The notes under the pieces were generated by a model. That model was given only the letters and a program-made list of their open reading frames with translations. It was not told where the DNA came from and did not search any database. Position numbers and translations under genes: made by a program. From an uncultured Sphingomonadaceae bacterium (GTDB lineage Bacteria; Pseudomonadota; Alphaproteobacteria; Sphingomonadales; Sphingomonadaceae): DNA of 64,000 nucleotides. Within the stretch, counting starts at the first letter, position 1; every line of letters starts with the position of its first letter. Shown piece by piece: positions 1 through 64,000 of the stretch. The stretch is taken from positions 124,001-188,000 of the forward strand of contig CANLUL010000003.1 in the NCBI GenBank assembly GCA_947494305.1, read 5' to 3'.

Positions 1-245
1 GTCATTGGACCATCGAAGGTGCAGTGACCAGTCAGTTTGAAAACCACATCCGCGCAATTTGCGGTTTGCCATTGGGCGATACAGGGCTAGCGGCAAAGCG
101 CGTGGAGATGCATAATTTGATCGGACATCAAGCGGATGACTGGGGAGAGTTGCTGGCCGAAAGTGGCAATCACCTCCATCTCTACGGAAAGACAGAGGTG
201 CGCGATGGCCGCAAAATGGGGCACGTCACCAAGCTGTTTTTCTAA
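1..245 (+). CDS. purK: 5-(carboxyamino)imidazole ribonucleotide synthase, C-terminal fragment
   Basis: This is the last 80 or so residues of PurK; the gene starts before the window. The frame is open from position 3 and begins with HWTIEGAVTSQFENH, the conserved stretch of the ATP-grasp carboxylase near the C-terminus, followed by GNHLHLYGKTEVRDGRKMGH, the usual PurK end. PurK converts AIR, ATP and bicarbonate to N5-CAIR in purine synthesis. A GTG at 24 lies inside the conserved motif and is not the start. folA follows after 24 bases on the same strand, so the genes may be co-transcribed. Confidence 0.93.
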   Translation, partial: HWTIEGAVTSQFENHIRAICGLPLGDTGLAAKRVEMHNLIGHQADDWGELLAESGNHLHLYGKTEVRDGRKMGHVTKLFF

Positions 246-269
246 ACTCAATTGCGCTAGGCCCGTTTC

Positions 270-764
270 ATGGATCATCCCGAAATCTTTCTGATACTGG
301 CGCGTGCTGACAATGGAGTGATCGGGAAAGATGGGGATATGCCATGGCATTTGCCTAGTGATTTGCGCCGTTTCAAATCTCTGACATCGGGCAAACCCAT
401 GATCATGGGGCGAAAGACATTTGATAGTTTGCCTGGGCTATTATCCGGTCGTCGCCATATTGTTCTGACCCGAGATCGGGATTGGCAGGCAGATGGCGCA
501 GAGGTCGTGTATAGCGTGGAAGAAGCTTTGAGGATTGCCAACGCCCCGCATATAGCGATTATTGGTGGTGCAGAGATCTACAACTTGTTTCTTGAAAAAG
601 CCGATCGGATCGAATTGACCGAAGTACATGTTAAACCGGATGGCGATACGATGATCGATGGCTTTGACTACCGGCATTGGCGAGAGATAAAACGAGAAAC
701 CATCGAGGCAGAAGATAGCAAGCCTGCTCATAGTTTCGTGACACTGATGAAGGAAATATCATGA
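270..764 (+). CDS. folA: dihydrofolate reductase
   Basis: The protein has 164 residues, the normal size for a chromosomal type I dihydrofolate reductase, which reduces dihydrofolate to tetrahydrofolate with NADPH. The N-terminal ADNGVIGKDGDMPWHLPSDL block contains the catalytic acidic residue (D31, equivalent to D27 of E. coli), and GRKTFDSLP and IGGAEIYNLF are the NADPH-binding signatures. Its stop overlaps the start of the next gene as ATGA (761-764), which points to translational coupling with the dipeptidase. Confidence 0.95.
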   Translation: MDHPEIFLILARADNGVIGKDGDMPWHLPSDLRRFKSLTSGKPMIMGRKTFDSLPGLLSGRRHIVLTRDRDWQADGAEVVYSVEEALRIANAPHIAIIGGAEIYNLFLEKADRIELTEVHVKPDGDTMIDGFDYRHWREIKRETIEAEDSKPAHSFVTLMKEIS

Positions 765-1990
765 AAAAAATTGGTCTGTCACTACTGGGTTTGCTTGTCA
801 TCGCCGTTATTGCATGGTTCCTTTTCGCGCCAGCTCAGTTTGAAAAACAAACCAACATGATCGACGGCGAACCATTGCCGGAAATCAGGGCTGATGCTCA
901 AAAATTGCACGACAGTTTGCTAATTGTCGATCTGCACGGCGATACATTGTTATGGAAGCGCAAGGTTACCGACAGCGTCGACCGCGGCCATATTGATCTG
1001 CAGCGGATGCAGAAAGGCAATGTCGGGCTGCAGATTTTTTCCAGTGTCAGCAAAACACCGCGCGGGCAGAATTACGATAGCAACAGCGACGAAACAGACA
1101 ATATCACACTGCTGGCGATAACGCAGTTACAGCCCATGCGTACCTGGTTCTCCTTGCTCGAGCGGCAGCTTTATCATGGCATGAAACTGAGTGATGCTGT
1201 GACCGATTCCGAAGGTGCTTTAACGCAAATCCAGTCTGCTAGTGATGCAGATGGGCTCCCCGAACTGCGCGGAAAAACCGCGGAAGAAAACGGACAGGCA
1301 GTCATAGGAACGCTATTTTCTGCGGAGGGTTTACAAACCCTCGAGGGCAAACAGGAAAATCTCCAGAAACTCTATGACGCCGGGATGCGAATGGCGGGCC
1401 TAGTTCATTTCTTTGATAATGAACTAGCCGGTTCCATGCATGGTGTCGAAAAAGGCGGATTGACCGATTTTGGCCGCACTATCATGCGCAATATGGAAGA
1501 AATGGGCATGATCGTTGATATCGCCCATAGCAGCCATGAGACGGTTGCCGAAGTGCTCGAAATCGCGCGCAGGCCGGTTGTTTCCAGCCATGGCGGCGTG
1601 CAGGCCGTATGCGGTGTTAATCGCAACCTGACCGATGAAGAGATTAAGGGCGTGGCCGCAACCGGCGGCGTGATAGGTTTGGGTTATTGGGATGGTGCGA
1701 TGTGCGACACCGATCCCAAAACGGTTGCCAAAGCCGTCAAACATGTTCGTGATCTGGTCGGGATTGAACATGCGGCACTGGGCAGTGATTTTGACGGGGC
1801 TGTGACGACGCGCTTTGATACCAGCGGCATTGTGCATATCACGCAGGCGTTGATGGATGCGGGCTTTACCGAAGAAGAAATCCACGCCGTGATGGGCCTC
1901 AATGCCATGCGGTTGATTCAAAAGGGCCTGATCCCGATGAAAGACTTGCCGCAAGAACTAGTTGAAGAATCAGGCGAATCTAGTCAGTAG
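761..1990 (+). CDS. membrane-anchored dipeptidase (peptidase M19 family)
   Basis: This 409-residue protein belongs to the renal dipeptidase family of binuclear zinc peptidases, which cleave dipeptides and sometimes other amide substrates. An N-terminal hydrophobic segment (residues 4-22, after MKK) should anchor or export it. The family metal ligands can be seen: HGD at 59-61, the glutamate of TLFSAEGL, the histidines of DIAHSS and SSHGG, and the aspartate of GSDFDG. It overlaps folA by 4 bases. The substrate cannot be told from sequence; peptidoglycan-derived or D-amino-acid dipeptides are possible. Confidence 0.9.
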   Translation: MKKIGLSLLGLLVIAVIAWFLFAPAQFEKQTNMIDGEPLPEIRADAQKLHDSLLIVDLHGDTLLWKRKVTDSVDRGHIDLQRMQKGNVGLQIFSSVSKTPRGQNYDSNSDETDNITLLAITQLQPMRTWFSLLERQLYHGMKLSDAVTDSEGALTQIQSASDADGLPELRGKTAEENGQAVIGTLFSAEGLQTLEGKQENLQKLYDAGMRMAGLVHFFDNELAGSMHGVEKGGLTDFGRTIMRNMEEMGMIVDIAHSSHETVAEVLEIARRPVVSSHGGVQAVCGVNRNLTDEEIKGVAATGGVIGLGYWDGAMCDTDPKTVAKAVKHVRDLVGIEHAALGSDFDGAVTTRFDTSGIVHITQALMDAGFTEEEIHAVMGLNAMRLIQKGLIPMKDLPQELVEESGESSQ

Positions 1991-1997
1991 CCAATAT

Positions 1998-2921
1998 ATG
2001 CAAAGGCTAAGGGGCAATGACCGGATAGAAGGCGATCTGCGCGGTGCGATTATCGCGCTGGGTAATTTTGATGGTTTTCATTTTGGGCATCAAGCGGTGG
2101 CGGGCAAAGCGCTCAGCTGGGCGCAACAAGAAGGTCGCCCTGCGATTATTGCCACTTTCGATCCACACCCGATTCGATTTTTCAAGCCCGATGTGCCGCC
2201 TTTCCGCCTGACCACATTGGATCAGCGGCAACGCCATTTTGCCGATGCCGGCGCCGGCGCCATGTTGGTATTTGAATTTGACGCGGAACTGGCTGGAACC
2301 CTTGCTGAGGATTTTATCGCGGAGTTACTCGTTGACCGCTTTGGCGCGCACGGTGTTGTGACCGGGGAAGATTTCACATTTGGCAAGGGTGCCAAAGGCA
2401 ACGTCCAATTGCTCAAAGAACATGGGGCATCGATTGGATTGTCCGCTCAAAGCGCCGGTGCCATTAGCGATAGCGATGATGTGATTTCATCCAGCCGCAT
2501 TCGAACCGCGCTGACCGAAGGCCGCTGCGAGGAAGCGGGGCGTTTACTCACCCGTCCCTTCACCATTCAGGGCGAGGTGATCCATGGCGATAAAAATGGA
2601 CGGAAACTTGGTTTCCCCACCGCTAACATCGATCTGGGTCAATATCAGCGACCGAAATATGGAATTTACGCGGTTAAGGGACGTTTGCCCGATGGGCGTG
2701 TGGTGAATGGCGCGGCCAATCTGGGTGTGCGCCCTAGCTTCGATCCACCGAAAGAATTGCTTGAGCCTTATTTCTTTGACTTTGCGGAAGACCTATATGG
2801 CCAGACGATTGAAGTGGAGCTCCATCACTTCCTGCGCGGCGAGCAGAAATTTGATGATCTCGATGCGCTGAAAGCACAGATGGACAAAGACTGCGACAAA
2901 GCCAGAGAACTGCTCGAATGA
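1998..2921 (+). CDS. ribF: bifunctional riboflavin kinase / FAD synthetase
   Basis: RibF makes FMN and then FAD from riboflavin. The N-terminal adenylyltransferase domain has GNFDGFHFGH at 22-31 (nucleotide-binding HxGH type) and the SSSRIR motif. The C-terminal kinase domain has GEVIHGDKNGRKLGFPTAN, the flavokinase ATP and metal site. The ATG at 1998 gives the usual 307 residues; a longer in-frame TTG at 1962 lies inside the preceding gene and is less likely. The stop overlaps the next start as ATGA. Confidence 0.94.
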   Translation: MQRLRGNDRIEGDLRGAIIALGNFDGFHFGHQAVAGKALSWAQQEGRPAIIATFDPHPIRFFKPDVPPFRLTTLDQRQRHFADAGAGAMLVFEFDAELAGTLAEDFIAELLVDRFGAHGVVTGEDFTFGKGAKGNVQLLKEHGASIGLSAQSAGAISDSDDVISSSRIRTALTEGRCEEAGRLLTRPFTIQGEVIHGDKNGRKLGFPTANIDLGQYQRPKYGIYAVKGRLPDGRVVNGAANLGVRPSFDPPKELLEPYFFDFAEDLYGQTIEVELHHFLRGEQKFDDLDALKAQMDKDCDKARELLE

Positions 2922-3898
2922 AGAAGCTCCTATTGTGGGCGTTTGGCGGTTTTTGGCTGCTCATCATCGGGTTTTATCTTTTTCATAGTTCGATATGGGC
3001 ACCGGCCAGAGGCGGCACGGTTAAAATGATTGCCAACGGCAATATCTATCAACCGTATGACCGCACTGGCCTTGGTCCTGATGATTGCACCGCAACGCGG
3101 ATTGGCGCCAAAGCTACCAAGCCGATTTTCCAGAATACCGTCCATGCCATCCGGGCTGCATCGGAAGCCCAGGCAGATATGGTGGAAGTTGATGTTGCGC
3201 CGACCAAAGGCGGGAAAATGGTGCTGTTCGGTGATCAGGACTTGAGCTGTCGCACCGATGGCAAAGGCACGACCGGTGATTTGACGTTGGAAGAACTCCA
3301 AAAATTGGACCTTGGCTATGGTCTGACGCCGGATGACGGCAAGAGCTTTCCATTGCGCGGCGAAGGCGTTGGAAAAATGGCCACTGTCGAAGATGCGCTG
3401 GGCTCAGAGACCAAAAAGCCATTCATGTTCCACTTCAGAAGTGATGACCCCAAGGAAGCAGACCAGCTTCTTGCGATCCTCAAAGCGCAAGGTCGCAATC
3501 CAGTGACCGAGGGTGATGGTTTCTATGGCAACCCAGTACCGGTAAAACGGATGCGGGCGCTGGTTCCCGGCATATGGGCTTGGACTGCCGCCGAAGGGTT
3601 GGCCTGCGCATCGGATTATCGGCTGGCAGGGTGGATAGGATCGCTACCTGAGAGTTGTAAAGGTGGTACCATGATCGTTTCACTGGATCAGCAGTGGCGC
3701 ATCGCTGGATGGCCCAACCGGACGGCAGAACGCATGGAAGAACATGGCGGGCATATCATTCTTGCTGCCGGACAGGATGAGCATGGCGAGCTGGTCGGAC
3801 TGCGCAACTGGAAGCAGCTGGAATCGATCAACGGCAGCTACAAGGGCTGGCTTTGGGTCGATGATATTGCCACCGTCGGGCCCGCTTTAGTGCGTTGA
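2918..3898 (+). CDS. glycerophosphodiester phosphodiesterase family protein, probably inactive
   Basis: This 326-residue protein starts with a membrane segment (residues 3-22) and then follows the glycerophosphodiesterase fold: the DRTGLGPDDCTATRI segment, an ENT-like QNT, a VEVDV metal motif (E90, D92), the CRTDGKGTTGDLTLEEL block and a late WGWPNR-like segment (AGWPNR). Two expected catalytic histidines are absent. The HRG motif reads ANG (N40-G41) and the HD motif reads GD (G105-D106). The fold assignment is firm, but phosphodiesterase activity is doubtful; a pseudoenzyme or lipid-binding role is possible. It overlaps ribF by 4 bases. Confidence 0.8.
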   Translation: MKKLLLWAFGGFWLLIIGFYLFHSSIWAPARGGTVKMIANGNIYQPYDRTGLGPDDCTATRIGAKATKPIFQNTVHAIRAASEAQADMVEVDVAPTKGGKMVLFGDQDLSCRTDGKGTTGDLTLEELQKLDLGYGLTPDDGKSFPLRGEGVGKMATVEDALGSETKKPFMFHFRSDDPKEADQLLAILKAQGRNPVTEGDGFYGNPVPVKRMRALVPGIWAWTAAEGLACASDYRLAGWIGSLPESCKGGTMIVSLDQQWRIAGWPNRTAERMEEHGGHIILAAGQDEHGELVGLRNWKQLESINGSYKGWLWVDDIATVGPALVR

Positions 3899-3906
3899 GT
3901 CCCGGC

Positions 3907-3923
3907 TGCGCTGTTGCAGCGCA
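3907..3923. other. short hairpin between the GDPD-like gene and ileS
   Basis: TGCGCTG, a three-base loop TTG and CAGCGCA form a perfect 7-bp hairpin just after the stop of the GDPD-like gene. No T-run follows on the plus strand (A residues follow), so it is not a convincing intrinsic terminator for that gene. It may stabilise the mRNA 3' end. Confidence 0.35.
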
Positions 3924-3971
3924 AAAACCATGCTTGCACAGGCCCGCAACCTCGCCTAATCCGCTCCGATC

Positions 3972-6872
3972 ATGACTAAAGCTCCAGACTATAAAGACAC
4001 GGTTTTCCTGCCGAAAACCGATTTCCCCATGAAGGCCGGCCTTGCGAACAAGGAACCGGGCATCTTGGAGCGCTGGCAGAATATTGATCTTTACGAAAAA
4101 TTGCGCGCGGCGCGTGACGGGCGGGAGAAGTTCATTTTCCACGATGGCCCGCCCTATGCCAATGGCAATATCCATATTGGTCATGCGCTGAACAAGACTC
4201 TGAAAGACATTACTGTCCGTTCGCAGAACCTGCTGGGCAAGGACGCGCCGTTTGTGCCTGGTTGGGACTGCCACGGCCTGCCGATCGAGTGGAAGATCGA
4301 GGAACAATATCGCAAGAAAAAGCGCAACAAGGACGAGGTTCCGGCCAGCGAGTTCCGCAAGGAATGCCGCGAATATGCGGACAAATGGGTGAATGTGCAG
4401 CGCGAGGAGTTCAAGCGGCTTGGCGTTTTGGCGCAGTGGGATAAGCCTTATCTGACGATGGATTATGCCGCCGAAGCGGCGATTGTCACCGAATTGCTGA
4501 AATTTGCGGAAGCGGGACAACTGTATCGCGGCGCGAAACCGGTGATGTGGTCGCCGGTGGAGAAAACCGCGTTGGCCGAGGCCGAGGTGGAATATGAAGA
4601 TATTGTCTCGACACAGATTGATGTGGCGTTTGAGATTGTAGATAGCCCAATGCGGGAATTAGTTGGCGCTAACGCAATAATCTGGACAACAACACCTTGG
4701 ACGATTCCAGTCAATCAAGGTCTCTCTTTCGGATCTGATATTATGTATCAAGTATTTCGAGTTGCAGACGGTCGGCGGTTCGTTGTTGCTGAAGATCTTC
4801 GAGACGAATTCTGTGCCCGTGCGGGATTGGAATATGACCCTGCAATTCAAGATGAAGTTGACGACGTATTCTTCAAAGGGGAGATGTTCGGACTAACTGA
4901 TGACCCTGCAGTTGGTGGGCGAACAATCGCCAAACACCCGATGGCGGACAAATTCCCGGACAGCGATTTTTACACCAAACCCCGCCCCTTCCTCGACGGC
5001 TCGCATTTCGTCACCACCGAAGCAGGCACGGGCCTCGTCCATATGGCACCCGATCATGGCGAGGATGATTTTGACCTGTGCAAGGCCAATGGCATCAACC
5101 CCGTTTTTGCTGTCGATGCGGGCGGGCAATATCGCGAGGATTGGGCCTGGCTGCCGCTGACCGGCAGTGTGATCAACAAGAAATTTGTTGGCAGCGAAGG
5201 CCCGATCTGTTCGGACCTGCGCGAAGCCGGTAGCTTGCTCTCGGCCAGCGATGATTTCCAGCATAGCTATCCACATAGCTGGCGCTCGAAAGCGAAGATT
5301 ATCTATCGCTGCACGCCGCAATGGTTTGTGCCGATGGACACTGACCTCACGCATTTGCCCGCCAAAACCCCGCAAGAAAAAGGCTGGGAAAGCGAAGGCG
5401 GTGCGGTTGATCTGTCGGATGAGACACTTTGCGCCTCACCGAGCTTGCGAGAAGTCGCGCTCGATGAAATCCGCAACAAAGTGCGTTTCGTTCCCGAGCG
5501 CGGTCGTCGCCGGCTCGAATCGATGGTCGAAGGCCGCCCTGACTGGGTGCTTTCCCGTCAACGCGCATGGGGTGTGCCGATCGCACTTTTTGTTGATCGT
5601 AAGAGTGGTGAGTATCTCAACGATCCGGCGGTTAACGAACGCATCATTGCGGCGTTTAAAGAATCCGGGGCGGATGCCTGGTTCAACGCCAATCATCAGG
5701 ATTTCCTCGGCGATAAATACGCGCTCGATGACTATGAAGTGATCACCGATATTCTCGACGTCTGGTTCGACAGTGGCTGTACCCATGCATTCGTGCTCGA
5801 AAGCGGAAAATGGCCCGATCATCAGACGCCTGCCGATCTCTATCTGGAAGGCAGCGATCAACATCGCGGCTGGTTCCAAAGCAGTCTTTTGGAAAGCTGC
5901 GGCACCCGGGGGCATGCACCCTATAAAGCTGTCCTCACCCACGGGATGACGCTGGATAAAGCCGGCAAAAAAATGTCGAAGTCGCTGGGTAATACGCTTG
6001 ATCCGCAAAAAGTCATCAACGTCAATGGCGCAGACATTTTGCGTCTGTGGGCGGCGAGTGTCGATTTCACCGAGGACCACCGGATTGGTGATGAGATCCT
6101 GAAAGGGGTCACCGACAATTATCGCAAGCTGCGCAACACGTTCCGCTACATGTTGGGTGGGCTTTCCGATTTCACCGATGATGAACGGGTTGCTGTGGCC
6201 GATATGCCTGAGCTGGAGCGCTATATCCTGCACCGCCTTGCCGAGGTGGATGCCGAACTCAAACAGCATGTGAATGACTTTGCTTTCGGCCCCTATATGC
6301 GCACGCTATCCGCGTTCGCGCAGGAAGATCTGAGCGCCTTCTTCTTCGATATTCGCAAAGATTGCCTCTATTGCGATGCGCCGGATGATCCGAAGCGCAT
6401 GGCGTATCGGACCGTGATGGACATTCTATTCCACGCACTCACGCGCTATATCGCCCCGGTGCTCGTCTTTACCTCTGAAGAAATTTGGCAGAGCCGTTTC
6501 CCGGATGAGAATGATTCTATCCATTTGAAAGTCTGGCCAGAAGTTGATCTGCGTTGGGGCGATGATGCGCTGGCTGCGAAATGGACAACCATCCGCGAAG
6601 CGCGAACCAGCGTGACGGAGGCGATCGAACCGTTGCGCCGTGAAAAAACAATCCGCTCCAGTCTGGAAGCCGAAGTCAGCTTTCCGATGGCTGACCTACC
6701 GGTTGATGCTGATGAGTTTGCCGAATTGACCATTGTTGCAAAAGTGAGCAATGGCTCCGAAATCAATGTGACCAAAACGGATAACCACAAATGCGGACGT
6801 TGCTGGCGCTTGCTTCCCGAAGTCGAGGAAGACGGCGCTTTGTGCGGACGCTGTGAGAAGGTGTTAGCTTGA
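3972..6872 (+). CDS. ileS: isoleucyl-tRNA synthetase
   Basis: IleRS charges tRNA-Ile. The 966-residue protein has the class I HIGH motif at 68-71, the WTTTPWTIP editing-domain signature near 237, KMSKS at 667-671, and a C-terminal zinc knuckle (CGRCW ... CGRCE) near 935-961. It is the normal length for the bacterial zinc-containing form. lspA follows with a one-base overlap, a common arrangement. One internal segment (about 4637-4930) uses very different codons from the rest of the gene and is listed separately. Confidence 0.97.
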   Translation: MTKAPDYKDTVFLPKTDFPMKAGLANKEPGILERWQNIDLYEKLRAARDGREKFIFHDGPPYANGNIHIGHALNKTLKDITVRSQNLLGKDAPFVPGWDCHGLPIEWKIEEQYRKKKRNKDEVPASEFRKECREYADKWVNVQREEFKRLGVLAQWDKPYLTMDYAAEAAIVTELLKFAEAGQLYRGAKPVMWSPVEKTALAEAEVEYEDIVSTQIDVAFEIVDSPMRELVGANAIIWTTTPWTIPVNQGLSFGSDIMYQVFRVADGRRFVVAEDLRDEFCARAGLEYDPAIQDEVDDVFFKGEMFGLTDDPAVGGRTIAKHPMADKFPDSDFYTKPRPFLDGSHFVTTEAGTGLVHMAPDHGEDDFDLCKANGINPVFAVDAGGQYREDWAWLPLTGSVINKKFVGSEGPICSDLREAGSLLSASDDFQHSYPHSWRSKAKIIYRCTPQWFVPMDTDLTHLPAKTPQEKGWESEGGAVDLSDETLCASPSLREVALDEIRNKVRFVPERGRRRLESMVEGRPDWVLSRQRAWGVPIALFVDRKSGEYLNDPAVNERIIAAFKESGADAWFNANHQDFLGDKYALDDYEVITDILDVWFDSGCTHAFVLESGKWPDHQTPADLYLEGSDQHRGWFQSSLLESCGTRGHAPYKAVLTHGMTLDKAGKKMSKSLGNTLDPQKVINVNGADILRLWAASVDFTEDHRIGDEILKGVTDNYRKLRNTFRYMLGGLSDFTDDERVAVADMPELERYILHRLAEVDAELKQHVNDFAFGPYMRTLSAFAQEDLSAFFFDIRKDCLYCDAPDDPKRMAYRTVMDILFHALTRYIAPVLVFTSEEIWQSRFPDENDSIHLKVWPEVDLRWGDDALAAKWTTIREARTSVTEAIEPLRREKTIRSSLEAEVSFPMADLPVDADEFAELTIVAKVSNGSEINVTKTDNHKCGRCWRLLPEVEEDGALCGRCEKVLA
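4637..4930 (+). other. atypical-codon segment inside ileS editing domain
   Basis: Across roughly residues 222-320 of IleRS the codons change abruptly. Codons such as ATA, CTA, CGA, GGA, ACA, GCA and CCT become frequent, where the flanks prefer ACC, GCG, CTG, GGC and CGC. The reading frame and the editing signature are kept, and the GC-rich usage resumes near CACCCGATGGCGGACAAA. The pattern fits homologous replacement by DNA from a more AT-rich donor, giving a mosaic gene. The limits were judged by eye. Confidence 0.6.
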
Positions 6873-7384
6873 TGGAGCAACTCAAAAAATACCGTCGCAA
6901 CGGACTGATCATCGCCTTTTTGATTTTCGCCCTCGACCAGGTGATGAAATTGTTCATTGTGCACTCCATTGGCTTGCGCGGCAAAGGGCAGATTGAACTG
7001 CTGCCTTTTTTCAACCTGACCTGGGCCGAAAATTATGGCGTTTCGATGGGAATGCTAACCGCATCGAGTGATTTTCAACGTTGGGCGCTGGTCGCGCTAA
7101 CCGCCATTATCGCATTAGCAGTCGCCGTCTGGATGTGGAAAGAAACAGCTAAATGGGATATTGTCGCTCTTTCCATGGTATTGGGCGGTGCAGCTGGAAA
7201 TATTGTCGACCGCGCGATGTATGGATATGTGGTCGACTTTCTCGACTTGCATATTAACGGCTTTCGGCCGTTTCTAATTTTCAACGTTGCGGATGCCTGT
7301 ATCAGTATAGGCGTTGCGATATTACTCATCCGCGCCCTGTTTTTTGCCAAGAAGGAAGATGACGTTCAGGCTGCTGACAGTTGA
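6872..7384 (+). CDS. lspA: lipoprotein signal peptidase
   Basis: LspA (signal peptidase II) cleaves the signal peptide of prolipoproteins in the inner membrane. The 170-residue protein has four hydrophobic segments and both catalytic aspartate motifs, NIVDRAMYGYVVDF and FNVADACIS. The ATG at 6872 overlaps the ileS stop (TGATG); a TTG three bases upstream is in frame but unlikely. A lipoprotein gene follows directly. Confidence 0.96.
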   Translation: MEQLKKYRRNGLIIAFLIFALDQVMKLFIVHSIGLRGKGQIELLPFFNLTWAENYGVSMGMLTASSDFQRWALVALTAIIALAVAVWMWKETAKWDIVALSMVLGGAAGNIVDRAMYGYVVDFLDLHINGFRPFLIFNVADACISIGVAILLIRALFFAKKEDDVQAADS

Positions 7385-7439
7385 ATTGTTACAAGAGCCC
7401 GCTATTAGGCTTTGATAAAGATGTTTAAGGGATCAAATC

Positions 7440-7847
7440 ATGCGTAAGACCACCGTTGCTATCAGCCTCGTTTCTTTGGCCAGCCTGACCGCCTGCGGCT
7501 CTAGCGGCCTGCTCAATCGTGACCGTCCCGATGAATTTGCAGTGTCGCGTCAGCCACCTCTTGTGATTCCACCCGATTTCGCCCTTACCCCGCCCAAGCC
7601 GGGCCAGCCGCGCCCACAAACTGGCGGTGTGCAACAACAAACTCTGGAAGCCATGTTTGGCGGATCTCAGGCGCGTAGCGTAACCGAAGCTGCGGTCGTT
7701 AGCCAAGCCGGTAGCTCCGATGCAGGTATTCGTTCGGCGGTAGGTGATCCGGGTACCAACACCGTCGATAAAGGCAGTGTAACCCGCGATATTATTGCCG
7801 CTCCCGAAGGTGACGGACAAAACGCACAGGCCGCTACGCCGGAATAA
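7440..7847 (+). CDS. DUF3035 lipoprotein, BamF-type candidate
   Basis: The 135-residue protein starts with a lipoprotein signal whose lipobox SLTAC places the lipidated cysteine at residue 19. The mature part carries RDRPDEFAVSRQPPLVIPPDF, a motif typical of the DUF3035 family and shared with the BAM-complex lipoprotein BamF described in Caulobacter; the rest is proline- and alanine-rich. An outer-membrane, BAM-associated role is inferred from the motif. It lies 55 bases after lspA and may be co-transcribed with it. No catalytic residues are expected. Confidence 0.75.
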   Translation: MRKTTVAISLVSLASLTACGSSGLLNRDRPDEFAVSRQPPLVIPPDFALTPPKPGQPRPQTGGVQQQTLEAMFGGSQARSVTEAAVVSQAGSSDAGIRSAVGDPGTNTVDKGSVTRDIIAAPEGDGQNAQAATPE

Positions 7848-7852
7848 TCCTG

Positions 7853-8002
7853 TGCCCCGGCGAAGGCCGGGGTCCATCTAGAGAATTCACGTCTTTTCAC
7901 AATGGTGTCGGTGCGCGCAACAGCGCTATCGTTGCGCTATCCCATAGCGTTTGTGCGTTGAGGCATTGTTCAGGATATGGGGCCCCGCCTGCACAGGGGC
8001 TC
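7853..8002. repeat. REP-like inverted doublet between the DUF3035 gene and purH
   Basis: The left element is a hairpin with arms CCCCGGC (7855-7861) and GCCGGGG (7866-7872), loop GAAG, followed by TCCATC. The right element (7982-8000, GCCCC ... GGGGC around GCCTGCACA) matches the same consensus on the opposite strand. Together they form an inverted REP doublet (REPIN-like) between two convergent genes. A second doublet with the same consensus lies at 29624-29704. Confidence 0.6.
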
Positions 8003-8006
8003 CGAC

Positions 8007-9599
8007 TTAGTGTCTGAAATGACGCATTCCGGTTAACAGCATTGCCAGCCCGGCTTCATCGGCGGCTGCAATCACTTCATCATCGCGAATGGATCCGCCC
8101 GGTTGAATGACCGCCGTCGCGCCTGCTTCCACCGCAGCCATCAATCCATCGGCAAATGGGAAGAATGCGTCAGAGGCTACTGCTGAACCAATCGTGCGGG
8201 TCTCATCCCAACCAGCCTTCTCCGCCGCATCTTTGGCCTTCCATGCAGCGATACGGGCAGATTCCAGTCGGTTCATTTGTCCTGCGCCAACGCCAGCTGT
8301 TGCGCCATCCTTTGCATAGACAATCGCGTTGGATTTCACATGTTTGGCAACGGTCCAGGCGAATAGGCAATCGGCCATTTCCTGTTCCGAAGGTTGACGC
8401 TTGGTCACGCATTTCAGATCTTCTTGCGCAATCTGACCATTGTCCCGGGACTGCAGCAGGAACCCGCCTGCAATAGATTTGAAACCCATGCCGCTGCGCG
8501 CAGGATCGGGCAGTTCTCCGGTCAAAAGCAAACGCAGGTTTTTCTTCTTTGCAAAAATAGCCTTTGCGTCATCATCGGCGGCTGGTGCGCAAACCACCTC
8601 GGTAAAGATACTCGTCATGGCTTCTGCTGACGCTGCATCTAGCGGCCTGTTTACGGCGATTATGCCGCCAAAGGCCGACACGCTGTCGCATGCCAATGCC
8701 TCTTTGTAGGCTTCGAGAATCGTCGCCCCGCTTGCCACGCCGCAGGGGTTAGCGTGTTTCACGATGACGACCGTTGGCGGGCCATCGCGAAATTCGCTGA
8801 CCAGTTCCAAAGCGGCATCGGCATCGTTATAATTATTATAGCTCAGCGCCTTACCTTGCAGCTGCTCGGCTTGCGCAATGCCCGAAGCGGATGGACCATT
8901 GGGTAAATAGAGCGCGGCGGATTGGTGGGGATTTTCGCCGTATCGCAACTCAACCGGCTGGCTCATGATTATCGGCAATGTGTCAGGAAACATCTTACCT
9001 TGATCTGCAAAGCCGAACCATTGCGCAATCATGCTGTCATAGTTGGCGGTTGCCGCAAACGCCTTTGCCGCCATGTTTTTGCGAAATTCCAGGGACGTCG
9101 CGCCATCACTATCGTTCAACTCGGAAACCAGCGTTGCATAGTCGGATGGGTCCGTAACGATCGTCACAAAGTCATGGTTCTTGGCGGCACCACGCACCAT
9201 GGATGGTCCGCCAATATCGATATTTTCGATGATCTCCGGCCGGTCAGCGCCTTTCGCAACTGTTTGTGCAAACGGATATAGATTGACCACCACCAGATCG
9301 ATCCCGGCAATGTCATGCTCTTCCATCGACGCGACATGGCCCGCATCATCACGGCGTGCAAGCAATCCGCCATGGACTTTGGGGTGCAGCGTTTTGACTC
9401 GGCCATCCATCATTTCTGGGAATTGGGTGACGTCGCTAATATCTGCGACTTCGAGCCCCGCATCACGTAACGCCTTGGCTGTTCCACCAGTGGAGATAAG
9501 TTCCACCCCATGATTGGCCAATTTCTGACCCAGCTCAGCCAGTCCGCTCTTGTCAGATACCGACAGTAAAGCGCGTTTGATCTTGATATTTTCCGTCAT
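8007..9599 (-). CDS. purH: bifunctional AICAR transformylase / IMP cyclohydrolase
   Basis: PurH performs the last two steps of IMP synthesis. The 530-residue protein is the usual length. The N-terminal IMP cyclohydrolase domain starts [13 protein letters not shown] and includes [13 protein letters not shown] and [17 protein letters not shown]. The C-terminal transformylase domain includes [24 protein letters not shown] and [10 protein letters not shown]. It is the last gene of a minus-strand run after the heparinase-like gene, with only 2 bases between them. Confidence 0.97.
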
Positions 9600-9601
9600 T
9601 T

Positions 9602-11383
9602 CTACCCCATATGTTTGAGCAACCAGCCGGTGGCTCCACCGCCGCTGCTTACTGAATCTGTAATCACCATTTGCTTGACTTCATGCGGTATACCCATGCC
9701 GTCTACGAAGACGCTCTCTTCTTGGGCTATGGCGCCGCTGGTCGAACGGAACTGCCATAAATTACCATCTTTTAGGCGTAGCAACACCCCTTTTCCATCC
9801 GAAATCAGATCGCTTTCAATATCTGGCCCTAGGTGGAACCGCAGCGCATATTCGACTTCTTGTTTCTTGCGCCGACGTTTTCTGCCATCTGGAATCAGCA
9901 TATCCTCGCCGCGCAGTTCCAAGCCATCTGAGCGCAGCAGGAGCAATCGTTTGTGGATCAGGCCAAAGCGCCGGGAATAACCATCGTGATTGGCTTCCAA
10001 ACGGGTGGCATTTTCCACATCACGGCGGAAAAGCTCCACCTCATTAACCCCGCGTCCCAGCTTACCATCTGGCAGGATCGATGTGCTGTTGCTGTCATCT
10101 ATGCAGAGCGTGCTGTGCGCAGCCGTTGTCCGCAGACCGCGCGCCAATGATGCAGGAATGGTTGCGCCAACCAGTCCGGCACCTCCGCAATTGGTGATGA
10201 TCCGGCAATCGCCGTTTGAAAACTCGAAAGCACAGGTTGAGGCACAACCAGCGACGGCCATGCGAGCTATAGGTGGCGGGGCGGCATCAAGGATCAAAAC
10301 GGATCGCCCCGAAGAAACCCGCTGATATCCCCAATCACGTGCCTGACGCAGCGGCCGACTGCGCACACCGCTGGCTTCAACCACTTGCGCGACCTGTTTG
10401 GAGTCAGTCGCACCGCCACCTTGCCAATTGCCCATGCTGCCATCGAAATGAGTCAGTGCGGTTAGCGGTGGCACCGCTTTTTTGAGCGCCTCACCCAGAT
10501 ATTCCGGGACATCCTCCTTGCGGGCGACATATACTTCTTTCAGCATCGAAAGCAGGATCACCGCATCCAACTGGTTGAGCGGAGAGCGTGACACTGACCC
10601 ACCATCGGCATAGAAAAACTCGCTCATCGCTTTTTCAAGACCAGCTTCACCAACAATCCGGCGCACCCGTCCTTCGGGAAGCAGCAAGGAAGAGGCTACA
10701 ACACCGCTCCAAGCAACCAGACGTCCCAGACTGGAAGTCGCTTTATCCGCTGTCCGATCCAGATGCCGGGCGGTTCGCGCGATATTGTTGAGAACCTTAG
10801 ACCGGTAAACCAAGTCCTTCGACGAAAGGACGATGGGCGCATGGCTCGCCCAGATCAGTAGTCGCCAGCCACAATTATCGGGTCGCCAGGCCGGTTGGCG
10901 TATTTTGCCGCCGTTTGCGTCCAACCATTTTTCGATCAATTCCTCTGCGACCGGTACCGCCTGATCCCGCGATGCCGCCGTATCCAAATCACGAAGCCAT
11001 TGGAACCGATGCACATAATCTTCAAACTGTGGCGGAAGTTTCAGGTCGGCAAAATCAATATTCTCGTGCTTCTTTTTTAGGCCCCGAAACAAAAAATGGC
11101 CGGCACGCACCGCCGTCCCTTGCACGCGATCACCATCCACCGGGTCAACGGGAACTGCGAGTAGCCGCAAAGGTAATTTTCCAGAAAGGCGCAACCGATG
11201 CATCGGCATCCGCCAGGTCATCCGATAGTAAAGCATTGTGGCTTGCTGTGCGAGCGACTGCCCGCGGTCACTGCCCGAGCGAATGGTCAGGCTCTGCCCG
11301 TCGGGCGCGTCCTCTAAATCGTCGTTAAACTGGGCCGGGCCATCGCTCGTCCAATCATCCTGATCCGGTGGGCCTTCGCTCAT
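9602..11383 (-). CDS. heparinase II/III family protein
   Basis: This 593-residue protein shows the heparinase II/III-like layout. An alpha-helical N-terminal half (from about residue 90 to 320, rich in Trp and Leu) is followed by a beta-rich C-terminal half with the segment [13 protein letters not shown], a [18 protein letters not shown] block and the [14 protein letters not shown]-like segment. No signal peptide is visible, so it may act inside the cell, unlike secreted heparinases. Its position between rpe and purH is conserved in many alphaproteobacteria, which suggests a role in envelope or polysaccharide turnover rather than heparin breakdown. Its start overlaps the rpe stop as ATGA. Confidence 0.82.
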
Positions 11384-12042
11384 TCACCCCTCAGGCCGCT
11401 AATATTGGCGGCATATTGACCGGGGCCACCGGTGAAAGTGGCGGTACCGGCGACCAATGTGTCAGCACCAGCCGCAATGGCTTTTGGTGCAGTGGTCTGG
11501 TCAATGCCCCCATCGACTTCGAGACGGATATCCTTACCCGTTTGGTCAATCCGTTGCCGGATATTTTCGATCTTGCGCAGCTGGCTGTCGATGAAACTCT
11601 GTCCGCCAAAGCCGGGATTGACGCTCATCACCAAAATGAGATCCAGATCATCAATGAGATAATCGAGTATATCGAGCGGTGTCGCCGGATTGAGAACCAA
11701 TCCCGCTTTTTTGCCAAGCGCAGTAATGGATTGGACTGTGCGATGGGGATGCGGGCCAGCTTCAGGGTGGAAGGAAATATAGTCCGCTCCCGCCTCTGCA
11801 AAGGCCTCAAGATATTGATCGACCGGAGAAATCATCAGGTGGACATCAAACGGTTTTTCGCTGTGAGGGCGCAGGTCTTTGACGACGCCAGGGCCGATAG
11901 TGATATTGGGAACGAAATGACCATCCATCACATCAACATGGATCCAGTCGCAACCGGCTTCGTCAATTGCCCGCACTTCCTCACCCAGCTTAGCGAAGTC
12001 AGCGGAAAGAATGGATGGAGCGATGCGGATATTGCTGGTCAT
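11380..12042 (-). CDS. rpe: ribulose-phosphate 3-epimerase
   Basis: Rpe interconverts ribulose 5-phosphate and xylulose 5-phosphate. The 220-residue TIM barrel starts IRIAPSILSADFAKLGEEV and has the DVMDGHFVPNITIGP metal-ligand block, HLMI, MSVNPGFGGQSF and EVDGGI, all typical. It overlaps the following heparinase-like gene by 4 bases. rsmB lies about 120 bases upstream on the same strand. Confidence 0.97.
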   Translation of the reverse strand: MTSNIRIAPSILSADFAKLGEEVRAIDEAGCDWIHVDVMDGHFVPNITIGPGVVKDLRPHSEKPFDVHLMISPVDQYLEAFAEAGADYISFHPEAGPHPHRTVQSITALGKKAGLVLNPATPLDILDYLIDDLDLILVMSVNPGFGGQSFIDSQLRKIENIRQRIDQTGKDIRLEVDGGIDQTTAPKAIAAGADTLVAGTATFTGGPGQYAANISGLRGE

Positions 12043-12162
12043 GAAAAATCCCTAAAATTCCAACTGCGTTTAGAAATATTGCATCTCGCTCGCAAGGTGC
12101 GATTGGTAACGAAACACTCTCCCTTGTGGACAGTTTGGGGACAGGTTCACAATATCTTGTTT

Positions 12163-13452
12163 TTACTCTTTCCGGCGCAGTCTGGCGATGAAGAAACCAT
12201 CGAGATGACCTTTGTCGACCAGCATAGTAGGCAGGGTGCGAACATGCCCATCGGACGTTGGCGTGATGCCACTTGGCAATTCATCTGGACCAACTGCTGC
12301 GATTTCATATTGGTCATGCTGCTCCAGGAATTTTGCGACCTGTTCCTCACCCTCTTCCGGTTCCAGCGAACAGACCGCGTAGACAAGAAATCCGCCAGGT
12401 TTCACCCATGGCGCGATCCGGTTCAGGAGTACCGACTGCACTTCTGCTCTATCAGCAATCTGGCGCTCTCCGATACAATGCAACACATCGGGGTGGCGGC
12501 GGAAAATGCCGGTGGCGCTGCAAGGGGCATCGAGCAGCACCGCGTCGGCGGGCTCCGACGGTTCCCATTTCATCAGGTCTGCAATAACCGTTTGCGCCTC
12601 TAATCCGGTGCGTTTCAGATTGTCGTGAAAGCGTTCCATCCGCCGTTTGTTGTTGTCGACCGAGATTACATCCCAGTCGTTGCTGGCCAGCTGCATGGTT
12701 TTGCCGCCCGGGGCTGCGCACAGGTCAAGCACCGTTTTGCCATCCCCATTGCCCAGCAATCGGGCTGGAATCGAGGCGGCCAGATCCTGTACCCAAAAAT
12801 CACCGGTTTCGAAGCCTTTCAATTCGGTAACGGGAACAGATGGAAGCCTCCTCAGCTGTTTTGAAGCCAGATTTTCGCCTTCCAACTCTTCGGCCAATTC
12901 TCCAACATTGTTGGATTTGAAACTCAGATCCAAAGGCGCTTGCTGTGCCCATGCCTGATTGGCGGCGGAGGTGATTTCCTTACCCCAATTTTCCCGCCAC
13001 CGTGCACGCGTTTCACCCGGTATCGCTGGATATTTCGGCAATGCAACATCGCCTTTTTCAACGCCGCGCATCAGGGTGGAGAACACCCCGTGCACCAATC
13101 GTCTTGGTCCGCCTTGGACCAGCGGTAGCGCCGTTGAAATTGCGGCATGCTGCGGCGTATCGAGCACCAGAACCTGCACCAATGCAATCCGCAGCGCCAT
13201 CCGGGCTTTCGCATCCTCGGCCAGGGGATTCTTCGTTGCGCTATCAATCATCGCATCCAGTGCGGTCATCCAGCGCAGGGCGTTGGCGGCGATATTATGC
13301 GCTAGTGATTTGTCCGATGGGTTCGACAGGCTTCCGGTCGCGGATGACATCGCTTGATCGAGCGTTTCGCCGCGACGGCACACGGCGTCGAGCAAACGGA
13401 TTGCTGCAAGGCGCGCAGGGAAACCGGTTGGTTTTTTATTGGATCTGTCCAT
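12163..13452 (-). CDS. rsmB: 16S rRNA (cytosine-C5) methyltransferase, RsmB/NOP family
   Basis: The 429-residue protein combines an N-terminal NusB-like RNA-binding domain (to about residue 140) with a C-terminal SAM methyltransferase. The SAM site LDLCAAPGGKTMQLAS, the motif DAPCSATGIFRRHPD and the catalytic cysteine motif YAVCSLEPEEGEEQV are present. It methylates a 16S rRNA cytosine; assignment to RsmB rather than another NOP-family enzyme rests on the NusB-like N-terminus. The start ATG is at 13452. Confidence 0.92.
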   Translation of the reverse strand: MDRSNKKPTGFPARLAAIRLLDAVCRRGETLDQAMSSATGSLSNPSDKSLAHNIAANALRWMTALDAMIDSATKNPLAEDAKARMALRIALVQVLVLDTPQHAAISTALPLVQGGPRRLVHGVFSTLMRGVEKGDVALPKYPAIPGETRARWRENWGKEITSAANQAWAQQAPLDLSFKSNNVGELAEELEGENLASKQLRRLPSVPVTELKGFETGDFWVQDLAASIPARLLGNGDGKTVLDLCAAPGGKTMQLASNDWDVISVDNNKRRMERFHDNLKRTGLEAQTVIADLMKWEPSEPADAVLLDAPCSATGIFRRHPDVLHCIGERQIADRAEVQSVLLNRIAPWVKPGGFLVYAVCSLEPEEGEEQVAKFLEQHDQYEIAAVGPDELPSGITPTSDGHVRTLPTMLVDKGHLDGFFIARLRRKE

Positions 13453-13494
13453 GGGCAGCGGCCTTAGCGGCTATGCGGCGCCAAGCGAAGCGGT

Positions 13495-14388
13495 TTATCT
13501 GGGATCAAGTGCGCTGCGTTTTTTCAATCGGCTCATATCACCCACTTCATTGGATCGCCCAGACATATGATCGGAACCACCACCACTCATTTCCCGCAAC
13601 GCAGCAATGCGGTCTTCGGTCGCGGGATGGGTGGAGAACATCTGTCTCACGCCAGCTGGCACGATATAGAGCTGAGCTGCTGCCGGATTGCGTTCGGCAA
13701 CCGGATTGGGTGTCCGTTCCGCCATGCCGGATATCTTCGCCAAAGCGGAAGCCAGAGCCAATGGCTTGCCGCTAATCTCCGCCGCAGACTTATCCGCACC
13801 GAATTCGCGGGTACGGCTGATCGCCATTTGCACGATCATAGCTGCAAACGGAGCAATCAAAACAGCCATCAGACCGGCTATCCCGGCATTGCGTCCGCGG
13901 AAAAACATCCCGAAATTGGCCAGCATTGAAACCGCACCGGCAATAGTCGCAACCATGGTCATCACCAAAGTATCCCGGTTTTTAACATGGCCCAGTTCAT
14001 GAGCCATCACGCCTTCAATTTCTTCAAAACTCAGCATGTTGAGCAAACCGGTTGTGGCCGCCACAGCTGAGTTTTCCGGATTGCGCCCGGTAGCAAAGGC
14101 ATTGGGCTGCGCCTGATCGACAATATAGACTTTCGGCATCGGAAGCTGCGCTCGTCGTGCCAGATTTTGCACCATAGAATAGAATTCGGGATGACTGCCG
14201 GCATCAACCTCAACCGCATTATGCATTTTCAGAACGATTTTATCGGCATTCCAATAGGTGAACAGGTTCATGCCCGCCGCAACAATAAGCGCCAGTATCG
14301 CACCGCCACTGCCACCGAGTGAGTAACCCATGACCATGAACAACGCCGTCAGTGCCGCTAGCAACATGGTTGTTTTCATAAAATTCAT
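13495..14388 (-). CDS. htpX: membrane zinc metalloprotease HtpX
   Basis: HtpX is an inner-membrane M48 protease that helps degrade misfolded membrane proteins. The 297-residue protein has two N-terminal hydrophobic segments (about 5-45), the zinc motif HELGH within [12 protein letters not shown], two further hydrophobic stretches, and the third ligand region of the [13 protein letters not shown] type. The C-terminal [14 protein letters not shown] block is also conserved. It lies 42 bases upstream of rsmB on the same strand and diverges from the SDHAF4-like gene. Confidence 0.95.
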
Positions 14389-14472
14389 CGCACAAAACCC
14401 GCTTGATTAAGATCGTCTTCCCCTCAATATAGGAGGTGAGGCGGGGTTTTTCAATTTTGAGGCAGGTGAAAT

Positions 14473-14655
14473 ATGACCGAAAAGACCAGAAAACCGGGGG
14501 AACGTCCTGCGGATGTGAAGCCGCCGAAATATCTGTCGAAAAATAAACCGGTTCCTGAACCTGATCCACTGGAAAAAGCCGATGAGATTGCCGACGAGGA
14601 TGGCCCCACACGTTATGGTGACTGGGAGCATAAGGGTATTGCAGTAGATTTTTAG
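14473..14655 (+). CDS. DUF1674 / SDHAF4-like small protein
   Basis: The 60-residue protein ends DGPTRYGDWEHKGIAVDF, the hallmark of the DUF1674 family, which includes the mitochondrial succinate dehydrogenase assembly factor SDHAF4 (Sdh8). In alphaproteobacteria it is expected to help assemble flavinylated SdhA. The charged, proline-rich N-terminus looks disordered. The ATG at 14473 follows AGGTGAA at a suitable distance. The hydrolase gene starts 11 bases after its stop. Confidence 0.85.
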   Translation: MTEKTRKPGERPADVKPPKYLSKNKPVPEPDPLEKADEIADEDGPTRYGDWEHKGIAVDF

Positions 14656-14666
14656 GAATAGCGTTT

Positions 14667-15557
14667 TTGATAAAAAAATACTCTCTGGCCGCACTCGCAA
14701 TGCTCGCGTTAGTGAGCATCATTGTTTATGCTGTTTGGATGCCGCTACCGCATACGCCTGCTCGCGACGCAATAGGAATCGAGAAATCGCTCGAACGAGG
14801 CACCCGGCAGTTTTCCTATCATATCAGCGGTAAAGGAAAGCCCGTCATCTTGCTCGCTAGCGCTGGTCGTGAAGCCAGTGATTTCAATGAACTGGCGACC
14901 GCACTCAACACTGCGGGCTATCGCACCATTGCGGTCGATGCCCATGGAATCAAAAATTCAACCCTGCCTGAAGGGGACTTCTCTCTCTTTGACATGGCCG
15001 ACGATGTGGCAGCTGTTGCCGAGGCTGAGGTGGAGCCGGATGAGAAGATATCGGTGATCGGCCATGCTTTTGGCAACAGGCTGACCCGCGCCTATGCCAG
15101 CCGCAATGATGATCGCATCAATGCTGTGGTGCTGATTGCTTCGGGCGGTGCAAAAGCGATTCCACCCAAAGCCGATACAGCGCTCAAAGCTATATTCGAT
15201 CCACGCCGCACGGTTGGCCAGCGCCGCGCAGATATTGACTATGCTTTCTTCGCGGAAGGAAATGATATTCCGGACTATTGGGTTGTCGGTTGGCACACCC
15301 AGACTGCAGTCCTGCAAGGAAAGGCCAAAGGAACGGATGTATACGAGCAATGGGGCGCAGGTGGCACCAAACCAATGCTGGTTTTGCAAGCCGCGGAAGA
15401 TACAATTGCACCACCGCAGGACGCCGGAATTCCATTGGCACAGAAATATCCTAACCGGGTCAAACTTGTGGTTATTCCAAATGCAGGCCACGCACTGCTG
15501 CCCGAACAGCCTGATGTGATTGCCGAAGAAGTGATCGGGTTTTTGAATTCGAACTAG
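14667..15557 (+). CDS. alpha/beta hydrolase-fold protein lacking the usual nucleophile
   Basis: The 296-residue protein has an N-terminal hydrophobic anchor (about 5-24) and the alpha/beta hydrolase fold: PVILLASAGREASDF, the nucleophile-elbow region ISVIGHAFGNRL, and a C-terminal NAGHALLPEQP with the catalytic-type histidine. The elbow reads G-H-A-F-G with alanine at 134 where serine is expected. It is either non-catalytic or uses another residue. The TTG at 14667 has AGGA upstream and gives a KK-started signal anchor; an ATG at 14700 is the alternative start. Confidence 0.78.
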   Translation: MIKKYSLAALAMLALVSIIVYAVWMPLPHTPARDAIGIEKSLERGTRQFSYHISGKGKPVILLASAGREASDFNELATALNTAGYRTIAVDAHGIKNSTLPEGDFSLFDMADDVAAVAEAEVEPDEKISVIGHAFGNRLTRAYASRNDDRINAVVLIASGGAKAIPPKADTALKAIFDPRRTVGQRRADIDYAFFAEGNDIPDYWVVGWHTQTAVLQGKAKGTDVYEQWGAGGTKPMLVLQAAEDTIAPPQDAGIPLAQKYPNRVKLVVIPNAGHALLPEQPDVIAEEVIGFLNSN

Positions 15558-15646
15558 GGCGTAGTGACCTCCGCGAGAATGGTGCGATGTCAGCTCAAAT
15601 GCATGATAGTATTTACTTCCTGTATGTTTGTACGCGTATCAGCTGA

Positions 15647-15667
15647 CGAACAATGAATCATTGTTCG
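15647..15667. promoter_or_regulatory. perfect inverted repeat upstream of the winged-helix gene
   Basis: CGAACAATGA and TCATTGTTCG form a perfect 10-bp inverted repeat around a single central A, about 100 bases before the start of the winged-helix gene at 15767. A second short palindrome, TTCGCGCGAA (15664-15673), overlaps its right arm. The shape fits an operator for a dimeric regulator, possibly autoregulation by the downstream protein (inference). Confidence 0.5.
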
Positions 15668-15766
15668 CGCGAATAGCCATTGTAACGTATTCCTGTGACA
15701 AGACGTGAACCGGCTTTCAGGTTACCTTTGTAAGGATTTTGACGGGGTCGCTGGGAGGAAATTTCT

Positions 15767-16171
15767 ATGGGGGATACTGAAGAAGGACTGGATCAAGAAA
15801 GCGAAGTTAAAAAAAGCAGCATAAATGAGTTTCACCCTTATTTGGCCAATCACATCAACCTGCTCAATCAAACGCGATCCAAGTTTATGCCCGGGTTAAG
15901 ATTTGGTGATCCGGTCTGGACCATTTTGCTTGAGATATTCGTAGCTGAGTATCAGGAGCGCTCTACCAATGTGGATGAGCTTGCTGTTCGCCTCGATATT
16001 TCGAAATCGATCTGCGAACGATCCATCACGTATCTGCTTGACCAGTCCGCGATATTCCAAAACACCAATCGCTATACCAATTCCGCTTTGCCGTTGCTCG
16101 TATCTGAGAATACAAAGTCTGGAATATGTGAATGGCTAGACAGTTGTGCGGTGGAAGCGCCGCAGATATAG
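15767..16171 (+). CDS. putative winged-helix DNA-binding protein
   Basis: The 134-residue protein has no firm family name here. Residues about 48-100 (DPVWTILLEIFVAEYQERSTNVDELAVRL and onward) read as a winged-helix core: a first helix, then a helix-turn-helix with DISKSICERSITYLLDQ as the recognition region. This resembles small MarR-like proteins common in sphingomonads. GGGAGGAAA lies just before the ATG. It stands alone between intergenic regions rich in inverted repeats. The gene looks AT-richer than the housekeeping genes to its left. Confidence 0.6.
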   Translation: MGDTEEGLDQESEVKKSSINEFHPYLANHINLLNQTRSKFMPGLRFGDPVWTILLEIFVAEYQERSTNVDELAVRLDISKSICERSITYLLDQSAIFQNTNRYTNSALPLLVSENTKSGICEWLDSCAVEAPQI

Positions 16172-16175
16172 CCTG

Positions 16176-16281
16176 ACACAGTCTTGGAAATATTGGATAT
16201 CGTTCTGACTGTGTAACGTGCTGCAGTCACAACAAAATGAGATCATAGATCGCAGGTACAACCAACCACACTATGATCTCA
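16176..16281. other. two perfect inverted repeats in the 16172-16406 intergenic region
   Basis: Directly after the winged-helix stop, ACACAGTC (16176-16183) pairs with GACTGTGT (16207-16214). Further on, TGAGATCATAG (16238-16248) pairs perfectly with CTATGATCTCA (16271-16281) over a 22-base loop. Neither is followed by a T-run, so these are not clear terminators. Nothing else was recognised in this 235-base gap. Confidence 0.45.
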
Positions 16282-16406
16282 CTGGCGCTTCCCGAAGAGC
16301 TCTTGTGATTGGCAAACTAGCTTTCCATTGGAAAAATACGAGCCACGGAAATGGGTTACAAGAAGGCGATCATTCGCCCCGGCAATTCTGAATTCCAAAG
16401 CGGGCG

Positions 16407-16802
16407 TTATGCGGATACTGACGATTGCATATTTTTAGCCGTATCATAGTTTTCACGGGCCGCATCAATGTGGGATAGATTTTCGATTGCCCAATGACCA
16501 AGCGCATTGACCGGTTCGCGAAACGATTCCCCCATTTTCGTAAGGTTATACTCTACCTTAGGTGGAATCGTTGGATAATAGGTGCGATTAACAAGGCCGT
16601 CGCGCTCCAGCTCGCGCAAAGTGCGGCTTAACATGCGCTGGGAGATTCCCAAATTTCGTTTCAATTCGTTGAAGCGCAGCGTTCCATATTGTGAAAGCGA
16701 GATAATCACGAGTACACTCCAGCGGTCACCAACCCGGGTCAAAACTTCGTTGATGCGCAAGCAATTGGGGCATTGTTCCGAAAATTTTCCTGATTCTACC
16801 AT
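16407..16802 (-). CDS. HxlR family transcriptional regulator
   Basis: The 131-residue protein carries the HxlR winged-helix signature: CPNCLRINEVLTRVGDRWSVLVII, then LRFNELKRNLGISQRMLSRTLRELERDGLVNR, and YPTIPPKVEYNLTKMG. The cysteine pair near the N-terminus (CPNC) may sense oxidants or electrophiles, as in some family members. The ATG at 16802 has AAGGGA six bases upstream and is preferred to the longer in-frame start at 16850. It is divergent from the nitroreductase, its probable target. Confidence 0.9.
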   Translation of the reverse strand: MVESGKFSEQCPNCLRINEVLTRVGDRWSVLVIISLSQYGTLRFNELKRNLGISQRMLSRTLRELERDGLVNRTYYPTIPPKVEYNLTKMGESFREPVNALGHWAIENLSHIDAARENYDTAKNMQSSVSA

Positions 16803-16866
16803 GGTGGTTCCCTTCGTGTAACCGAGGCGCAAAAAAGTGCCTTCTTGCAAGAATATCCAGTTCCGA

Positions 16867-16892
16867 GTATATCGTCAGTAACAATTGTATAC
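16867..16892. promoter_or_regulatory. possible HxlR operator between regulator and nitroreductase
   Basis: GTATA (16867-16871) and TATAC (16888-16892) form an inverted repeat in the shared promoter region of the divergent HxlR and nitroreductase genes. The spacing is longer than in the best-known HxlR-type sites, so this is only a candidate. Confidence 0.25.
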
Positions 16893-16927
16893 CACTAGTT
16901 TCAAACAACCACAACAGGAACCAGAAA

Positions 16928-17569
16928 ATGACCAGCAAGACCCTGAATGAACTTTTGAACTGGCGCTACGCCACCAAGAAAATGGACCCGGCTAAGGCTG
17001 TGCCGCAAGAGAAAGTGGATGCCATCCTGGAGGCGATCCGTATGGCACCGACATCCAGCGGGACGCAGCCATTTGAGGTTATCCTGGTAACCAATCCAGA
17101 TGTGTTGGCAGACATCCGCAAAGCAGCCGGCGACCAAACGCCGATTACAGATGGCTCCCATCTGCTGGTCTTTGCCGCATGGGATAATTACACCAATGAG
17201 CGCATCGACGAAGTGACAGATCTGAATATCGCAGCACGCGGTGAGATACCGCTAATCCACGACTATTACGGAAATCTGAAGGCCAGCTACGTACCGCGGG
17301 AGGCAGAGGTTAATTATGCTCATGCGGCTCGCCAGGCATATATTGCGCTGGGCATCGCTCTGGTGGCTGCCGCCGAACAAGAAGTCGATAGCACGCCCAT
17401 GGAAGGGTTCGATCCGGCGGCTGTCGACGAAATCCTGAACCTCAGTGAACGAGGCTTGCGTTCGGTTGTTCTGCTACCGCTTGGCTATCGTGATCCAACC
17501 GGAGACTGGCTGCTGCCGATGGCAAAGGTTCGTAAATCGCGCGAGGTAATGGTCACGCACGTTGCATAA
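16928..17569 (+). CDS. nitroreductase family NAD(P)H oxidoreductase
   Basis: The 213-residue flavoprotein matches the NfsB/NAD(P)H-dependent oxidoreductase type: an N-terminal NWRYATKKMDPAK block, IRMAPTSSGTQPFEV for FMN binding, and a C-terminal GLRSVVLLPLGYRDPTGDW. It should reduce quinones or nitroaromatics with FMN. The gene is divergent from an HxlR regulator, the usual arrangement for inducible control by electrophiles. The cytochrome b561 gene follows after 80 bases. Confidence 0.9.
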   Translation: MTSKTLNELLNWRYATKKMDPAKAVPQEKVDAILEAIRMAPTSSGTQPFEVILVTNPDVLADIRKAAGDQTPITDGSHLLVFAAWDNYTNERIDEVTDLNIAARGEIPLIHDYYGNLKASYVPREAEVNYAHAARQAYIALGIALVAAAEQEVDSTPMEGFDPAAVDEILNLSERGLRSVVLLPLGYRDPTGDWLLPMAKVRKSREVMVTHVA

Positions 17570-17649
17570 TTCATTTTTCAAACTGACCAGCCGCCTTATT
17601 GCGCCGCAGGATACCTGCCGACAGAGCCATTGAATTCAGGGGAATAGAA

Positions 17650-18513
17650 ATGAATATTTCAAATGGAGATAGTTGGATTGCTTTGGCGATTATCATGGCG
17701 TCAGTTTTGACAGCCTGGTTTATGAACTATCGTATGCCCAAGGTCCGGGCATTGGGAACATTGCTTGCTGCCCTCGGCTGTTTTGCTGTGGTATTCTGGT
17801 TTGTGGCAATCTTGGGTACGGGCATTTTGGAAAATCCAAAACCCAATCAGACACCGATGGATTCAGCCAAGCCGGTATTGCTATGGATACAGGCGGGCGT
17901 TGCTCTGATCGGCGGTATTTTGCTGCTCCGGGCATCCTTACTGCAAAGCAAAAGCACCGATACTTTGGAGCTGTCTGGGCAAAACGAGCCGGACCGATAT
18001 GGCTTTGTTTCAAGGATGCTGCACTGGACCATAGCGATATTGTTTATTTCGCTCATTCCGATCGGAATGTTCGCATCGATGATCCCGGAGGATGCCTGGT
18101 TTCGAAATCACTATTATGTTGTGCACAAAACAATCGGCATGGTGGTGTTTGCACTCATTCTTGCAAGGCTGTTGTGGAATCGCAGATCCAAGCGTCCGGA
18201 ACTTGACTCTTCTCTAAAACCAAATGAACGCAAATGGGCGCACCGCGTGCATATCCTGCTCTACATCATGATGATTGCAGTTCCGGTAACCGGATATGTC
18301 ATGACCAGTTTTCATGGTTTTCCGACATATCTTTTTGCACTCGAAATTCAGCCATTCTGGGGCAAGAGCGATGCCTACATAATCTGGGGTTTGTTTCACA
18401 AATATCTATTGCCTTACATCCTGTACATCATCCTGGGCGCGCACATCCTTGGCGCACTGAAGCATCATTTTATCGACAAACACGATGGTGCGTTGAAAAG
18501 AATGGTTGGATAG
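17650..18513 (+). CDS. cytochrome b561 family membrane protein
   Basis: The 287-residue protein has two or three N-terminal hydrophobic segments and then a typical bacterial cytochrome b561 domain from about residue 117 (RYGFVSRMLHWTIAILF) with heme-ligand histidines in MLHW, YYVVHKTIG, WAHRVHILLY and LGAHILGALKHHF. It likely passes electrons between quinol and a periplasmic acceptor or superoxide. The extra N-terminal membrane part makes it longer than the roughly 180-residue family core. The ATG at 17650 follows AGGGGAATAG. Confidence 0.88.
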   Translation: MNISNGDSWIALAIIMASVLTAWFMNYRMPKVRALGTLLAALGCFAVVFWFVAILGTGILENPKPNQTPMDSAKPVLLWIQAGVALIGGILLLRASLLQSKSTDTLELSGQNEPDRYGFVSRMLHWTIAILFISLIPIGMFASMIPEDAWFRNHYYVVHKTIGMVVFALILARLLWNRRSKRPELDSSLKPNERKWAHRVHILLYIMMIAVPVTGYVMTSFHGFPTYLFALEIQPFWGKSDAYIIWGLFHKYLLPYILYIILGAHILGALKHHFIDKHDGALKRMVG

Positions 18514-18546
18514 GGCAGCAGCTTCCAGCAGTCCGAAGTTCATATT

Positions 18547-18706
18547 TTACTCGGCTAGTTCCTCGGCCAACGGTGTAAACAGGACCGCGATATTCTGTTT
18601 CCCCTTCACCCGACCAGTGGAGGTATCTTCGAATATGGCACTGTCTGCAAAGAACGGGATGAGCTTTGAATAAGCTTGCCCGTCTTGAAGAGATCAAATG
18701 TTTCGC
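18547..18706 (-). pseudogene. decayed SnoaL-like (NTF2-fold) gene copy
   Basis: On the minus strand, from about 18698, a readable stretch SLQDGQAYSKLIPFFADSAI aligns with SVQDGHDYTKLIPLFADDAT of the intact gene at 19416-19760. It then continues as GRVKGKQNIAVLFTPLAEELAE and hits TAA at 18547. Relative to the intact gene, one base is missing at the left edge (frameshift near 18697), the start region is eroded and the C-terminal half is absent. It is a relic of a third paralogue. The rest of the 18514-18864 gap shows nothing recognisable apart from the AT-rich leader of the sigma gene. Confidence 0.75.
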
Positions 18707-18864
18707 CGACTCAGTTTCTTACAAAATGGCGCATTTTGACCATTTTCCATCCACTAATCTTTATTAAAGAAGTCTGTCAGCTATCAAATTGTCGGTCGTA
18801 GCTTGAATTTGGAAACTCCATTTTTTCGAGCAAGATTTTGAAAAATATGATGGTTCTCGCATAA

Positions 18865-19401
18865 ATGGATATATCGGAATATAGATTCAATCGCTTGATT
18901 GCTAAGAGCCGAGAGGGCGACAAAAAAAGCCAATTGGAGTTACATAGGGCAGCGGAAAAATGGCTGAGTCGATACTTCGTTGGTAGAATCCGAGAATCTC
19001 GACATGAGGATTTGGTTCAGGATACCCTGCTTTCCATCCACCGTTCTCAAGCGAACTATAACATAGATCGACCGTTCTTGCCCTGGTTGGCGACGATCGC
19101 ACGTTACCGCTGGATTGATCAGTTGAGAAAAGACTATCAGATCAACGAAGTGGAACTAAGCGAAGATCAATTTTATTATGAGACAGGCCGACATGTGGAT
19201 GCACGGTTAAGTCTGCAAAAACTGATGAACCAGATTTCCAAAAAACAGGCTTTGGCAATACGCCTGACCAAGATAGCAGGCTACAGCATAAAGGAGGCTG
19301 CGTCTTTAACGGGGCAATCCGAATCCAGCATCAAAACTAATGTTCATCGCGGGATGAAAAAAATGTCTCGTCTATCTTTCAATCATACACATTTGGAATA
19401 A
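18865..19401 (+). CDS. ECF-type RNA polymerase sigma factor
   Basis: The 178-residue protein has a sigma-70 region 2 (residues about 20-95, including HEDLVQDTLLSIHRSQANYN and PWLATIARYRWIDQLRK) and a region 4 helix-turn-helix near the C-terminus (GYSIKEAASLTGQSESSIKT). There is no region 3, so it is an extracytoplasmic-function sigma factor. Related sphingomonad factors are usually followed by a DUF1109/NrsF membrane anti-sigma gene; none is adjacent here, and the next gene is convergent. Base composition is AT-richer than its neighbours. Confidence 0.87.
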   Translation: MDISEYRFNRLIAKSREGDKKSQLELHRAAEKWLSRYFVGRIRESRHEDLVQDTLLSIHRSQANYNIDRPFLPWLATIARYRWIDQLRKDYQINEVELSEDQFYYETGRHVDARLSLQKLMNQISKKQALAIRLTKIAGYSIKEAASLTGQSESSIKTNVHRGMKKMSRLSFNHTHLE

Positions 19402-19415
19402 GAGAGAGAAGCGGT

Positions 19416-19760
19416 CTATTCGTCGGGCACAGGATAAAAATCCCGGTAGGAGATCAGTTTACCGTCATTCACTTTGTAGAGACCGACCCCTTCAATATCA
19501 CCATCGGGCCGCTTCCAGAGCCAGCGCGCCCAGGCGACACTTTCATCGCCAGCAATTTCCAGTACCTCGAAATGCATTTTTTTGTCGGCGAGTTCTTTGG
19601 TCAGTTCAGCAAATAGCGCGGCAATACTCTCTTTGCCCTCTATCCGGCCAATCGCGGGATCATCGAATGTTGCATCATCGGCAAAGAGCGGGATGAGTTT
19701 TGTGTAGTCATGGCCGTCTTGAACAGACCAAAATTTCTCGATCACATCTTTGGCTTGCAT
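19416..19760 (-). CDS. SnoaL-like nuclear transport factor 2 family protein
   Basis: The 114-residue protein has the NTF2/SnoaL cone fold pattern: an N-terminal helix (DVIEKFWSVQDG), ADDATFDDPAIGRIEGKESIAALFAEL, and beta strands rich in Trp (SVAWARWLWKRPDGDIEGVGLYKVNDGKL). Such proteins act as small isomerases, hydratases or ligand binders; the substrate is unknown. It follows a close paralogue with 3 bases between them, and a decayed third copy lies at 18547-18706. Confidence 0.85.
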   Translation of the reverse strand: MQAKDVIEKFWSVQDGHDYTKLIPLFADDATFDDPAIGRIEGKESIAALFAELTKELADKKMHFEVLEIAGDESVAWARWLWKRPDGDIEGVGLYKVNDGKLISYRDFYPVPDE

Positions 19761-19763
19761 GGT

Positions 19764-20114
19764 TCAAATCTCCTCCGGTACTTGAAAAACATCACGATAG
19801 GATGTGAATAGTCCGTTTTGTACTTTGTATAATCCCACGCCCTCGACATCGCCTTGCGGGCGCTTCCAGATCCAGCGAGACCAGGCGACATTGTCTCCGC
19901 CGGCAACTTCCAGCAGTTCAAACTGCGGAGGGTTGTCACCAAATAATTTGTCGAGATGTGCCAGCAATTTTGCGATCGCGGGCTTGCCTTCGATGCGGCC
20001 TATCGCGGGGTCTTCAAACACCGCACCTTCGGCAAATAGCGGCAGCAATTCGGCGTGGCTGCCGTTAATCTGAATATCCCAAAAACGTTCTGCCAAATTT
20101 TTAGCGGCTGCCAT
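19764..20114 (-). CDS. SnoaL-like nuclear transport factor 2 family protein, tandem paralogue
   Basis: The 116-residue protein is clearly paralogous to the next gene, sharing DPAIGRIEGK, VAWSRWIWKRPQGDVEGVGLYKVQNG and the YRD-F-VP ending. Tandem duplication with divergence is the simplest explanation. It sits 9 bases after the stop of the metallo-beta-lactamase gene on the same strand, so the three genes could share a transcript. No catalytic residues can be assigned with confidence. Confidence 0.85.
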   Translation of the reverse strand: MAAAKNLAERFWDIQINGSHAELLPLFAEGAVFEDPAIGRIEGKPAIAKLLAHLDKLFGDNPPQFELLEVAGGDNVAWSRWIWKRPQGDVEGVGLYKVQNGLFTSYRDVFQVPEEI

Positions 20115-20123
20115 ATCGTGCTC

Positions 20124-21098
20124 CTATTCACTCATGATAGCGTTATGCTTCAAACTCTGTTTCTCCAGTCCGGTTTCGAAATCAACCGCCATTTTTGCTA
20201 TAAACTTCGGGAAATCTTCGTTTCCAACAAAGGCCAATGGGTCACCGGCCAATAGTTTTTCGCGCTTTGCCTTGAAGCCGAAAAACTGAGGATGGTTGGA
20301 TAGAAATACATCCGGTTTCCAGTCTTTGGTCATCGCAAATGTCTTGCGATAATCCGCGACAATACCTTCATATTGTGGCGGACCGACCAACCGGTTGGCG
20401 GCAACGGTGGCGGAGCAGAAGAACAAAACCTCATGGTTTTTGCCGTCTTGTTCGACGTTCATTGTCCACGACGTGCAGCCGCGCGAGTGCCCTGGGGTCA
20501 CTTTCGCGGTCATGGCAACGCCGCCATGCTCAAACGAAAAGCCTCCGGAAAATGGGATATTTACTTTCACTGGCGGTGCATTGAGATTGGTGTCTTGTTC
20601 GGATCCAAGATAGAATCCACCTTCAAGCGCTGAACGATCACCTTCACTGGCCATCACAGTTGCACCGCTGAGTTCCTTTAACTCCGCTAGTCCGCCGCTA
20701 TGATCGAGATGGGCATGGCTATTTATCAGAACCGCTATATCTTCCGGGTCATAACCCAGTTTCCGGATTGCCTCGGCAACATAGCTGCCCTGATCTGGCA
20801 TACCGCCATCTAGGACGATATGCCCTTCGTCAGTTGGGATGAAATACATCGCGAGGCCTTCGGTGCCGACGAAGTAGATGCCGTTCTTTTCATTACCGAT
20901 GATCCTAAAGGGTTCAACGGGGGCATACCAACTCGGAACACCAGCTCGCCACTTGGCCATGGTTTCGGCACTGATTTTGTTGGGTGCTAATTTGGTCTCG
21001 GGAGCGGTTGGCGGTTCTTCAGCAGCCTCCACGGTTGGTACGCAAGCTATCAGTGAAACCAAACTGCCGCAGACAAAAATTCGATTAAAAATATCCAT
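20124..21098 (-). CDS. subclass B3 metallo-beta-lactamase family protein
   Basis: The 324-residue protein starts with a lipoprotein-type signal (lipobox SLIAC, Cys19). It has the MBL zinc ligands in the B3 arrangement: H128, H130, D132 and H133 in NSHAHLDHSGG, H204 in TPGHSRGCTSW, and H269 in FLSNHPQFF. The GHxxGCTSW segment and SNHPQFF are characteristic of subclass B3. It probably sits in the periplasm attached to a membrane and may hydrolyse beta-lactams; a lactonase or other hydrolase role is possible. No regulator of the AmpR type is adjacent. Confidence 0.87.
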   Translation of the reverse strand: MDIFNRIFVCGSLVSLIACVPTVEAAEEPPTAPETKLAPNKISAETMAKWRAGVPSWYAPVEPFRIIGNEKNGIYFVGTEGLAMYFIPTDEGHIVLDGGMPDQGSYVAEAIRKLGYDPEDIAVLINSHAHLDHSGGLAELKELSGATVMASEGDRSALEGGFYLGSEQDTNLNAPPVKVNIPFSGGFSFEHGGVAMTAKVTPGHSRGCTSWTMNVEQDGKNHEVLFFCSATVAANRLVGPPQYEGIVADYRKTFAMTKDWKPDVFLSNHPQFFGFKAKREKLLAGDPLAFVGNEDFPKFIAKMAVDFETGLEKQSLKHNAIMSE

Positions 21099-21155
21099 CT
21101 CATCGCTCCCTCTCGTCTCTAAAGTCTAGAGATATGTTGGTCGCAATGACAGCCG

Positions 21156-21917
21156 TTATCTTTCGAAAAACTGAACCGTTTCTTCGTCCATTGGGAACAT
21201 CATCTCAATGCGGGTTTCGCCAGCGCGCGTGTCTTGCACGGTGCCAAATTGTGAAATTGTCGAGAAGAGCGACAGTCGCGATTCCCCAAACCGTAAAATC
21301 GTCGGGATGACGGCCTGATTAAGATTGATCGCACTCATGTCGATTTGTTTCACCCGCTCGTGACTAGCAAGGCGCTGCATTAGCGCGGAGAGTTTCTCAT
21401 CTCCACCCAGTTCGAGTATTTCGGTACGCAACCGGGTCAATGCGAGCATCGCAACCTCGTCCCAGTTTTCGATCAGATCGAGCCCGGCGCTATTCATCAA
21501 TATGTCCATCATATTGGCAGTGCCATCGGGACTGGCCAGCGCAAGCAGCATCTGTGCGCCCTGGTTGGACTTTACCACGTTCCAGTATCGATCCACCGCG
21601 ATTCCGGGATACGGGTCATGCTTTTCGAGCATTTTGTCTATCGCTTGATTGACCGGAGCCAGTTCCGGCGCGTCATCGGGCAGGCTGGGATATACCGCCG
21701 CGAAACCCGCGGCGTTGAGGACTTGATTGGCTGCGGGTCGGGGCAACTGCAAAGCATCGGACAAGCGCAGCACCATCTCGCGACTGGGTTTGGACCGGCC
21801 AGATTCAAGGAAACTCAAATGGCGCGCGGATAGGTCGGCCTCCAGGCTGAGGTCCAATTGACTGAACCGGCGCACTTTGCGCCATTCCTTCAATATGCTG
21901 CCAAATTCTGTTTGCAT
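21156..21917 (-). CDS. XRE family regulator with MmyB-like ligand-binding domain
   Basis: The 253-residue protein has an N-terminal helix-turn-helix (FGSILKEWRKVRRFSQLDLSLEADLSARHLSFLESGRSKPS) and a C-terminal MmyB-like domain that binds small ligands such as fatty acids in relatives (VDRYWNVVKSNQGAQMLL and onward). It is divergent from two tandem membrane-protein genes and sits upstream of the metallo-beta-lactamase gene, so it may control either side. The family often regulates neighbouring SDR or oxidoreductase genes. Confidence 0.88.
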   Translation of the reverse strand: MQTEFGSILKEWRKVRRFSQLDLSLEADLSARHLSFLESGRSKPSREMVLRLSDALQLPRPAANQVLNAAGFAAVYPSLPDDAPELAPVNQAIDKMLEKHDPYPGIAVDRYWNVVKSNQGAQMLLALASPDGTANMMDILMNSAGLDLIENWDEVAMLALTRLRTEILELGGDEKLSALMQRLASHERVKQIDMSAINLNQAVIPTILRFGESRLSLFSTISQFGTVQDTRAGETRIEMMFPMDEETVQFFER

Positions 21918-22048
21918 CGCCTGCTCCTGTGACCTTGTTCTAACCTGTCATGCCAGCATCGGGCAAGTGATGCACTTACCCCCGAGGTAATTGCTGAGAT
22001 AACCCGGACATGCTCTTAAGATTTGTATCTGAATAATGGAGATTGAAA

Positions 22049-22483
22049 ATGTCACCCAAAACAGCTGCAAATTTCATGCGCTTTATGGCCATTGTCTCTT
22101 TTCTATCCGCGCTGCTTTTTGCGACCGGCGCGATGAATGATCCGACTGGAAGCCTGAGTCAGTTTCTTGCGATTATCATTCCGGGTTCTGAAGGTGTCAG
22201 CGCAATTGCCAATCCTGAATCCAAGGTCGGCTTTGCCATTGCGGGCGGTGTATTTGCCGGATTCATGGTCATGCTGTTGCTGATCACCGCACCCGCCATC
22301 GAGCGCGGAGACAAGGCGATCACCCGCGCCACGGTTTATGCCCTGCTGATCTGGTATGTAATTGATAGCGGCGCATCCGTTGCGGGTGGAGCACCGATTA
22401 ATGCCATATCCAATGCAATCTTCTTGGTGCTTTATCTGCTGCCTCTCTTGTGGGTGAAAGAAACCGCCACCGCCAGCGTTTAA
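22049..22483 (+). CDS. small four-helix membrane protein, unknown family
   Basis: The 144-residue protein is almost entirely hydrophobic with about four predicted transmembrane segments (roughly residues 8-28, 60-85, 96-118 and 120-140). It begins MSPKTAANFMRFMAIVSFL. I do not recognise a named family. The ATG at 22049 is preceded by GGAG. It is a diverged duplicate of the next gene (shared PKTAAxxMR start, VAGGVFxG, IWxxIDSxAS) and is divergent from an XRE regulator. Confidence 0.75.
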   Translation: MSPKTAANFMRFMAIVSFLSALLFATGAMNDPTGSLSQFLAIIIPGSEGVSAIANPESKVGFAIAGGVFAGFMVMLLLITAPAIERGDKAITRATVYALLIWYVIDSGASVAGGAPINAISNAIFLVLYLLPLLWVKETATASV

Positions 22484-22500
22484 AGAACAGGAGTGAGATA

Positions 22501-22923
22501 ATGACGCCAAAAACAGCCGCCAAATCCATGCGTATTATCGGATGGTTCTCCCTCCTAATCGCTGTCGTCTTTGCATGGGGCAGTGTGTTTGATCCGGGAG
22601 GATTGAATGATCTCTTCTTGCAACACGCTGCCACCGGAGAAACCGGGATAGCCGGGGTCGCCACACAGGAAGCCAAACTGGTGATGGCGGTTGCCGGTGG
22701 AGTGTTCGGCGGTATGGTCGGCTTCTATCTGTTTATCTCGGCGCCCGGTATTGAACAGCAGAACCCGATGATCAAACGCGGCACTATCCTGGCCTTTCTG
22801 ATCTGGTTCTTGATCGACAGCAGCGCGTCCATTGGCACGGGTAACGCCACCAATGCCGCTTTGAATATCGTTGTTTTGGCCTTCTATCTTTGGCCGATCT
22901 TACTGGTCAAAAATGCCGCTTAG
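22501..22923 (+). CDS. small four-helix membrane protein, tandem paralogue
   Basis: The 140-residue protein has the same four-segment layout as the preceding gene, with MTPKTAAKSMRIIGWFSLL at the start, VAGGVFGGMVGFYLFISAP in the second segment and FLIWFLIDSSASIGTGNATNA in the third. The ATG at 22501 follows CAGGAGTGAG. The pair probably forms one operon. A shared polar motif (IDSxAS) inside the membrane could bind a ligand or lipid. Its stop overlaps the convergent SDR gene by 4 bases. Confidence 0.75.
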   Translation: MTPKTAAKSMRIIGWFSLLIAVVFAWGSVFDPGGLNDLFLQHAATGETGIAGVATQEAKLVMAVAGGVFGGMVGFYLFISAPGIEQQNPMIKRGTILAFLIWFLIDSSASIGTGNATNAALNIVVLAFYLWPILLVKNAA

Positions 22924-23909
22924 CTTCGTTCAAGTACATCTTTTACCCACGGACCAAAGCCGGAATTGCCGAGCATTGCCAGCTGCGTTTTGGTGCTGAC
23001 ATCATTGATGGCGGTTTGTGGTATCCGGCTGGGATGAACCGGCAAGCGCAGCGGGCGTTTCCCCGGCGACATCGCTATGACTTTGGCAATAGCGCGGGGA
23101 ACATCCATCGGATCGGTCGAACCACCACCGTTGCGTAGGGCACCAGCAACCAGCTCGGGATATGCCGCCTTGCGTTCTTCATCGGCACGTTCGAGCATCG
23201 GTGCGCTGAGTTTATTGCCATTCTTCCAAATATCGGTTGGGAAACCGCCGGGTTGGACTATCGTGACATCAACACCGTGTGGAACCAGCTCATAGGCCAT
23301 CTGTTCGCTCATCGATTCCACCGCAAATTTAGTAGAACTATACAGGCCCATGCCGGGTATCATCACGCGACCCAATTGCGAGGACACATTGAAAATCGCG
23401 CCCGATTTCTTCGCACGCATCTTCGGAAGCGCCGCCCGCGCGACCCTTTGATAACCAACAACATTGGTTTCGAATAAAAGCTGCGTAGCCTCTGTATCTT
23501 GAAGCTCGACAGGCGCCCCTGTACCGATGCCTGCATTGTTGATGACAACGTCCAAGGCACCGCCATTCAGATTCTCTGCTTCGGTGACTGCCTTGTTAAC
23601 GGATTCATCTGACAAAACATCCAGCTCAAGCAAAGTAATATCGAGACCACCTTCGGCCGCCTTGCGCAGCTCATCTGCCTCTGGTCGCGGCATGTTGCGC
23701 ATCGTTGCGAAAACTTTTGCGCCGCGTTCCGCGTAAAGCATCGCACCCATTTTACCGAAGCCCGAAGAACAGCCCGTGATCAGCACTGATTTGCCTTTCA
23801 AATTAGGTGCATCATTCTCTGCAGCCGAGGTTTGACAGGCGGTCAGAGCCGCCCCGGTTGCTGCTGTAGCGGCCAAAAGCTGGCGGCGGTTCATGCTTGT
23901 ATCGGTCAT
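22920..23909 (-). CDS. short-chain dehydrogenase with a Tat/lipoprotein-like signal
   Basis: The 329-residue protein is a classical SDR: LITGCSSGFGKMG (46-52 glycine motif), NNAG, and the YSSTK catalytic tyrosine-lysine pair. Before it lies a twin-arginine leader (MNRRQLLAATAATGAALTAC) with a possible lipobox cysteine at 25, so the enzyme looks exported. That is unusual for an NAD(P)-dependent protein. The ATG at 23909 has GGAG upstream; longer in-frame reading would run into the divergent dioxygenase gene and is not supported. Confidence 0.85.
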   Translation of the reverse strand: MTDTSMNRRQLLAATAATGAALTACQTSAAENDAPNLKGKSVLITGCSSGFGKMGAMLYAERGAKVFATMRNMPRPEADELRKAAEGGLDITLLELDVLSDESVNKAVTEAENLNGGALDVVINNAGIGTGAPVELQDTEATQLLFETNVVGYQRVARAALPKMRAKKSGAIFNVSSQLGRVMIPGMGLYSSTKFAVESMSEQMAYELVPHGVDVTIVQPGGFPTDIWKNGNKLSAPMLERADEERKAAYPELVAGALRNGGGSTDPMDVPRAIAKVIAMSPGKRPLRLPVHPSRIPQTAINDVSTKTQLAMLGNSGFGPWVKDVLERS

Positions 23910-23993
23910 TGGGGGTTCTCCTTTGAATTGTCTTTGATATTCCCCTAACATATTATGCAAAGATAGGTGAACGAGAATGGCGAGAGGATTGTA

Positions 23994-24818
23994 ATGCAAA
24001 TTACCAAAGCGAGCGATGCGGTTGGTGCGGTTGTCGAGGATGTCGACGTCGCGCAATTGAGTGATGATCAATTTGCCGAGTTGCGCAGCCAGTTTTTTGA
24101 CCATGGCGCCTTGTTCTTCAAGGATCAGAAACTCTCTCCGGAAGATCACATTGCCTTTGCCGAGCGCTGGAATGATATTGATGTCAATCGGTTCTTCACA
24201 CCGGTTGAAGGCTATCCCCAAATAGCCAAGGTGTTGAAAGAACCCGATCAAAAACTCAACATCGGTGGCGGTTGGCATACCGATCATAGCTATGATGAAG
24301 TGCCCGCTATGGGGTCCATTCTCTATGCACTCGAAATACCACCCAGCGGCGGCGATACATTGTTCGCCGGGATGCATGCCGCCTATGAGGCGCTAGATGA
24401 TGATATGAAAGCGCGTATCGAAAATTTGAAAGCGCTGCACGGCAATGCGCATATTTTTGGCAAGGACAGCGCGTATCGCGAGGAAGTCGGCGGCCGCTAT
24501 AAAAACGCTGAAAATGCCGGACAGGAAGCCATTCATCCGGTGGTTTTGAAGCACCCGGAAACTGGCGCGAAAGGGCTTTATGTGAATCCCGGTTTCACGC
24601 TGAAAATTCTGGATGTTGATGAGCAGGAAAGTGCTGAACTGCTGCAGACGCTATACGCCCATATCATGCAGGACCGTTTTCATTACCGTCACAAATGGGA
24701 AGAAGGCATGCTGGCGATGTGGGATAACCGATCAACCTGGCACTATGCGCTGAATGATTATCAAGGCCACAGGCGTTATCTAAATCGAATTACCGTGCAA
24801 GGTGTACCGCTAAACTAA
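23994..24818 (+). CDS. TauD/TfdA family alpha-ketoglutarate-dependent dioxygenase
   Basis: The 274-residue protein is a non-heme iron dioxygenase that couples 2-oxoglutarate decarboxylation to substrate hydroxylation. The facial triad is visible as H95 and D97 in GGGWHTDHSY and the distal histidine of DYQGHRRYLNR, whose arginine binds 2-oxoglutarate. WDNRSTWHYALNDY is the usual C-terminal signature. The ATG at 23994 has GAGAGG upstream and is preferred to a GTG at 23967. Taurine, 2,4-D-like and other substrates cannot be separated by sequence alone. Confidence 0.9.
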   Translation: MQITKASDAVGAVVEDVDVAQLSDDQFAELRSQFFDHGALFFKDQKLSPEDHIAFAERWNDIDVNRFFTPVEGYPQIAKVLKEPDQKLNIGGGWHTDHSYDEVPAMGSILYALEIPPSGGDTLFAGMHAAYEALDDDMKARIENLKALHGNAHIFGKDSAYREEVGGRYKNAENAGQEAIHPVVLKHPETGAKGLYVNPGFTLKILDVDEQESAELLQTLYAHIMQDRFHYRHKWEEGMLAMWDNRSTWHYALNDYQGHRRYLNRITVQGVPLN

Positions 24819-24849
24819 AGGCAATTTAGTTCGGCAACAAACAACATCG

Positions 24850-25746
24850 CTAAGCGATCGTTCGCGGCCGCGCTTGCCGATATGTCCCCAACACCCGCAC
24901 TGAATTGCAATGGAACGAGAGTTCTTCGAGCGCGCGATCAACCGCTGGATCGCCGGGCGAGCCTTCAATATCAGCATAAAATTCGGTGGCGGCAAAGCTA
25001 CTGCCCTGCTGATAGCTCTCCAATTTGGTCATGTTCACGCCATTGGTCGCAAACCCGCCCATCGCTTTGTAGAGCGCGGCAGGAATATTCTTCACTTCGA
25101 AAATAAAGGTCGTCATCACTGGCCCGTTGGGTTCGGGGATTGAGCATTCGGGCGCGAGCAGAACGAAGCGGGTCATGTTATCAGCTCGATCCTGAATAGC
25201 ATCAGCGATCGGTTCGAGCCCATATAGTTCGGCCGAAAGCGGCGGCGCTATGGCTGCTGCGTTTTCGTCATCACCATTAGCGACGAAAGCAGCGGCTGCG
25301 GCGGTATCGGCATAGGCGACCGGAATTATTCCGTGATCCCGAAGATAGTGACGGCATTGACCCAGAGCTTGTGGGTGGCTCATTGCAGTTTTGATCTTGC
25401 CATCTGCCGATTTCGCCATCAGACAATGCTGAATCGGCATAAAATGTTCTGCGACAATATGCAGCCCCGATTCGGGCAGTAGAAAATGAATATCGGCGAC
25501 CCGGCCATGCAGTGAGTTTTCAATCGGAATAATCGCCGATCCCGCCACGCCCAATTTCACCGATTCCAACGCGTCTTCGAAAGAGAAACAGGGCAGCGGT
25601 AGGCAATCAGGGTCATATTGCAGGGCGGCCAGGTGTGAATTGGCACCAGGCGCTCCCTGAAAAGCGATCGCTTTGTCAGAATCTTCTGCTGCAGATTCGG
25701 TCATTTTCTCAACCATTGCCAGCGCGTTTTGCGGAAAACTGTCCAT
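24850..25746 (-). CDS. pheA: prephenate dehydratase
   Basis: PheA converts prephenate to phenylpyruvate in phenylalanine synthesis. The 298-residue protein has the catalytic dehydratase domain (AIAFQGAPGANSHLAAL, VIAEHFMPIQHCL-like segment, SHPQALGQCRHYL, NMTRFVLLAPE) and a C-terminal ACT domain (TTFIFEVKNIPAALYKAMGGFATNGVNMTKLES) for phenylalanine feedback. There is no chorismate mutase domain. The ATG at 25746 follows GAGGGAC at good spacing and is chosen over a longer start at 25800. It is convergent with the dioxygenase gene. Confidence 0.95.
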   Translation of the reverse strand: MDSFPQNALAMVEKMTESAAEDSDKAIAFQGAPGANSHLAALQYDPDCLPLPCFSFEDALESVKLGVAGSAIIPIENSLHGRVADIHFLLPESGLHIVAEHFMPIQHCLMAKSADGKIKTAMSHPQALGQCRHYLRDHGIIPVAYADTAAAAAFVANGDDENAAAIAPPLSAELYGLEPIADAIQDRADNMTRFVLLAPECSIPEPNGPVMTTFIFEVKNIPAALYKAMGGFATNGVNMTKLESYQQGSSFAATEFYADIEGSPGDPAVDRALEELSFHCNSVRVLGTYRQARPRTIA

Positions 25747-25951
25747 CTTGTCCCTCTGTTCGAAGCCCAACCGATAGTCCAACGCAGCGCAACGGGGCAA
25801 GACAGAAGTGGTCCGGTGAAATGGTCAATGCAAAATTTGCAAGTCTGTCCATGCATTTTGCTTTAATTGAGGCCTTGCCTTGCGGCTTTGGCCACTTTAC
25901 AGAAAGCACAAATTTTCGACCGGTTTTGCGTCGGCAGGGGTAAAAGAGAAT

Positions 25952-26596
25952 ATGAGCGATAATAATACAATTGCAGGATGGGTTTTATTCGGCGGGATCG
26001 CGGCCCTTGGTTTTTCCATTGCGAGCGGCAAATATTTTCATGCTGATAAACCTCAGCGCCCTGAGACAATGGGCTATGTTATTGAAGGTGTCGAATCTTC
26101 TGGCGGTGCGGATAGCGGGCCTCCGCTTGCAACGCTCTTGGCCAGTGCGGACGCAGCGGCTGGTGCAAAAGTGTTCAACAAATGCGCAGCCTGTCACACG
26201 ATTAATGAAGGCGGGGCGACCGGCATTGGCCCTAATCTATGGAATTCTATGGGCGTGCCACACGGACATGTGGCGGGCTTTGCCTATTCTGATGCTCTTA
26301 AATCGAAAGAAGGCAACTGGACTTGGGAAAACATGGACGCATGGCTAAAAAGCCCGCGTCGCTATGCTGATGGCACCAAAATGACCTTTGCGGGTTTGGG
26401 TAAGGCTGAAGATCGCGCCAACCTGATGGTGTATCTGAATGCGCAGGGTTCCAATATCCCTCTTCCAGAAGTACCAGCAGAAGAAGTTGCTGAAGAAGCG
26501 ACCGACGAAGCTGAAGCTACTGCCGAAGCGGATGCAACTGGAGAAGCGGTTGCAGAAGAATCAGCAGAAGCGGACGTAGCAGCAACCGAAGAATAA
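25952..26596 (+). CDS. membrane-anchored class I cytochrome c with acidic tail
   Basis: The 214-residue protein has an uncleaved N-terminal anchor (about 8-25), a linker, and one cytochrome c domain with the heme motif CAACH at 78-82, GIGPNLWN, and the axial methionine in TKMTFAG. It resembles membrane cytochromes of the CycM/c552 type that carry electrons to a terminal oxidase. The last 38 or so residues are almost only Glu, Asp and Ala, which could be an electrostatic docking tail. The ATG at 25952 follows AAAAGAGAA. Confidence 0.9.
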   Translation: MSDNNTIAGWVLFGGIAALGFSIASGKYFHADKPQRPETMGYVIEGVESSGGADSGPPLATLLASADAAAGAKVFNKCAACHTINEGGATGIGPNLWNSMGVPHGHVAGFAYSDALKSKEGNWTWENMDAWLKSPRRYADGTKMTFAGLGKAEDRANLMVYLNAQGSNIPLPEVPAEEVAEEATDEAEATAEADATGEAVAEESAEADVAATEE

Positions 26597-26606
26597 AACT
26601 TTCGGT

Positions 26607-27476
26607 TTACCCGCAGTCCAAATCGTAAAAGCGTTGAATGATGTTCCACGCCTGATCGGCTGTTTCAACAAACTGGAATAGGTCTAGATCCTTGTGACTG
26701 ATCGTGCCTTCTTCCGCGAGTGCTTCAAAATCGATCACCCGGTTCCAAAAATCCGTTCCAAATAGCAGGATTGGTAATGGTTCCATCTTGCCGGTTTGAA
26801 TGAGCGTCAACAGTTCGAAAAATTCATCGAACGTACCAAATCCGCCCGGGAAAACTGCTACGGCCCGCGCCCGCAACAAAAAGTGCATTTTGCGCAGGGC
26901 GAAATAGTGAAACTGGAAACTCAGTGAGGGGGTGACATATTCATTTGGTGCCTGCTCATGCGGCAAAACGATGTTGAGCCCAATCGATTCCTTGCCAACA
27001 TCCGCCGCACCCCGATTGGCCGCTTCCATGATCGACGGCCCACCGCCCGAACAGACAACAAAATCGCGTTTGCCTTCTGATTCCAGGCCGCAATCACTGG
27101 CCAGCCGAGCCAGTTCACGTGCCTGATCATAATATTTGGCTTTTTCTTTAAGCCGCTGTGCGGTTTTGAGGGCTTTTTCCCCATCCGCTGCTTCGATCAG
27201 CGCGTCCGCCTTGGACGGTTCGGGAATACGTGCAGAGCCATACATTACCAGAGTCGAGCCAATATTGGCCTCTTCCATCAACATTTCGGTTTTCAAAAGT
27301 TCCAGTTGAAATCGTACTGGCCGCAGTTCTTCGCGGAGCAGAAACTCTGTGTCCTGAAAGGCCAAGGTGTAAGCCGGGTCCTCGGTTTGTGGTGTGCTGG
27401 TTTCAAGCTGTTTGGCGAAATCTGCTTCTTGCTTTGCGCGATAGAAGCGGGGGTCATGTAAATCTTTATTTGTCAT
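26607..27476 (-). CDS. LOG family protein (TIGR00730-type)
   Basis: The 289-residue protein has the Rossmann-like LOG core: VMYGSARIPEP, FVVCSGGGPSIMEAANRGA, and the signature PGGFGTFDEFFE. Relatives cleave nucleoside 5'-monophosphates (cytokinin riboside phosphoribohydrolase) and were once named lysine decarboxylases. The long N-terminal part (about 95 residues) before the core is typical of the larger alphaproteobacterial form. It is convergent with the cytochrome c gene, 10 bases between stops. Confidence 0.9.
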   Translation of the reverse strand: MTNKDLHDPRFYRAKQEADFAKQLETSTPQTEDPAYTLAFQDTEFLLREELRPVRFQLELLKTEMLMEEANIGSTLVMYGSARIPEPSKADALIEAADGEKALKTAQRLKEKAKYYDQARELARLASDCGLESEGKRDFVVCSGGGPSIMEAANRGAADVGKESIGLNIVLPHEQAPNEYVTPSLSFQFHYFALRKMHFLLRARAVAVFPGGFGTFDEFFELLTLIQTGKMEPLPILLFGTDFWNRVIDFEALAEEGTISHKDLDLFQFVETADQAWNIIQRFYDLDCG

Positions 27477-27538
27477 GGCTTTACCCTAAAGCAAAGACTT
27501 ATGACATGCCAGTGACCATGTTTGATGTGGCAATCAAT

Positions 27539-28222
27539 TTATCGGCAAAAACCGTTGCCGCTCATATCGAAATGAAAATGGTTATAGTGAGCAGCGTTAT
27601 AGTTGGGGCTGAGAACCGTGCCAAATCGCTTGCAGGCACTATCATGAATCGCCGCAAAAAACTTCCTTTTGTCGCCGCCACTTTTCCAGTGATTCTCGAC
27701 CGTAATTCGGCGGCCGTCATGCAAAACGAAAGCTGACACATCAATCGCATTGGCGTGGGCATGTTGTGACAGGCGGCCAGAACCGGCGATGTTGCGACAG
27801 CTATAGCTGCCCATAGTTTCGATACGCTCCAGCTCGCCACCCAAATATTTGCGCGCGGCGCGTTTCACCGCGAATTCTGTCCATGCTGCAAAATTGGCAG
27901 CCAGTTCGCATTTCACTGGACCCAGATTGGTTACATCGGCGCCAACGTCGAGCAATTTAATGCTGTCAATCTGGCTACATCCGCCGCTGAAGTTGCGATT
28001 TGGAAGCGGAGAGAATCGCACATTGGCTTTACTGAGTTTGCTGAAACACTGGCGTGCGGACGGCGTTGGATTGAAGCCGCTGATACCTGCTGATGCCTGC
28101 GGGCGGCTTGCCGATCGCTCTTTGCCAGAGGGAATCGCACCGCAGGCACTCACAGCCAATGTAGCTATGCAAAGAATCCCGGTAGTCCGCAGATTACGCA
28201 GTTTTTTAGATATCGATTCCAT
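27539..28222 (-). CDS. extensin-like family lipoprotein
   Basis: The 227-residue protein begins with a lipoprotein signal (lipobox VSAC, Cys27). It continues with the extensin-like C-terminal domain: SARQCFSKLSKANVRFSPLP, GCSQIDSIKLL, MGSYSCRNIAGSGRLSQHAHANAIDVSAFVL and HYNHFHFDM. The histidine and aspartate clusters (QHAHANAIDV, NHFHFD) resemble metal-dependent peptidoglycan peptidases, so a cell-wall role is inferred. The ATG at 28222 places the signal correctly; the frame is open further upstream but without a signal-like start. Confidence 0.85.
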   Translation of the reverse strand: MESISKKLRNLRTTGILCIATLAVSACGAIPSGKERSASRPQASAGISGFNPTPSARQCFSKLSKANVRFSPLPNRNFSGGCSQIDSIKLLDVGADVTNLGPVKCELAANFAAWTEFAVKRAARKYLGGELERIETMGSYSCRNIAGSGRLSQHAHANAIDVSAFVLHDGRRITVENHWKSGGDKRKFFAAIHDSACKRFGTVLSPNYNAAHYNHFHFDMSGNGFCR

Positions 28223-28384
28223 GACAAAAAGCTCTGTCAGAGGATGGTTAAATCGGACCTGAAGATCATGGTTAACAAATCTTAATGCGGTGAGTTGCAG
28301 GGCTTTTGCGCTCAATGAGCGATGCTCGGTTATGGTTTCAAAGTTGACTAAATCGCCGCTTGACTTGCTGCGCCGCAACATTCA

Positions 28385-28440
28385 AAGGCGCTTCGGGCCA
28401 CGCGGTCCCAACGCCGCGCGAGCTCTCTGTAAGGAGAAGC
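28385..28440 (+). ncRNA. candidate serC leader RNA motif (alphaproteobacterial)
   Basis: The 5' leader of serC holds an outer stem GGCG (28387-28390) with CGCC (28412-28415) enclosing GGGCCACGCGGTCCC, then GCGCGAG and a second weak hairpin (GCTCTCT ... AGAAGC) that includes the ribosome-binding site AAGGAG (28431-28436). This matches my memory of the serC motif reported upstream of serC operons in alphaproteobacteria (Rfam family serC). A cis-regulatory role at translation initiation is implied by the sequestered ribosome-binding site; the ligand is unknown. Confidence 0.6.
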
Positions 28441-28446
28441 GTTACA

Positions 28447-29619
28447 ATGACTGATACTACGAATCCGCAACCCGAATTGCGTCCAAATTGCCCGAATTTT
28501 TCATCGGGCCCCACCGCCAAACATCCTGGTTGGTCTCTCGACAACATCAACACCATCGCCATGGGCCGCTCGCATCGCAGCGCCGTCGGCAAAGGTCGTT
28601 TGAAATATGCGATTGACTTGAGCCGTGAACTGCTCGGCATTCCCGATGACTATCTGATCGGCATCGTCCCGGCATCCGATACCGGAGCTGTTGAACTGGC
28701 CATGTGGAATATGCTGGGCGCCCGCCCTGCCACCGTCGCCGCTTGGGAAAGCTTTGGCAATGTGTGGATTCAGGACGCGGTGAAGCAACTCAAGCCAGCC
28801 GATCTTACCGTGCTTGAAGCGGATTATGGTGAAATTCCTGATCTCAGCCAGATTGATCCAGGCAATGATATTGTCTTTACCTGGAATGGCACGACTTCGG
28901 GCGCAAAGATCCCGAACACCGACTGGATTTCTTCCGATCGCGAAGGGGTCACAATCAATGACGCGACCAGCGCGGTTTTCGCCCAGCCTATGGACTGGGA
29001 CAAGCTCGATGCCACGACCTATAGCTGGCAAAAAGTGATGGGTTCCGAAGCTGGCCACGGGATGCTCATCCTCAGCCCGCGTGCGGTCGAGCGTATCGAA
29101 AGCCACAATCCGGATTGGCCATTACCCAAAATTTTCCGGGTGAAGAAAGGCGACAAGCTAAACCGTGCGATTTTTGAAGGCGCAACGATTAACACGCCGT
29201 CTCTTCTGGCGACGGAAGATTATATCGCGGCACTCGAATGGGCCAAATCGATTGGCGGTTTGCAGGAACTGCATGCCCGCGCCGACCGCAACGCGCAGAC
29301 AGTTTTCGACTGGATCGAGGCGACGCCATGGATCCGCAATATGGTCGATGATCCGGCCAAGCGGACCAATACGGGCGTATGTATGGTCTTCCAGGGTGAA
29401 TGGTATGATGGCCTGAGCGATGACAACAAGGCGGCGGTGCCGGCGAAAATCGCTGGTATGCTCGACAAGATGGACATTGGCTATGACTTCAATGGCTATC
29501 GCGATGCACCGCCCAGCCTCCGTATTTGGTGCGGTTCGACTGTGGAGCAGGAAGACGTTGCGCGTCTGCTGCCCTGGATCGAATGGGCTTTTGCTCAGGT
29601 GAAAGCCGAACTTTCCTAA
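28447..29619 (+). CDS. serC: phosphoserine transaminase
   Basis: SerC makes 3-phosphoserine from 3-phosphohydroxypyruvate and glutamate with PLP. The 390-residue protein is the alphaproteobacterial/archaeal-type enzyme: PNFSSGPTAKHPGW at the start, GRSHRS, IVPASDTGAVELAMWN, and the PLP lysine in TYSWQKVMGSEAGHGML. The ATG at 28447 has AAGGAG ten bases upstream. serA follows, so the pair covers two steps of serine synthesis and is probably co-regulated by the leader RNA. Confidence 0.96.
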   Translation: MTDTTNPQPELRPNCPNFSSGPTAKHPGWSLDNINTIAMGRSHRSAVGKGRLKYAIDLSRELLGIPDDYLIGIVPASDTGAVELAMWNMLGARPATVAAWESFGNVWIQDAVKQLKPADLTVLEADYGEIPDLSQIDPGNDIVFTWNGTTSGAKIPNTDWISSDREGVTINDATSAVFAQPMDWDKLDATTYSWQKVMGSEAGHGMLILSPRAVERIESHNPDWPLPKIFRVKKGDKLNRAIFEGATINTPSLLATEDYIAALEWAKSIGGLQELHARADRNAQTVFDWIEATPWIRNMVDDPAKRTNTGVCMVFQGEWYDGLSDDNKAAVPAKIAGMLDKMDIGYDFNGYRDAPPSLRIWCGSTVEQEDVARLLPWIEWAFAQVKAELS

Positions 29620-29623
29620 TTTT

Positions 29624-29704
29624 GGTGCCCCCGCGCAGGCGGGGGCCATCTTCAAATTGTGCCAACTCGAATGAGCAGGAGATGGATTCCTGCCTTCGCA
29701 GGAA
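29624..29704. repeat. REP-like inverted doublet between serC and serA
   Basis: The left hairpin has arms GCCCCCGC (29627-29634) and GCGGGGGC (29639-29646) followed by CATC. The right hairpin is GATGGA plus TTCCTGC (29687-29693), loop CTTC, GCAGGAA (29698-29704). Read on opposite strands, both fit one consensus, hairpin then CCATC. It is the same kind of doublet as at 7853-8002. Within the serC-serA transcript it could tune mRNA stability between the two genes. Confidence 0.65.
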
Positions 29705-29726
29705 AACACTGACAAGGAATCAGAAA

Positions 29727-31316
29727 ATGACGAAACCAAAAGTCCTTATTTCCGACAAAATGAATCCCCGTGCCGCCGAAATTTTCCGTGAACGCGGATG
29801 TGATGTTGATGAGATTACCGGCCAAACGCCCGAAGAGTTGTTGAAAATCATCGGCGAGTATGATGGACTAGCCATTCGCTCTTCAACCACGGTAACCCCA
29901 GAGATACTGGACGCAGCAACCAATCTGAAAGTGGTTGGCCGTGCCGGTATCGGGGTTGACAATGTTGATATTCCAGCCGCGTCGACCAAGGGCGTCGTGG
30001 TGATGAACACACCATTTGGCAACAGCATTACAACGGCCGAACATGCCATTGCGATGATGTTCGCGCTGGCGCGCCAGCTTCCATCTGCCGACGTATCCAC
30101 GCAAGCCGGGAAATGGGAAAAGTCCAAATTTATGGGTGTGGAACTGACCAGCAAAACACTGGGTCTCATTGGTGCAGGCAATATCGGCTCGATCGTGGCG
30201 GAACGCGCCATTGGCCTTCGAATGAAAGTAATCGCTTACGATCCTTTCCTGACGGAAGACCGCGCCATTGAATTGGGTATTGAAAAAGTTGATCTGGATA
30301 GCCTTTTGGGTCGTGCCGATTTCATCACCATGCATACCCCGCTTACTGATCAGACGCGCAATATCCTGTCTAAGGAAGCTTTGGCCAAGACCAAGCCCGG
30401 TGTACGTATTATCAACTGCGCACGTGGCGGCTTGATTGATGAAGCGGCTTTGAAAGAGGCGTTGGAATCAGGTCACGTCGCTGGTGCAGCGCTTGATGTT
30501 TATGCCGAAGAACCTGCGAAGGAAAATCCTCTTTTCGGTACACCAAACTTGATTTGTACTCCGCATCTGGGTGCTTCAACCAGCGAAGCGCAGGTCAATG
30601 TTGCGATACAGGTTGCTGAACAAATGGCCGATTATCTGGTGAATGGCGGTGTCGAGAATGCACTGAACATGCCTAGCCTATCGGCGGAACAAGCACCCAA
30701 GCTTAAACCCTATATGGAACTGGCTCATCAACTTGGTTCCTTGATCGGGCAGCTTTCGAGTAGTTCCCTCAAAGGCATTTCAGTGGAAGTCGAAGGGGCA
30801 GCAGCCGAGCTTGATCCAAAACCAATCACCGCCGCTGTCTTGGCCGGTTTGATGGCCGCTTATAGCGATGCCGTTAACATGGTGAACGCACCGTATCTCG
30901 CAAAAGAGCGAGGCCTGGATGTGCGTGAGGTTCGCCATGACAGAGAGGGTGACTATCAAACTCTAGTCCGTGTTTCTGTGACTACAGATGACGGCGAAAA
31001 ATCTGTTGCCGGAACTTTGTTCGGCTCATCCGGACCGCGTCTGGTGGAAATGTTTGGGATCAAGGTCGAAGCGGATCTGGAAGGTGATATGCTCTATATC
31101 GTCAACGAAGATCAGCCTGGCTTTATCGGCAGCATCGGTTCCGCACTTGGCGAAGCCGGTGTCAACATTGGTACCTTCCATTTGGGTCGTCGGTCTGATG
31201 CGCCCGGCGGTGAAGCCGTATTGTTGCTTTCGCTCGATTCACCGGTGGAAGAACCTGTCCTTTGGGCGGTTTGCAAACTGGACGGCGTAAAAACCGTAAA
31301 GGCATTGCGCTTTTAA
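29727..31316 (+). CDS. serA: D-3-phosphoglycerate dehydrogenase
   Basis: SerA oxidises 3-phosphoglycerate in the first step of serine synthesis. The 529-residue protein is the long form: substrate and NAD domains with GLIGAGNIGSIVAERA, INCARGGLIDE and CTPHLGASTSEAQ, an intervening domain, and a C-terminal ACT domain (MLYIVNEDQPGFIGSIGSALGEAGVNI) that usually senses serine. The ATG at 29727 follows an AAGGAAT stretch; the frame is open upstream through the repeat region but has no coding character. Confidence 0.96.
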   Translation: MTKPKVLISDKMNPRAAEIFRERGCDVDEITGQTPEELLKIIGEYDGLAIRSSTTVTPEILDAATNLKVVGRAGIGVDNVDIPAASTKGVVVMNTPFGNSITTAEHAIAMMFALARQLPSADVSTQAGKWEKSKFMGVELTSKTLGLIGAGNIGSIVAERAIGLRMKVIAYDPFLTEDRAIELGIEKVDLDSLLGRADFITMHTPLTDQTRNILSKEALAKTKPGVRIINCARGGLIDEAALKEALESGHVAGAALDVYAEEPAKENPLFGTPNLICTPHLGASTSEAQVNVAIQVAEQMADYLVNGGVENALNMPSLSAEQAPKLKPYMELAHQLGSLIGQLSSSSLKGISVEVEGAAAELDPKPITAAVLAGLMAAYSDAVNMVNAPYLAKERGLDVREVRHDREGDYQTLVRVSVTTDDGEKSVAGTLFGSSGPRLVEMFGIKVEADLEGDMLYIVNEDQPGFIGSIGSALGEAGVNIGTFHLGRRSDAPGGEAVLLLSLDSPVEEPVLWAVCKLDGVKTVKALRF

Positions 31317-31371
31317 TGGTCCAATAAAAATGATGGCCTGAGCGCACGCTTGGGCTATGGAGTTCGGCATT

Positions 31372-32487
31372 ATGCAAAAGCCGTCCAATTTACTGCCCGA
31401 GGGTTTTCATGATGCGCTGCCGCCGCAAGCTGAGGCGGCTTCGCGTCTGGAACGTGATGTGCTCGATACATTGCTTAGTCATGGCTATGCACGTGTAACG
31501 CCACCTTTGGCAGAATATGAAGACAGCCTGACCGCGCGGATGCATGGCGAGACCAAGAGCGACTTGATGCGCTTTGTCGACCCAATTTCGCAGCGGACGT
31601 TGGCGATGCGTCCAGACATTACGATGCAGGTGGGGCGTATCGCCGCAACCAGCATGGCGGAGCAGCCGCGTCCTTTGCGGCTTAGCTATTCGGGGCAGGT
31701 GCTCAAACTTCGCTCCGGCCAATTGCAGCCCGAACGCAGCCGGTTGCAGATTGGCGCGGAGTTGATCGGTACGGATACCGTGATAGCCGCGTGTGAGATA
31801 GTCTCGGTGGCAATCGAAGCGCTTGAGCAGGCTGGTGTCAAAGGGATTACTGTCGACTTCACCTTGCCCGACCTGATTGACATATTGGCCGCCGGACCGT
31901 TGCCGCTCAACGAAGCGCAAATCGCAGAGGTTCAGGCGGAATTAGACATGAAAGATGCGGGCGGTTTGGCCGCTATAGGCGCTACCGGCTATCTGCCGTT
32001 GATTGAATCGACCGGGCCGTTTGATCAGGCAATGGAGCGGTTGCGGACATTTGACAGGGAAGGTCTATTGACCTCTCGGCTCGATGGCATTGCCGAAATT
32101 GCGGCGAGCATCAAAGGCAAGGCCAATCTGACACTCGATCCAACCGAGCGGCATGGGTTCGAATATCAAAACTGGTTTGGTTTCACGCTGTTTGCCGAAG
32201 GGTTTGTTGGTGCACTGGGGCGCGGTGGCAGCTACGAGATTGCCCACATGGACGAAGAGAAAGAACAAGCCGTCGGCTTTTCTCTCTATCCCAATCCACT
32301 GATTGATGCCGGCTTTGGCGCCAAGGCAAAGGACCAGTTGTTTCTGCCGCTTGGCCATGACAATGGGGCCGCCCGAAAGTTGCGCGGTGAAGGCTGGCGT
32401 ACTGTTGCAGCATTGTCGGAAAAAGACGACGCGAAGGCACTTGGCTGTACGCACATATTGAATGGCGATGAGATTCAACCACTCTAA
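31372..32487 (+). CDS. hisZ: ATP phosphoribosyltransferase regulatory subunit
   Basis: HisZ is a histidyl-tRNA-synthetase-like protein without aminoacylation activity that partners the short form of HisG in histidine synthesis. The 371-residue protein has the class II core (LLPEGFHDALPPQAEA, RPDITMQVGRIAATSM, LRLSYSGQVLK, QIGAELIG) and lacks the C-terminal anticodon domain. No hisG is seen nearby. The ATG at 31372 has GGAG nine bases upstream; an ATG at 31357 is in frame but has no ribosome-binding site. Confidence 0.9.
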   Translation: MQKPSNLLPEGFHDALPPQAEAASRLERDVLDTLLSHGYARVTPPLAEYEDSLTARMHGETKSDLMRFVDPISQRTLAMRPDITMQVGRIAATSMAEQPRPLRLSYSGQVLKLRSGQLQPERSRLQIGAELIGTDTVIAACEIVSVAIEALEQAGVKGITVDFTLPDLIDILAAGPLPLNEAQIAEVQAELDMKDAGGLAAIGATGYLPLIESTGPFDQAMERLRTFDREGLLTSRLDGIAEIAASIKGKANLTLDPTERHGFEYQNWFGFTLFAEGFVGALGRGGSYEIAHMDEEKEQAVGFSLYPNPLIDAGFGAKAKDQLFLPLGHDNGAARKLRGEGWRTVAALSEKDDAKALGCTHILNGDEIQPL

Positions 32488-32534
32488 CACTCGTGAAAAG
32501 CATATGGCTTGACGCACCTATTTTGAGTCGGTAA

Positions 32535-34473
<1,939 letters not shown>

Positions 34474-34550
34474 CGCCAATACTAGATTGCCAGTTTTCGC
34501 TGGTTGAACGATATTGGGTTGGATGGAATATCAAATCTTTGTTGCTGTAA

Positions 34551-35111
34551 CTACCCAACGGCCACCGGATCATCGTGGAAAACTTTTCGCATTAGCGGCT
34601 CAAAGCTCTCCAGGCTGTCCACTTCAAAGTCCGGATCGAAAGCAGGCGCATCCCATTCATCAACCAGTTTGACCGCCAGATCATACCAGGGTTCATCAAC
34701 CCATTTTTTGCGCAGGTCAGTGGGCGCGCCCATATAGTGATAATAATGCTCACCCTGGAACGCCTGATGATTGCGGATCACGTGGTAGCTGTTTTCGCTC
34801 ACATACGGCCGCATCATTTCCGCGGCTATCGGGCCGTGATTGGGGACATTGATCGCTTTTCCAATATCATGGCACAAAGCAATCACAATTTCTTCATCGC
34901 TGGCACCAGCGCGGCGAGCGAGCGTCCCGGTCATCAAGGAGTGTTGCAGTTGATCACAGGCAAAACCGAGTGTGTGCTGTTCTAGAGACTTCAGCATATC
35001 GATGAAGCGATCAGCCGTATTTTTGAACTCTTCCTTATGAGCAGCGCCAATTATCTTCCACTCTTCGAGTGTACCATCCTGCATTTTTGTAAAGGTTGCC
35101 TGAGAAGCCAT
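34551..35111 (-). CDS. HD-domain protein with diiron-oxygenase-like ligand set
   Basis: The 186-residue protein has an HD fold: H57 in QLQHSLMTG, the H81-D82 pair in LCHDIGKAI, then histidines at H92, H110 and H115 (PNHGPIAAEM, SYHVIRNHQAF), and a late D151 in KLVDEWDAP. The extra histidines between the HD pair and the last aspartate recall dinuclear HD proteins such as PhnZ and myo-inositol oxygenase, rather than plain phosphohydrolases. Function is unknown. It is convergent with the transpeptidase-like gene and divergent from the thiolase. Confidence 0.75.
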   Translation of the reverse strand: MASQATFTKMQDGTLEEWKIIGAAHKEEFKNTADRFIDMLKSLEQHTLGFACDQLQHSLMTGTLARRAGASDEEIVIALCHDIGKAINVPNHGPIAAEMMRPYVSENSYHVIRNHQAFQGEHYYHYMGAPTDLRKKWVDEPWYDLAVKLVDEWDAPAFDPDFEVDSLESFEPLMRKVFHDDPVAVG

Positions 35112-35348
35112 CGCATCATTTCCTTACATTTTTTCCGAATATTTTGTTCTTATCATAGATTCGGGAAGACATGTCCATAGATCATCTGCTGTATTGATAT
35201 GGAAAGCTTGGCCTCTCATGCTGGCTGTGGTGCCAAAAGGCGGTGATCGGGTCATCTGAATTGACGGTTGCCGCATGATGAAAGTTTAATTATGTGATTA
35301 ATTAGCTTTAGGCCGTGAAATGGCGATAATTGTCGAAGGAAACTAAAA

Positions 35349-36602
35349 ATGAGCGAAGCATATATTATTGACGCAGTCCGCACACCGCGCGGTATTGGCA
35401 AAGTAGGCAAAGGCGCGCTGGCCAATGAACACCCGCAGCATCTAGCGGCAACCGTGTTGAAAGCGGTTAAAGAACGCAATGATCTAAACACCGCGGAAGT
35501 GGATGACATCATCTGGTCCACTTCTACGCAAAAAGGCAAGCAGGGCGGCGATTTGGGCCGCATGGCGGCACTCGACGCTGGTTATGACATCCGCTCCAGT
35601 GGCACCACACTCGACCGGTTTTGTGGCGGCGGTATTACTTCGGTGAATTTTGCTGCGGCGCAAATCATGTCCGGCATGGAAGATCTCGTGATTGGCGGCG
35701 GTACGGAAATGATGTCCTATACCGCTGAACGCACGAAGGATGAGATGCAAGCCGGGATCAAACCGCCCATGATGGGCAGCGAAAATGATCGCCTGCAGCA
35801 AAGCCATCCGCAATCGCACCAAGGTGTGTGCGGAGATGCCATCGCGACGATGGAAGGCATTGACCGCGAAGCACTGGACGCATTGGCGCTTAAGAGTCAG
35901 GAAAATGCCGATCGCGCTATCCGTGAAGGCCGGTTCGACAAGAGCGTTGTGCCTGTGGTTGCAGATGATGGAACGGTTCTTCTCGACAAAGAGGAATTTC
36001 CGCGGCCACAGACAACGGCCGAAGGTCTGGCGGAATTGCAGCCCAGCTTTGCAAAGCTTGCCGATGTGCCGTTGGACGAAAAAGGCACGACCTTTCGCGG
36101 CCTGATCAATCAGAAATATCCAGATCTCGATATTCAGCATTTCCATCATGCCGGGAACAGTTCTGGTGTTGTTGACGGTGCGGCTGCGGTCCTGCTCTCA
36201 TCAAAAGCCTATGCGGACAAAAATGGTTTGACGCCCAGAGCCAAAGTCGTTGCGATGGCGAATATGGGTGATTGTCCCACATTGATGCTGAATGCGCCGG
36301 TTCCGGGTGCCCAGAAAGTGCTCGAAAAAGCCGGTCTCACTAAGGATGATATCGACCTTTGGGAAATTAACGAGGCATTCTCTGTTGTTGCAGAAAAATT
36401 CATCCGCGATCTCGACCTCGACCGGGAAACAGTAAACGTCAACGGCGGCGCAATGGCGCTTGGTCACCCGATTGGCGCCACCGGTTCTATCCTGATCGGG
36501 ACAATGGTTGATGAGCTTGAGCGTCAGGGCAAGAAACGTGGTCTGGTCACCATGTGCGCAGCTGGCGGCATGGCTCCGGCAATCATTATCGAACGGATCT
36601 AA
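35349..36602 (+). CDS. thiolase (acetyl-CoA C-acyltransferase)
   Basis: The 417-residue protein is a thiolase that cleaves 3-ketoacyl-CoA or condenses two acyl-CoAs. The acyl-accepting cysteine is C92 in TTLDRFCGGGITSVN; the second site has GGAMALGHPIGATGS with the catalytic histidine and TMCAAGGMAPA with the base cysteine. Residue context near C92 (DRFCGGG) differs from the common NxxCxSG, as in several beta-oxidation thiolases. The substrate chain length cannot be told. A strong hairpin follows its stop. Confidence 0.93.
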   Translation: MSEAYIIDAVRTPRGIGKVGKGALANEHPQHLAATVLKAVKERNDLNTAEVDDIIWSTSTQKGKQGGDLGRMAALDAGYDIRSSGTTLDRFCGGGITSVNFAAAQIMSGMEDLVIGGGTEMMSYTAERTKDEMQAGIKPPMMGSENDRLQQSHPQSHQGVCGDAIATMEGIDREALDALALKSQENADRAIREGRFDKSVVPVVADDGTVLLDKEEFPRPQTTAEGLAELQPSFAKLADVPLDEKGTTFRGLINQKYPDLDIQHFHHAGNSSGVVDGAAAVLLSSKAYADKNGLTPRAKVVAMANMGDCPTLMLNAPVPGAQKVLEKAGLTKDDIDLWEINEAFSVVAEKFIRDLDLDRETVNVNGGAMALGHPIGATGSILIGTMVDELERQGKKRGLVTMCAAGGMAPAIIIERI

Positions 36603-36619
36603 AACTACGGCATAAAGGC

Positions 36620-36643
36620 GGACCCTGATGACAATCGGGGTCC
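36620..36643 (+). terminator. hairpin downstream of the thiolase gene
   Basis: GGACCCTGAT (36620-36629) and ATCGGGGTCC (36634-36643) form a 10-bp stem with one G-T wobble and a GACA loop, 17 bases after the thiolase stop. No T-run follows, so it may end or protect the transcript rather than be a classical intrinsic terminator. Confidence 0.45.
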
Positions 36644-36777
36644 ACCTGCTGACGGAAAGTTACTGTCAGCTAACCCATAGAACCAGTTATCCGCTGATTT
36701 CTGGGGATAAACATGGTTAACAGTTTCTTGATCATTATGCGTTAGGCGTGCCTGTTATAATAGGCATGGAGTACGTA

Positions 36778-38211
36778 ATGAGCAAAGAAGTGACCATCGC
36801 GGCAGAAGAGAGGCACCAGCCGAGCGCGGACGATATTATCGATCTGGCGATCAGTATTTTGTCAGATGGTCGTGATCATCCCGAGCTATGGAATGAAATC
36901 CCCGTATTTCTGCTTCATTTTCCGGACTTCCCCGCATTGCTTCTACAGCGTCGGTTGCTGGAAGCGAACGCGGAAACTCAAGTTCATATCTCGCTTGTTC
37001 ATTGTATTGCGCTGGCCGAAAGTGGTCCGCTGGATGCCGCATTTGACGCGATTGAAGACATTGCGATTACCCATAGCCAATCGGCTTTGGTGCAAGGCGC
37101 TCTTTTCCATCTCCACAGTCTGAAGGACCCTGAAAACCCGAAATTTCAACTTGCTGGAAAAATCTGTAACGCACCATTTCAACAGATGGACGTATTGGAA
37201 GAATCAACCCATTTATGCTGCGCCAGTTGGTTGCAGCAATCAGCCGGTGATTTATCAAAGACCGATTGGCAGAGTGTATGGAATTCAGACATGGCGCAGG
37301 ATATCCGCGCCAGCATCCATGATGGCAGCTATCGTTTTTGCAACAAAATGGCTTGCCCCAAGATTCAAACCAATACGCTTGTCCCGGCTGAAGAAATAGC
37401 AAAGGAAACCCCGCTATGGGATGCGATTGTGGCTGATCAACTCACCGCGATGCCTGTCGGGCCGGAAGTTGTAAATCTTGCCTATGATCGAACCTGCAAC
37501 CTAAGCTGTCCCAGTTGTCGTAGTGAAAAATATGCCGCGGACAGCGAAACCAGAGCGCGCTATGAAGAGATGCAGCGCGAGCGCATCCTGCCCATGCTGA
37601 AAGACGCAAAAACGGTATTTGTCACCGGCTCCGGTGATCCTTTCGCAAGCAAGAATTTCCGTCGGCTGATGTCGGAATTGACGCCGGATGACTATCCCGA
37701 ACTTGGCTTTCAGATCATGACCAACGGTATGCTATTTACCCCCAAACAATGGGAAGCTTTCCCCAGCCTGCATGGCCGCGTCCGCATGTTGAAAATCAGT
37801 GTCGATGCCGCCACAGGCCCGACCCATGAATTGCTCCGCCGCGGAGCCTATTGGCCGACTATGCTGGAGAATATGCGCTTTGCCGGTGACCTGACGAAAG
37901 ACGGTCTAGTCGATCAATTTGATTTGATTTTCGTTGTCCAACAGGAAAATTTCCGGGAAATGGGTGATGCGATTGATCTGGCAAAACAGGTTGGCGCAAC
38001 CGGCGTTTATTTCGCCCGGATCACCAATTGGGGCACCTTCTCCGACGCCGAGTTTTCCAGGAAAGCGGTGTGTATGCCTTCCCATCCTGATCATGGCGAA
38101 TTTATCGAAGCCATGCAGGATGAACGTCTGCGCGATCCTATGGTCATGCTCGGAGATCTCAACGAATTTTTGGCAGAGCCGGTGACTGCCACACGTGCTT
38201 TTGTGGGTTAG
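36778..38211 (+). CDS. radical SAM protein with N-terminal SPASM-like cysteine domain
   Basis: The 477-residue protein has a helical N-terminal part (1-120). A cysteine-rich segment follows (C130, C147, C148, C188, C193) laid out like a SPASM/twitch auxiliary cluster, including VWNSD and SYRFCNKMACP. Then comes the radical SAM core with the CxxxCxxC motif (C240, C244, C247) in RTCNLSCPSCRSEK and FVTGSGDPFAS. In most SPASM enzymes the auxiliary domain follows the core; here it precedes it. The ATG at 36778 has GGAG six bases upstream; ATG 36766 and GTG 36748 are alternatives. The substrate is unknown. Confidence 0.82.
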   Translation: MSKEVTIAAEERHQPSADDIIDLAISILSDGRDHPELWNEIPVFLLHFPDFPALLLQRRLLEANAETQVHISLVHCIALAESGPLDAAFDAIEDIAITHSQSALVQGALFHLHSLKDPENPKFQLAGKICNAPFQQMDVLEESTHLCCASWLQQSAGDLSKTDWQSVWNSDMAQDIRASIHDGSYRFCNKMACPKIQTNTLVPAEEIAKETPLWDAIVADQLTAMPVGPEVVNLAYDRTCNLSCPSCRSEKYAADSETRARYEEMQRERILPMLKDAKTVFVTGSGDPFASKNFRRLMSELTPDDYPELGFQIMTNGMLFTPKQWEAFPSLHGRVRMLKISVDAATGPTHELLRRGAYWPTMLENMRFAGDLTKDGLVDQFDLIFVVQQENFREMGDAIDLAKQVGATGVYFARITNWGTFSDAEFSRKAVCMPSHPDHGEFIEAMQDERLRDPMVMLGDLNEFLAEPVTATRAFVG

Positions 38212-38236
38212 TGATTAACCTTAGGTCGCATCAAAC

Positions 38237-39787
38237 TCAAACAATCCGGCTTTTGCCCTCACCCCAATATTTGTCCCGAAGCCCGGTCTTGTAGAGTTTG
38301 CCGGTCGGCAGGCGCGGCATTTCGTCGATAAAGTCGATGCTCTTCGGGCATTTCATCGATGCCAGATGCTCACGGCAATGGGCGATCAACTCTTCCGCCA
38401 TTGCGTCATCTGCTGGCTGATCCGGCATCATCTGGACAACCGCTTTGACTTCTTCACCCAGATCAACATTGGGCACACCAAAGACCGCAGCATCCGACAC
38501 CTTGGGATGCTCGATCAAGAGGTTCTCACATTCCTGCGGATAAATGTTCACGCCGCCGGAAATGATCATGAATGTTTTACGGTCGGTCAGATAGACAAAG
38601 CCATCCTCATCCACATAACCCATATCGCCGACGGTGCTCATTGTCTGATCCTCTGAGCGCACCTCGGCGGTCTTTTCCGGATCGTTGAAATATTCAAATG
38701 GATTGGCGGTCTCAAACCACAATGTTCCAACTTCGCCTGTCGGACATTCGTTCATATCGTCATCGAGGATGTGCAGCACGCCGACCACAACCTTGCCCAC
38801 GGTACCTTTATGGGCCAGCCAGTCCTCGCTGCTGCAATAGGTGAAGCCAAGCGCTTCTGTGGCGCCATAATATTCCGAAACAATAGGCCCCCACCAGTCA
38901 ATCATCTGCTCCTTTACCTGTACCGGACAAGGCGCTGCGGCGTGGACGGTGAACTCCAGCGACGACAGGTCATATTTGTTGCGTACATCCTCTGGCAATT
39001 TCAGCATCCGAGAGAACATCGTTGGAACCAGCTGGGTATGGGTAATCTTATACTGCTCGATCAATGCCAAATAGCTTTCAGGGTCAAATCGTTCCATGAT
39101 GACCGCCGTGCCGCCCATAGAGATTGTCATGCCAACGGCGGCATTGGGCGCGCTATGATATAGCGGTGCGGGCGAGAGGTAGATCATATCTTCGCGGTAC
39201 TGCCAAAGCGCACCCAGAAAATGGAATACAGGTAACTTAAAACCCGCCGGTTCTTCTGGCAGCGGGCGTAATATGCCTTTTGGCTGACCAGTCGTTCCAG
39301 AAGAATAGAGCATGGATGCTCCAACCCACTCATCCGCAATTGGCGTTGCTGGGAAACTAGCCACAGCTTCATCCAGATTGACAATATTCCGTTCACCTCC
39401 AGCGCCGTCAACAATCACGACCAGTTTGACGTTTGGACAATCCTTGATCGCCGCCAACGCGATTTCACGCTTTTTCTCAGAGGTAAAGACCACCTGTGAC
39501 TGGCTGTTGTTGATAATATACGCCAATTCCTCTGCGGTCAGATAGCTGTTGATACAGGTATAATAGAGGCCTGAGCGCTCCCCCGCCGAGCAACACTCGA
39601 GATAGCGCACATGATTTTCCATGAAGACCGCATAGTGATCGAGACGTTTGAGACCTTGGTCGCGAAGCAAATGGGCGATGCGGTTGGATCGCTCATCCAA
39701 CTCGCCATAGGTTACCGTTTCACCGCTCTCCGCCATGATAAAAGCGGGTTGGTCCCGGCGGGTTTTGACTTGCTCTCCCGGATACAT
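38237..39787 (-). CDS. acyl-CoA synthetase (AMP-dependent ligase)
   Basis: The 516-residue protein is an ANL-family ligase that activates a carboxylic acid with ATP and CoA. It has the P-loop YSSGTTGQPKG, the YYGATEA adenine motif, GDMGYVDEDGFVYLTDRKTFMIISGGVNIYP and the C-terminal PTGKLYK lysine. The ATG at 39787 has GGAG upstream. It is the last gene of the minus-strand run after the PrpE-type ligase, with a 215-base gap (39788-40002) in which I see no gene. Fatty, aromatic or side-chain acids are possible substrates. Confidence 0.92.
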   Translation of the reverse strand: MYPGEQVKTRRDQPAFIMAESGETVTYGELDERSNRIAHLLRDQGLKRLDHYAVFMENHVRYLECCSAGERSGLYYTCINSYLTAEELAYIINNSQSQVVFTSEKKREIALAAIKDCPNVKLVVIVDGAGGERNIVNLDEAVASFPATPIADEWVGASMLYSSGTTGQPKGILRPLPEEPAGFKLPVFHFLGALWQYREDMIYLSPAPLYHSAPNAAVGMTISMGGTAVIMERFDPESYLALIEQYKITHTQLVPTMFSRMLKLPEDVRNKYDLSSLEFTVHAAAPCPVQVKEQMIDWWGPIVSEYYGATEALGFTYCSSEDWLAHKGTVGKVVVGVLHILDDDMNECPTGEVGTLWFETANPFEYFNDPEKTAEVRSEDQTMSTVGDMGYVDEDGFVYLTDRKTFMIISGGVNIYPQECENLLIEHPKVSDAAVFGVPNVDLGEEVKAVVQMMPDQPADDAMAEELIAHCREHLASMKCPKSIDFIDEMPRLPTGKLYKTGLRDKYWGEGKSRIV

Positions 39788-40002
39788 GGGGCATTCTCCA
39801 TTATCTTTTGCCAGACTGTATCGTGGATTTTCAATTGAGCAAAGACAATCGTATGCGTGCGCTATTAGACAGTGATTTCCCTTAGTCAGAGTTTCGCAGC
39901 TCATTTCACGAAAATACGATCAATTGTAATGCGCGTATTTGCCAACGAGGCGCTGCGGGCACAGCACTTAAAATCCTAGCTCAGATGAAAGAACTCAATA
40001 CA

Positions 40003-41886
40003 TCAAAGAGTGAACGAATAAGCAAACTGCGTGGCTATTGTTTTCAGAGCTTCGGGGTTTTCAATCGTGTTGGGCATAGTCATTCGTTGCCCGTTCACAA
40101 TCGCTCGCAGAGAGGAACGTAAGATTTTTCCTGACCTTGTTTTGGGTAAGGCTTGAACCTGATGAATTGTTTTTAGCGCGGCAACAGCACCCAATTCGGC
40201 ACGTACTTTGGCAATACACTGTCTGTCCAGATTTTCTAGATCAGCGCTCGCACCGGCGACCACAAAAGCCATTGGTATCGTGCCTTTCAATGTGTCTTGC
40301 GCTCCGATCACAGCACATTCTGCAACGCCATCAACTTCGGCTAACAGCCCTTCCATCTGACCCGTGGACAGTCGATGCCCTGCTACATTGATAATATCAT
40401 CGGTGCGGCCCATGATATGTAAAAACCCATCCTTGTCGCGATATCCGCTATCTCCAGTTTCATAGTGACCTGGATAGTTGGCAAAGGCTTTTTCAAACTC
40501 CGGCTGATTGTTCCAGAGGCTTTGGTAGCAACCCGGCGGTAACGGTGTTGCAATGGTTATATTGCCTGAACTCGCTTCTTCGACCGGTTGGCCTGCTTCG
40601 TTGAGTATCCGGAAGTGATGACCGGGAACGGGAAAGCCGGCGCTACCGGCCCTGCGCCGCGTATCTCCCAGTCCCAGACAAGTTGCAACGGCTGGCCATC
40701 CCAGTTCGGTTTGCCACCAATGATCTATTACTTGGCGATCTAGCAAGTCTTCCAACCAATATATCGTGTCGGGATCAGCGCGTTCTCCGGCTAGAAAAAT
40801 GGCCCGTAAATCGGGCAATCTGCTTTCCGGCAGCAATGCGCCGTTGCTATCTTCCTTTCGGATCGCCCGGATAGCGGTCGGAGCCGTGAAGAATACAGTG
40901 ACATTGTTGCGCTCCATAACCCGCCAAAATTCTCCGGCATCCGGCGTTCCAATTGGTTTGCCTTCAAACAGGATAGTTGATGCTCCGGCAAATAGCGGCG
41001 CGTAGACGATATAGCTGTGCCCGACGACCCAGCCAACATCGGATGCTGCCCAGTATGTCTCGCCCGGTTTCAGGCCGTAGATGGATTGCATGGTCCAGTG
41101 CAAAGCCACCGCATGCCCGCCATTGTCTCGAACTACACCTTTCGGAATGCCCGTCGTACCAGATGTATAAAGAATATAGAGTGGATCTGACGAATGGACG
41201 GTCACACATTCTGTCGGTTCAGCCAATTCGTATTGCTGCTGCCAATCCAGATAACCGGGGCCATCAAGCTCTATGTCCAATATACTTCTATCGAACAGGA
41301 TGACGGACGGGATCTCATATTCTGCCAGTGCGATTGCTTGATCAACAATCGGTTTATATTCGATGATTTTCTGGCCTTCCATTCCGCCGGAAGCGGTTAG
41401 AAGCAACTTGGGTTCTGCATCATCAATTCGCTTTGCCAATTCGGTTGGCGCGAACCCGCCGAAGACAACGGAGTGAATGGCCCCAATCCGTGCACAGGCA
41501 AGCATCGCAAACACGGTCTCGGGAATCATGGGCATATAGATGACAACGCGATCACCTTTTTGAACACCGGTTGCTGCCATCATTCCCGCCGTTCTGGCGA
41601 CGCGTTCCAATAACTCCTGATAGGTAAATTCGGCTCGATGGCCCGTGGCTGAACTTTCGTAGATCAATGCGATTTGCTCGCCCCGACCAGCCGCTACATG
41701 CCGATCAACGGCATTGTAGCAACTGTTCAGTTGTCCATCGGGAAACCAGCAATTTTTTTGTTCATCCCAGCCTATTTGCGGGCGGGTGATCCAGTCTATC
41801 TGCGATGCCGCATCGAGCCAGAACTGGTCCCTATCGTCCATGCTGGACTGCCAGATGCGTTCATATTCATTTGATGGATTAGACAC
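40003..41886 (-). CDS. prpE: propionate/short-chain acyl-CoA ligase, PrpE type
   Basis: The 627-residue protein belongs to the acetyl/propionyl-CoA synthetase group: HSVVFGGFAPTELAKRIDDAEPK, YTSGTTGIPKGVVRDNGGHAVAL, the WWQTELGWPA segment and LPKTRSGKILRSSLR with the catalytic lysine. These match PrpE more than Acs. The start is a GTG at 41886 whose first 8 bases overlap the cupin stop, so translation is probably coupled. A product acid of the cluster's pathway is a likely substrate (inference). Confidence 0.87.
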   Translation of the reverse strand: MSNPSNEYERIWQSSMDDRDQFWLDAASQIDWITRPQIGWDEQKNCWFPDGQLNSCYNAVDRHVAAGRGEQIALIYESSATGHRAEFTYQELLERVARTAGMMAATGVQKGDRVVIYMPMIPETVFAMLACARIGAIHSVVFGGFAPTELAKRIDDAEPKLLLTASGGMEGQKIIEYKPIVDQAIALAEYEIPSVILFDRSILDIELDGPGYLDWQQQYELAEPTECVTVHSSDPLYILYTSGTTGIPKGVVRDNGGHAVALHWTMQSIYGLKPGETYWAASDVGWVVGHSYIVYAPLFAGASTILFEGKPIGTPDAGEFWRVMERNNVTVFFTAPTAIRAIRKEDSNGALLPESRLPDLRAIFLAGERADPDTIYWLEDLLDRQVIDHWWQTELGWPAVATCLGLGDTRRRAGSAGFPVPGHHFRILNEAGQPVEEASSGNITIATPLPPGCYQSLWNNQPEFEKAFANYPGHYETGDSGYRDKDGFLHIMGRTDDIINVAGHRLSTGQMEGLLAEVDGVAECAVIGAQDTLKGTIPMAFVVAGASADLENLDRQCIAKVRAELGAVAALKTIHQVQALPKTRSGKILRSSLRAIVNGQRMTMPNTIENPEALKTIATQFAYSFTL

Positions 41887-42280
41887 GGCCCTTAGTAATA
41901 TCCGTTAAATAGGAATGATCAAGAATAGATGTCACATTCTCGTCTTCATCCAGAAAAACAACAGGCCCATGATTGGTGAAATACAGCAACGTATATTCCG
42001 GAAACGATGTGTGATCGTGGATAGCATCCAGTGGCTCATAACCATAAGTGCCTTCCAGCGCCGTCCCCATCCGGTATTCCATCTTGCCCTCGACGACATA
42101 ATATTCACCGGCGCCCAGATGACGATGCTTGGGGAAAAAGCTGCCCGGTTGGCATCGAAGCAACACAGTCCAGCGCCCTGTTTCCTTGCTGGTGAAGAAC
42201 AGTTTGAAATCAATGCCTTCGACTAGGTTATACCATTCCAGATCATCTGGGGTTGTTAACAGTTCTGGCGCAATGTCCAT
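41879..42280 (-). CDS. cupin protein of the 2,4'-dihydroxyacetophenone dioxygenase-like family
   Basis: The 133-residue protein is a single-domain cupin. Metal ligands appear as H52 and H54 (PKHRHLGAGEYYVVEG), E59, and a histidine near 88-90 (DAIHDHT). Sequence and size resemble 2,4'-dihydroxyacetophenone dioxygenase relatives, which cleave a C-C bond beside an alpha-hydroxyketone. The real substrate is unknown. It lies 31 bases after the TonB receptor stop and overlaps the PrpE-type gene. Confidence 0.8.
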   Translation of the reverse strand: MDIAPELLTTPDDLEWYNLVEGIDFKLFFTSKETGRWTVLLRCQPGSFFPKHRHLGAGEYYVVEGKMEYRMGTALEGTYGYEPLDAIHDHTSFPEYTLLYFTNHGPVVFLDEDENVTSILDHSYLTDITKGRV

Positions 42281-42311
42281 TTTGTGCTCCTGAAAAACCT
42301 ATTGAAGGTTG

Positions 42312-44546
42312 TTAGAATGAAAGCCGAAGTTCAGCGCCGTAGGTCGCGCCTTCACCGAAGTAACGAGGTACCAAGCCAAAGCCTCGCAGGTCAGTGGCGT
42401 CGACAATATGGGCCTTGTTGGTGACGTTTTTGGCCCAAAGGGCAAACTCCCAATCATTGTCAGGGTCGACCAGAGATGCTCGGAGATTGAGCAAGCCATA
42501 GCCTTCTCCCGAACTGACCAGTTGGTCTTCGGCATTGTTGTAGAATTTCTTGCCGGTAAAATTATATTCCGCGCGCCAGCGTGTTTCGAACCGGCCGACG
42601 GGTACGGTTACTTGCGCGTTGGCCGAGAGAGTGAACTTGGGTGCGCCCGGCATTCTGTTTCCGGAGAAATCGCGGGGCAGTCCGGTTACAGGATCTATGG
42701 CGCCGGATAGGTAGTTTTTGAACTTCGCATCCAAAATGCCAAAATTCAAACCTAAGTCGAGCCAGTCGGTTGGCGTTGCAAAAGCTTCAACTTCAACACC
42801 CTTGATTGTCGCATCTGCTGCATTGTCCAGGCCTAGCGTCGGTACAGCACTGCCTGCTTGGGTGTTGACGGAAAGCACCTGCAAGTCGCTATAATCATAA
42901 TAGAAGGCAGAGAGATTTAACCGCAGTTTCCGGTCAAACAAAGTCGACTTCAAACCAACTTCATAAGAGATAAGTGTTTCTGGATCGACTTGGGTCCGCT
43001 CGGCAAGACTGGTAATGATGCCAATGTTGAAACCGCCGGCTTTAAACCCCTTGTCGACGCTGAAATAGGCAAGGACGTCGTCGGTCAGGTCATAATCCAC
43101 ACCAAGACGCCACGAGAATGACTTATAGGTGTCGCGCAAATTGGCAAATGGGACCAAGGTAACCGGTGCGCCATTGGGAATATTCATGTCGAAAAAATTG
43201 GGGATCAGGTCTGCCTGATGGGTCGCCCGTACTTTGTCGATTGTGTAGCGTGCGCCTACCGTAAAGCGAAGCTCTGGCATTACCGCATAGGTCGCCTGTC
43301 CAAACACAGCATAGGCTTTGTTTTTTCGGGTTGCCTGCGTAATTAGTGGCAATGCACCTTGTGCAAAGGTCAATTCCCCTACCAAATCAGCATTGCTGCG
43401 GGCGTTGAAATCCTCGTAAAAATAATAGAGGCCGCCAATCGCGTTGAGCGTGCCGTCATCATAGGAAAGCTGGAGTTCCTGGGTAAATTGCTCGGCATCG
43501 GTTAGAAAAACAATCTCATCGATACGCAGCGGTCCGCCATCAACATCCACCGCATTATCGACGTCACTTTTGTCATAGCCGGTAAGCGATCGGATCGACC
43601 AATCGCCGAAATCATGTTGTACAACAAAATTCACGAACACATTGTCTGAGAAATTCCGTGATAGTCCGTTGAAATTCAAGATACCATCATCGTTAGGGAA
43701 CGGATCAGTATAGCCAAACAGATCTCCGCCGTTGATTACGCCTACGGGTTTGTTCTCCAGATAATCACTGCGATCGCGACCACCGCCGACGGTCAATCTG
43801 ATATCGGTATCTGGCCCGGGGCGAAGTCGGAAAATAGCGCGGGCAGCGGCCTCATCGACATTGATCGCATCGCTATTGTCGAAAATATTGGTTTTCTCGC
43901 CATCGCGCCTGCGAACCATACCAGCCACACGAACAGAGAAATTGTCTGTGATCGGCAAAGATGCTGCGACTTCGCCTTCGAAGAGGTTATAACGCCCGTA
44001 ACCTACCCGTGCATTGCCTTCAAATACATCGCCGGGAAGTTTTGAGAAAAACTGGACAGCACCGCCGGTTGTGTTTTTCCCAAACAACGTACCTTGTGGT
44101 CCGCGCACGACTTCGATCCTTTCCAGATCGAACAGAGAAAATATCTGACTGCCGGTCGATGCCACAACGACGTCATCGCGATATACACTGATGGGTCCGA
44201 TGGAAGAGCTATTGAAGTCATTATTGCCGACACCGCGAATGAAAATATTGGGGACGCCGCCAAAGGTTTTGATCTCGAGATTGGGGACTTGGTCACCGAT
44301 TGACAAGCTGTTCGTGAAACCTGCCTCAGCGATCATCTTGTCGTCAAAAGCGGTGACGGAGACCGGAACATCTTGCAAATTCTGCGCGCGTTTTTGTGCG
44401 GTCACGACGATGACGTTCACGCCGCCTTGACTATCATCTGCCGTAGCTGCTTGGGAAACATTGTCCTGCGCCACGGCTGTACCGTGCGAGGCAAATGACA
44501 ATATGGCAGCCGACCCGGCCAGTAATTTCTGTGTGTGCTTTTTCAT
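42312..44546 (-). CDS. TonB-dependent outer membrane receptor
   Basis: The 744-residue protein has a signal peptide (MKKHTQKLLAGSAAILSFASHGTAVAQ), a TonB-box/plug region (VNVIVVTAQKRAQNLQDVPVSVTAF), the plug motif RGVGNNDFN and RGPQGTLFGKNTTGGAVQF, a long barrel, and the C-terminal aromatic residue (LRLSF). It takes up an unknown substrate; the IRGVGNxDF type is common in sphingomonad catabolic clusters rather than siderophore loci. The ATG at 44546 gives the signal peptide; the frame is open upstream without coding character. Confidence 0.93.
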   Translation of the reverse strand: MKKHTQKLLAGSAAILSFASHGTAVAQDNVSQAATADDSQGGVNVIVVTAQKRAQNLQDVPVSVTAFDDKMIAEAGFTNSLSIGDQVPNLEIKTFGGVPNIFIRGVGNNDFNSSSIGPISVYRDDVVVASTGSQIFSLFDLERIEVVRGPQGTLFGKNTTGGAVQFFSKLPGDVFEGNARVGYGRYNLFEGEVAASLPITDNFSVRVAGMVRRRDGEKTNIFDNSDAINVDEAAARAIFRLRPGPDTDIRLTVGGGRDRSDYLENKPVGVINGGDLFGYTDPFPNDDGILNFNGLSRNFSDNVFVNFVVQHDFGDWSIRSLTGYDKSDVDNAVDVDGGPLRIDEIVFLTDAEQFTQELQLSYDDGTLNAIGGLYYFYEDFNARSNADLVGELTFAQGALPLITQATRKNKAYAVFGQATYAVMPELRFTVGARYTIDKVRATHQADLIPNFFDMNIPNGAPVTLVPFANLRDTYKSFSWRLGVDYDLTDDVLAYFSVDKGFKAGGFNIGIITSLAERTQVDPETLISYEVGLKSTLFDRKLRLNLSAFYYDYSDLQVLSVNTQAGSAVPTLGLDNAADATIKGVEVEAFATPTDWLDLGLNFGILDAKFKNYLSGAIDPVTGLPRDFSGNRMPGAPKFTLSANAQVTVPVGRFETRWRAEYNFTGKKFYNNAEDQLVSSGEGYGLLNLRASLVDPDNDWEFALWAKNVTNKAHIVDATDLRGFGLVPRYFGEGATYGAELRLSF

Positions 44547-44682
44547 GGACTTGATCCTCTTCCTGTCCGGCAACCATCTTGATTGTGATCGTCCGGGTTT
44601 CCCATTGGATAGCCCAAAGTTTTCCCGCATTTCATGCGTCGTTGCGGCTGGAATATTGTAGCATAGTGAACTGGTTTGTCGG

Positions 44683-44705
44683 AACTTGTGCCATTGTGAC
44701 AAGTT
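44683..44705. promoter_or_regulatory. inverted repeat in the receptor/AraC divergent promoter region
   Basis: AACTTGT (44683-44689) and ACAAGTT (44699-44705) form a perfect 7-bp inverted repeat with a 9-base spacer, in the 239-base region between the divergent TonB receptor and AraC genes. It is a candidate operator for the AraC protein (inference). Nothing else was recognised in this gap. Confidence 0.4.
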
Positions 44706-44785
44706 ACTTGACTGTGCGTGTCAATTCGTCGGCGTGGCTTGCTATTCCTCCCTGTAACGCTTAGATTTCCGGTAGGGAGAGGAAA

Positions 44786-45757
44786 ATGGAGCTAGAGGAT
44801 GAGCGCTGGCAATCAGCGATATTACCTCCGACCAAGCAGCTGCCTGGTTTTCAGGAAGTGTTGGACCGGACCCATTTTCATTGGGATCTGAAGTCAGATC
44901 AAAATGATCACTATATAGCCGAAGTTCGCCGCCGTGCGGTTAATGACTATATGCTAACGCAAATTGTCGCTGACCCCGTGACAGGATTTCGCTCGACCCA
45001 AGATATCAATAAAAGTGATGAGAATTATTTCTGCCTACTCTATTTCACCGGCGGAGAATGCCTTCTGGAACAGGGTATCAATTCCACTGTTATCACTAGC
45101 GGGCGGATATCCATCTGGGATAGCACCCGTCCTGCGCGGTTTCAAAATAGCAGCCGGCTCAATCAATATTCGCTGCTGATTCCGCGCGATGAAGCAAAGC
45201 TTATGATTCCGGGTATTGAGGATATGTGCGGTTTGAGCGTCGACGGCACCAAAGGATTGGGTGCGATATTGCATTCGCATTTGCGTCAGATCCACGAGAC
45301 TATCGATATTGTTGAACCGGAAGATCGTCCTGCTGTTTTGCGTGCAACTGTGGAATTGGTTGCTGCAGCCTTCAAACCAGAGGATGCAAACCAATCAACC
45401 TCGACATTTCGCAAAGCGGTGCTAAATCGGGTGCAGGAATATATCGTCACAAATCTTGGCGATCCGGATTTGTCCCCGGCCTCCATCGCGGCAACGTTTC
45501 AGTTCAGCCCAAGATACCTGCACCGGCTTTTTGAACAATCCGATCAAAGCGTCGGCAACTGGATTCGCAAGCGGCGCCTAAATGCGGCAAAAGCTGATTT
45601 GGGTGATGCAGTGAAATCTGGCCTTTCCATTACTGATATTGCCATGCGCCGGGGATTTGCAGATCCTTCGCATTTTAGTCACGCCTTTAAGAATGAATTT
45701 GGCATGTCTCCAAGGGACTTTAAACATTCGATCAATCGTATCGGTGGTGGAATTTAA
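44786..45757 (+). CDS. AraC family transcriptional regulator
   Basis: The 323-residue protein has an N-terminal ligand-sensing region (FTGGECLLEQGINSTVITSGRISIWDSTRPARF resembles the AraC-binding-like domain) and a C-terminal double helix-turn-helix (SPASIAATFQFSPRYLHRLFEQ, then ITDIAMRRGFADPSHFSHAFKNEFGMSPRDFK). It is divergent from the TonB receptor and precedes the SDR/E1 operon by 108 bases, so it is the likely regulator of both. The ligand is presumably the pathway substrate. Confidence 0.9.
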   Translation: MELEDERWQSAILPPTKQLPGFQEVLDRTHFHWDLKSDQNDHYIAEVRRRAVNDYMLTQIVADPVTGFRSTQDINKSDENYFCLLYFTGGECLLEQGINSTVITSGRISIWDSTRPARFQNSSRLNQYSLLIPRDEAKLMIPGIEDMCGLSVDGTKGLGAILHSHLRQIHETIDIVEPEDRPAVLRATVELVAAAFKPEDANQSTSTFRKAVLNRVQEYIVTNLGDPDLSPASIAATFQFSPRYLHRLFEQSDQSVGNWIRKRRLNAAKADLGDAVKSGLSITDIAMRRGFADPSHFSHAFKNEFGMSPRDFKHSINRIGGGI

Positions 45758-45785
45758 AAGCCGCGCGCGCCGGATTCACGCAAAA

Positions 45786-45795
45786 ACAAATTTGT
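45786..45795. promoter_or_regulatory. palindrome upstream of the SDR/E1 operon
   Basis: ACAAATTTGT is a perfect 10-base palindrome in the 108-base gap between the AraC gene and the SDR. Its ACAA/TTGT ends recall the ACAAGTT/AACTTGT arms at 44683-44705, so it may be a related site. Confidence 0.25.
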
Positions 45796-45865
45796 AGCCG
45801 CGCTGACACAAGCGAAGACCCGTTTCCGTGCCTTAAACCATCTTCAATAATAGAGAGGATGGAAT

Positions 45866-46651
45866 ATGGCAGGTCGTCTGCAAGACAAGACCGTCTTAGT
45901 CACGGGAGCGGCCCAGGGTATAGGAGCAGGTATCGCTCGGGCAATGGCTCGAGAAGGTGCGCAGTTGCTCATCGGAGATATCAACGAAACCGTTGCAACT
46001 GCCCTGGCAAAAGAGATTGGCGGGACGGCCAGCTATCTGGATGTCGCTTCATCGGAAAGTTGGCAAGCGGTGGCTGCGAAAACTGAAAACCAATTTGGCA
46101 AACTCGATATCCTGGTGAACAATGCCGGGTTGGAATTGGTCAAGCCATTGGCGGATCATAGCCCGGAAGACTGGCGCACTATCATGTCCGTGAATGTCGA
46201 TGGTGTGTTTTTGGGATGCCAGACATTTGAACCGCTGTTGCGCAAGGCAGGTGAAGGCGGAACGTCTGCGTCGGTCATCAATATTTCGTCTATTGCTGGA
46301 TTGGTCGGTTATCCTGATCAAGTCGCTTATAATACTTCAAAAGGCGCGGTGCGGCATATGTCGAAAAGCCTCGCGATTGAATGGGCTGCGCATGGAGCAG
46401 CCATTCGCTGTAACTCGATTCATCCTGGCTGCATTCGCACGCCAATGCTGGAAATGGCAGTCGATGGCTGGGTCGAAAATGGATCGATCCCTGAAAATGA
46501 CCCTTGGAGCGCAGTGGCCTCGCTCTGTCCGCTCAATTTGGTTGGTAACCCAGAGGATATTGCGATGGGCGCGGTTTATCTGGGCTCTGATGAGGCCCGC
46601 TTTGTGACCGGTATAGAATTGGTGATTGATGGAGGGTGGGTCGCGCGATGA
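45866..46651 (+). CDS. short-chain dehydrogenase/reductase heading the E1/lipoyl operon
   Basis: The 261-residue cytoplasmic SDR has VLVTGAAQGIGAGIARAM for NAD binding, an acidic residue after the second strand (LLIGDINE, suggesting NAD rather than NADP), NNAGLELV, INISSIAG and YNTSKGA with the catalytic Tyr and Lys. It should oxidise a secondary alcohol or reduce a ketone. GAGAGGATGGAAT precedes the ATG. Its stop overlaps the E1-alpha start as ATGA. In this context it may make or reduce the alpha-hydroxyketone or diketone fed to E1 (inference). Confidence 0.9.
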   Translation: MAGRLQDKTVLVTGAAQGIGAGIARAMAREGAQLLIGDINETVATALAKEIGGTASYLDVASSESWQAVAAKTENQFGKLDILVNNAGLELVKPLADHSPEDWRTIMSVNVDGVFLGCQTFEPLLRKAGEGGTSASVINISSIAGLVGYPDQVAYNTSKGAVRHMSKSLAIEWAAHGAAIRCNSIHPGCIRTPMLEMAVDGWVENGSIPENDPWSAVASLCPLNLVGNPEDIAMGAVYLGSDEARFVTGIELVIDGGWVAR

Positions 46652-47631
46652 GTAGCAACGAGAATAAACGGCTCTGGATGTACGCCAATATGGTCAAGAG
46701 TCGGCACTTTGAGGACTTAATCAAACCCGCTTATTTCGAGGGCAAATCACCGGTCTTCAACATGGCTAAAGGGCCGATACCCGGCGAGATGCACTTGTCT
46801 GATGGACAAGAGCCCTGCGCCGTTGGAATATGCGCCCACCTTCGTGAAGACGATGTAGTGACTGCAACGCACAGACCCCATCATATCGCCATAGCGAAGG
46901 GCGTCGACATCAACGCGATGACCGCCGAGATATTCGGGAAGAAAGGCGGCCTTGCGGGAGGGCGCGGTGGTCATATGCATCTGTTTGATCCAGCTGTGAA
47001 CTTCTCCTGCTCAGGAATTATCGCGCAGGGATTGGGACCTGCGGTTGGTGCGGCTATGGCAGCAAAGCTTAGCGGCAGCGATGCTGTCGCGGTCGCTTTT
47101 CTTGGTGAAGGAGCAGCCAATCAGGGCGCGTTTCACGAGGCGCTTAATTTGGCCTCGGTCTGGAAAGCGCCCGTTGTTTTCGTGATCGAGGACAATAGCT
47201 ATGGGATATCTGTTTCAAAGTCTGACTGCACGGCGGTTGAACGCAATGCCGTTCGAGCGATCAGCTATGATATGCCCGGCCACCATGTCGCTAAAAACGA
47301 CCCAGATGCGATTTCTGAAATTGCTGGCGAAGCGATCAGGTATGCCAGAAACGGCCAAGGTCCTAGTCTGATTGAAATTGAGACCAGCCGTCTAGAAGGG
47401 CATTTCATGGGCGACCCAGAAGGCTATCGCCCGGATGGCGAGGTGGACCGACTAAGGGAATTGGATCCCATTCCGAAATACCGGGCGCGCTTGCTCGCAG
47501 ATGGATTTGAAGAAGCTGATCTCGAAAGCGCGGAACAAGATGCGCGCAATATAGTCGAACGGGCTTTCTCCTTTGCACGCGAAAATCAATATCCAGAACC
47601 CGAGGAGGCGTATGACCATGTCTTCGTCTGA
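46648..47631 (+). CDS. thiamine-diphosphate dehydrogenase E1, alpha subunit (acetoin/2-oxoacid type)
   Basis: The 327-residue protein is the alpha chain of an alpha2-beta2 E1 like PDH, branched-chain or acetoin dehydrogenase (AcoA). GEMHLSDGQEPCAVGICAHL, ATHRPHHIAIAKG, GGRGGHMHLFD and LGEGAANQGAFHEALNLASVW are conserved. The thiamine-diphosphate motif reads GEG (153-155) and ends EDNSYG with D182-N183, where GDG and NN are standard. It overlaps the SDR by 4 bases and E1-beta by 14 bases. Confidence 0.9.
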   Translation: MSSNENKRLWMYANMVKSRHFEDLIKPAYFEGKSPVFNMAKGPIPGEMHLSDGQEPCAVGICAHLREDDVVTATHRPHHIAIAKGVDINAMTAEIFGKKGGLAGGRGGHMHLFDPAVNFSCSGIIAQGLGPAVGAAMAAKLSGSDAVAVAFLGEGAANQGAFHEALNLASVWKAPVVFVIEDNSYGISVSKSDCTAVERNAVRAISYDMPGHHVAKNDPDAISEIAGEAIRYARNGQGPSLIEIETSRLEGHFMGDPEGYRPDGEVDRLRELDPIPKYRARLLADGFEEADLESAEQDARNIVERAFSFARENQYPEPEEAYDHVFV

Positions 47632-48667
47632 TAAACCAATATCTGCTCCGCCGGCGGAACGCCGCCTGACCATAGCCAAAGCAATGAGTGAGGCCATCGG
47701 ACAGGAAATGGAGCGTGATTCATCGATAATCTTGCTCGGCGAAGATATCGGCAGGATGGGCGGTGTGTTCGGTACTACTACTGGATTGTTTGATCAGTTT
47801 GGTAAGGATCGTGTGAAGGACACGCCCATATCGGAAACAGCCTTTATCGGGGCCGCGGTCGGGATGGCTGCGGGCGGTATGCGGCCTATTGTTGAACTTA
47901 TGTTCGTTGATTTTTTTGGTGTCTGTATGGACGCGATCTACAATCTTGCGGCCAAGCAAAGCTATTTCTCCGGCGGAAAAGTGTCCTGCCCGATGGTATT
48001 GATGACTTCAGTTGGCGGAGGATATGGCGATGCAGGTCAGCATAGTCAGTGTCTGTATGCCACCTTTGGTCATTTGCCCGGTATGAAGGTTGTCATGCCT
48101 TCCAATGCACATGACGCAAAAGGACTGATGCTCAGCGCCATCCGAGACGACAATCCCGTAATTTTCATGTTCCATAAGGCACTGCAGGGCATGGGCTGGC
48201 TTGGCACGATCGCGGGTTCGATCACCGATACGCCCGACGATGACTATGTCGTTCCGATCGGCAAGGCCAATATTGTCCGCGAAGGCAGAGACGTTACTCT
48301 CGTGGGGCTCGGCGCTACGGTGCACCATGGGTTAGAGGCAGCAACCAGACTTGCTGATGCCTCCATAGAGGCAGAAGTTATTGATCTGCGAACCATTGCC
48401 CCGCTTGACCGACAGACAATCATCCAATCGGTCTCCAAAACCGGACGGTTGCTGGTTGTCGATGATGATTATTTGAGCTTTGGCGTAGGCGCGGAGGTTA
48501 TTGCGTCGGTCTGTGAGACCGGAGCTGGGCCATTAAAGTGCCCGCCCCAACGTATAGCGCATCCAGATATACCTATTCCGTTCTCTCCGGTGCTGGAACA
48601 TTTTGTCCTGCCGGATGCGAAAAAAATTGAACAGGCTGTATTGTCTATGATGAAAGATGAGAAATGA
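47618..48667 (+). CDS. thiamine-diphosphate dehydrogenase E1, beta subunit
   Basis: The 349-residue protein is the transketolase-like beta chain: ITLLGEDIGRMGGVFGTT-like segment (SIILLGEDIGRMGG), ISETAFIGAAVGMAAGGMRPIVELMFVDF, GGGYGDAGQHSQCLYATFGHLPGMKVVMPS and VIDLRTIAPLDRQTI. It completes an E1 with the preceding gene. The ATG at 47618 is 9 bases after GGAGG; an ATG at 47612 is the other option. Its stop overlaps the lipoyl gene start (ATGA). Confidence 0.9.
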   Translation: MSSSDKPISAPPAERRLTIAKAMSEAIGQEMERDSSIILLGEDIGRMGGVFGTTTGLFDQFGKDRVKDTPISETAFIGAAVGMAAGGMRPIVELMFVDFFGVCMDAIYNLAAKQSYFSGGKVSCPMVLMTSVGGGYGDAGQHSQCLYATFGHLPGMKVVMPSNAHDAKGLMLSAIRDDNPVIFMFHKALQGMGWLGTIAGSITDTPDDDYVVPIGKANIVREGRDVTLVGLGATVHHGLEAATRLADASIEAEVIDLRTIAPLDRQTIIQSVSKTGRLLVVDDDYLSFGVGAEVIASVCETGAGPLKCPPQRIAHPDIPIPFSPVLEHFVLPDAKKIEQAVLSMMKDEK

Positions 48668-48894
48668 CCGAAATTCGTGTGCCCGAAGGGCAATGGGAAG
48701 CAGACCAGGAGGCTGCGTTGGCAACTTGGTTATATGCAGATGGAGAGGCCGTTTCGACAGGTGTGACAGTGTGCGAGATCATGGTTGAGAAAACCAGCTT
48801 CGAAGTTCCGGCACCAGCTGGTGGGATTCTTGTGACTACAGTCGCAGAGGATGATATCGTTGTTCCAGGCCAAATCATTGGAACGATCACTTGA
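48664..48894 (+). CDS. free-standing lipoyl-domain protein
   Basis: The 76-residue protein is one lipoyl/biotinyl domain only. It has the VEKTSFEVPAPAGG lipoylation loop with K43, preceded by CEIM and followed by the domain's closing strand (VPGQIIGTIT). There is no peripheral-subunit-binding domain and no acyltransferase core, so it is not a full E2. It should carry the acyl group made by the adjacent E1 on its lipoyl arm. It is flanked by overlapping genes on both sides and followed by a lipoate ligase. Confidence 0.88.
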   Translation: MTEIRVPEGQWEADQEAALATWLYADGEAVSTGVTVCEIMVEKTSFEVPAPAGGILVTTVAEDDIVVPGQIIGTIT

Positions 48895-49571
48895 ACGCTT
48901 GTTTGAGCGATCAACAAATACTGAGAAATTTGGCGGACGCCATTTGCTCTGGGCACGAGATAGAAAAATGCAGTGGCCAGCTTGCGATCGATTTTGACGA
49001 TCAGCTAGTAGATCAGCTCGCCGGCCACGCACCAGGAGATTCGCGGCTAAGGATATGGGAGAATCAACAATGCCTGGTGACAACAAAACGTATCGCTCGG
49101 CTGTCACATTTCCATCGATCCGCCAAGCTAAGCGCCCAAAAGGGATGGCCAGTCTTTGTCCGTTCTACTGGCGGCACCACCGTCGTGCACCGGCCGGGAA
49201 TATTGAATATGTCGCTGGCCGTCGTCTCGAACCGATCTGAAATGCGTCCGGATGAAAGCTATAAGGAATTTACCCAACTGCTGGTTAGAGGCTTAGAACG
49301 CTTGGGCATTGAAGCGGCAACCGGATCAGTATCGGGTTCCTATTGTGATGGCCGTTTCAACATCTGCGTATCTGGCAGAAAGTTGGCGGGAACCGCTTCA
49401 CGCATTGTTCGGCGGGAAGGAAAAGCAATCCATCTCTGTCATGGCTCATTGACGGTCTACGGTTCTCCCCGCAAAGATTCCAGTCTGGTTTCGCATTTTG
49501 AAAGCGGTCTTGGTATTGATCAATGCATTGATCCTACGAGCCATGTTTCATTGATTGAGATTTTACCCTAA
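48891..49571 (+). CDS. lipoate-protein ligase A family protein
   Basis: The 226-residue protein belongs to the biotin/lipoate ligase fold: RSTGGTTVVHRPGILNMSLAV (91-95 glycine motif) and the lysine motif GRKLAGTASRIVRREG (K164). It probably lipoylates the preceding lipoyl protein. It is shorter than two-domain LplA and has no obvious C-terminal accessory domain. The start is TTG at 48891, overlapping the lipoyl stop (TTGA); no ATG upstream is available without running into that gene. Confidence 0.82.
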   Translation: MNACLSDQQILRNLADAICSGHEIEKCSGQLAIDFDDQLVDQLAGHAPGDSRLRIWENQQCLVTTKRIARLSHFHRSAKLSAQKGWPVFVRSTGGTTVVHRPGILNMSLAVVSNRSEMRPDESYKEFTQLLVRGLERLGIEAATGSVSGSYCDGRFNICVSGRKLAGTASRIVRREGKAIHLCHGSLTVYGSPRKDSSLVSHFESGLGIDQCIDPTSHVSLIEILP

Positions 49572-49616
49572 TTTTGAGTACGGCGCGCAGGCAGGTTCTT
49601 TGCGAGCAATCCCTGT

Positions 49617-50780
49617 TTAGCTTTTAACGATAGTAACACCATTGGCCGGTTTGCATCGATAGATGATGGCAGGTGTTCCATCTGGCGTTACATATTCAGT
49701 CGCAACGGCAGTCTCCACAGCTTGAATTTCTTCATGCGGTACCAAAGCAACCACGCAGCCACCGAATCCGCCGCCCGTCATTCTGACCCCGCCGCTATCC
49801 CCAATTATCCTGGCGACCAATTCAACCAGTTGATCGATCGCGGGCAGCGTGATTTCAAAATCATCGCGCATGGATTGATGTGATGCGGACATCAGTTTTG
49901 ATATTGCTTGAAAGTCCTTAGCTTTAAAGGCCTCTGCGGTGTCCAGAACGCGCTTGTTTTCCGTCACGACATGGCGGGCGCGGCGATAGCTCACGTCGTC
50001 CAGGTCGCCTTTGCCATCCTTAAGCCTTTGCTCATCCAGATCACGCAATGCGCTGACGCCAAAATGCCGCGCTGCTGTTTCACATTGCTCACGTCGTTCA
50101 TTATAGGCGCTATCAACCAGGCCGCGTTTGACGCCCGAATGGATGATCAGCAAGCTTAACTCTTCAGGAATTGCAATAGGTTCGAAATCCAATGAACGAC
50201 AATCCAGCAGCATGGCATGACCGTCGACAGCACGAGCGGAAGCCAATTGGTCCATAATGCCGCAGGCGCAGCCGACGAAATCATTTTCGGATTGCTGCGC
50301 GATCAGGGCCAGCTGTGTTTCGTCAATGTCGTCGAACCCGTTGACCGTGGCTATCGCTTTTCCAAGTGCGACACTGACCGACGCGGAGGAAGATAGTCCT
50401 GCACCCTGCGGGATATTGCCGCCAATTGCGATACGGGCACTAGCAATGTTTAGGCCGCGGGCTTTGAAGCTGGCCGCGACGCCCCGGACATGGTTTTTCC
50501 ATTCATCGGTTTGATGTTCAAAAGCGCTATTGATGCCAAACTGATCTTGTTGATCATAATCGCAAGCGATGACATCCACTAGCTCTCCCTGCGTTGGCGA
50601 AATCGCCACAATTGTCTCATGATCAATCGCACAGGGCAGCACAAAGCCGTCATTATAGTCGGTATGTTCGCCGATCAGATTCACACGACCGGGTGCAGAG
50701 ATGATCAATTGTGGTGACTGGCCAAAATTAGCCTCAAAGGATTGCGTGACGCGATTGATTAGCTGCCCTCGTCTATCCAT
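49617..50780 (-). CDS. galK: galactokinase
   Basis: GalK phosphorylates galactose at C1. The 387-residue protein has the signature GRVNLIGEHTDYNDGFVLPCAI, the GHMP ATP loop PQGAGLSSSASVSVALG, and the C-terminal RMTGGGFGGCVVALV. The normal length and motifs leave little doubt. It lies 2 bases after galT on the minus strand, forming a Leloir operon with the transporter. Confidence 0.96.
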   Translation of the reverse strand: MDRRGQLINRVTQSFEANFGQSPQLIISAPGRVNLIGEHTDYNDGFVLPCAIDHETIVAISPTQGELVDVIACDYDQQDQFGINSAFEHQTDEWKNHVRGVAASFKARGLNIASARIAIGGNIPQGAGLSSSASVSVALGKAIATVNGFDDIDETQLALIAQQSENDFVGCACGIMDQLASARAVDGHAMLLDCRSLDFEPIAIPEELSLLIIHSGVKRGLVDSAYNERREQCETAARHFGVSALRDLDEQRLKDGKGDLDDVSYRRARHVVTENKRVLDTAEAFKAKDFQAISKLMSASHQSMRDDFEITLPAIDQLVELVARIIGDSGGVRMTGGGFGGCVVALVPHEEIQAVETAVATEYVTPDGTPAIIYRCKPANGVTIVKS

Positions 50781-50782
50781 GT

Positions 50783-51811
50783 TCAGGCGTCTTGGCGATA
50801 ATGTGCAGTAGAGACATTGCGCAGCATTTCTGCCGCGCGTTCGGGTAGCAAATCGCGCTGTGCTTCCGCCATCATTTCATAGCCGACCATGAATTTGCGA
50901 ACCGAGGCAGAGCGCAGCAGCGGCGGGTAAAAATGCGCATGCAATTGCCAATGCCCGGATTCTTTCTGTCCAAAGGGCGCGCCATGCCAGCCCATCGAAT
51001 AGGGGAAGCTGCACCGAAACAGATTGTCATATTTTACGGTCAGAGCGCCCAATATCTCGGCCAGCGCTTGCTGCTGATCGCTATCTAGATCGGGCAAGCG
51101 TGAAACGGCAAAGCGCGGCAACAGGAGCGTTTCAAATGGCCAGCTCGCCCACCACGGGACGACGGCTACCCATTGATCATTTTGGGCAACCATCCGGTCA
51201 CCCGCCTCAATTTCCGCTTCAGCAACAGCAAGCAGCATCGAGCGATTATTTTTCTGTGCATAGGCCAACTGGGTTTGATCTTCGTTTTTCACAATGTCCG
51301 GCAGATAGTCATTGGCCCAAATCTGTCCATGGGGATGCGGATTCGAACAACCCATCATCGCACCCTTATTTTCGAAAATCTGAACATTGGGGTATTGTTG
51401 ACCCAGTTTCTCGGATTCCTGACACCAGGTTTCAATTACCGCAAGACGTCCCTCATAACTTAGCTCGGCCAGCGATTTTCCATGATCGGGAGAGAAACAG
51501 ACAACATGGCATTCGCCATTGGCCGCTTCACTTTGAAACAAATCGGCTGTCTTCCCCGTAATATCTGCGGATGTTGGCTTCAGAGCCGGAAAATCATTGG
51601 GGAACACATAGACGCCATCATAGTCTGGATTGAAATCGCCCGTTGCTCTTTTGTTGCCGGGGCAAAGATAACAGTCGGGGTCATGCGCGGGCGGCGATGG
51701 CTCGGGTTCCCCTTCTTCTCCCTGCCATGGCCGAGACAATCTGTGCGGTGACAATAAGATCCATTTATCCGCCAACGGATCATAGCGCCGATGCGGCTGA
51801 TCCATTGTCAT
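50783..51811 (-). CDS. galT: galactose-1-phosphate uridylyltransferase
   Basis: GalT exchanges UMP between UDP-glucose and galactose 1-phosphate. The 342-residue protein has the N-terminal RRYDPLADKWILLSPHR, the metal and structural motif CYLCPGN, the active-site GCSNPHPHGQIWAND with the nucleophilic histidine, and WHLHAHFYPPLLRS near the end. Its start overlaps the symporter stop by 4 bases. Confidence 0.96.
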   Translation of the reverse strand: MTMDQPHRRYDPLADKWILLSPHRLSRPWQGEEGEPEPSPPAHDPDCYLCPGNKRATGDFNPDYDGVYVFPNDFPALKPTSADITGKTADLFQSEAANGECHVVCFSPDHGKSLAELSYEGRLAVIETWCQESEKLGQQYPNVQIFENKGAMMGCSNPHPHGQIWANDYLPDIVKNEDQTQLAYAQKNNRSMLLAVAEAEIEAGDRMVAQNDQWVAVVPWWASWPFETLLLPRFAVSRLPDLDSDQQQALAEILGALTVKYDNLFRCSFPYSMGWHGAPFGQKESGHWQLHAHFYPPLLRSASVRKFMVGYEMMAEAQRDLLPERAAEMLRNVSTAHYRQDA

Positions 51812-53286
51812 GACACTTCGGTTCCACGCACCAGACTAAGGCCGATAAATGTTGCCCGATTGCCGAACAATAACGCATTGGAAGCCAGTGCTACGATGAT
51901 CGATGATGCCAATGTGGCGACCATGAAGTCAATATAGTGGATGGTGATGATGCCAGCTGGTTCCAATTGGAATGTATAGGCTCCATAAAGCAGCACACCC
52001 CAGGTCACACCGCAAATCGCCGCTGGCGCACAAACGCCTCTGAACAGAAGCCCCACAACAAAGGCTGACAGGATCGGCATAGACAGCAATCCGTTGAGTT
52101 GTTGCAGCAGGTTTATGATGCTCTCGGCATTTTGATAGAGAGGCACCAGCATGACCGATGTGACGGCAAGTAGAACCGAAATCGCCGCCGCCAGTTTCCA
52201 GTGATCTTTTACCTCGCCAATAAATTGGTCATGGAAATCGACCGAATATAGGGCCACAGAACTGTTGAGTACGGCACTGAATGTAGTGATCACTGCGGCT
52301 GCGACCATCGCTGCGAATGCGCCCGCTAACCAATCCGGCAATATTTCCGCGACCAGTCTGCCATAGGCTGCATCGCCCACATCACCGAACAGTTTGTAGG
52401 CAACAATCCCGGGGATAACGACAATGGCTGGCACGATCAGGATGCGGATTGCTGCGGCCACCATAACGCCTTTTTGCGCTTCCCGCACAGTCGGCGCGGC
52501 CATTGCTTTCTGGGTGATATTCTGGTTTGTCGACCAATAGAATATCTGGATGAAGATCATGCCAGTGAACAATGTATGGAACGGAATGGGAGAGTCCTCT
52601 CCCCCGATCATCGTCAATCGTTCTGCTGGCATATCGGTGACGATATCGAAATCCACTGCAGCCAATGCGAGAAACACGATCAGCAACGCCAGTCCCAAAA
52701 TGCCGATGCCGGAATAGGTGTCCATCACGGCAACCGCCCTGAGCCCGCCAAATATCGTATAGGCCGCGGAAATGGACGCAAGAATAGCGGCAAAAAACAG
52801 GATCGGAACATTGCCGCCAAAAAGCGATTGCAGGAACAATGCGCCAGAATAGAGGGCGGCTGGCAGGTAAATGAGAATGTTCCCCAGAAGGAACAGAGCC
52901 GAGATGAGCGTTCGGATGGACCGGCCTTTATACCGCTTTTCCAGCAGCTCGGTGACGGTTGTACAATTGTTCCGATAATAGACGGGAACAAAGACAAAGG
53001 CGAGAATGAGCAGGCCGAAAAAGCCGCAAATCTCCCACCACGCCAGCAGAGCCATCTGATTGCCATTCATCCCGACCAGTTGATCAGTGGAGAGATTGGT
53101 CAGGGTGATGGCGCCTGCAATAAATATCCAGGACAAACCGCCACCGGCGAGGAAAACATCCTTGCTGGATCCGTCATGCGATTTTGCCTGACGTACTTTC
53201 CACCACGTCGCGAGGCCAATAAATGCCAGTAACAGAATGCAAACAACGATCTGGATACCGCTGGCTTGCGGAAGATTTTCGAGCAA
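51808..53286 (-). CDS. sodium/solute symporter, SGLT (SSS) type
   Basis: The 492-residue protein has about 13-14 hydrophobic segments and SSS-family features: LAGGGLSWIFIAGAITLTNLSTDQLVGMNGNQ, WWEICGFFGLLILAF, and LQQLNGLLSMPILSAFVVG near the end. It resembles sodium-galactose/glucose symporters. Placed first in an operon with galT and galK and divergent from alpha- and beta-galactosidase genes, it most likely imports galactose or a galactoside with sodium. The start ATG is at 53286. Confidence 0.9.
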   Translation of the reverse strand: MLENLPQASGIQIVVCILLLAFIGLATWWKVRQAKSHDGSSKDVFLAGGGLSWIFIAGAITLTNLSTDQLVGMNGNQMALLAWWEICGFFGLLILAFVFVPVYYRNNCTTVTELLEKRYKGRSIRTLISALFLLGNILIYLPAALYSGALFLQSLFGGNVPILFFAAILASISAAYTIFGGLRAVAVMDTYSGIGILGLALLIVFLALAAVDFDIVTDMPAERLTMIGGEDSPIPFHTLFTGMIFIQIFYWSTNQNITQKAMAAPTVREAQKGVMVAAAIRILIVPAIVVIPGIVAYKLFGDVGDAAYGRLVAEILPDWLAGAFAAMVAAAVITTFSAVLNSSVALYSVDFHDQFIGEVKDHWKLAAAISVLLAVTSVMLVPLYQNAESIINLLQQLNGLLSMPILSAFVVGLLFRGVCAPAAICGVTWGVLLYGAYTFQLEPAGIITIHYIDFMVATLASSIIVALASNALLFGNRATFIGLSLVRGTEVS

Positions 53287-53304
53287 ATTTTTCCTCCCGC
53301 TAGC

Positions 53305-53385
53305 ACGAAGACATTTCGTCTCTCGCCCTTGTTGGTTGCTGAGAGACTATAGTTGATTCACTCAAAAGCAAGTCAGCAATTGACT
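53305..53385. promoter_or_regulatory. divergent promoter region of the galactoside locus
   Basis: Between the symporter and alpha-galactosidase genes lie two short inverted repeats with 5-base spacers: ACGAA/TTCGT (53305-53319) and AGTCA/TGACT (53371-53385). They are candidate operator sites for an unlinked regulator. No regulator gene is present in the locus. Confidence 0.3.
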
Positions 53386-53417
53386 CCTTGTGCAATAGGC
53401 GGCTTATTTTGCAGGCA

Positions 53418-55508
53418 ATGACCGATGCTATTCCTTTGATCCGACTGGATGGAGACCATGTTTCGTTAGTGTTTTTACGCGCCTGCGAAAATATCGACCT
53501 GATTTATTGTGGACCAAGGCTGCCTGGCGATCAGAAACTTGAGGAGTTGGCGGCTTCGCAGCAATATGGCCAGCATGAAAATCAGCCTGATCATCCACCC
53601 ATCACAGGAATATTTCCACAAACAGGTGGTGGCTATGATGGCCCACCAGCACTTGAAATTGTTCAATCGGACCGGGTTGTGGATCCGGATTTCAGGCTGG
53701 ACGGTTTTGCGGGTTCGGACCGGCAAGCCAGATTTACATGGGCTGACGAAAGCGCGGGACTGCAGGTCGACCAGCTTTGGGAGATTGGAACAGGAGATAT
53801 TGTCAGGGTAACGACCGGATTGACCGCCCATAAGCAGAGCGCAACGGTGGTGACCGCCAGTTCTTTGGTTCTGCCATTGGCGAGCCGTTTTGATCGCTTG
53901 ACCTGGTTCCCCGGACGGTGGGCAAAAGAAGCGCAAGAAACCAAGCTGACAATCGACTCGCGCATCATGGATATGAGCACGCACGCGGGCAAGCCTGGCT
54001 TTGATGGTGGCAATTGGATCATGCTGGCCGACAGCGGGCAGGGCGACCAAATTGGCATTCACACATCCAGCTTGGGCAATCACAATGTGCAGGTTTTTCG
54101 CGATTTTGATGGACGCACTGTGGCCAAAATGGCGGCGCATTGTCCGACCGGTGGGATATCTCTGGCGGATGGTGGATCTAGCGATTTGGGTGTGATCGAA
54201 TTTTGCTATGCTCCGAACGCTGATCTTATGACCCAGCGGTTTCAGGACTATGTGCGAAACGAGATATTACCCAATCGTACAAACTGGGCGCCGCGCAAGG
54301 TGCATCTCAACAGCTGGGAAGCCCTGAGTTTCGATCTTAGCGAGAGCGGTTTGATGCAACTGGCTGATGATGCAGCAAAGCTAGGTGTCGAGCGGCTGGT
54401 GCTTGATGACGGCTGGTTCAAAAATCGGCGTAATGATCGCGCTGCTCTGGGCGATTGGAAGGTGGACGAAGCGATTTTCCCCAATGGGCTGACACCGTTG
54501 ATCGATCATGTGAAAAGCCTTGGCATGGATTTTGGTCTGTGGGTGGAACCGGAAATGATATCCCCCGACAGTGATCTGTATCGCGCGCATCCTGACTGGT
54601 GTCTGCATGGTCAAGGCGACGATAGACCAACGGAGCGCAACCAGTTGGTTCTTGACCTGACTCGCCCTGAAGTGCGCAAGTATATCAAACATGCTCTTGA
54701 TGCTTTGCTGCGTGACAATGATATCGCCTATCTGAAATGGGATCATAATCGTCGGCTGTTTCCGGATAACGGATGCCAGCAAGACGGCATTCGTGAGCTG
54801 CTGAAACACATGCGCGAAAAATGGCCGGATGTTGAAATGGAAATCTGTTCAAGCGGTGGCGGGCGGATATCGACTGCCTATTTGCGGCATTGTCACCGGG
54901 TTTGGCCCAGCGATAATAACGACCCGATTGAACGGTTGCCGATCATGCAAAGCTGGAGCCGCTTTCTACCGTTGGAGGTTTTGGGTAATCATGTCGGACC
55001 ATCGCCCAATCCGATAACCGGCCGTCAAACGAATATGGATTTTCGCTCCAAGGTGGCGGTATTTGGCCATATGGGAGTGGAGGCCAATCCTGCGGATATG
55101 AGTGATGCAGACCGCGATTGCCTTGCCGCGCATATAGCATTGTACAAACAGTGGAGATCAGTTTTGCATAGCGGAGACTATGCCAGGCTTGATCATCCTG
55201 ATGATGGCATATTTGCGCATATGGTTGTGGGGGGTGATGCCGCAATCGGAATGGCCGCCCAAACCGGGTTTGGAGAAAACTTCAACGCCGCGCCGGTTCG
55301 TTTGAAAGGACTGGTGCCGGACGCGCAATATCTGGTTCAGCTACCCAAGCCATGGCCGAAAAAGGCGTCCCAATATCTACCCGATGCCGGGCGTTGGGGC
55401 GATGGACTGCGCCTCACCGGTCAGGCATTGATGCAGCAAGGCTTGACGCTTCCGCTGACCCATCCGGAAACGGCATGGTTGTTCACTTTACAAAGGATTG
55501 TTTCATGA
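53418..55508 (+). CDS. alpha-galactosidase, glycoside hydrolase family 36
   Basis: The 696-residue enzyme hydrolyses terminal alpha-galactosides. The GH36 nucleophile is D442 in YLKWDHNR and the acid/base is D499 in PSDNNDPIERL. LDDGWF, EPEMISPDSDLYRAHPDW and CSSGGGRI are further family motifs. No signal peptide is visible, so it acts in the cytoplasm on imported sugar. The ATG at 53418 is preferred to a TTG at 53388. Its stop overlaps the beta-galactosidase start as ATGA. Confidence 0.95.
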   Translation: MTDAIPLIRLDGDHVSLVFLRACENIDLIYCGPRLPGDQKLEELAASQQYGQHENQPDHPPITGIFPQTGGGYDGPPALEIVQSDRVVDPDFRLDGFAGSDRQARFTWADESAGLQVDQLWEIGTGDIVRVTTGLTAHKQSATVVTASSLVLPLASRFDRLTWFPGRWAKEAQETKLTIDSRIMDMSTHAGKPGFDGGNWIMLADSGQGDQIGIHTSSLGNHNVQVFRDFDGRTVAKMAAHCPTGGISLADGGSSDLGVIEFCYAPNADLMTQRFQDYVRNEILPNRTNWAPRKVHLNSWEALSFDLSESGLMQLADDAAKLGVERLVLDDGWFKNRRNDRAALGDWKVDEAIFPNGLTPLIDHVKSLGMDFGLWVEPEMISPDSDLYRAHPDWCLHGQGDDRPTERNQLVLDLTRPEVRKYIKHALDALLRDNDIAYLKWDHNRRLFPDNGCQQDGIRELLKHMREKWPDVEMEICSSGGGRISTAYLRHCHRVWPSDNNDPIERLPIMQSWSRFLPLEVLGNHVGPSPNPITGRQTNMDFRSKVAVFGHMGVEANPADMSDADRDCLAAHIALYKQWRSVLHSGDYARLDHPDDGIFAHMVVGGDAAIGMAAQTGFGENFNAAPVRLKGLVPDAQYLVQLPKPWPKKASQYLPDAGRWGDGLRLTGQALMQQGLTLPLTHPETAWLFTLQRIVS

Positions 55509-57433
55509 AGCTGGGCTGTTGTTTTTATCCCGAACATTGGCCCGAAGACATGTGGGCAGGCGACGCGCGGCGCATGGCCGATATGGGTCTGTCACTGGTG
55601 CGGATTGGCGAATTTGCGTGGAGCCGACTGGAACCAGAACCCGGTCAATATGACTGGGACTGGTTGGACCGGGCGATTGTGACACTCGGCGATGCAGGCT
55701 TGCAGGTGATTTTGGGAACCCCGACTGCAACCCCGCCCAAATGGCTGGTAGACCAGATGCCCGATATGGTGGCGGTTGATGCAGATGGGAAACCCCGAAA
55801 ATTCGGATCGCGTCGGCACTATTGTTTCTCGCATCGCGGGTATCGGGAGGAATGTCGCCGTATCGTGAACGCGATGGCCAAACGTTACGGCGACAATCCG
55901 GCAGTGACAGCGTGGCAAACCGACAATGAATATGGCTGCCATGAAACCACAGTGAGCTATTCGGACGCTGCTGCAGAAGCTTTCCGGGTCTGGTTAGCAC
56001 AGAAATATAGCAATGTTGATGCGCTGAACAAAGCGTGGGGCAATGTCTTTTGGTCAATGGAATATCGAGATTTTTCAGAAATTGAGCCGCCCAATCTGAC
56101 AGTGACAGAACCCAATCCTTCGCATGTATTGGACTATCGCCGCTTTGCGTCCGACGAGGTGCGCAGCTTCAATCAGTTACAGGTCGATATCTTGCGGGAA
56201 CATGCACCGGGCCGCGATATCATCCATAATTTCATGGGATTTGTGACCGATTTCGATCATCATGATGTCGGCGCTGATATCGATATTGCCAGTTGGGACA
56301 GCTATCCGCTGGGTTTTCTGGAACAATATTGGTTCGGGGTTGAGGAAAAAAATGCTTATGCCCGTCAGGGTCATCCCGATATCGCTGCCTTCCATCATGA
56401 TCTCTACCGGGGTTGTTGCAAAGATGGCCGCTGGGCGGTGATGGAACAGCAGCCGGGGCCGGTAAACTGGGCCCGCTGGAATCCAATACCGCTGCCCGGA
56501 ATGGTAAAGCTCTGGACATTGGAGGCTGCGGCGCATGGCGCAGAATTTTGTTCCTATTTCCGCTGGCGACAGGCCCCTTTTGCACAGGAACAGATGCACG
56601 CGGGATTGTACCGGCCCGATAATGTAATCGCACCAGGCGGTGAAGAGGCGGCACAGGCGGCGAAGGACCTAGCCGCACTTGGCCTGTCGGACCATTCTGA
56701 CCAAGCACCGGTTGCGCTGGTCTTTTCCTATGAAGCTGACTGGTTATTCCAGACCCAGCCGCAGGGGCATGATTTTCGCTATATTGAACTGGCCTTCGAA
56801 ATGTATAGCGCGCTGCGTCAACTTGGTCTCAATGTCGATATTGTTTCGCCCGAGGCTGACTTAAGTGGCTACAAGATGGTCGTTGTTCCGTCGCTACCTA
56901 TCTTGACGGCAGAACTAGTCGCCAAAATCGCGGGGCTGGATGTACCGGTTTTATTTGGTCCGCGCAGTGGCAGCAAGACAGCTGATTTACAGATACCGCC
57001 GGAGCTACCGCCGGGGCCGCTACAGGATGTGCTGCCGGTTAAAATCGCGCGCGTAGCCAGTATGCGCCCCGATATGCCGGGAAATCCAAGCCGTTGGTCG
57101 GAAGAGGTGGAAGCCTCATTGGGTGGAGACGCCATGTTGGAAGATCCACAAGCCACTGTATTTAAAAGAAATAATATTTCTTATCTATCCGCGTGGCCAA
57201 CAGCGGATCTCTTGGAAACAGTGTTTCGGAATATGGGTGAAGATGCCGACCTGACTTTAAAAGCCATGCCGCCGGGCCTTCGCATAAGGCAACATGAAGG
57301 GCACATATTTGCTTTCAACTATGGATCGTTAGACTGCGATTTGCAGCAGGCGTTTCCGGCCCTGCAAGAAGACCAGATGCTGGTGGGGTCGGTAAACTTG
57401 CAAGCCGCAGGTACCGCCGTCTGGAAAGTTTGA
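55505..57433 (+). CDS. beta-galactosidase, glycoside hydrolase family 42
   Basis: The 642-residue enzyme has the GH42 pattern: GCCFYPEHWPEDMWAGDARRMADMGLSLVRIGEFAWSRLEP at the start, the acid/base E142 in AWQTDNEYGCHET, and the nucleophile E314 in WAVMEQQPGPVNWA. A trimerisation-type domain follows from about residue 390. There is no signal peptide, so it is cytoplasmic. It is translationally coupled to the alpha-galactosidase by a 4-base overlap, so the cell probably handles both alpha- and beta-galactosides through the same symporter. Confidence 0.94.
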   Translation: MKLGCCFYPEHWPEDMWAGDARRMADMGLSLVRIGEFAWSRLEPEPGQYDWDWLDRAIVTLGDAGLQVILGTPTATPPKWLVDQMPDMVAVDADGKPRKFGSRRHYCFSHRGYREECRRIVNAMAKRYGDNPAVTAWQTDNEYGCHETTVSYSDAAAEAFRVWLAQKYSNVDALNKAWGNVFWSMEYRDFSEIEPPNLTVTEPNPSHVLDYRRFASDEVRSFNQLQVDILREHAPGRDIIHNFMGFVTDFDHHDVGADIDIASWDSYPLGFLEQYWFGVEEKNAYARQGHPDIAAFHHDLYRGCCKDGRWAVMEQQPGPVNWARWNPIPLPGMVKLWTLEAAAHGAEFCSYFRWRQAPFAQEQMHAGLYRPDNVIAPGGEEAAQAAKDLAALGLSDHSDQAPVALVFSYEADWLFQTQPQGHDFRYIELAFEMYSALRQLGLNVDIVSPEADLSGYKMVVVPSLPILTAELVAKIAGLDVPVLFGPRSGSKTADLQIPPELPPGPLQDVLPVKIARVASMRPDMPGNPSRWSEEVEASLGGDAMLEDPQATVFKRNNISYLSAWPTADLLETVFRNMGEDADLTLKAMPPGLRIRQHEGHIFAFNYGSLDCDLQQAFPALQEDQMLVGSVNLQAAGTAVWKV

Positions 57434-57458
57434 GCGCAAGTCTGGAGTTGTGCTGAAC

Positions 57459-58670
57459 TCAGCCCGACTTCACATCCCGAAACGGCATATTGCGATCGAC
57501 TTCCATTTCGCGTGGTAGTCCCAGGATGCGCTCGGAGATAATGTTGCGCTGTATCTGATCACTGCCGCCGCCAATGCTGTGCATATAGGATTTGGCGGAA
57601 TCGAAATTCATGTCAGCTGAATCCGGGAAGGCCTCGCCATCAAACAGGCCTGCGGGACCCAGTATTTCTCCTGCTACTCGCGCTTCGCCATGCTGTACAC
57701 GAGACATGGCCAGCTTGCCGAGCGACATGAGCGATGACGATCCATTCTCGATAATCTCCGCCTTGGCGCGGCGCATGTTGAGCGCGTTGAGGTGTCGGTA
57801 AGCAACGGCCTGCGCGATTTTCTGCCGCAAGACGGGATCGTTCAGTTTTTCGTGACGCCGGGCCAGACCAACCAGCGGGTGGACCTTGCTTTTATCTTTG
57901 CCCTGTCGCTCAGTCGCACCTTCACCCATGATCAATCGTTCATAGGCGAGGGCGGTTTGCAGGACCTTCCAGCCGCCGTTCAATTCGCCAACAATATAGC
58001 GGGCCGGAATACGCGCCTCATTGATGAAAATCTCGTTGAATTCAGACTCGCCAGTAATCTGGTTGATCGGCCGGATATCGACGCCATCCTGTTTCATCGG
58101 AAAGATGAAGAAGGTAATGCCGCTATGTTTGGATACATCCCAATCTGTGCGGGCGATCAGCATGCCATAGGTGGCTTCATTAGCATTGGAGGTCCAGATT
58201 TTCTGGCCCGTAACCACATATTCGCCGCCGTCTTTCCCGGGAACATATTCGGCCTTGGTCCGGACACCTGCCAGATCGGAACCCGCATTGGGCTCGGAAT
58301 AGAGCAAGCAGCTAAACGCCCCGGTGAGCATCTTGGGCAGCAGCTCCTGTTTGAGTTCGGGGCTGCCCATCCGGTAAACCGTAACAGCGCCCAGATTGAA
58401 CCGATCCTGCGACCGCCCAATGACGTTCCGGGATTTCAGGATGTTTTCGATAATCCTGGCCTGTTTGGTGTTGTAGTCGCGTCCGTACCAGTCGGATGAC
58501 CAGGTCGGTACCGCGTAACCAGCTTCCAGCAATGTCGTTAGCCAGGATTTTGTATCGAGCTTATCCTTGCCCTTTTCACATCGCTTCTCGCTATCCCAAT
58601 GGGCATCGAGCCAGGCTTCCAGTTCAATGGCCACGTCTTCATTTGATATTTCTTTGGGATTGCTAGCCAT
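57459..58670 (-). CDS. acyl-CoA dehydrogenase, larger subunit type
   Basis: The 403-residue flavoprotein has the acyl-CoA dehydrogenase fold: CLLYSEPNAGSDLAGVRTKAEY, GQKIWTSNANEATYGMLIARTD, and the C-terminal MHSIGGGSDQIQRNIISERILGLPR. The ATG at 58670 shares its first base with the stop of the upstream dehydrogenase. Paired, adjacent dehydrogenase genes of this kind often make heteromeric enzymes for steroid or branched side chains. The frame is open further upstream, but that reading lies inside the neighbour. Confidence 0.9.
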   Translation of the reverse strand: MASNPKEISNEDVAIELEAWLDAHWDSEKRCEKGKDKLDTKSWLTTLLEAGYAVPTWSSDWYGRDYNTKQARIIENILKSRNVIGRSQDRFNLGAVTVYRMGSPELKQELLPKMLTGAFSCLLYSEPNAGSDLAGVRTKAEYVPGKDGGEYVVTGQKIWTSNANEATYGMLIARTDWDVSKHSGITFFIFPMKQDGVDIRPINQITGESEFNEIFINEARIPARYIVGELNGGWKVLQTALAYERLIMGEGATERQGKDKSKVHPLVGLARRHEKLNDPVLRQKIAQAVAYRHLNALNMRRAKAEIIENGSSSLMSLGKLAMSRVQHGEARVAGEILGPAGLFDGEAFPDSADMNFDSAKSYMHSIGGGSDQIQRNIISERILGLPREMEVDRNMPFRDVKSG

Positions 58671-59779
58671 TATGCTGCCTCCAACTGTGTGAGATATTGG
58701 TCGCGGTGATGATCCGATGATCCAAACAGCCAAAGCCCGGTTCGCGCCCTTCGCCAATAAAGATGGGCGGGATGTTCCCAGGTATAAGCGATGCCGCCAT
58801 GCATCTGAATGGCCTGGGCAGTGACATCGCGATAGGCATCGGCACAGGCAAAGCCGGCCAGATTGACCAGCGTCTGGGCTTCATCCGAACCCTTCGCAAA
58901 GGCTTCGGCGGCATGACGTGCGGCCGATGTCGCGGACTCTACTTCGACCAGCATATCGGCAGCCATATGTTTCATCGCCTGATAGCTGCCAATCTGTCGT
59001 CCGAATTGATAGCGGGTCTGCAGGTAGTCGATCGTGATATCAAAAATCCGCTTCACACCGCCGGCCTGTTCACCCGCCAATGCAATGCGAGCGAGGTTCA
59101 TTGCATGATCAACGGCAACGCCATTAACTCCTTCGAGTAACTGGCCAACTGCTCCCGACAGTGTGATTTGCGACAATCGCAAAGTGGGGTCATTGGTTTT
59201 CAGCGTGCTGAGTGCAACGCCGGGCGCATCGGGTGCGACAAGGAAAGCACGAATCTCATTATCGACATTGGCGATGACCAATATGCGGCCCGCCGTTTCA
59301 GCATGCATCACAAATGAAGCGTTGCCATCCAATTGCCAACTGTCGCCGTTTTGTCGGGCAGTCACGTCAACGCCAGCGGTGGTCCAAAGGCCTTTTTCTC
59401 CGGTCATAGCAATGGCGATGGTCAGTTGCCCGGCAACAATTTTGGACAATATCTGCGACTTCATATCGTCATTTGTCGAAGCGCCGGTCAGGCTGCTTGC
59501 TACAACGGCTGTAGAGATAAACGGACTGCAAAGAAGGCGGGAGCCGGCCTCTTCCATCAGCATCTCTAACAATATCGCATCACCGCCAATGCCGCCATAT
59601 TCCGGATCTACCAGAAGGCTAAGAATGCCCATATCCGCCATTTCTTGCCAAAGAGCAGGATCATAGCCAGCATCTGTATCGATGGCCTTGCGCAGTGCTT
59701 CTTCATCGGCGCGTTGTTCCAACAAACGGGCAAAGCTATCCCGCATGGCGATCCGTTCTTCTGCTGAAATTGTCGTCAT
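58670..59779 (-). CDS. acyl-CoA dehydrogenase, partner subunit
   Basis: The 369-residue protein has the dehydrogenase N-terminal domain (MADMGILSLLVDPEYGGIG), a middle beta domain with weaker substrate motifs, and the C-terminal RYQFGRQIGSYQAMKHMAADML and IQMHGGIAYTWEHPAHLYWRRA. Motifs for FAD binding are partial compared with its partner, which fits an alpha-beta heteromer in which the subunits share the cofactor site. It is the first gene of the two-gene minus-strand operon. Confidence 0.9.
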   Translation of the reverse strand: MTTISAEERIAMRDSFARLLEQRADEEALRKAIDTDAGYDPALWQEMADMGILSLLVDPEYGGIGGDAILLEMLMEEAGSRLLCSPFISTAVVASSLTGASTNDDMKSQILSKIVAGQLTIAIAMTGEKGLWTTAGVDVTARQNGDSWQLDGNASFVMHAETAGRILVIANVDNEIRAFLVAPDAPGVALSTLKTNDPTLRLSQITLSGAVGQLLEGVNGVAVDHAMNLARIALAGEQAGGVKRIFDITIDYLQTRYQFGRQIGSYQAMKHMAADMLVEVESATSAARHAAEAFAKGSDEAQTLVNLAGFACADAYRDVTAQAIQMHGGIAYTWEHPAHLYWRRARTGLWLFGSSDHHRDQYLTQLEAA

Positions 59780-59970
59780 ATGAAGCCTTTAAGAATTTTG
59801 TTTTTGGAATGGCGATTGCATAACCACCGTAAGACATGAGGCCTAGTTTCATTTTGACCAATTGGCAAAACTATTGGTTCTGAAAAGAAGTTGGATGATC
59901 TAATTCATGGGCTTGCGCTGGCGCATGATGATGCCTAGCCTGACCAAAATAATATAAGAATATTGGGGGA

Positions 59971-61719
59971 ATGTGTGTGGCCGTTCAAATGAAACAGATT
60001 TTCAAGCCAATGGCTTTGGGCCTGACTTGCCTGTTGCTGGCCAGTTGCAAAACCACGGGTCCGGCTGAAACGGCCATTGCTCCGACAGTTGCCATTGCCG
60101 ATACTATCTATCTGGGCGACAATATTGTGACGATGGATCCGGCCGTTAAAGATGCCGAAGGCGTGGCCGTTTCCGATGGAAAGATTATCGCGGTTGGCGG
60201 CCGTGAAGAGATTCTGCGGCACAAAGGTCCCGATAGTGATGTCACGGAACTTGGCGGCAAGGCCCTGGTTCCAGGATTTATCGATGCCCATGGCCATGTG
60301 ACTTTTCAGGCGGCGTTGCTTTCTGCGGTCAACCTGTCGTCGCCGCCCGTGGGCAAGGTCAAGAATATCGACGATCTAAAAAGCACGCTCAAGTCACATA
60401 TTGAAACCAACAAGATTGCCAAGGGCGAGTGGATTTTTGGGTACGGCTATGATGAATCACTCATGGCAGAAGGGCGGCATCCCATCCGTACCGACCTGGA
60501 TGATGTATCGACCGACCATCCCATCTACCTGCTGCACGTTTCCGGCCATCTGGGCAGCGCCAATAGCGCTGCGCTAAAAATTGGCAATGTGGAGCCGGAT
60601 ACACCTGATCCAGAAGGTGGCGTCATTCGCCGGATGGCCGATGGAAAAACGCCTGATGGGGTGCTCGAAGAACGGGCGCAATATGCCGTGCAGGCCAAAT
60701 TGCCAACACCAACGCCGCAACAAGCTTTGGCTGGTTTGGCGGCTGTCCAGAAACTCTACGCGCGCTATGGCGTAACCACTGTGCAGGATGGTGCAGCGTC
60801 GCAGCCAGCGATCGATTTGGTGCGCGCCGCCAACGCGCAGGGATTATTGTCGCTCGATATTGTCAGCTATTTTCATCTGCGGACTCCCGAACAGGATTTG
60901 CCGCCGGCGGAGCAGTTTTCTGGTTATGACGGCCGGTTCAAACTGGGGGGTGTCAAGCTGGTGCTCGATGGTTCACCGCAAGGCAAGACAGCCTATCTAA
61001 CCAAGCCTTTTCATATTGTGCCAGCAGGACAAAAGCCGGATTATCGCGGCTATCCCAATTATCCGACCGACAAGGTCAATGCGATGGTGAACAAGGTGCT
61101 TAGCCATAATGTACCGTTGATCGCGCATGCTAATGGTGATGCCATGGGTGATGAGCTGATCAATGCGGTCGAGGCATCGCATGCGAAGGGTGAAAAGGGC
61201 AAAGGCCGCACGGTTATGATCCACGCCCAGACCGCGCGGGAGGATCAACTCGATCGGATGGCGAAGCTGCGCATGATTCCGTCTTTTTTCTCCAGCCATG
61301 TATTTTTCTGGGGTGACTATCATCGCGACAGCGTGTTGGGGCCGGTTCGGGGCTCGCGGATTAGCCCGACCAAATCCACATTGGATCGGGGCATGGTCTT
61401 CACGACCCATAATGATGCACCGATTGTTCCGCCTGACATGATCCGGTTGCTCTGGGCAACCAGCCACAGGGAAACGCGGTCGGGTAAGATATTGGGCCCG
61501 GAACAACGGGTATCGATCTATGACGCGCTGAAGTCGATGACCATCAACGCGGCCTATCAGAATTTTGAAGAGGATCAGAAAGGATCGATTGCAATCGGCA
61601 AGCAAGCGGATTTTGTGGTTCTTTCGGAAAATCCGCTCAATGTCGAACCGGCCGATCTGCTGCGCGTCAAAGTGATGAAAACCGTATCCCGCGGCAAAAC
61701 GGTGTTCGAGCGGAAATAA
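59971..61719 (+). CDS. amidohydrolase family lipoprotein (YtcJ-like)
   Basis: The 582-residue protein begins with a lipoprotein signal (LTCLLLASC, Cys26 from the 59971 start). It then shows the amidohydrolase barrel: ALVPGFIDAHGHVTF with the HxH metal pair, HANGDAMGDELINAVE, IHAQTAREDQLDRM and HNDAPIVPPDMI, ending GKQADFVVLSENPL. YtcJ-like members hydrolyse formamides or other amides; the substrate is unknown. GGGGGA sits directly before the ATG at 59971, so GTG 59977 or ATG 59989 may be the true start. Confidence 0.87.
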   Translation: MCVAVQMKQIFKPMALGLTCLLLASCKTTGPAETAIAPTVAIADTIYLGDNIVTMDPAVKDAEGVAVSDGKIIAVGGREEILRHKGPDSDVTELGGKALVPGFIDAHGHVTFQAALLSAVNLSSPPVGKVKNIDDLKSTLKSHIETNKIAKGEWIFGYGYDESLMAEGRHPIRTDLDDVSTDHPIYLLHVSGHLGSANSAALKIGNVEPDTPDPEGGVIRRMADGKTPDGVLEERAQYAVQAKLPTPTPQQALAGLAAVQKLYARYGVTTVQDGAASQPAIDLVRAANAQGLLSLDIVSYFHLRTPEQDLPPAEQFSGYDGRFKLGGVKLVLDGSPQGKTAYLTKPFHIVPAGQKPDYRGYPNYPTDKVNAMVNKVLSHNVPLIAHANGDAMGDELINAVEASHAKGEKGKGRTVMIHAQTAREDQLDRMAKLRMIPSFFSSHVFFWGDYHRDSVLGPVRGSRISPTKSTLDRGMVFTTHNDAPIVPPDMIRLLWATSHRETRSGKILGPEQRVSIYDALKSMTINAAYQNFEEDQKGSIAIGKQADFVVLSENPLNVEPADLLRVKVMKTVSRGKTVFERK

Positions 61720-61721
61720 GC

Positions 61722-63134
61722 TCAGTTCTGTGCGATAGTCTGGACCGGATCATCAACCGGAAAAGGCTCATCGCCTAGCGCCAGATGCAAGTTGATCCGG
61801 TTTTCAATCCGCGCCCGCCTTGCTTCGACCGCCCGGGTCTGTGCGGCAATCGCGGTTGTCTGGGCATTGATCAGATCAAAGATGGTTGAGCGGCCATTGA
61901 TATAGCGGCTGCGGGTCAGGTTTACCGCCGTGCTGGCTTCTTCGGCTGCGACTGCGGTGGAATCGACCTGTTGCTGCAATGTGTCCTCGGCATCGAGCCG
62001 ATCCTCCACTTCCTGAAACGCAGTCAATGTTGCTTGTGCATAGTCAAACAATGCCGCGCGTGCGAGTTCACCCTGCCTGTCAGCTTCGGCAAGCAGTGCG
62101 CCTCCTCGAAACAGCGGCTGCAACAATCCGGCGGAAATCGCATTGATATAGGTGCCGGGGTCAAACAGGTCGCCGAAATTCCCCGAACGCGCATTGGCGT
62201 CAAAGCGCAATGTCAATTGTGGGAACATCGCATGTCGGGCCTCGGTTGCCCGAAGGCCCGCTGCATCCACCCGTGCTTCAGCCGCAATCAGATCGGGTCG
62301 TCCGGCCAGGACGGAAACAGGCGCGGTCAAGGATGGCAGAGCGACAGGTGTGATCAGATCACTGGCACCCGCGGCCTGGCCAGATGGATATGCACCGGTC
62401 AGCACTTCCAGAGCGCGGGCCGCATTAGCGGCTGCCCTGAGCGATGCCTGTAACCGGTCTTCGCTGTTGGAAACCTGCACCTGCGCCAGACGCACATCAA
62501 GGCGAGACGCAAGGCCGGCCCGGAAACGCGCATCGGTTATCCGCAACGTGTCTTTGCGCCGATCAAGGTCGCTGCGGGCCAGGTCCAAAGTGATCCGGGC
62601 GGCGCTGCGATCATACCAAGCGCGAGTGACGGATGCTGCCAGCGCCTGTCTCGCGGCCGCAAAGTTGGCAGCTGCTACCCGGGCATCGGCACTACCGGCC
62701 CGGGCCAGCGCCAGATTACGGCCCCAGATATCGGCTTCCCAGCTTGCCGCGAACGCGCCGTCATAAACCGCCGCCGAATTTTCCGCATCGGTTGCGGTTC
62801 CCGAGATATCGACCGAGGGAAACAAACCCGCTCGCGATACCCGCATCGCTGCGCGCGCGGCCCGAAGCTGGGCCAATACCGATTGCAAATTGCGGTTACT
62901 GGCAAAAGCGCGATTGATGGCCTGCTCGAGTGATTCATCCTCAAACCGTGACACCCAACCGGAATTGGAAATTTCGACCTGTTCCGCATTTGCGACATCG
63001 ACCGGTAGTTCGGGACGCGCTGCCCAATTGTCAGGAGCAAGTGGAACAGTGGACTGATCCAGCGCGGGACCGCCCCGAATGGCACAGGCAGAGAGCGATG
63101 TCAGAACAAGCAGTGACAATATTCGGCGGTTCAT
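61722..63134 (-). CDS. RND efflux outer membrane factor (NodT family lipoprotein)
   Basis: The 470-residue TolC-like protein starts MNRRILSLLVLTSLSAC with a lipobox cysteine at 17 and has the two repeated coiled-coil parts of the family (ALEQAINRAFASNRNLQSVLAQLRAARA; ARDAEARVDAAGLRATEARHAMFPQLTL-like second repeat). It forms the outer-membrane channel of a tripartite pump. The ATG at 63134 is chosen; a TTG at 63140 abuts the upstream stop. The adaptor gene precedes it by 6 bases. Confidence 0.92.
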   Translation of the reverse strand: MNRRILSLLVLTSLSACAIRGGPALDQSTVPLAPDNWAARPELPVDVANAEQVEISNSGWVSRFEDESLEQAINRAFASNRNLQSVLAQLRAARAAMRVSRAGLFPSVDISGTATDAENSAAVYDGAFAASWEADIWGRNLALARAGSADARVAAANFAAARQALAASVTRAWYDRSAARITLDLARSDLDRRKDTLRITDARFRAGLASRLDVRLAQVQVSNSEDRLQASLRAAANAARALEVLTGAYPSGQAAGASDLITPVALPSLTAPVSVLAGRPDLIAAEARVDAAGLRATEARHAMFPQLTLRFDANARSGNFGDLFDPGTYINAISAGLLQPLFRGGALLAEADRQGELARAALFDYAQATLTAFQEVEDRLDAEDTLQQQVDSTAVAAEEASTAVNLTRSRYINGRSTIFDLINAQTTAIAAQTRAVEARRARIENRINLHLALGDEPFPVDDPVQTIAQN

Positions 63135-63140
63135 TTTCAA

Positions 63141-64000
63141 TTATCCCGCTGACTTTTCGTTTTTGGCGGATTTTGCCTGTTCTTCATCGTTTGTCCCGTC
63201 ATCCCAGGTCACCGTCTGACCATCGCGCAAACGTTCACCGCCGCGCACCACGATCATGTCACCAGCGGCAATTTGCCCGGTGATCGCAACCCGGTTGCCA
63301 TCAGGTTCGCCGACCTGCACCGTGACCCGCTTGGCGGTTTTGTCTTTGGGATTGATGGTATAGATGAATATGCCGCTGTCGCGCAGCACCAGCGCATCGC
63401 GCGGTGCCGTAAGCACCTCTCGTTCCACTCCGGTTGGTACAGTCATCGAGATAGCGCTGCCCATTTTCAGATTATGTGTGCCCATCGGAGCGCGCACTTC
63501 CAATGTGCGACTGACTTCATCACCGGCCTCAATCACCGTGCGCACCCGTGATGTGCGTTCTTCGCCATTGGCAACAATTTTGACTTCCTGTCCGGTTGTC
63601 AGGCCGCTTGCCACTGCAATGGGAACACGAACCCGGGCCTCTGAACCCTGGCGACCGATCACACGTGCAATTTCCCGTCCGGGTGTTGCATATTCACCTA
63701 CTTCGATCCTGCGTTCCACCAGCTGGCCCGCGAAAGGGCTGCGAATGCGTGTGCGGGATAGATTGACGCGAGCCGTATCCAGTGCGATTTGCGCTGCAGC
63801 CAATCGCGCGCGGGTTTGATCCCGGTTCGATATCGCTTCATCCAAAGCGGCTTCTGATTCCGCTTCTTCCTTGAGCAATTGCCGCAAGCGCTCAACCAAC
63901 CGATTTTGATAGGCCAGGTCAGATCGGAACCGGCGCACATCTGCCAGCGCCTGATCCCGGGCTAGCCGGATCGTGCGATCATCAATGACCGCTATGACGG
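63141..64000 (-). CDS. RND efflux periplasmic adaptor subunit, N-terminus beyond the window
   Basis: The frame is open to the right edge of the window, so only the C-terminal 285 or so residues are seen. They show the adaptor (membrane fusion) protein layout: a helical hairpin (RLVERLRQLLKEEAESEAALDEA), the lipoyl-like half motif LSRTRIRSPFAGQLVERRIEVGEYATPG, a beta-barrel domain and the membrane-proximal domain (VRGGERLRDGQTV), then a lysine-rich end. The inner-membrane RND pump is expected outside the window. The substrate is unknown. Confidence 0.9.
   Translation of the reverse strand, partial: VIAVIDDRTIRLARDQALADVRRFRSDLAYQNRLVERLRQLLKEEAESEAALDEAISNRDQTRARLAAAQIALDTARVNLSRTRIRSPFAGQLVERRIEVGEYATPGREIARVIGRQGSEARVRVPIAVASGLTTGQEVKIVANGEERTSRVRTVIEAGDEVSRTLEVRAPMGTHNLKMGSAISMTVPTGVEREVLTAPRDALVLRDSGIFIYTINPKDKTAKRVTVQVGEPDGNRVAITGQIAAGDMIVVRGGERLRDGQTVTWDDGTNDEEQAKSAKNEKSAG

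Follow-up and report, generated by a model that had tools for sequence, protein, structure and literature searches.

Aminoacyl-tRNA synthetases count as conserved housekeeping enzymes and serve as targets of drugs. In isoleucyl-tRNA synthetase (IleRS), the CP1 domain hosts the post-transfer editing site, and its conserved regions are reported to be free of relevant changes in an alignment from 325 species (PMC4861432). Among the closest described systems for the protein considered below is the CP1 post-transfer editing domain of a bacterial IleRS (8c9f, IleRS1 of Priestia megaterium), with which it shares the enzyme, the fold and the conserved editing motifs; this structure was also the best match to the modelled domain (Z 20.6, rmsd 2.2, 181 aligned residues). 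A hypervariable IleRS segment, or such a feature in sphingomonads, was not found in the literature, as judged from titles and abstract openings of the best matches with few subscription journals among them.

The ileS gene and its low-GC3 tract

The window, by which the whole 64-kb stretch of DNA analysed is meant, carries the ileS gene of the genome under study. Its product has two variable segments, termed HVR1 and HVR2, and the features are the following.

3972..6872, + strand: ileS, isoleucine--tRNA ligase, 966 aa, a single open frame (NCBIfam TIGR00392; Pfam tRNA-synt_1 and Anticodon_1)
4590..4925, + strand: low-GC3 tract, maximum-scoring; the genus codon pattern is left from about 4638 (GC3 segment scoring, codon comparison)
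4683..4718, + strand: left anchor WTTTPWTIPVNQ, conserved, with the threonine-rich editing motif; unusual codons here (alignment)
4743..4919, + strand: HVR1, aa 258-316, modelled within the CP1 editing domain as a beta-hairpin, a helix, a strand and a loop (alignment, model)
4929..4949, + strand: right anchor AKHPMAD, where genus-like sequence returns (genus alignment)
5064..5069, + strand: conserved aspartates of HGEDDF, editing domain (invariant alignment columns)
5340..5444, + strand: HVR2, aa 457-491, second variable segment, an insertion relative to S. aureus IleRS (alignment)

The assignment to ileS is given by a TIGR00392 score of 781 bits, against a curated cut-off of 621. Across codons 207-318 (4590-4925), GC3 sinks to about 0.36 from about 0.65; values of 0.30-0.43 are found in 30-codon windows that begin at 4602-4842, and of 0.47-0.83 in the remainder of the gene. 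This segment scores 22.6, a value matched by none of 2000 within-gene shuffles (top shuffle 20.7). At 0.36, the lowest 100-codon window of ileS is the second-lowest by gene among the 1320 windows from 48 greedily chosen ORFs that served as the 64-kb reference (mean GC3 0.562, SD 0.063). The rare-codon patch that an initial annotation had described in the editing region is thus real, and the limits given for it, 4637-4930, are accurate, as the codon-by-codon departure from the genus pattern shows. It had also been stated that frame and conserved residues are intact, which holds: there is one open frame, and TTTPWT and the HGEDDF aspartates are unchanged.

The structure was assessed with a model of the domain (mean pLDDT 84.5; 67 in the block with the last HVR1 loop), the whole-protein model being too poor (mean pLDDT 60.7). 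A hairpin, helices and a strand are predicted within HVR1, and comparison with 1ue0_A (Z 18.4, rmsd 2.8, 160 aligned residues) identifies the CP1 editing fold. T239-T241 and D365-D366 are invariant in 34 sequences, and the HGEDDF aspartates together with the threonine-rich motif are known editing residues. Since these motifs are intact, editing chemistry is not expected to be the trait that varies, and a changed response to antibiotics or to misactivated amino acids, which had been put forward as a possibility, is not suggested by the known editing residues. The intact anchors agree with the 325-species alignment (PMC4861432).

Variability of HVR1 in sphingomonads and in control families

The genus set comprised 32 genomes searched, including the one under study, and 26 of the 31 others gave usable relatives; L029-L031 (split or partial genes), G012 and G014 were left out of the genus comparison. 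In all 26, the stretch from WTTTPWTIPVNQ to AKHPMAD is divergent, mostly in length as well, and has a lower GC3 than its flanks, the genus values being 0.45 for HVR1 and 0.72 for the flanks. Two of these relatives, L012 and L021, have nearly the same version of HVR1. Sphingomonadales sequences were grouped by locus, the 119 loci given yielding 99 that were distinct and measurable, and GC3 was lower in the segment in 98 of them (mean difference 0.22; the exception is L052). Among other alphaproteobacteria, it was lower in 36 of 51 measurable sequences (76 given), with a mean difference of 0.04. Because low GC3 is common to the segment in the whole group, low GC3 alone is no pointer to an AT-rich donor, and such a donor is not needed to account for it. 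Strand-specific G-to-A hypermutation was also considered, 16 of the 34 differences in codons 214-262 being G to A and 2 C to T. It is contradicted by the fourfold sites of the segment, where across the genus G declines from 0.43 to 0.15 and C from 0.45 to 0.32, as well as by the replacement of the protein itself, and remains a curiosity.

In an alignment of 26 genus sequences examined per 20 residues, mean pairwise identity is 0.80-1.0 over most of the protein. It drops to 0.28 and 0.13 at residues 261-300 (numbered as in the enzyme under study), has no defined value in the gappy part of the alignment at 301-320, and reaches 0.28 and 0.62 at residues 461-500, which correspond to HVR2; four windows near the C-terminus have 0.52-0.68. 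Judged by sequence comparison, HVR1 is hypervariable in the IleRS of Sphingomonadaceae, and near-identical flanks usually enclose unrelated segments. Thus 19 pairs among 75 sequences have flanks, HVR2 included, that are at least 95% identical, and in each of the 19 the identity of HVR1 is at most 48%. When HVR2 is left out of the flanks and a flank identity of at least 0.93 is taken, the 99 distinct Sphingomonadales give 163 pairs, 155 of which have HVR1 identities below 0.6, none 0.6-0.7 and eight at least 0.7. At a cut of 0.6 there are 82 types in the 99 Sphingomonadales, and 24 in the 27 sequences assigned to the genus. In close pairs with different versions, DNA identity in the middle of the segment is as low as 27-51%, most windows on either side being at 78-100%, and within the genus the identity of HVR1 is 0.31-0.33 whatever the flank identity.

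Three other alphaproteobacterial families, f41, f37 and f42 (24, 16 and 7 sequences), served as controls, a control genus of three genomes having been set aside as too small. The same part of CP1 is there of near-constant length, 48-51 residues (48 in all 24 sequences of f41), whereas the genus studied here ranges over 42-102. GC3 in segment and flanks is 0.56 and 0.59 in f41, 0.83 and 0.86 in f37, and 0.88 and 0.88 in f42, i.e., differences of 0.03, 0.03 and 0. The rank correlation between segment and flanks is 0.88 in f42, 0.64 in f41 and 0.32 in f37; in the last family, segment identities go down to 0.40 with flanks at 0.90-0.95 and a near-constant length, and this weak correlation together with the low-identity pairs indicates that the segment changes more rapidly than its flanks in this family as well. 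For flanks at least 0.95 identical, mean segment identity is 0.88 in f41 (25 pairs), 0.78 in f37 (5) and 0.62 in f42 (2), and for HVR1 the mean is 0.33 over 101 pairs of the genus and 0.41 over 7 pairs of other Sphingomonadaceae.

Other genes were compared in two pairs of genomes. Between G025 and G028 (200 kb), ileS, recognised by position and sequence, ranks first of 139 genes for local drop in identity, with a median of 0.98 and a minimum of 0.20, and between G020 and G006 (400 kb) it ranks first of 175, dropping from 0.98 to 0.12; both stretches were picked around ileS, so that the ranking does not speak for whole genomes. The genes next in rank (0.78 to 0.10 and 0.93 to 0.23) appear to be ORFs that were read in the wrong frame or badly aligned. 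In valS, an intended control, 18 of 28 genus sequences have a short loop near residue 450 and the other 10 carry a long insertion there, and these insertions are pairwise either 88-93% or 19-39% identical, a type-like pattern similar to that of HVR1. Putative leuS frames are mostly of 851-864 codons, a few being partial.

Probable exchange of versions and its possible causes

A variable part with a history unlike that of its flanks was found by the Mantel and AU tests. In Mantel tests on the 26 genus sequences, from which the partial L022 was left out, flank and HVR1 distances are uncorrelated (r -0.004, p 0.49), whereas the N and C flanks correlate with each other (r 0.69) and the flanks with HVR2 (r 0.48), values reached in none of 1000 permutations in either case. 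The distances of HVR2, which is present in a single copy in its own genome, thus track the flanks in part. L005 and L013 are sisters (support 100/99) with HVR1 versions only 33-38% identical, and for L005 the identity of HVR1 to L009, L022 and L025, all of the other main clade, is 75-79%. Forcing L005, L009, L022 and L025 into one clade on the flank tree was rejected with a p-AU of 7.7e-108, the clade having been chosen post hoc with the data already seen. L012 and L021 differ by 1 synonymous change in 33 sites in HVR1 and by 33 in 172 sites in the flanks. One type, defined by single linkage at 0.6, was found at nine loci with six genus codes; L037 belongs to it, and L043, whose flanks are 98.5% identical to those of L037, has a different version (38%). 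Sampling was of one genome per species, so versions are compared between species, and exchange is directly visible in just a few cases, most versions lacking a known twin (82 types in 99).

The tract of the genome under study has further peculiarities. Its best DNA matches reach about 90% over 293 bases on the upstream side and 80-82% over 300 bases on the downstream side, and in the block around TTTPWT its mean DNA identity to the genus is 68%, compared with 84% within the genus. This departure in the TTTPWT block, unlike its relatives, makes the putative imported tract look longer than usual. A 23-residue spacing is found in this sequence alone among 28 of the genus, and in 54 of 74 other sequences of the order. 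The divergence of the block and the spacing support an import from outside the sampled genus, and from these features the tract looks as if it came from there or from an unsampled lineage. No donor was found in 397 family genomes, where the best match had 62% amino-acid identity over a stretch including the conserved block, and none that was convincing in 385 class genomes, where the best extra-family match listed was at 39% in G243, a genome of 0.6 Mb; for HVR1 only, the best identity among 99 sequences was 0.46. Phage records and viral contigs searched with the tract gave no match. One plasmid bears a whole ileS.

The view of the initial annotation is therefore partly supported. That ileS is mosaic, with a patch whose history is unlike that of the rest of the gene, is borne out by the Mantel and AU tests, the codon departure and the spacing. 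Of the two observations that had been held to speak against it, a codon pattern shared by sister strains and one tree for both parts, sister species do share the low GC3, and a single tree fails. The part of the claim that does not stand is the isolated patch from an AT-rich donor, since all 26 genus relatives are divergent with lower GC3 at the same place and no donor was found.

Similar versions look constrained. Of 18 similar-version pairs, 17 give a dN/dS, which lies at 0.05-0.22 in 16 and at 0.36 in the remaining one, where it stands for one change of each kind; these ratios are biased low by the choice of pairs for their amino-acid similarity and by several HVR1 dS values close to saturation. 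An unconstrained loop would not be expected to keep amino-acid identities of mostly 75-90% at near-saturated synonymous sites. In seven pairs whose versions differ, HVR1 dN is 0.61-1.03 and flank dS 0.22-0.85.

Taken together, we consider it probable that the patch is one version of a hypervariable, exchangeable CP1 module, which is swapped by recombination and whose diversity is kept by selection. The comparisons show a module of about 40-100 residues between strongly conserved anchors, which differs completely between most close species, has a few versions that recur in distant ones contrary to the gene tree and, in the model for the genome under study, keeps the usual editing-domain fold. 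Other sphingomonads would supply the DNA for its replacement, with the anchors as sites of homologous recombination, and the unadapted codons could follow from the arrival of modules from a mixed pool. In the present case, the import would have covered the TTTPWT block, and its source would be a lineage beyond the sampled genus or one not yet sampled. It is less certain that diversifying or frequency-dependent selection would uphold the diversity; we infer selection for diversity because local divergence tops that of all genes tested and is restricted to this group as tested, and the pattern suggests a pressure for HVR1 to keep changing. The simplest reading is an exposed surface that is recognised by something else, where the cause would be recognition of the HVR1 surface by an antagonist, be it a toxin, an inhibitor or a protein of a phage, or by a partner that varies along with it. 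A specific arms race, in which phage proteins, rival toxins or inhibitors docking on the IleRS surface select for swapped modules, is a tentative proposal that we hold to be possible rather than probable. The type-like loop of ValRS in ten of 28 sequences means that attack on synthetases may be widespread in the genus.

The main rival is neutral exchange, with HVR1 free to vary and ordinary recombination in the flanks shuffling its versions without antagonist or selection. Recombinant versions do exist, the phage and viral searches gave no lead to an antagonist, poor codon adaptation fits weak selection, and HVR1 itself lacks the known editing motifs. However, protein sequence is retained between similar versions even though their synonymous sites are close to saturation (with the downward bias of pairs picked for similarity), local divergence in ileS exceeds that of every other gene tested (138 and 174), and the three other families lack the pattern, which leaves neutral exchange unlikely, though worth serious weight. 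Fast vertical drift of an unconstrained loop, with no exchange at all, agrees with the many singleton types, for which very fast change in place could be an alternative source, and with a reading frame that survives length changes. It is hard to reconcile with HVR1 distances uncorrelated with the flanks, with the HVR1 dN of the seven different-version pairs set against their flank dS, with versions common to separate clades and with the conservation inside similar pairs, and we regard it as very improbable.

The single horizontal patch from an AT-rich donor, specific to this strain, can draw on the low GC3 over 4590-4925, on the unique spacing within the genus and on the low identity of its TTTPWT block to the genus, but every one of 26 genus relatives has a divergent lower-GC3 segment of its own, 98 of 99 Sphingomonadales share the lower GC3, and no AT-rich donor was present among the family and class genomes searched; as a one-off event it was rejected, and some small likelihood is left to it. 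Another proposal is that small palindromic repeats, similar to those of Rickettsia, drive the variation by inserting in frame and then decaying. Peptides in or beside HVR1 of L025, L026, L033 and L249 and in several HVR2s look, by eye, like translated sphingomonad repeats. In the genome under study, neither HVR1 nor HVR2 holds an inverted repeat of at least 12 bases and each is single-copy, and it is entire modules that differ, beyond inserts, so that a palindromic insert was rejected for this genome; palindromic repeats are a weak explanation for HVR1, and hardly a credible one for the variation as a whole, but in HVR2 they may plausibly account for a part. If the rare codons formed a programmed cluster that slows translation for domain folding, this would fit the lower GC3 at the same place in nearly all Sphingomonadales. 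The cluster coincides with replacement of the protein, however, and f41, f37 and f42 have almost no such difference despite the same domain; it is the most improbable of the explanations considered.

If the exchangeable module is the correct reading, a segment of a proofreading domain replaced between close species, in an enzyme that otherwise hardly changes, would suggest that translation enzymes of common environmental bacteria are under a pressure that has gone unrecognised, and matched enzymes differing in HVR1 alone would offer a handle for tracing the source of that pressure.

Comparison with known systems

Mosaic housekeeping genes are known from recombining bacteria, penA-type genes and Campylobacter alleles being examples. 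As in the penA-type mosaics, short imported tracts lie inside a native gene; ileS differs from them in that nearly every species is affected at one fixed place, with no known drug driver. A second likeness is to the Rickettsia palindromic elements, which are described as inserting in-frame in genes (PMC10969869). They are small in-frame additions to housekeeping proteins, as here, whereas HVR1 of the genome under study has neither a palindrome nor an extra copy; by analogy with what that source describes, similar insertions may lie behind some HVR2s and the extra inserts in relatives.

Localised hypervariation in a protein is also the product of diversity-generating retroelements. This origin was rejected, as a search for a template in the genome under study (E <= 0.001) matched the patch alone and RVT_1 was absent from that genome (0 of 1), so that it contains neither a template copy nor a reverse transcriptase match. 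Hypervariable specificity modules are exemplified by the target-recognition domains of HsdS and the centre of flagellin, and ileS resembles these in combining a conserved frame with an exchangeable, type-like variable part. In contrast to HsdS-type modules, HVR1, which has no known recognition role, sits in an essential translation enzyme.

Base composition in the window

Over window positions 4611-4757, the alignable half of the low-GC3 tract in ileS, 34 differences from the genus consensus were counted, of which 16 were G to A and only 2 were C to T. Among the window ORFs measured, the minimum GC3 was found in the ORF at 50893-51558, with a value of 0.35 over 100 codons.

Variable segments of IleRS

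The isoleucyl-tRNA synthetase (IleRS) carries a second variable segment, HVR2:

5340-5444, + strand, HVR2, an insertion when compared with the S. aureus enzyme

Across the window sequence and its relatives, HVR2 distances track in part those of the flanks. Repeat-like peptides, with likeness judged by eye, are frequent in the HVR2 of relatives, and by the same judgement four relatives' loci (L249, L025, L026 and L033) carry such insertions inside or directly after HVR1, the hypervariable segment of the editing domain. In the single-contig genome G003, ileS (L121) is made up of two overlapping frames split at HVR2, where repeat-like sequence is also found; the split may be genuine or may stem from misassembly.

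A plasmid-borne ileS

The 404 kb Sphingopyxis indica plasmid pMC4 (NZ_CP076395.1; locus L345), conjugative by typing, has a ribF-ileS-lspA block resembling that of chromosomes, close to IS6100 and trb genes. This plasmid is a possible vehicle for the movement of ileS segments.

Insertions in ValRS

In the second class I synthetase compared across the genus, ValRS (valS loci L145-L174), a long insertion near residue 450 is present in 10 of the 28 sequences, its versions being either about 90% identical or else unrelated. Some of these genus ValRS also harbour in-frame repeat-like inserts near residue 515.
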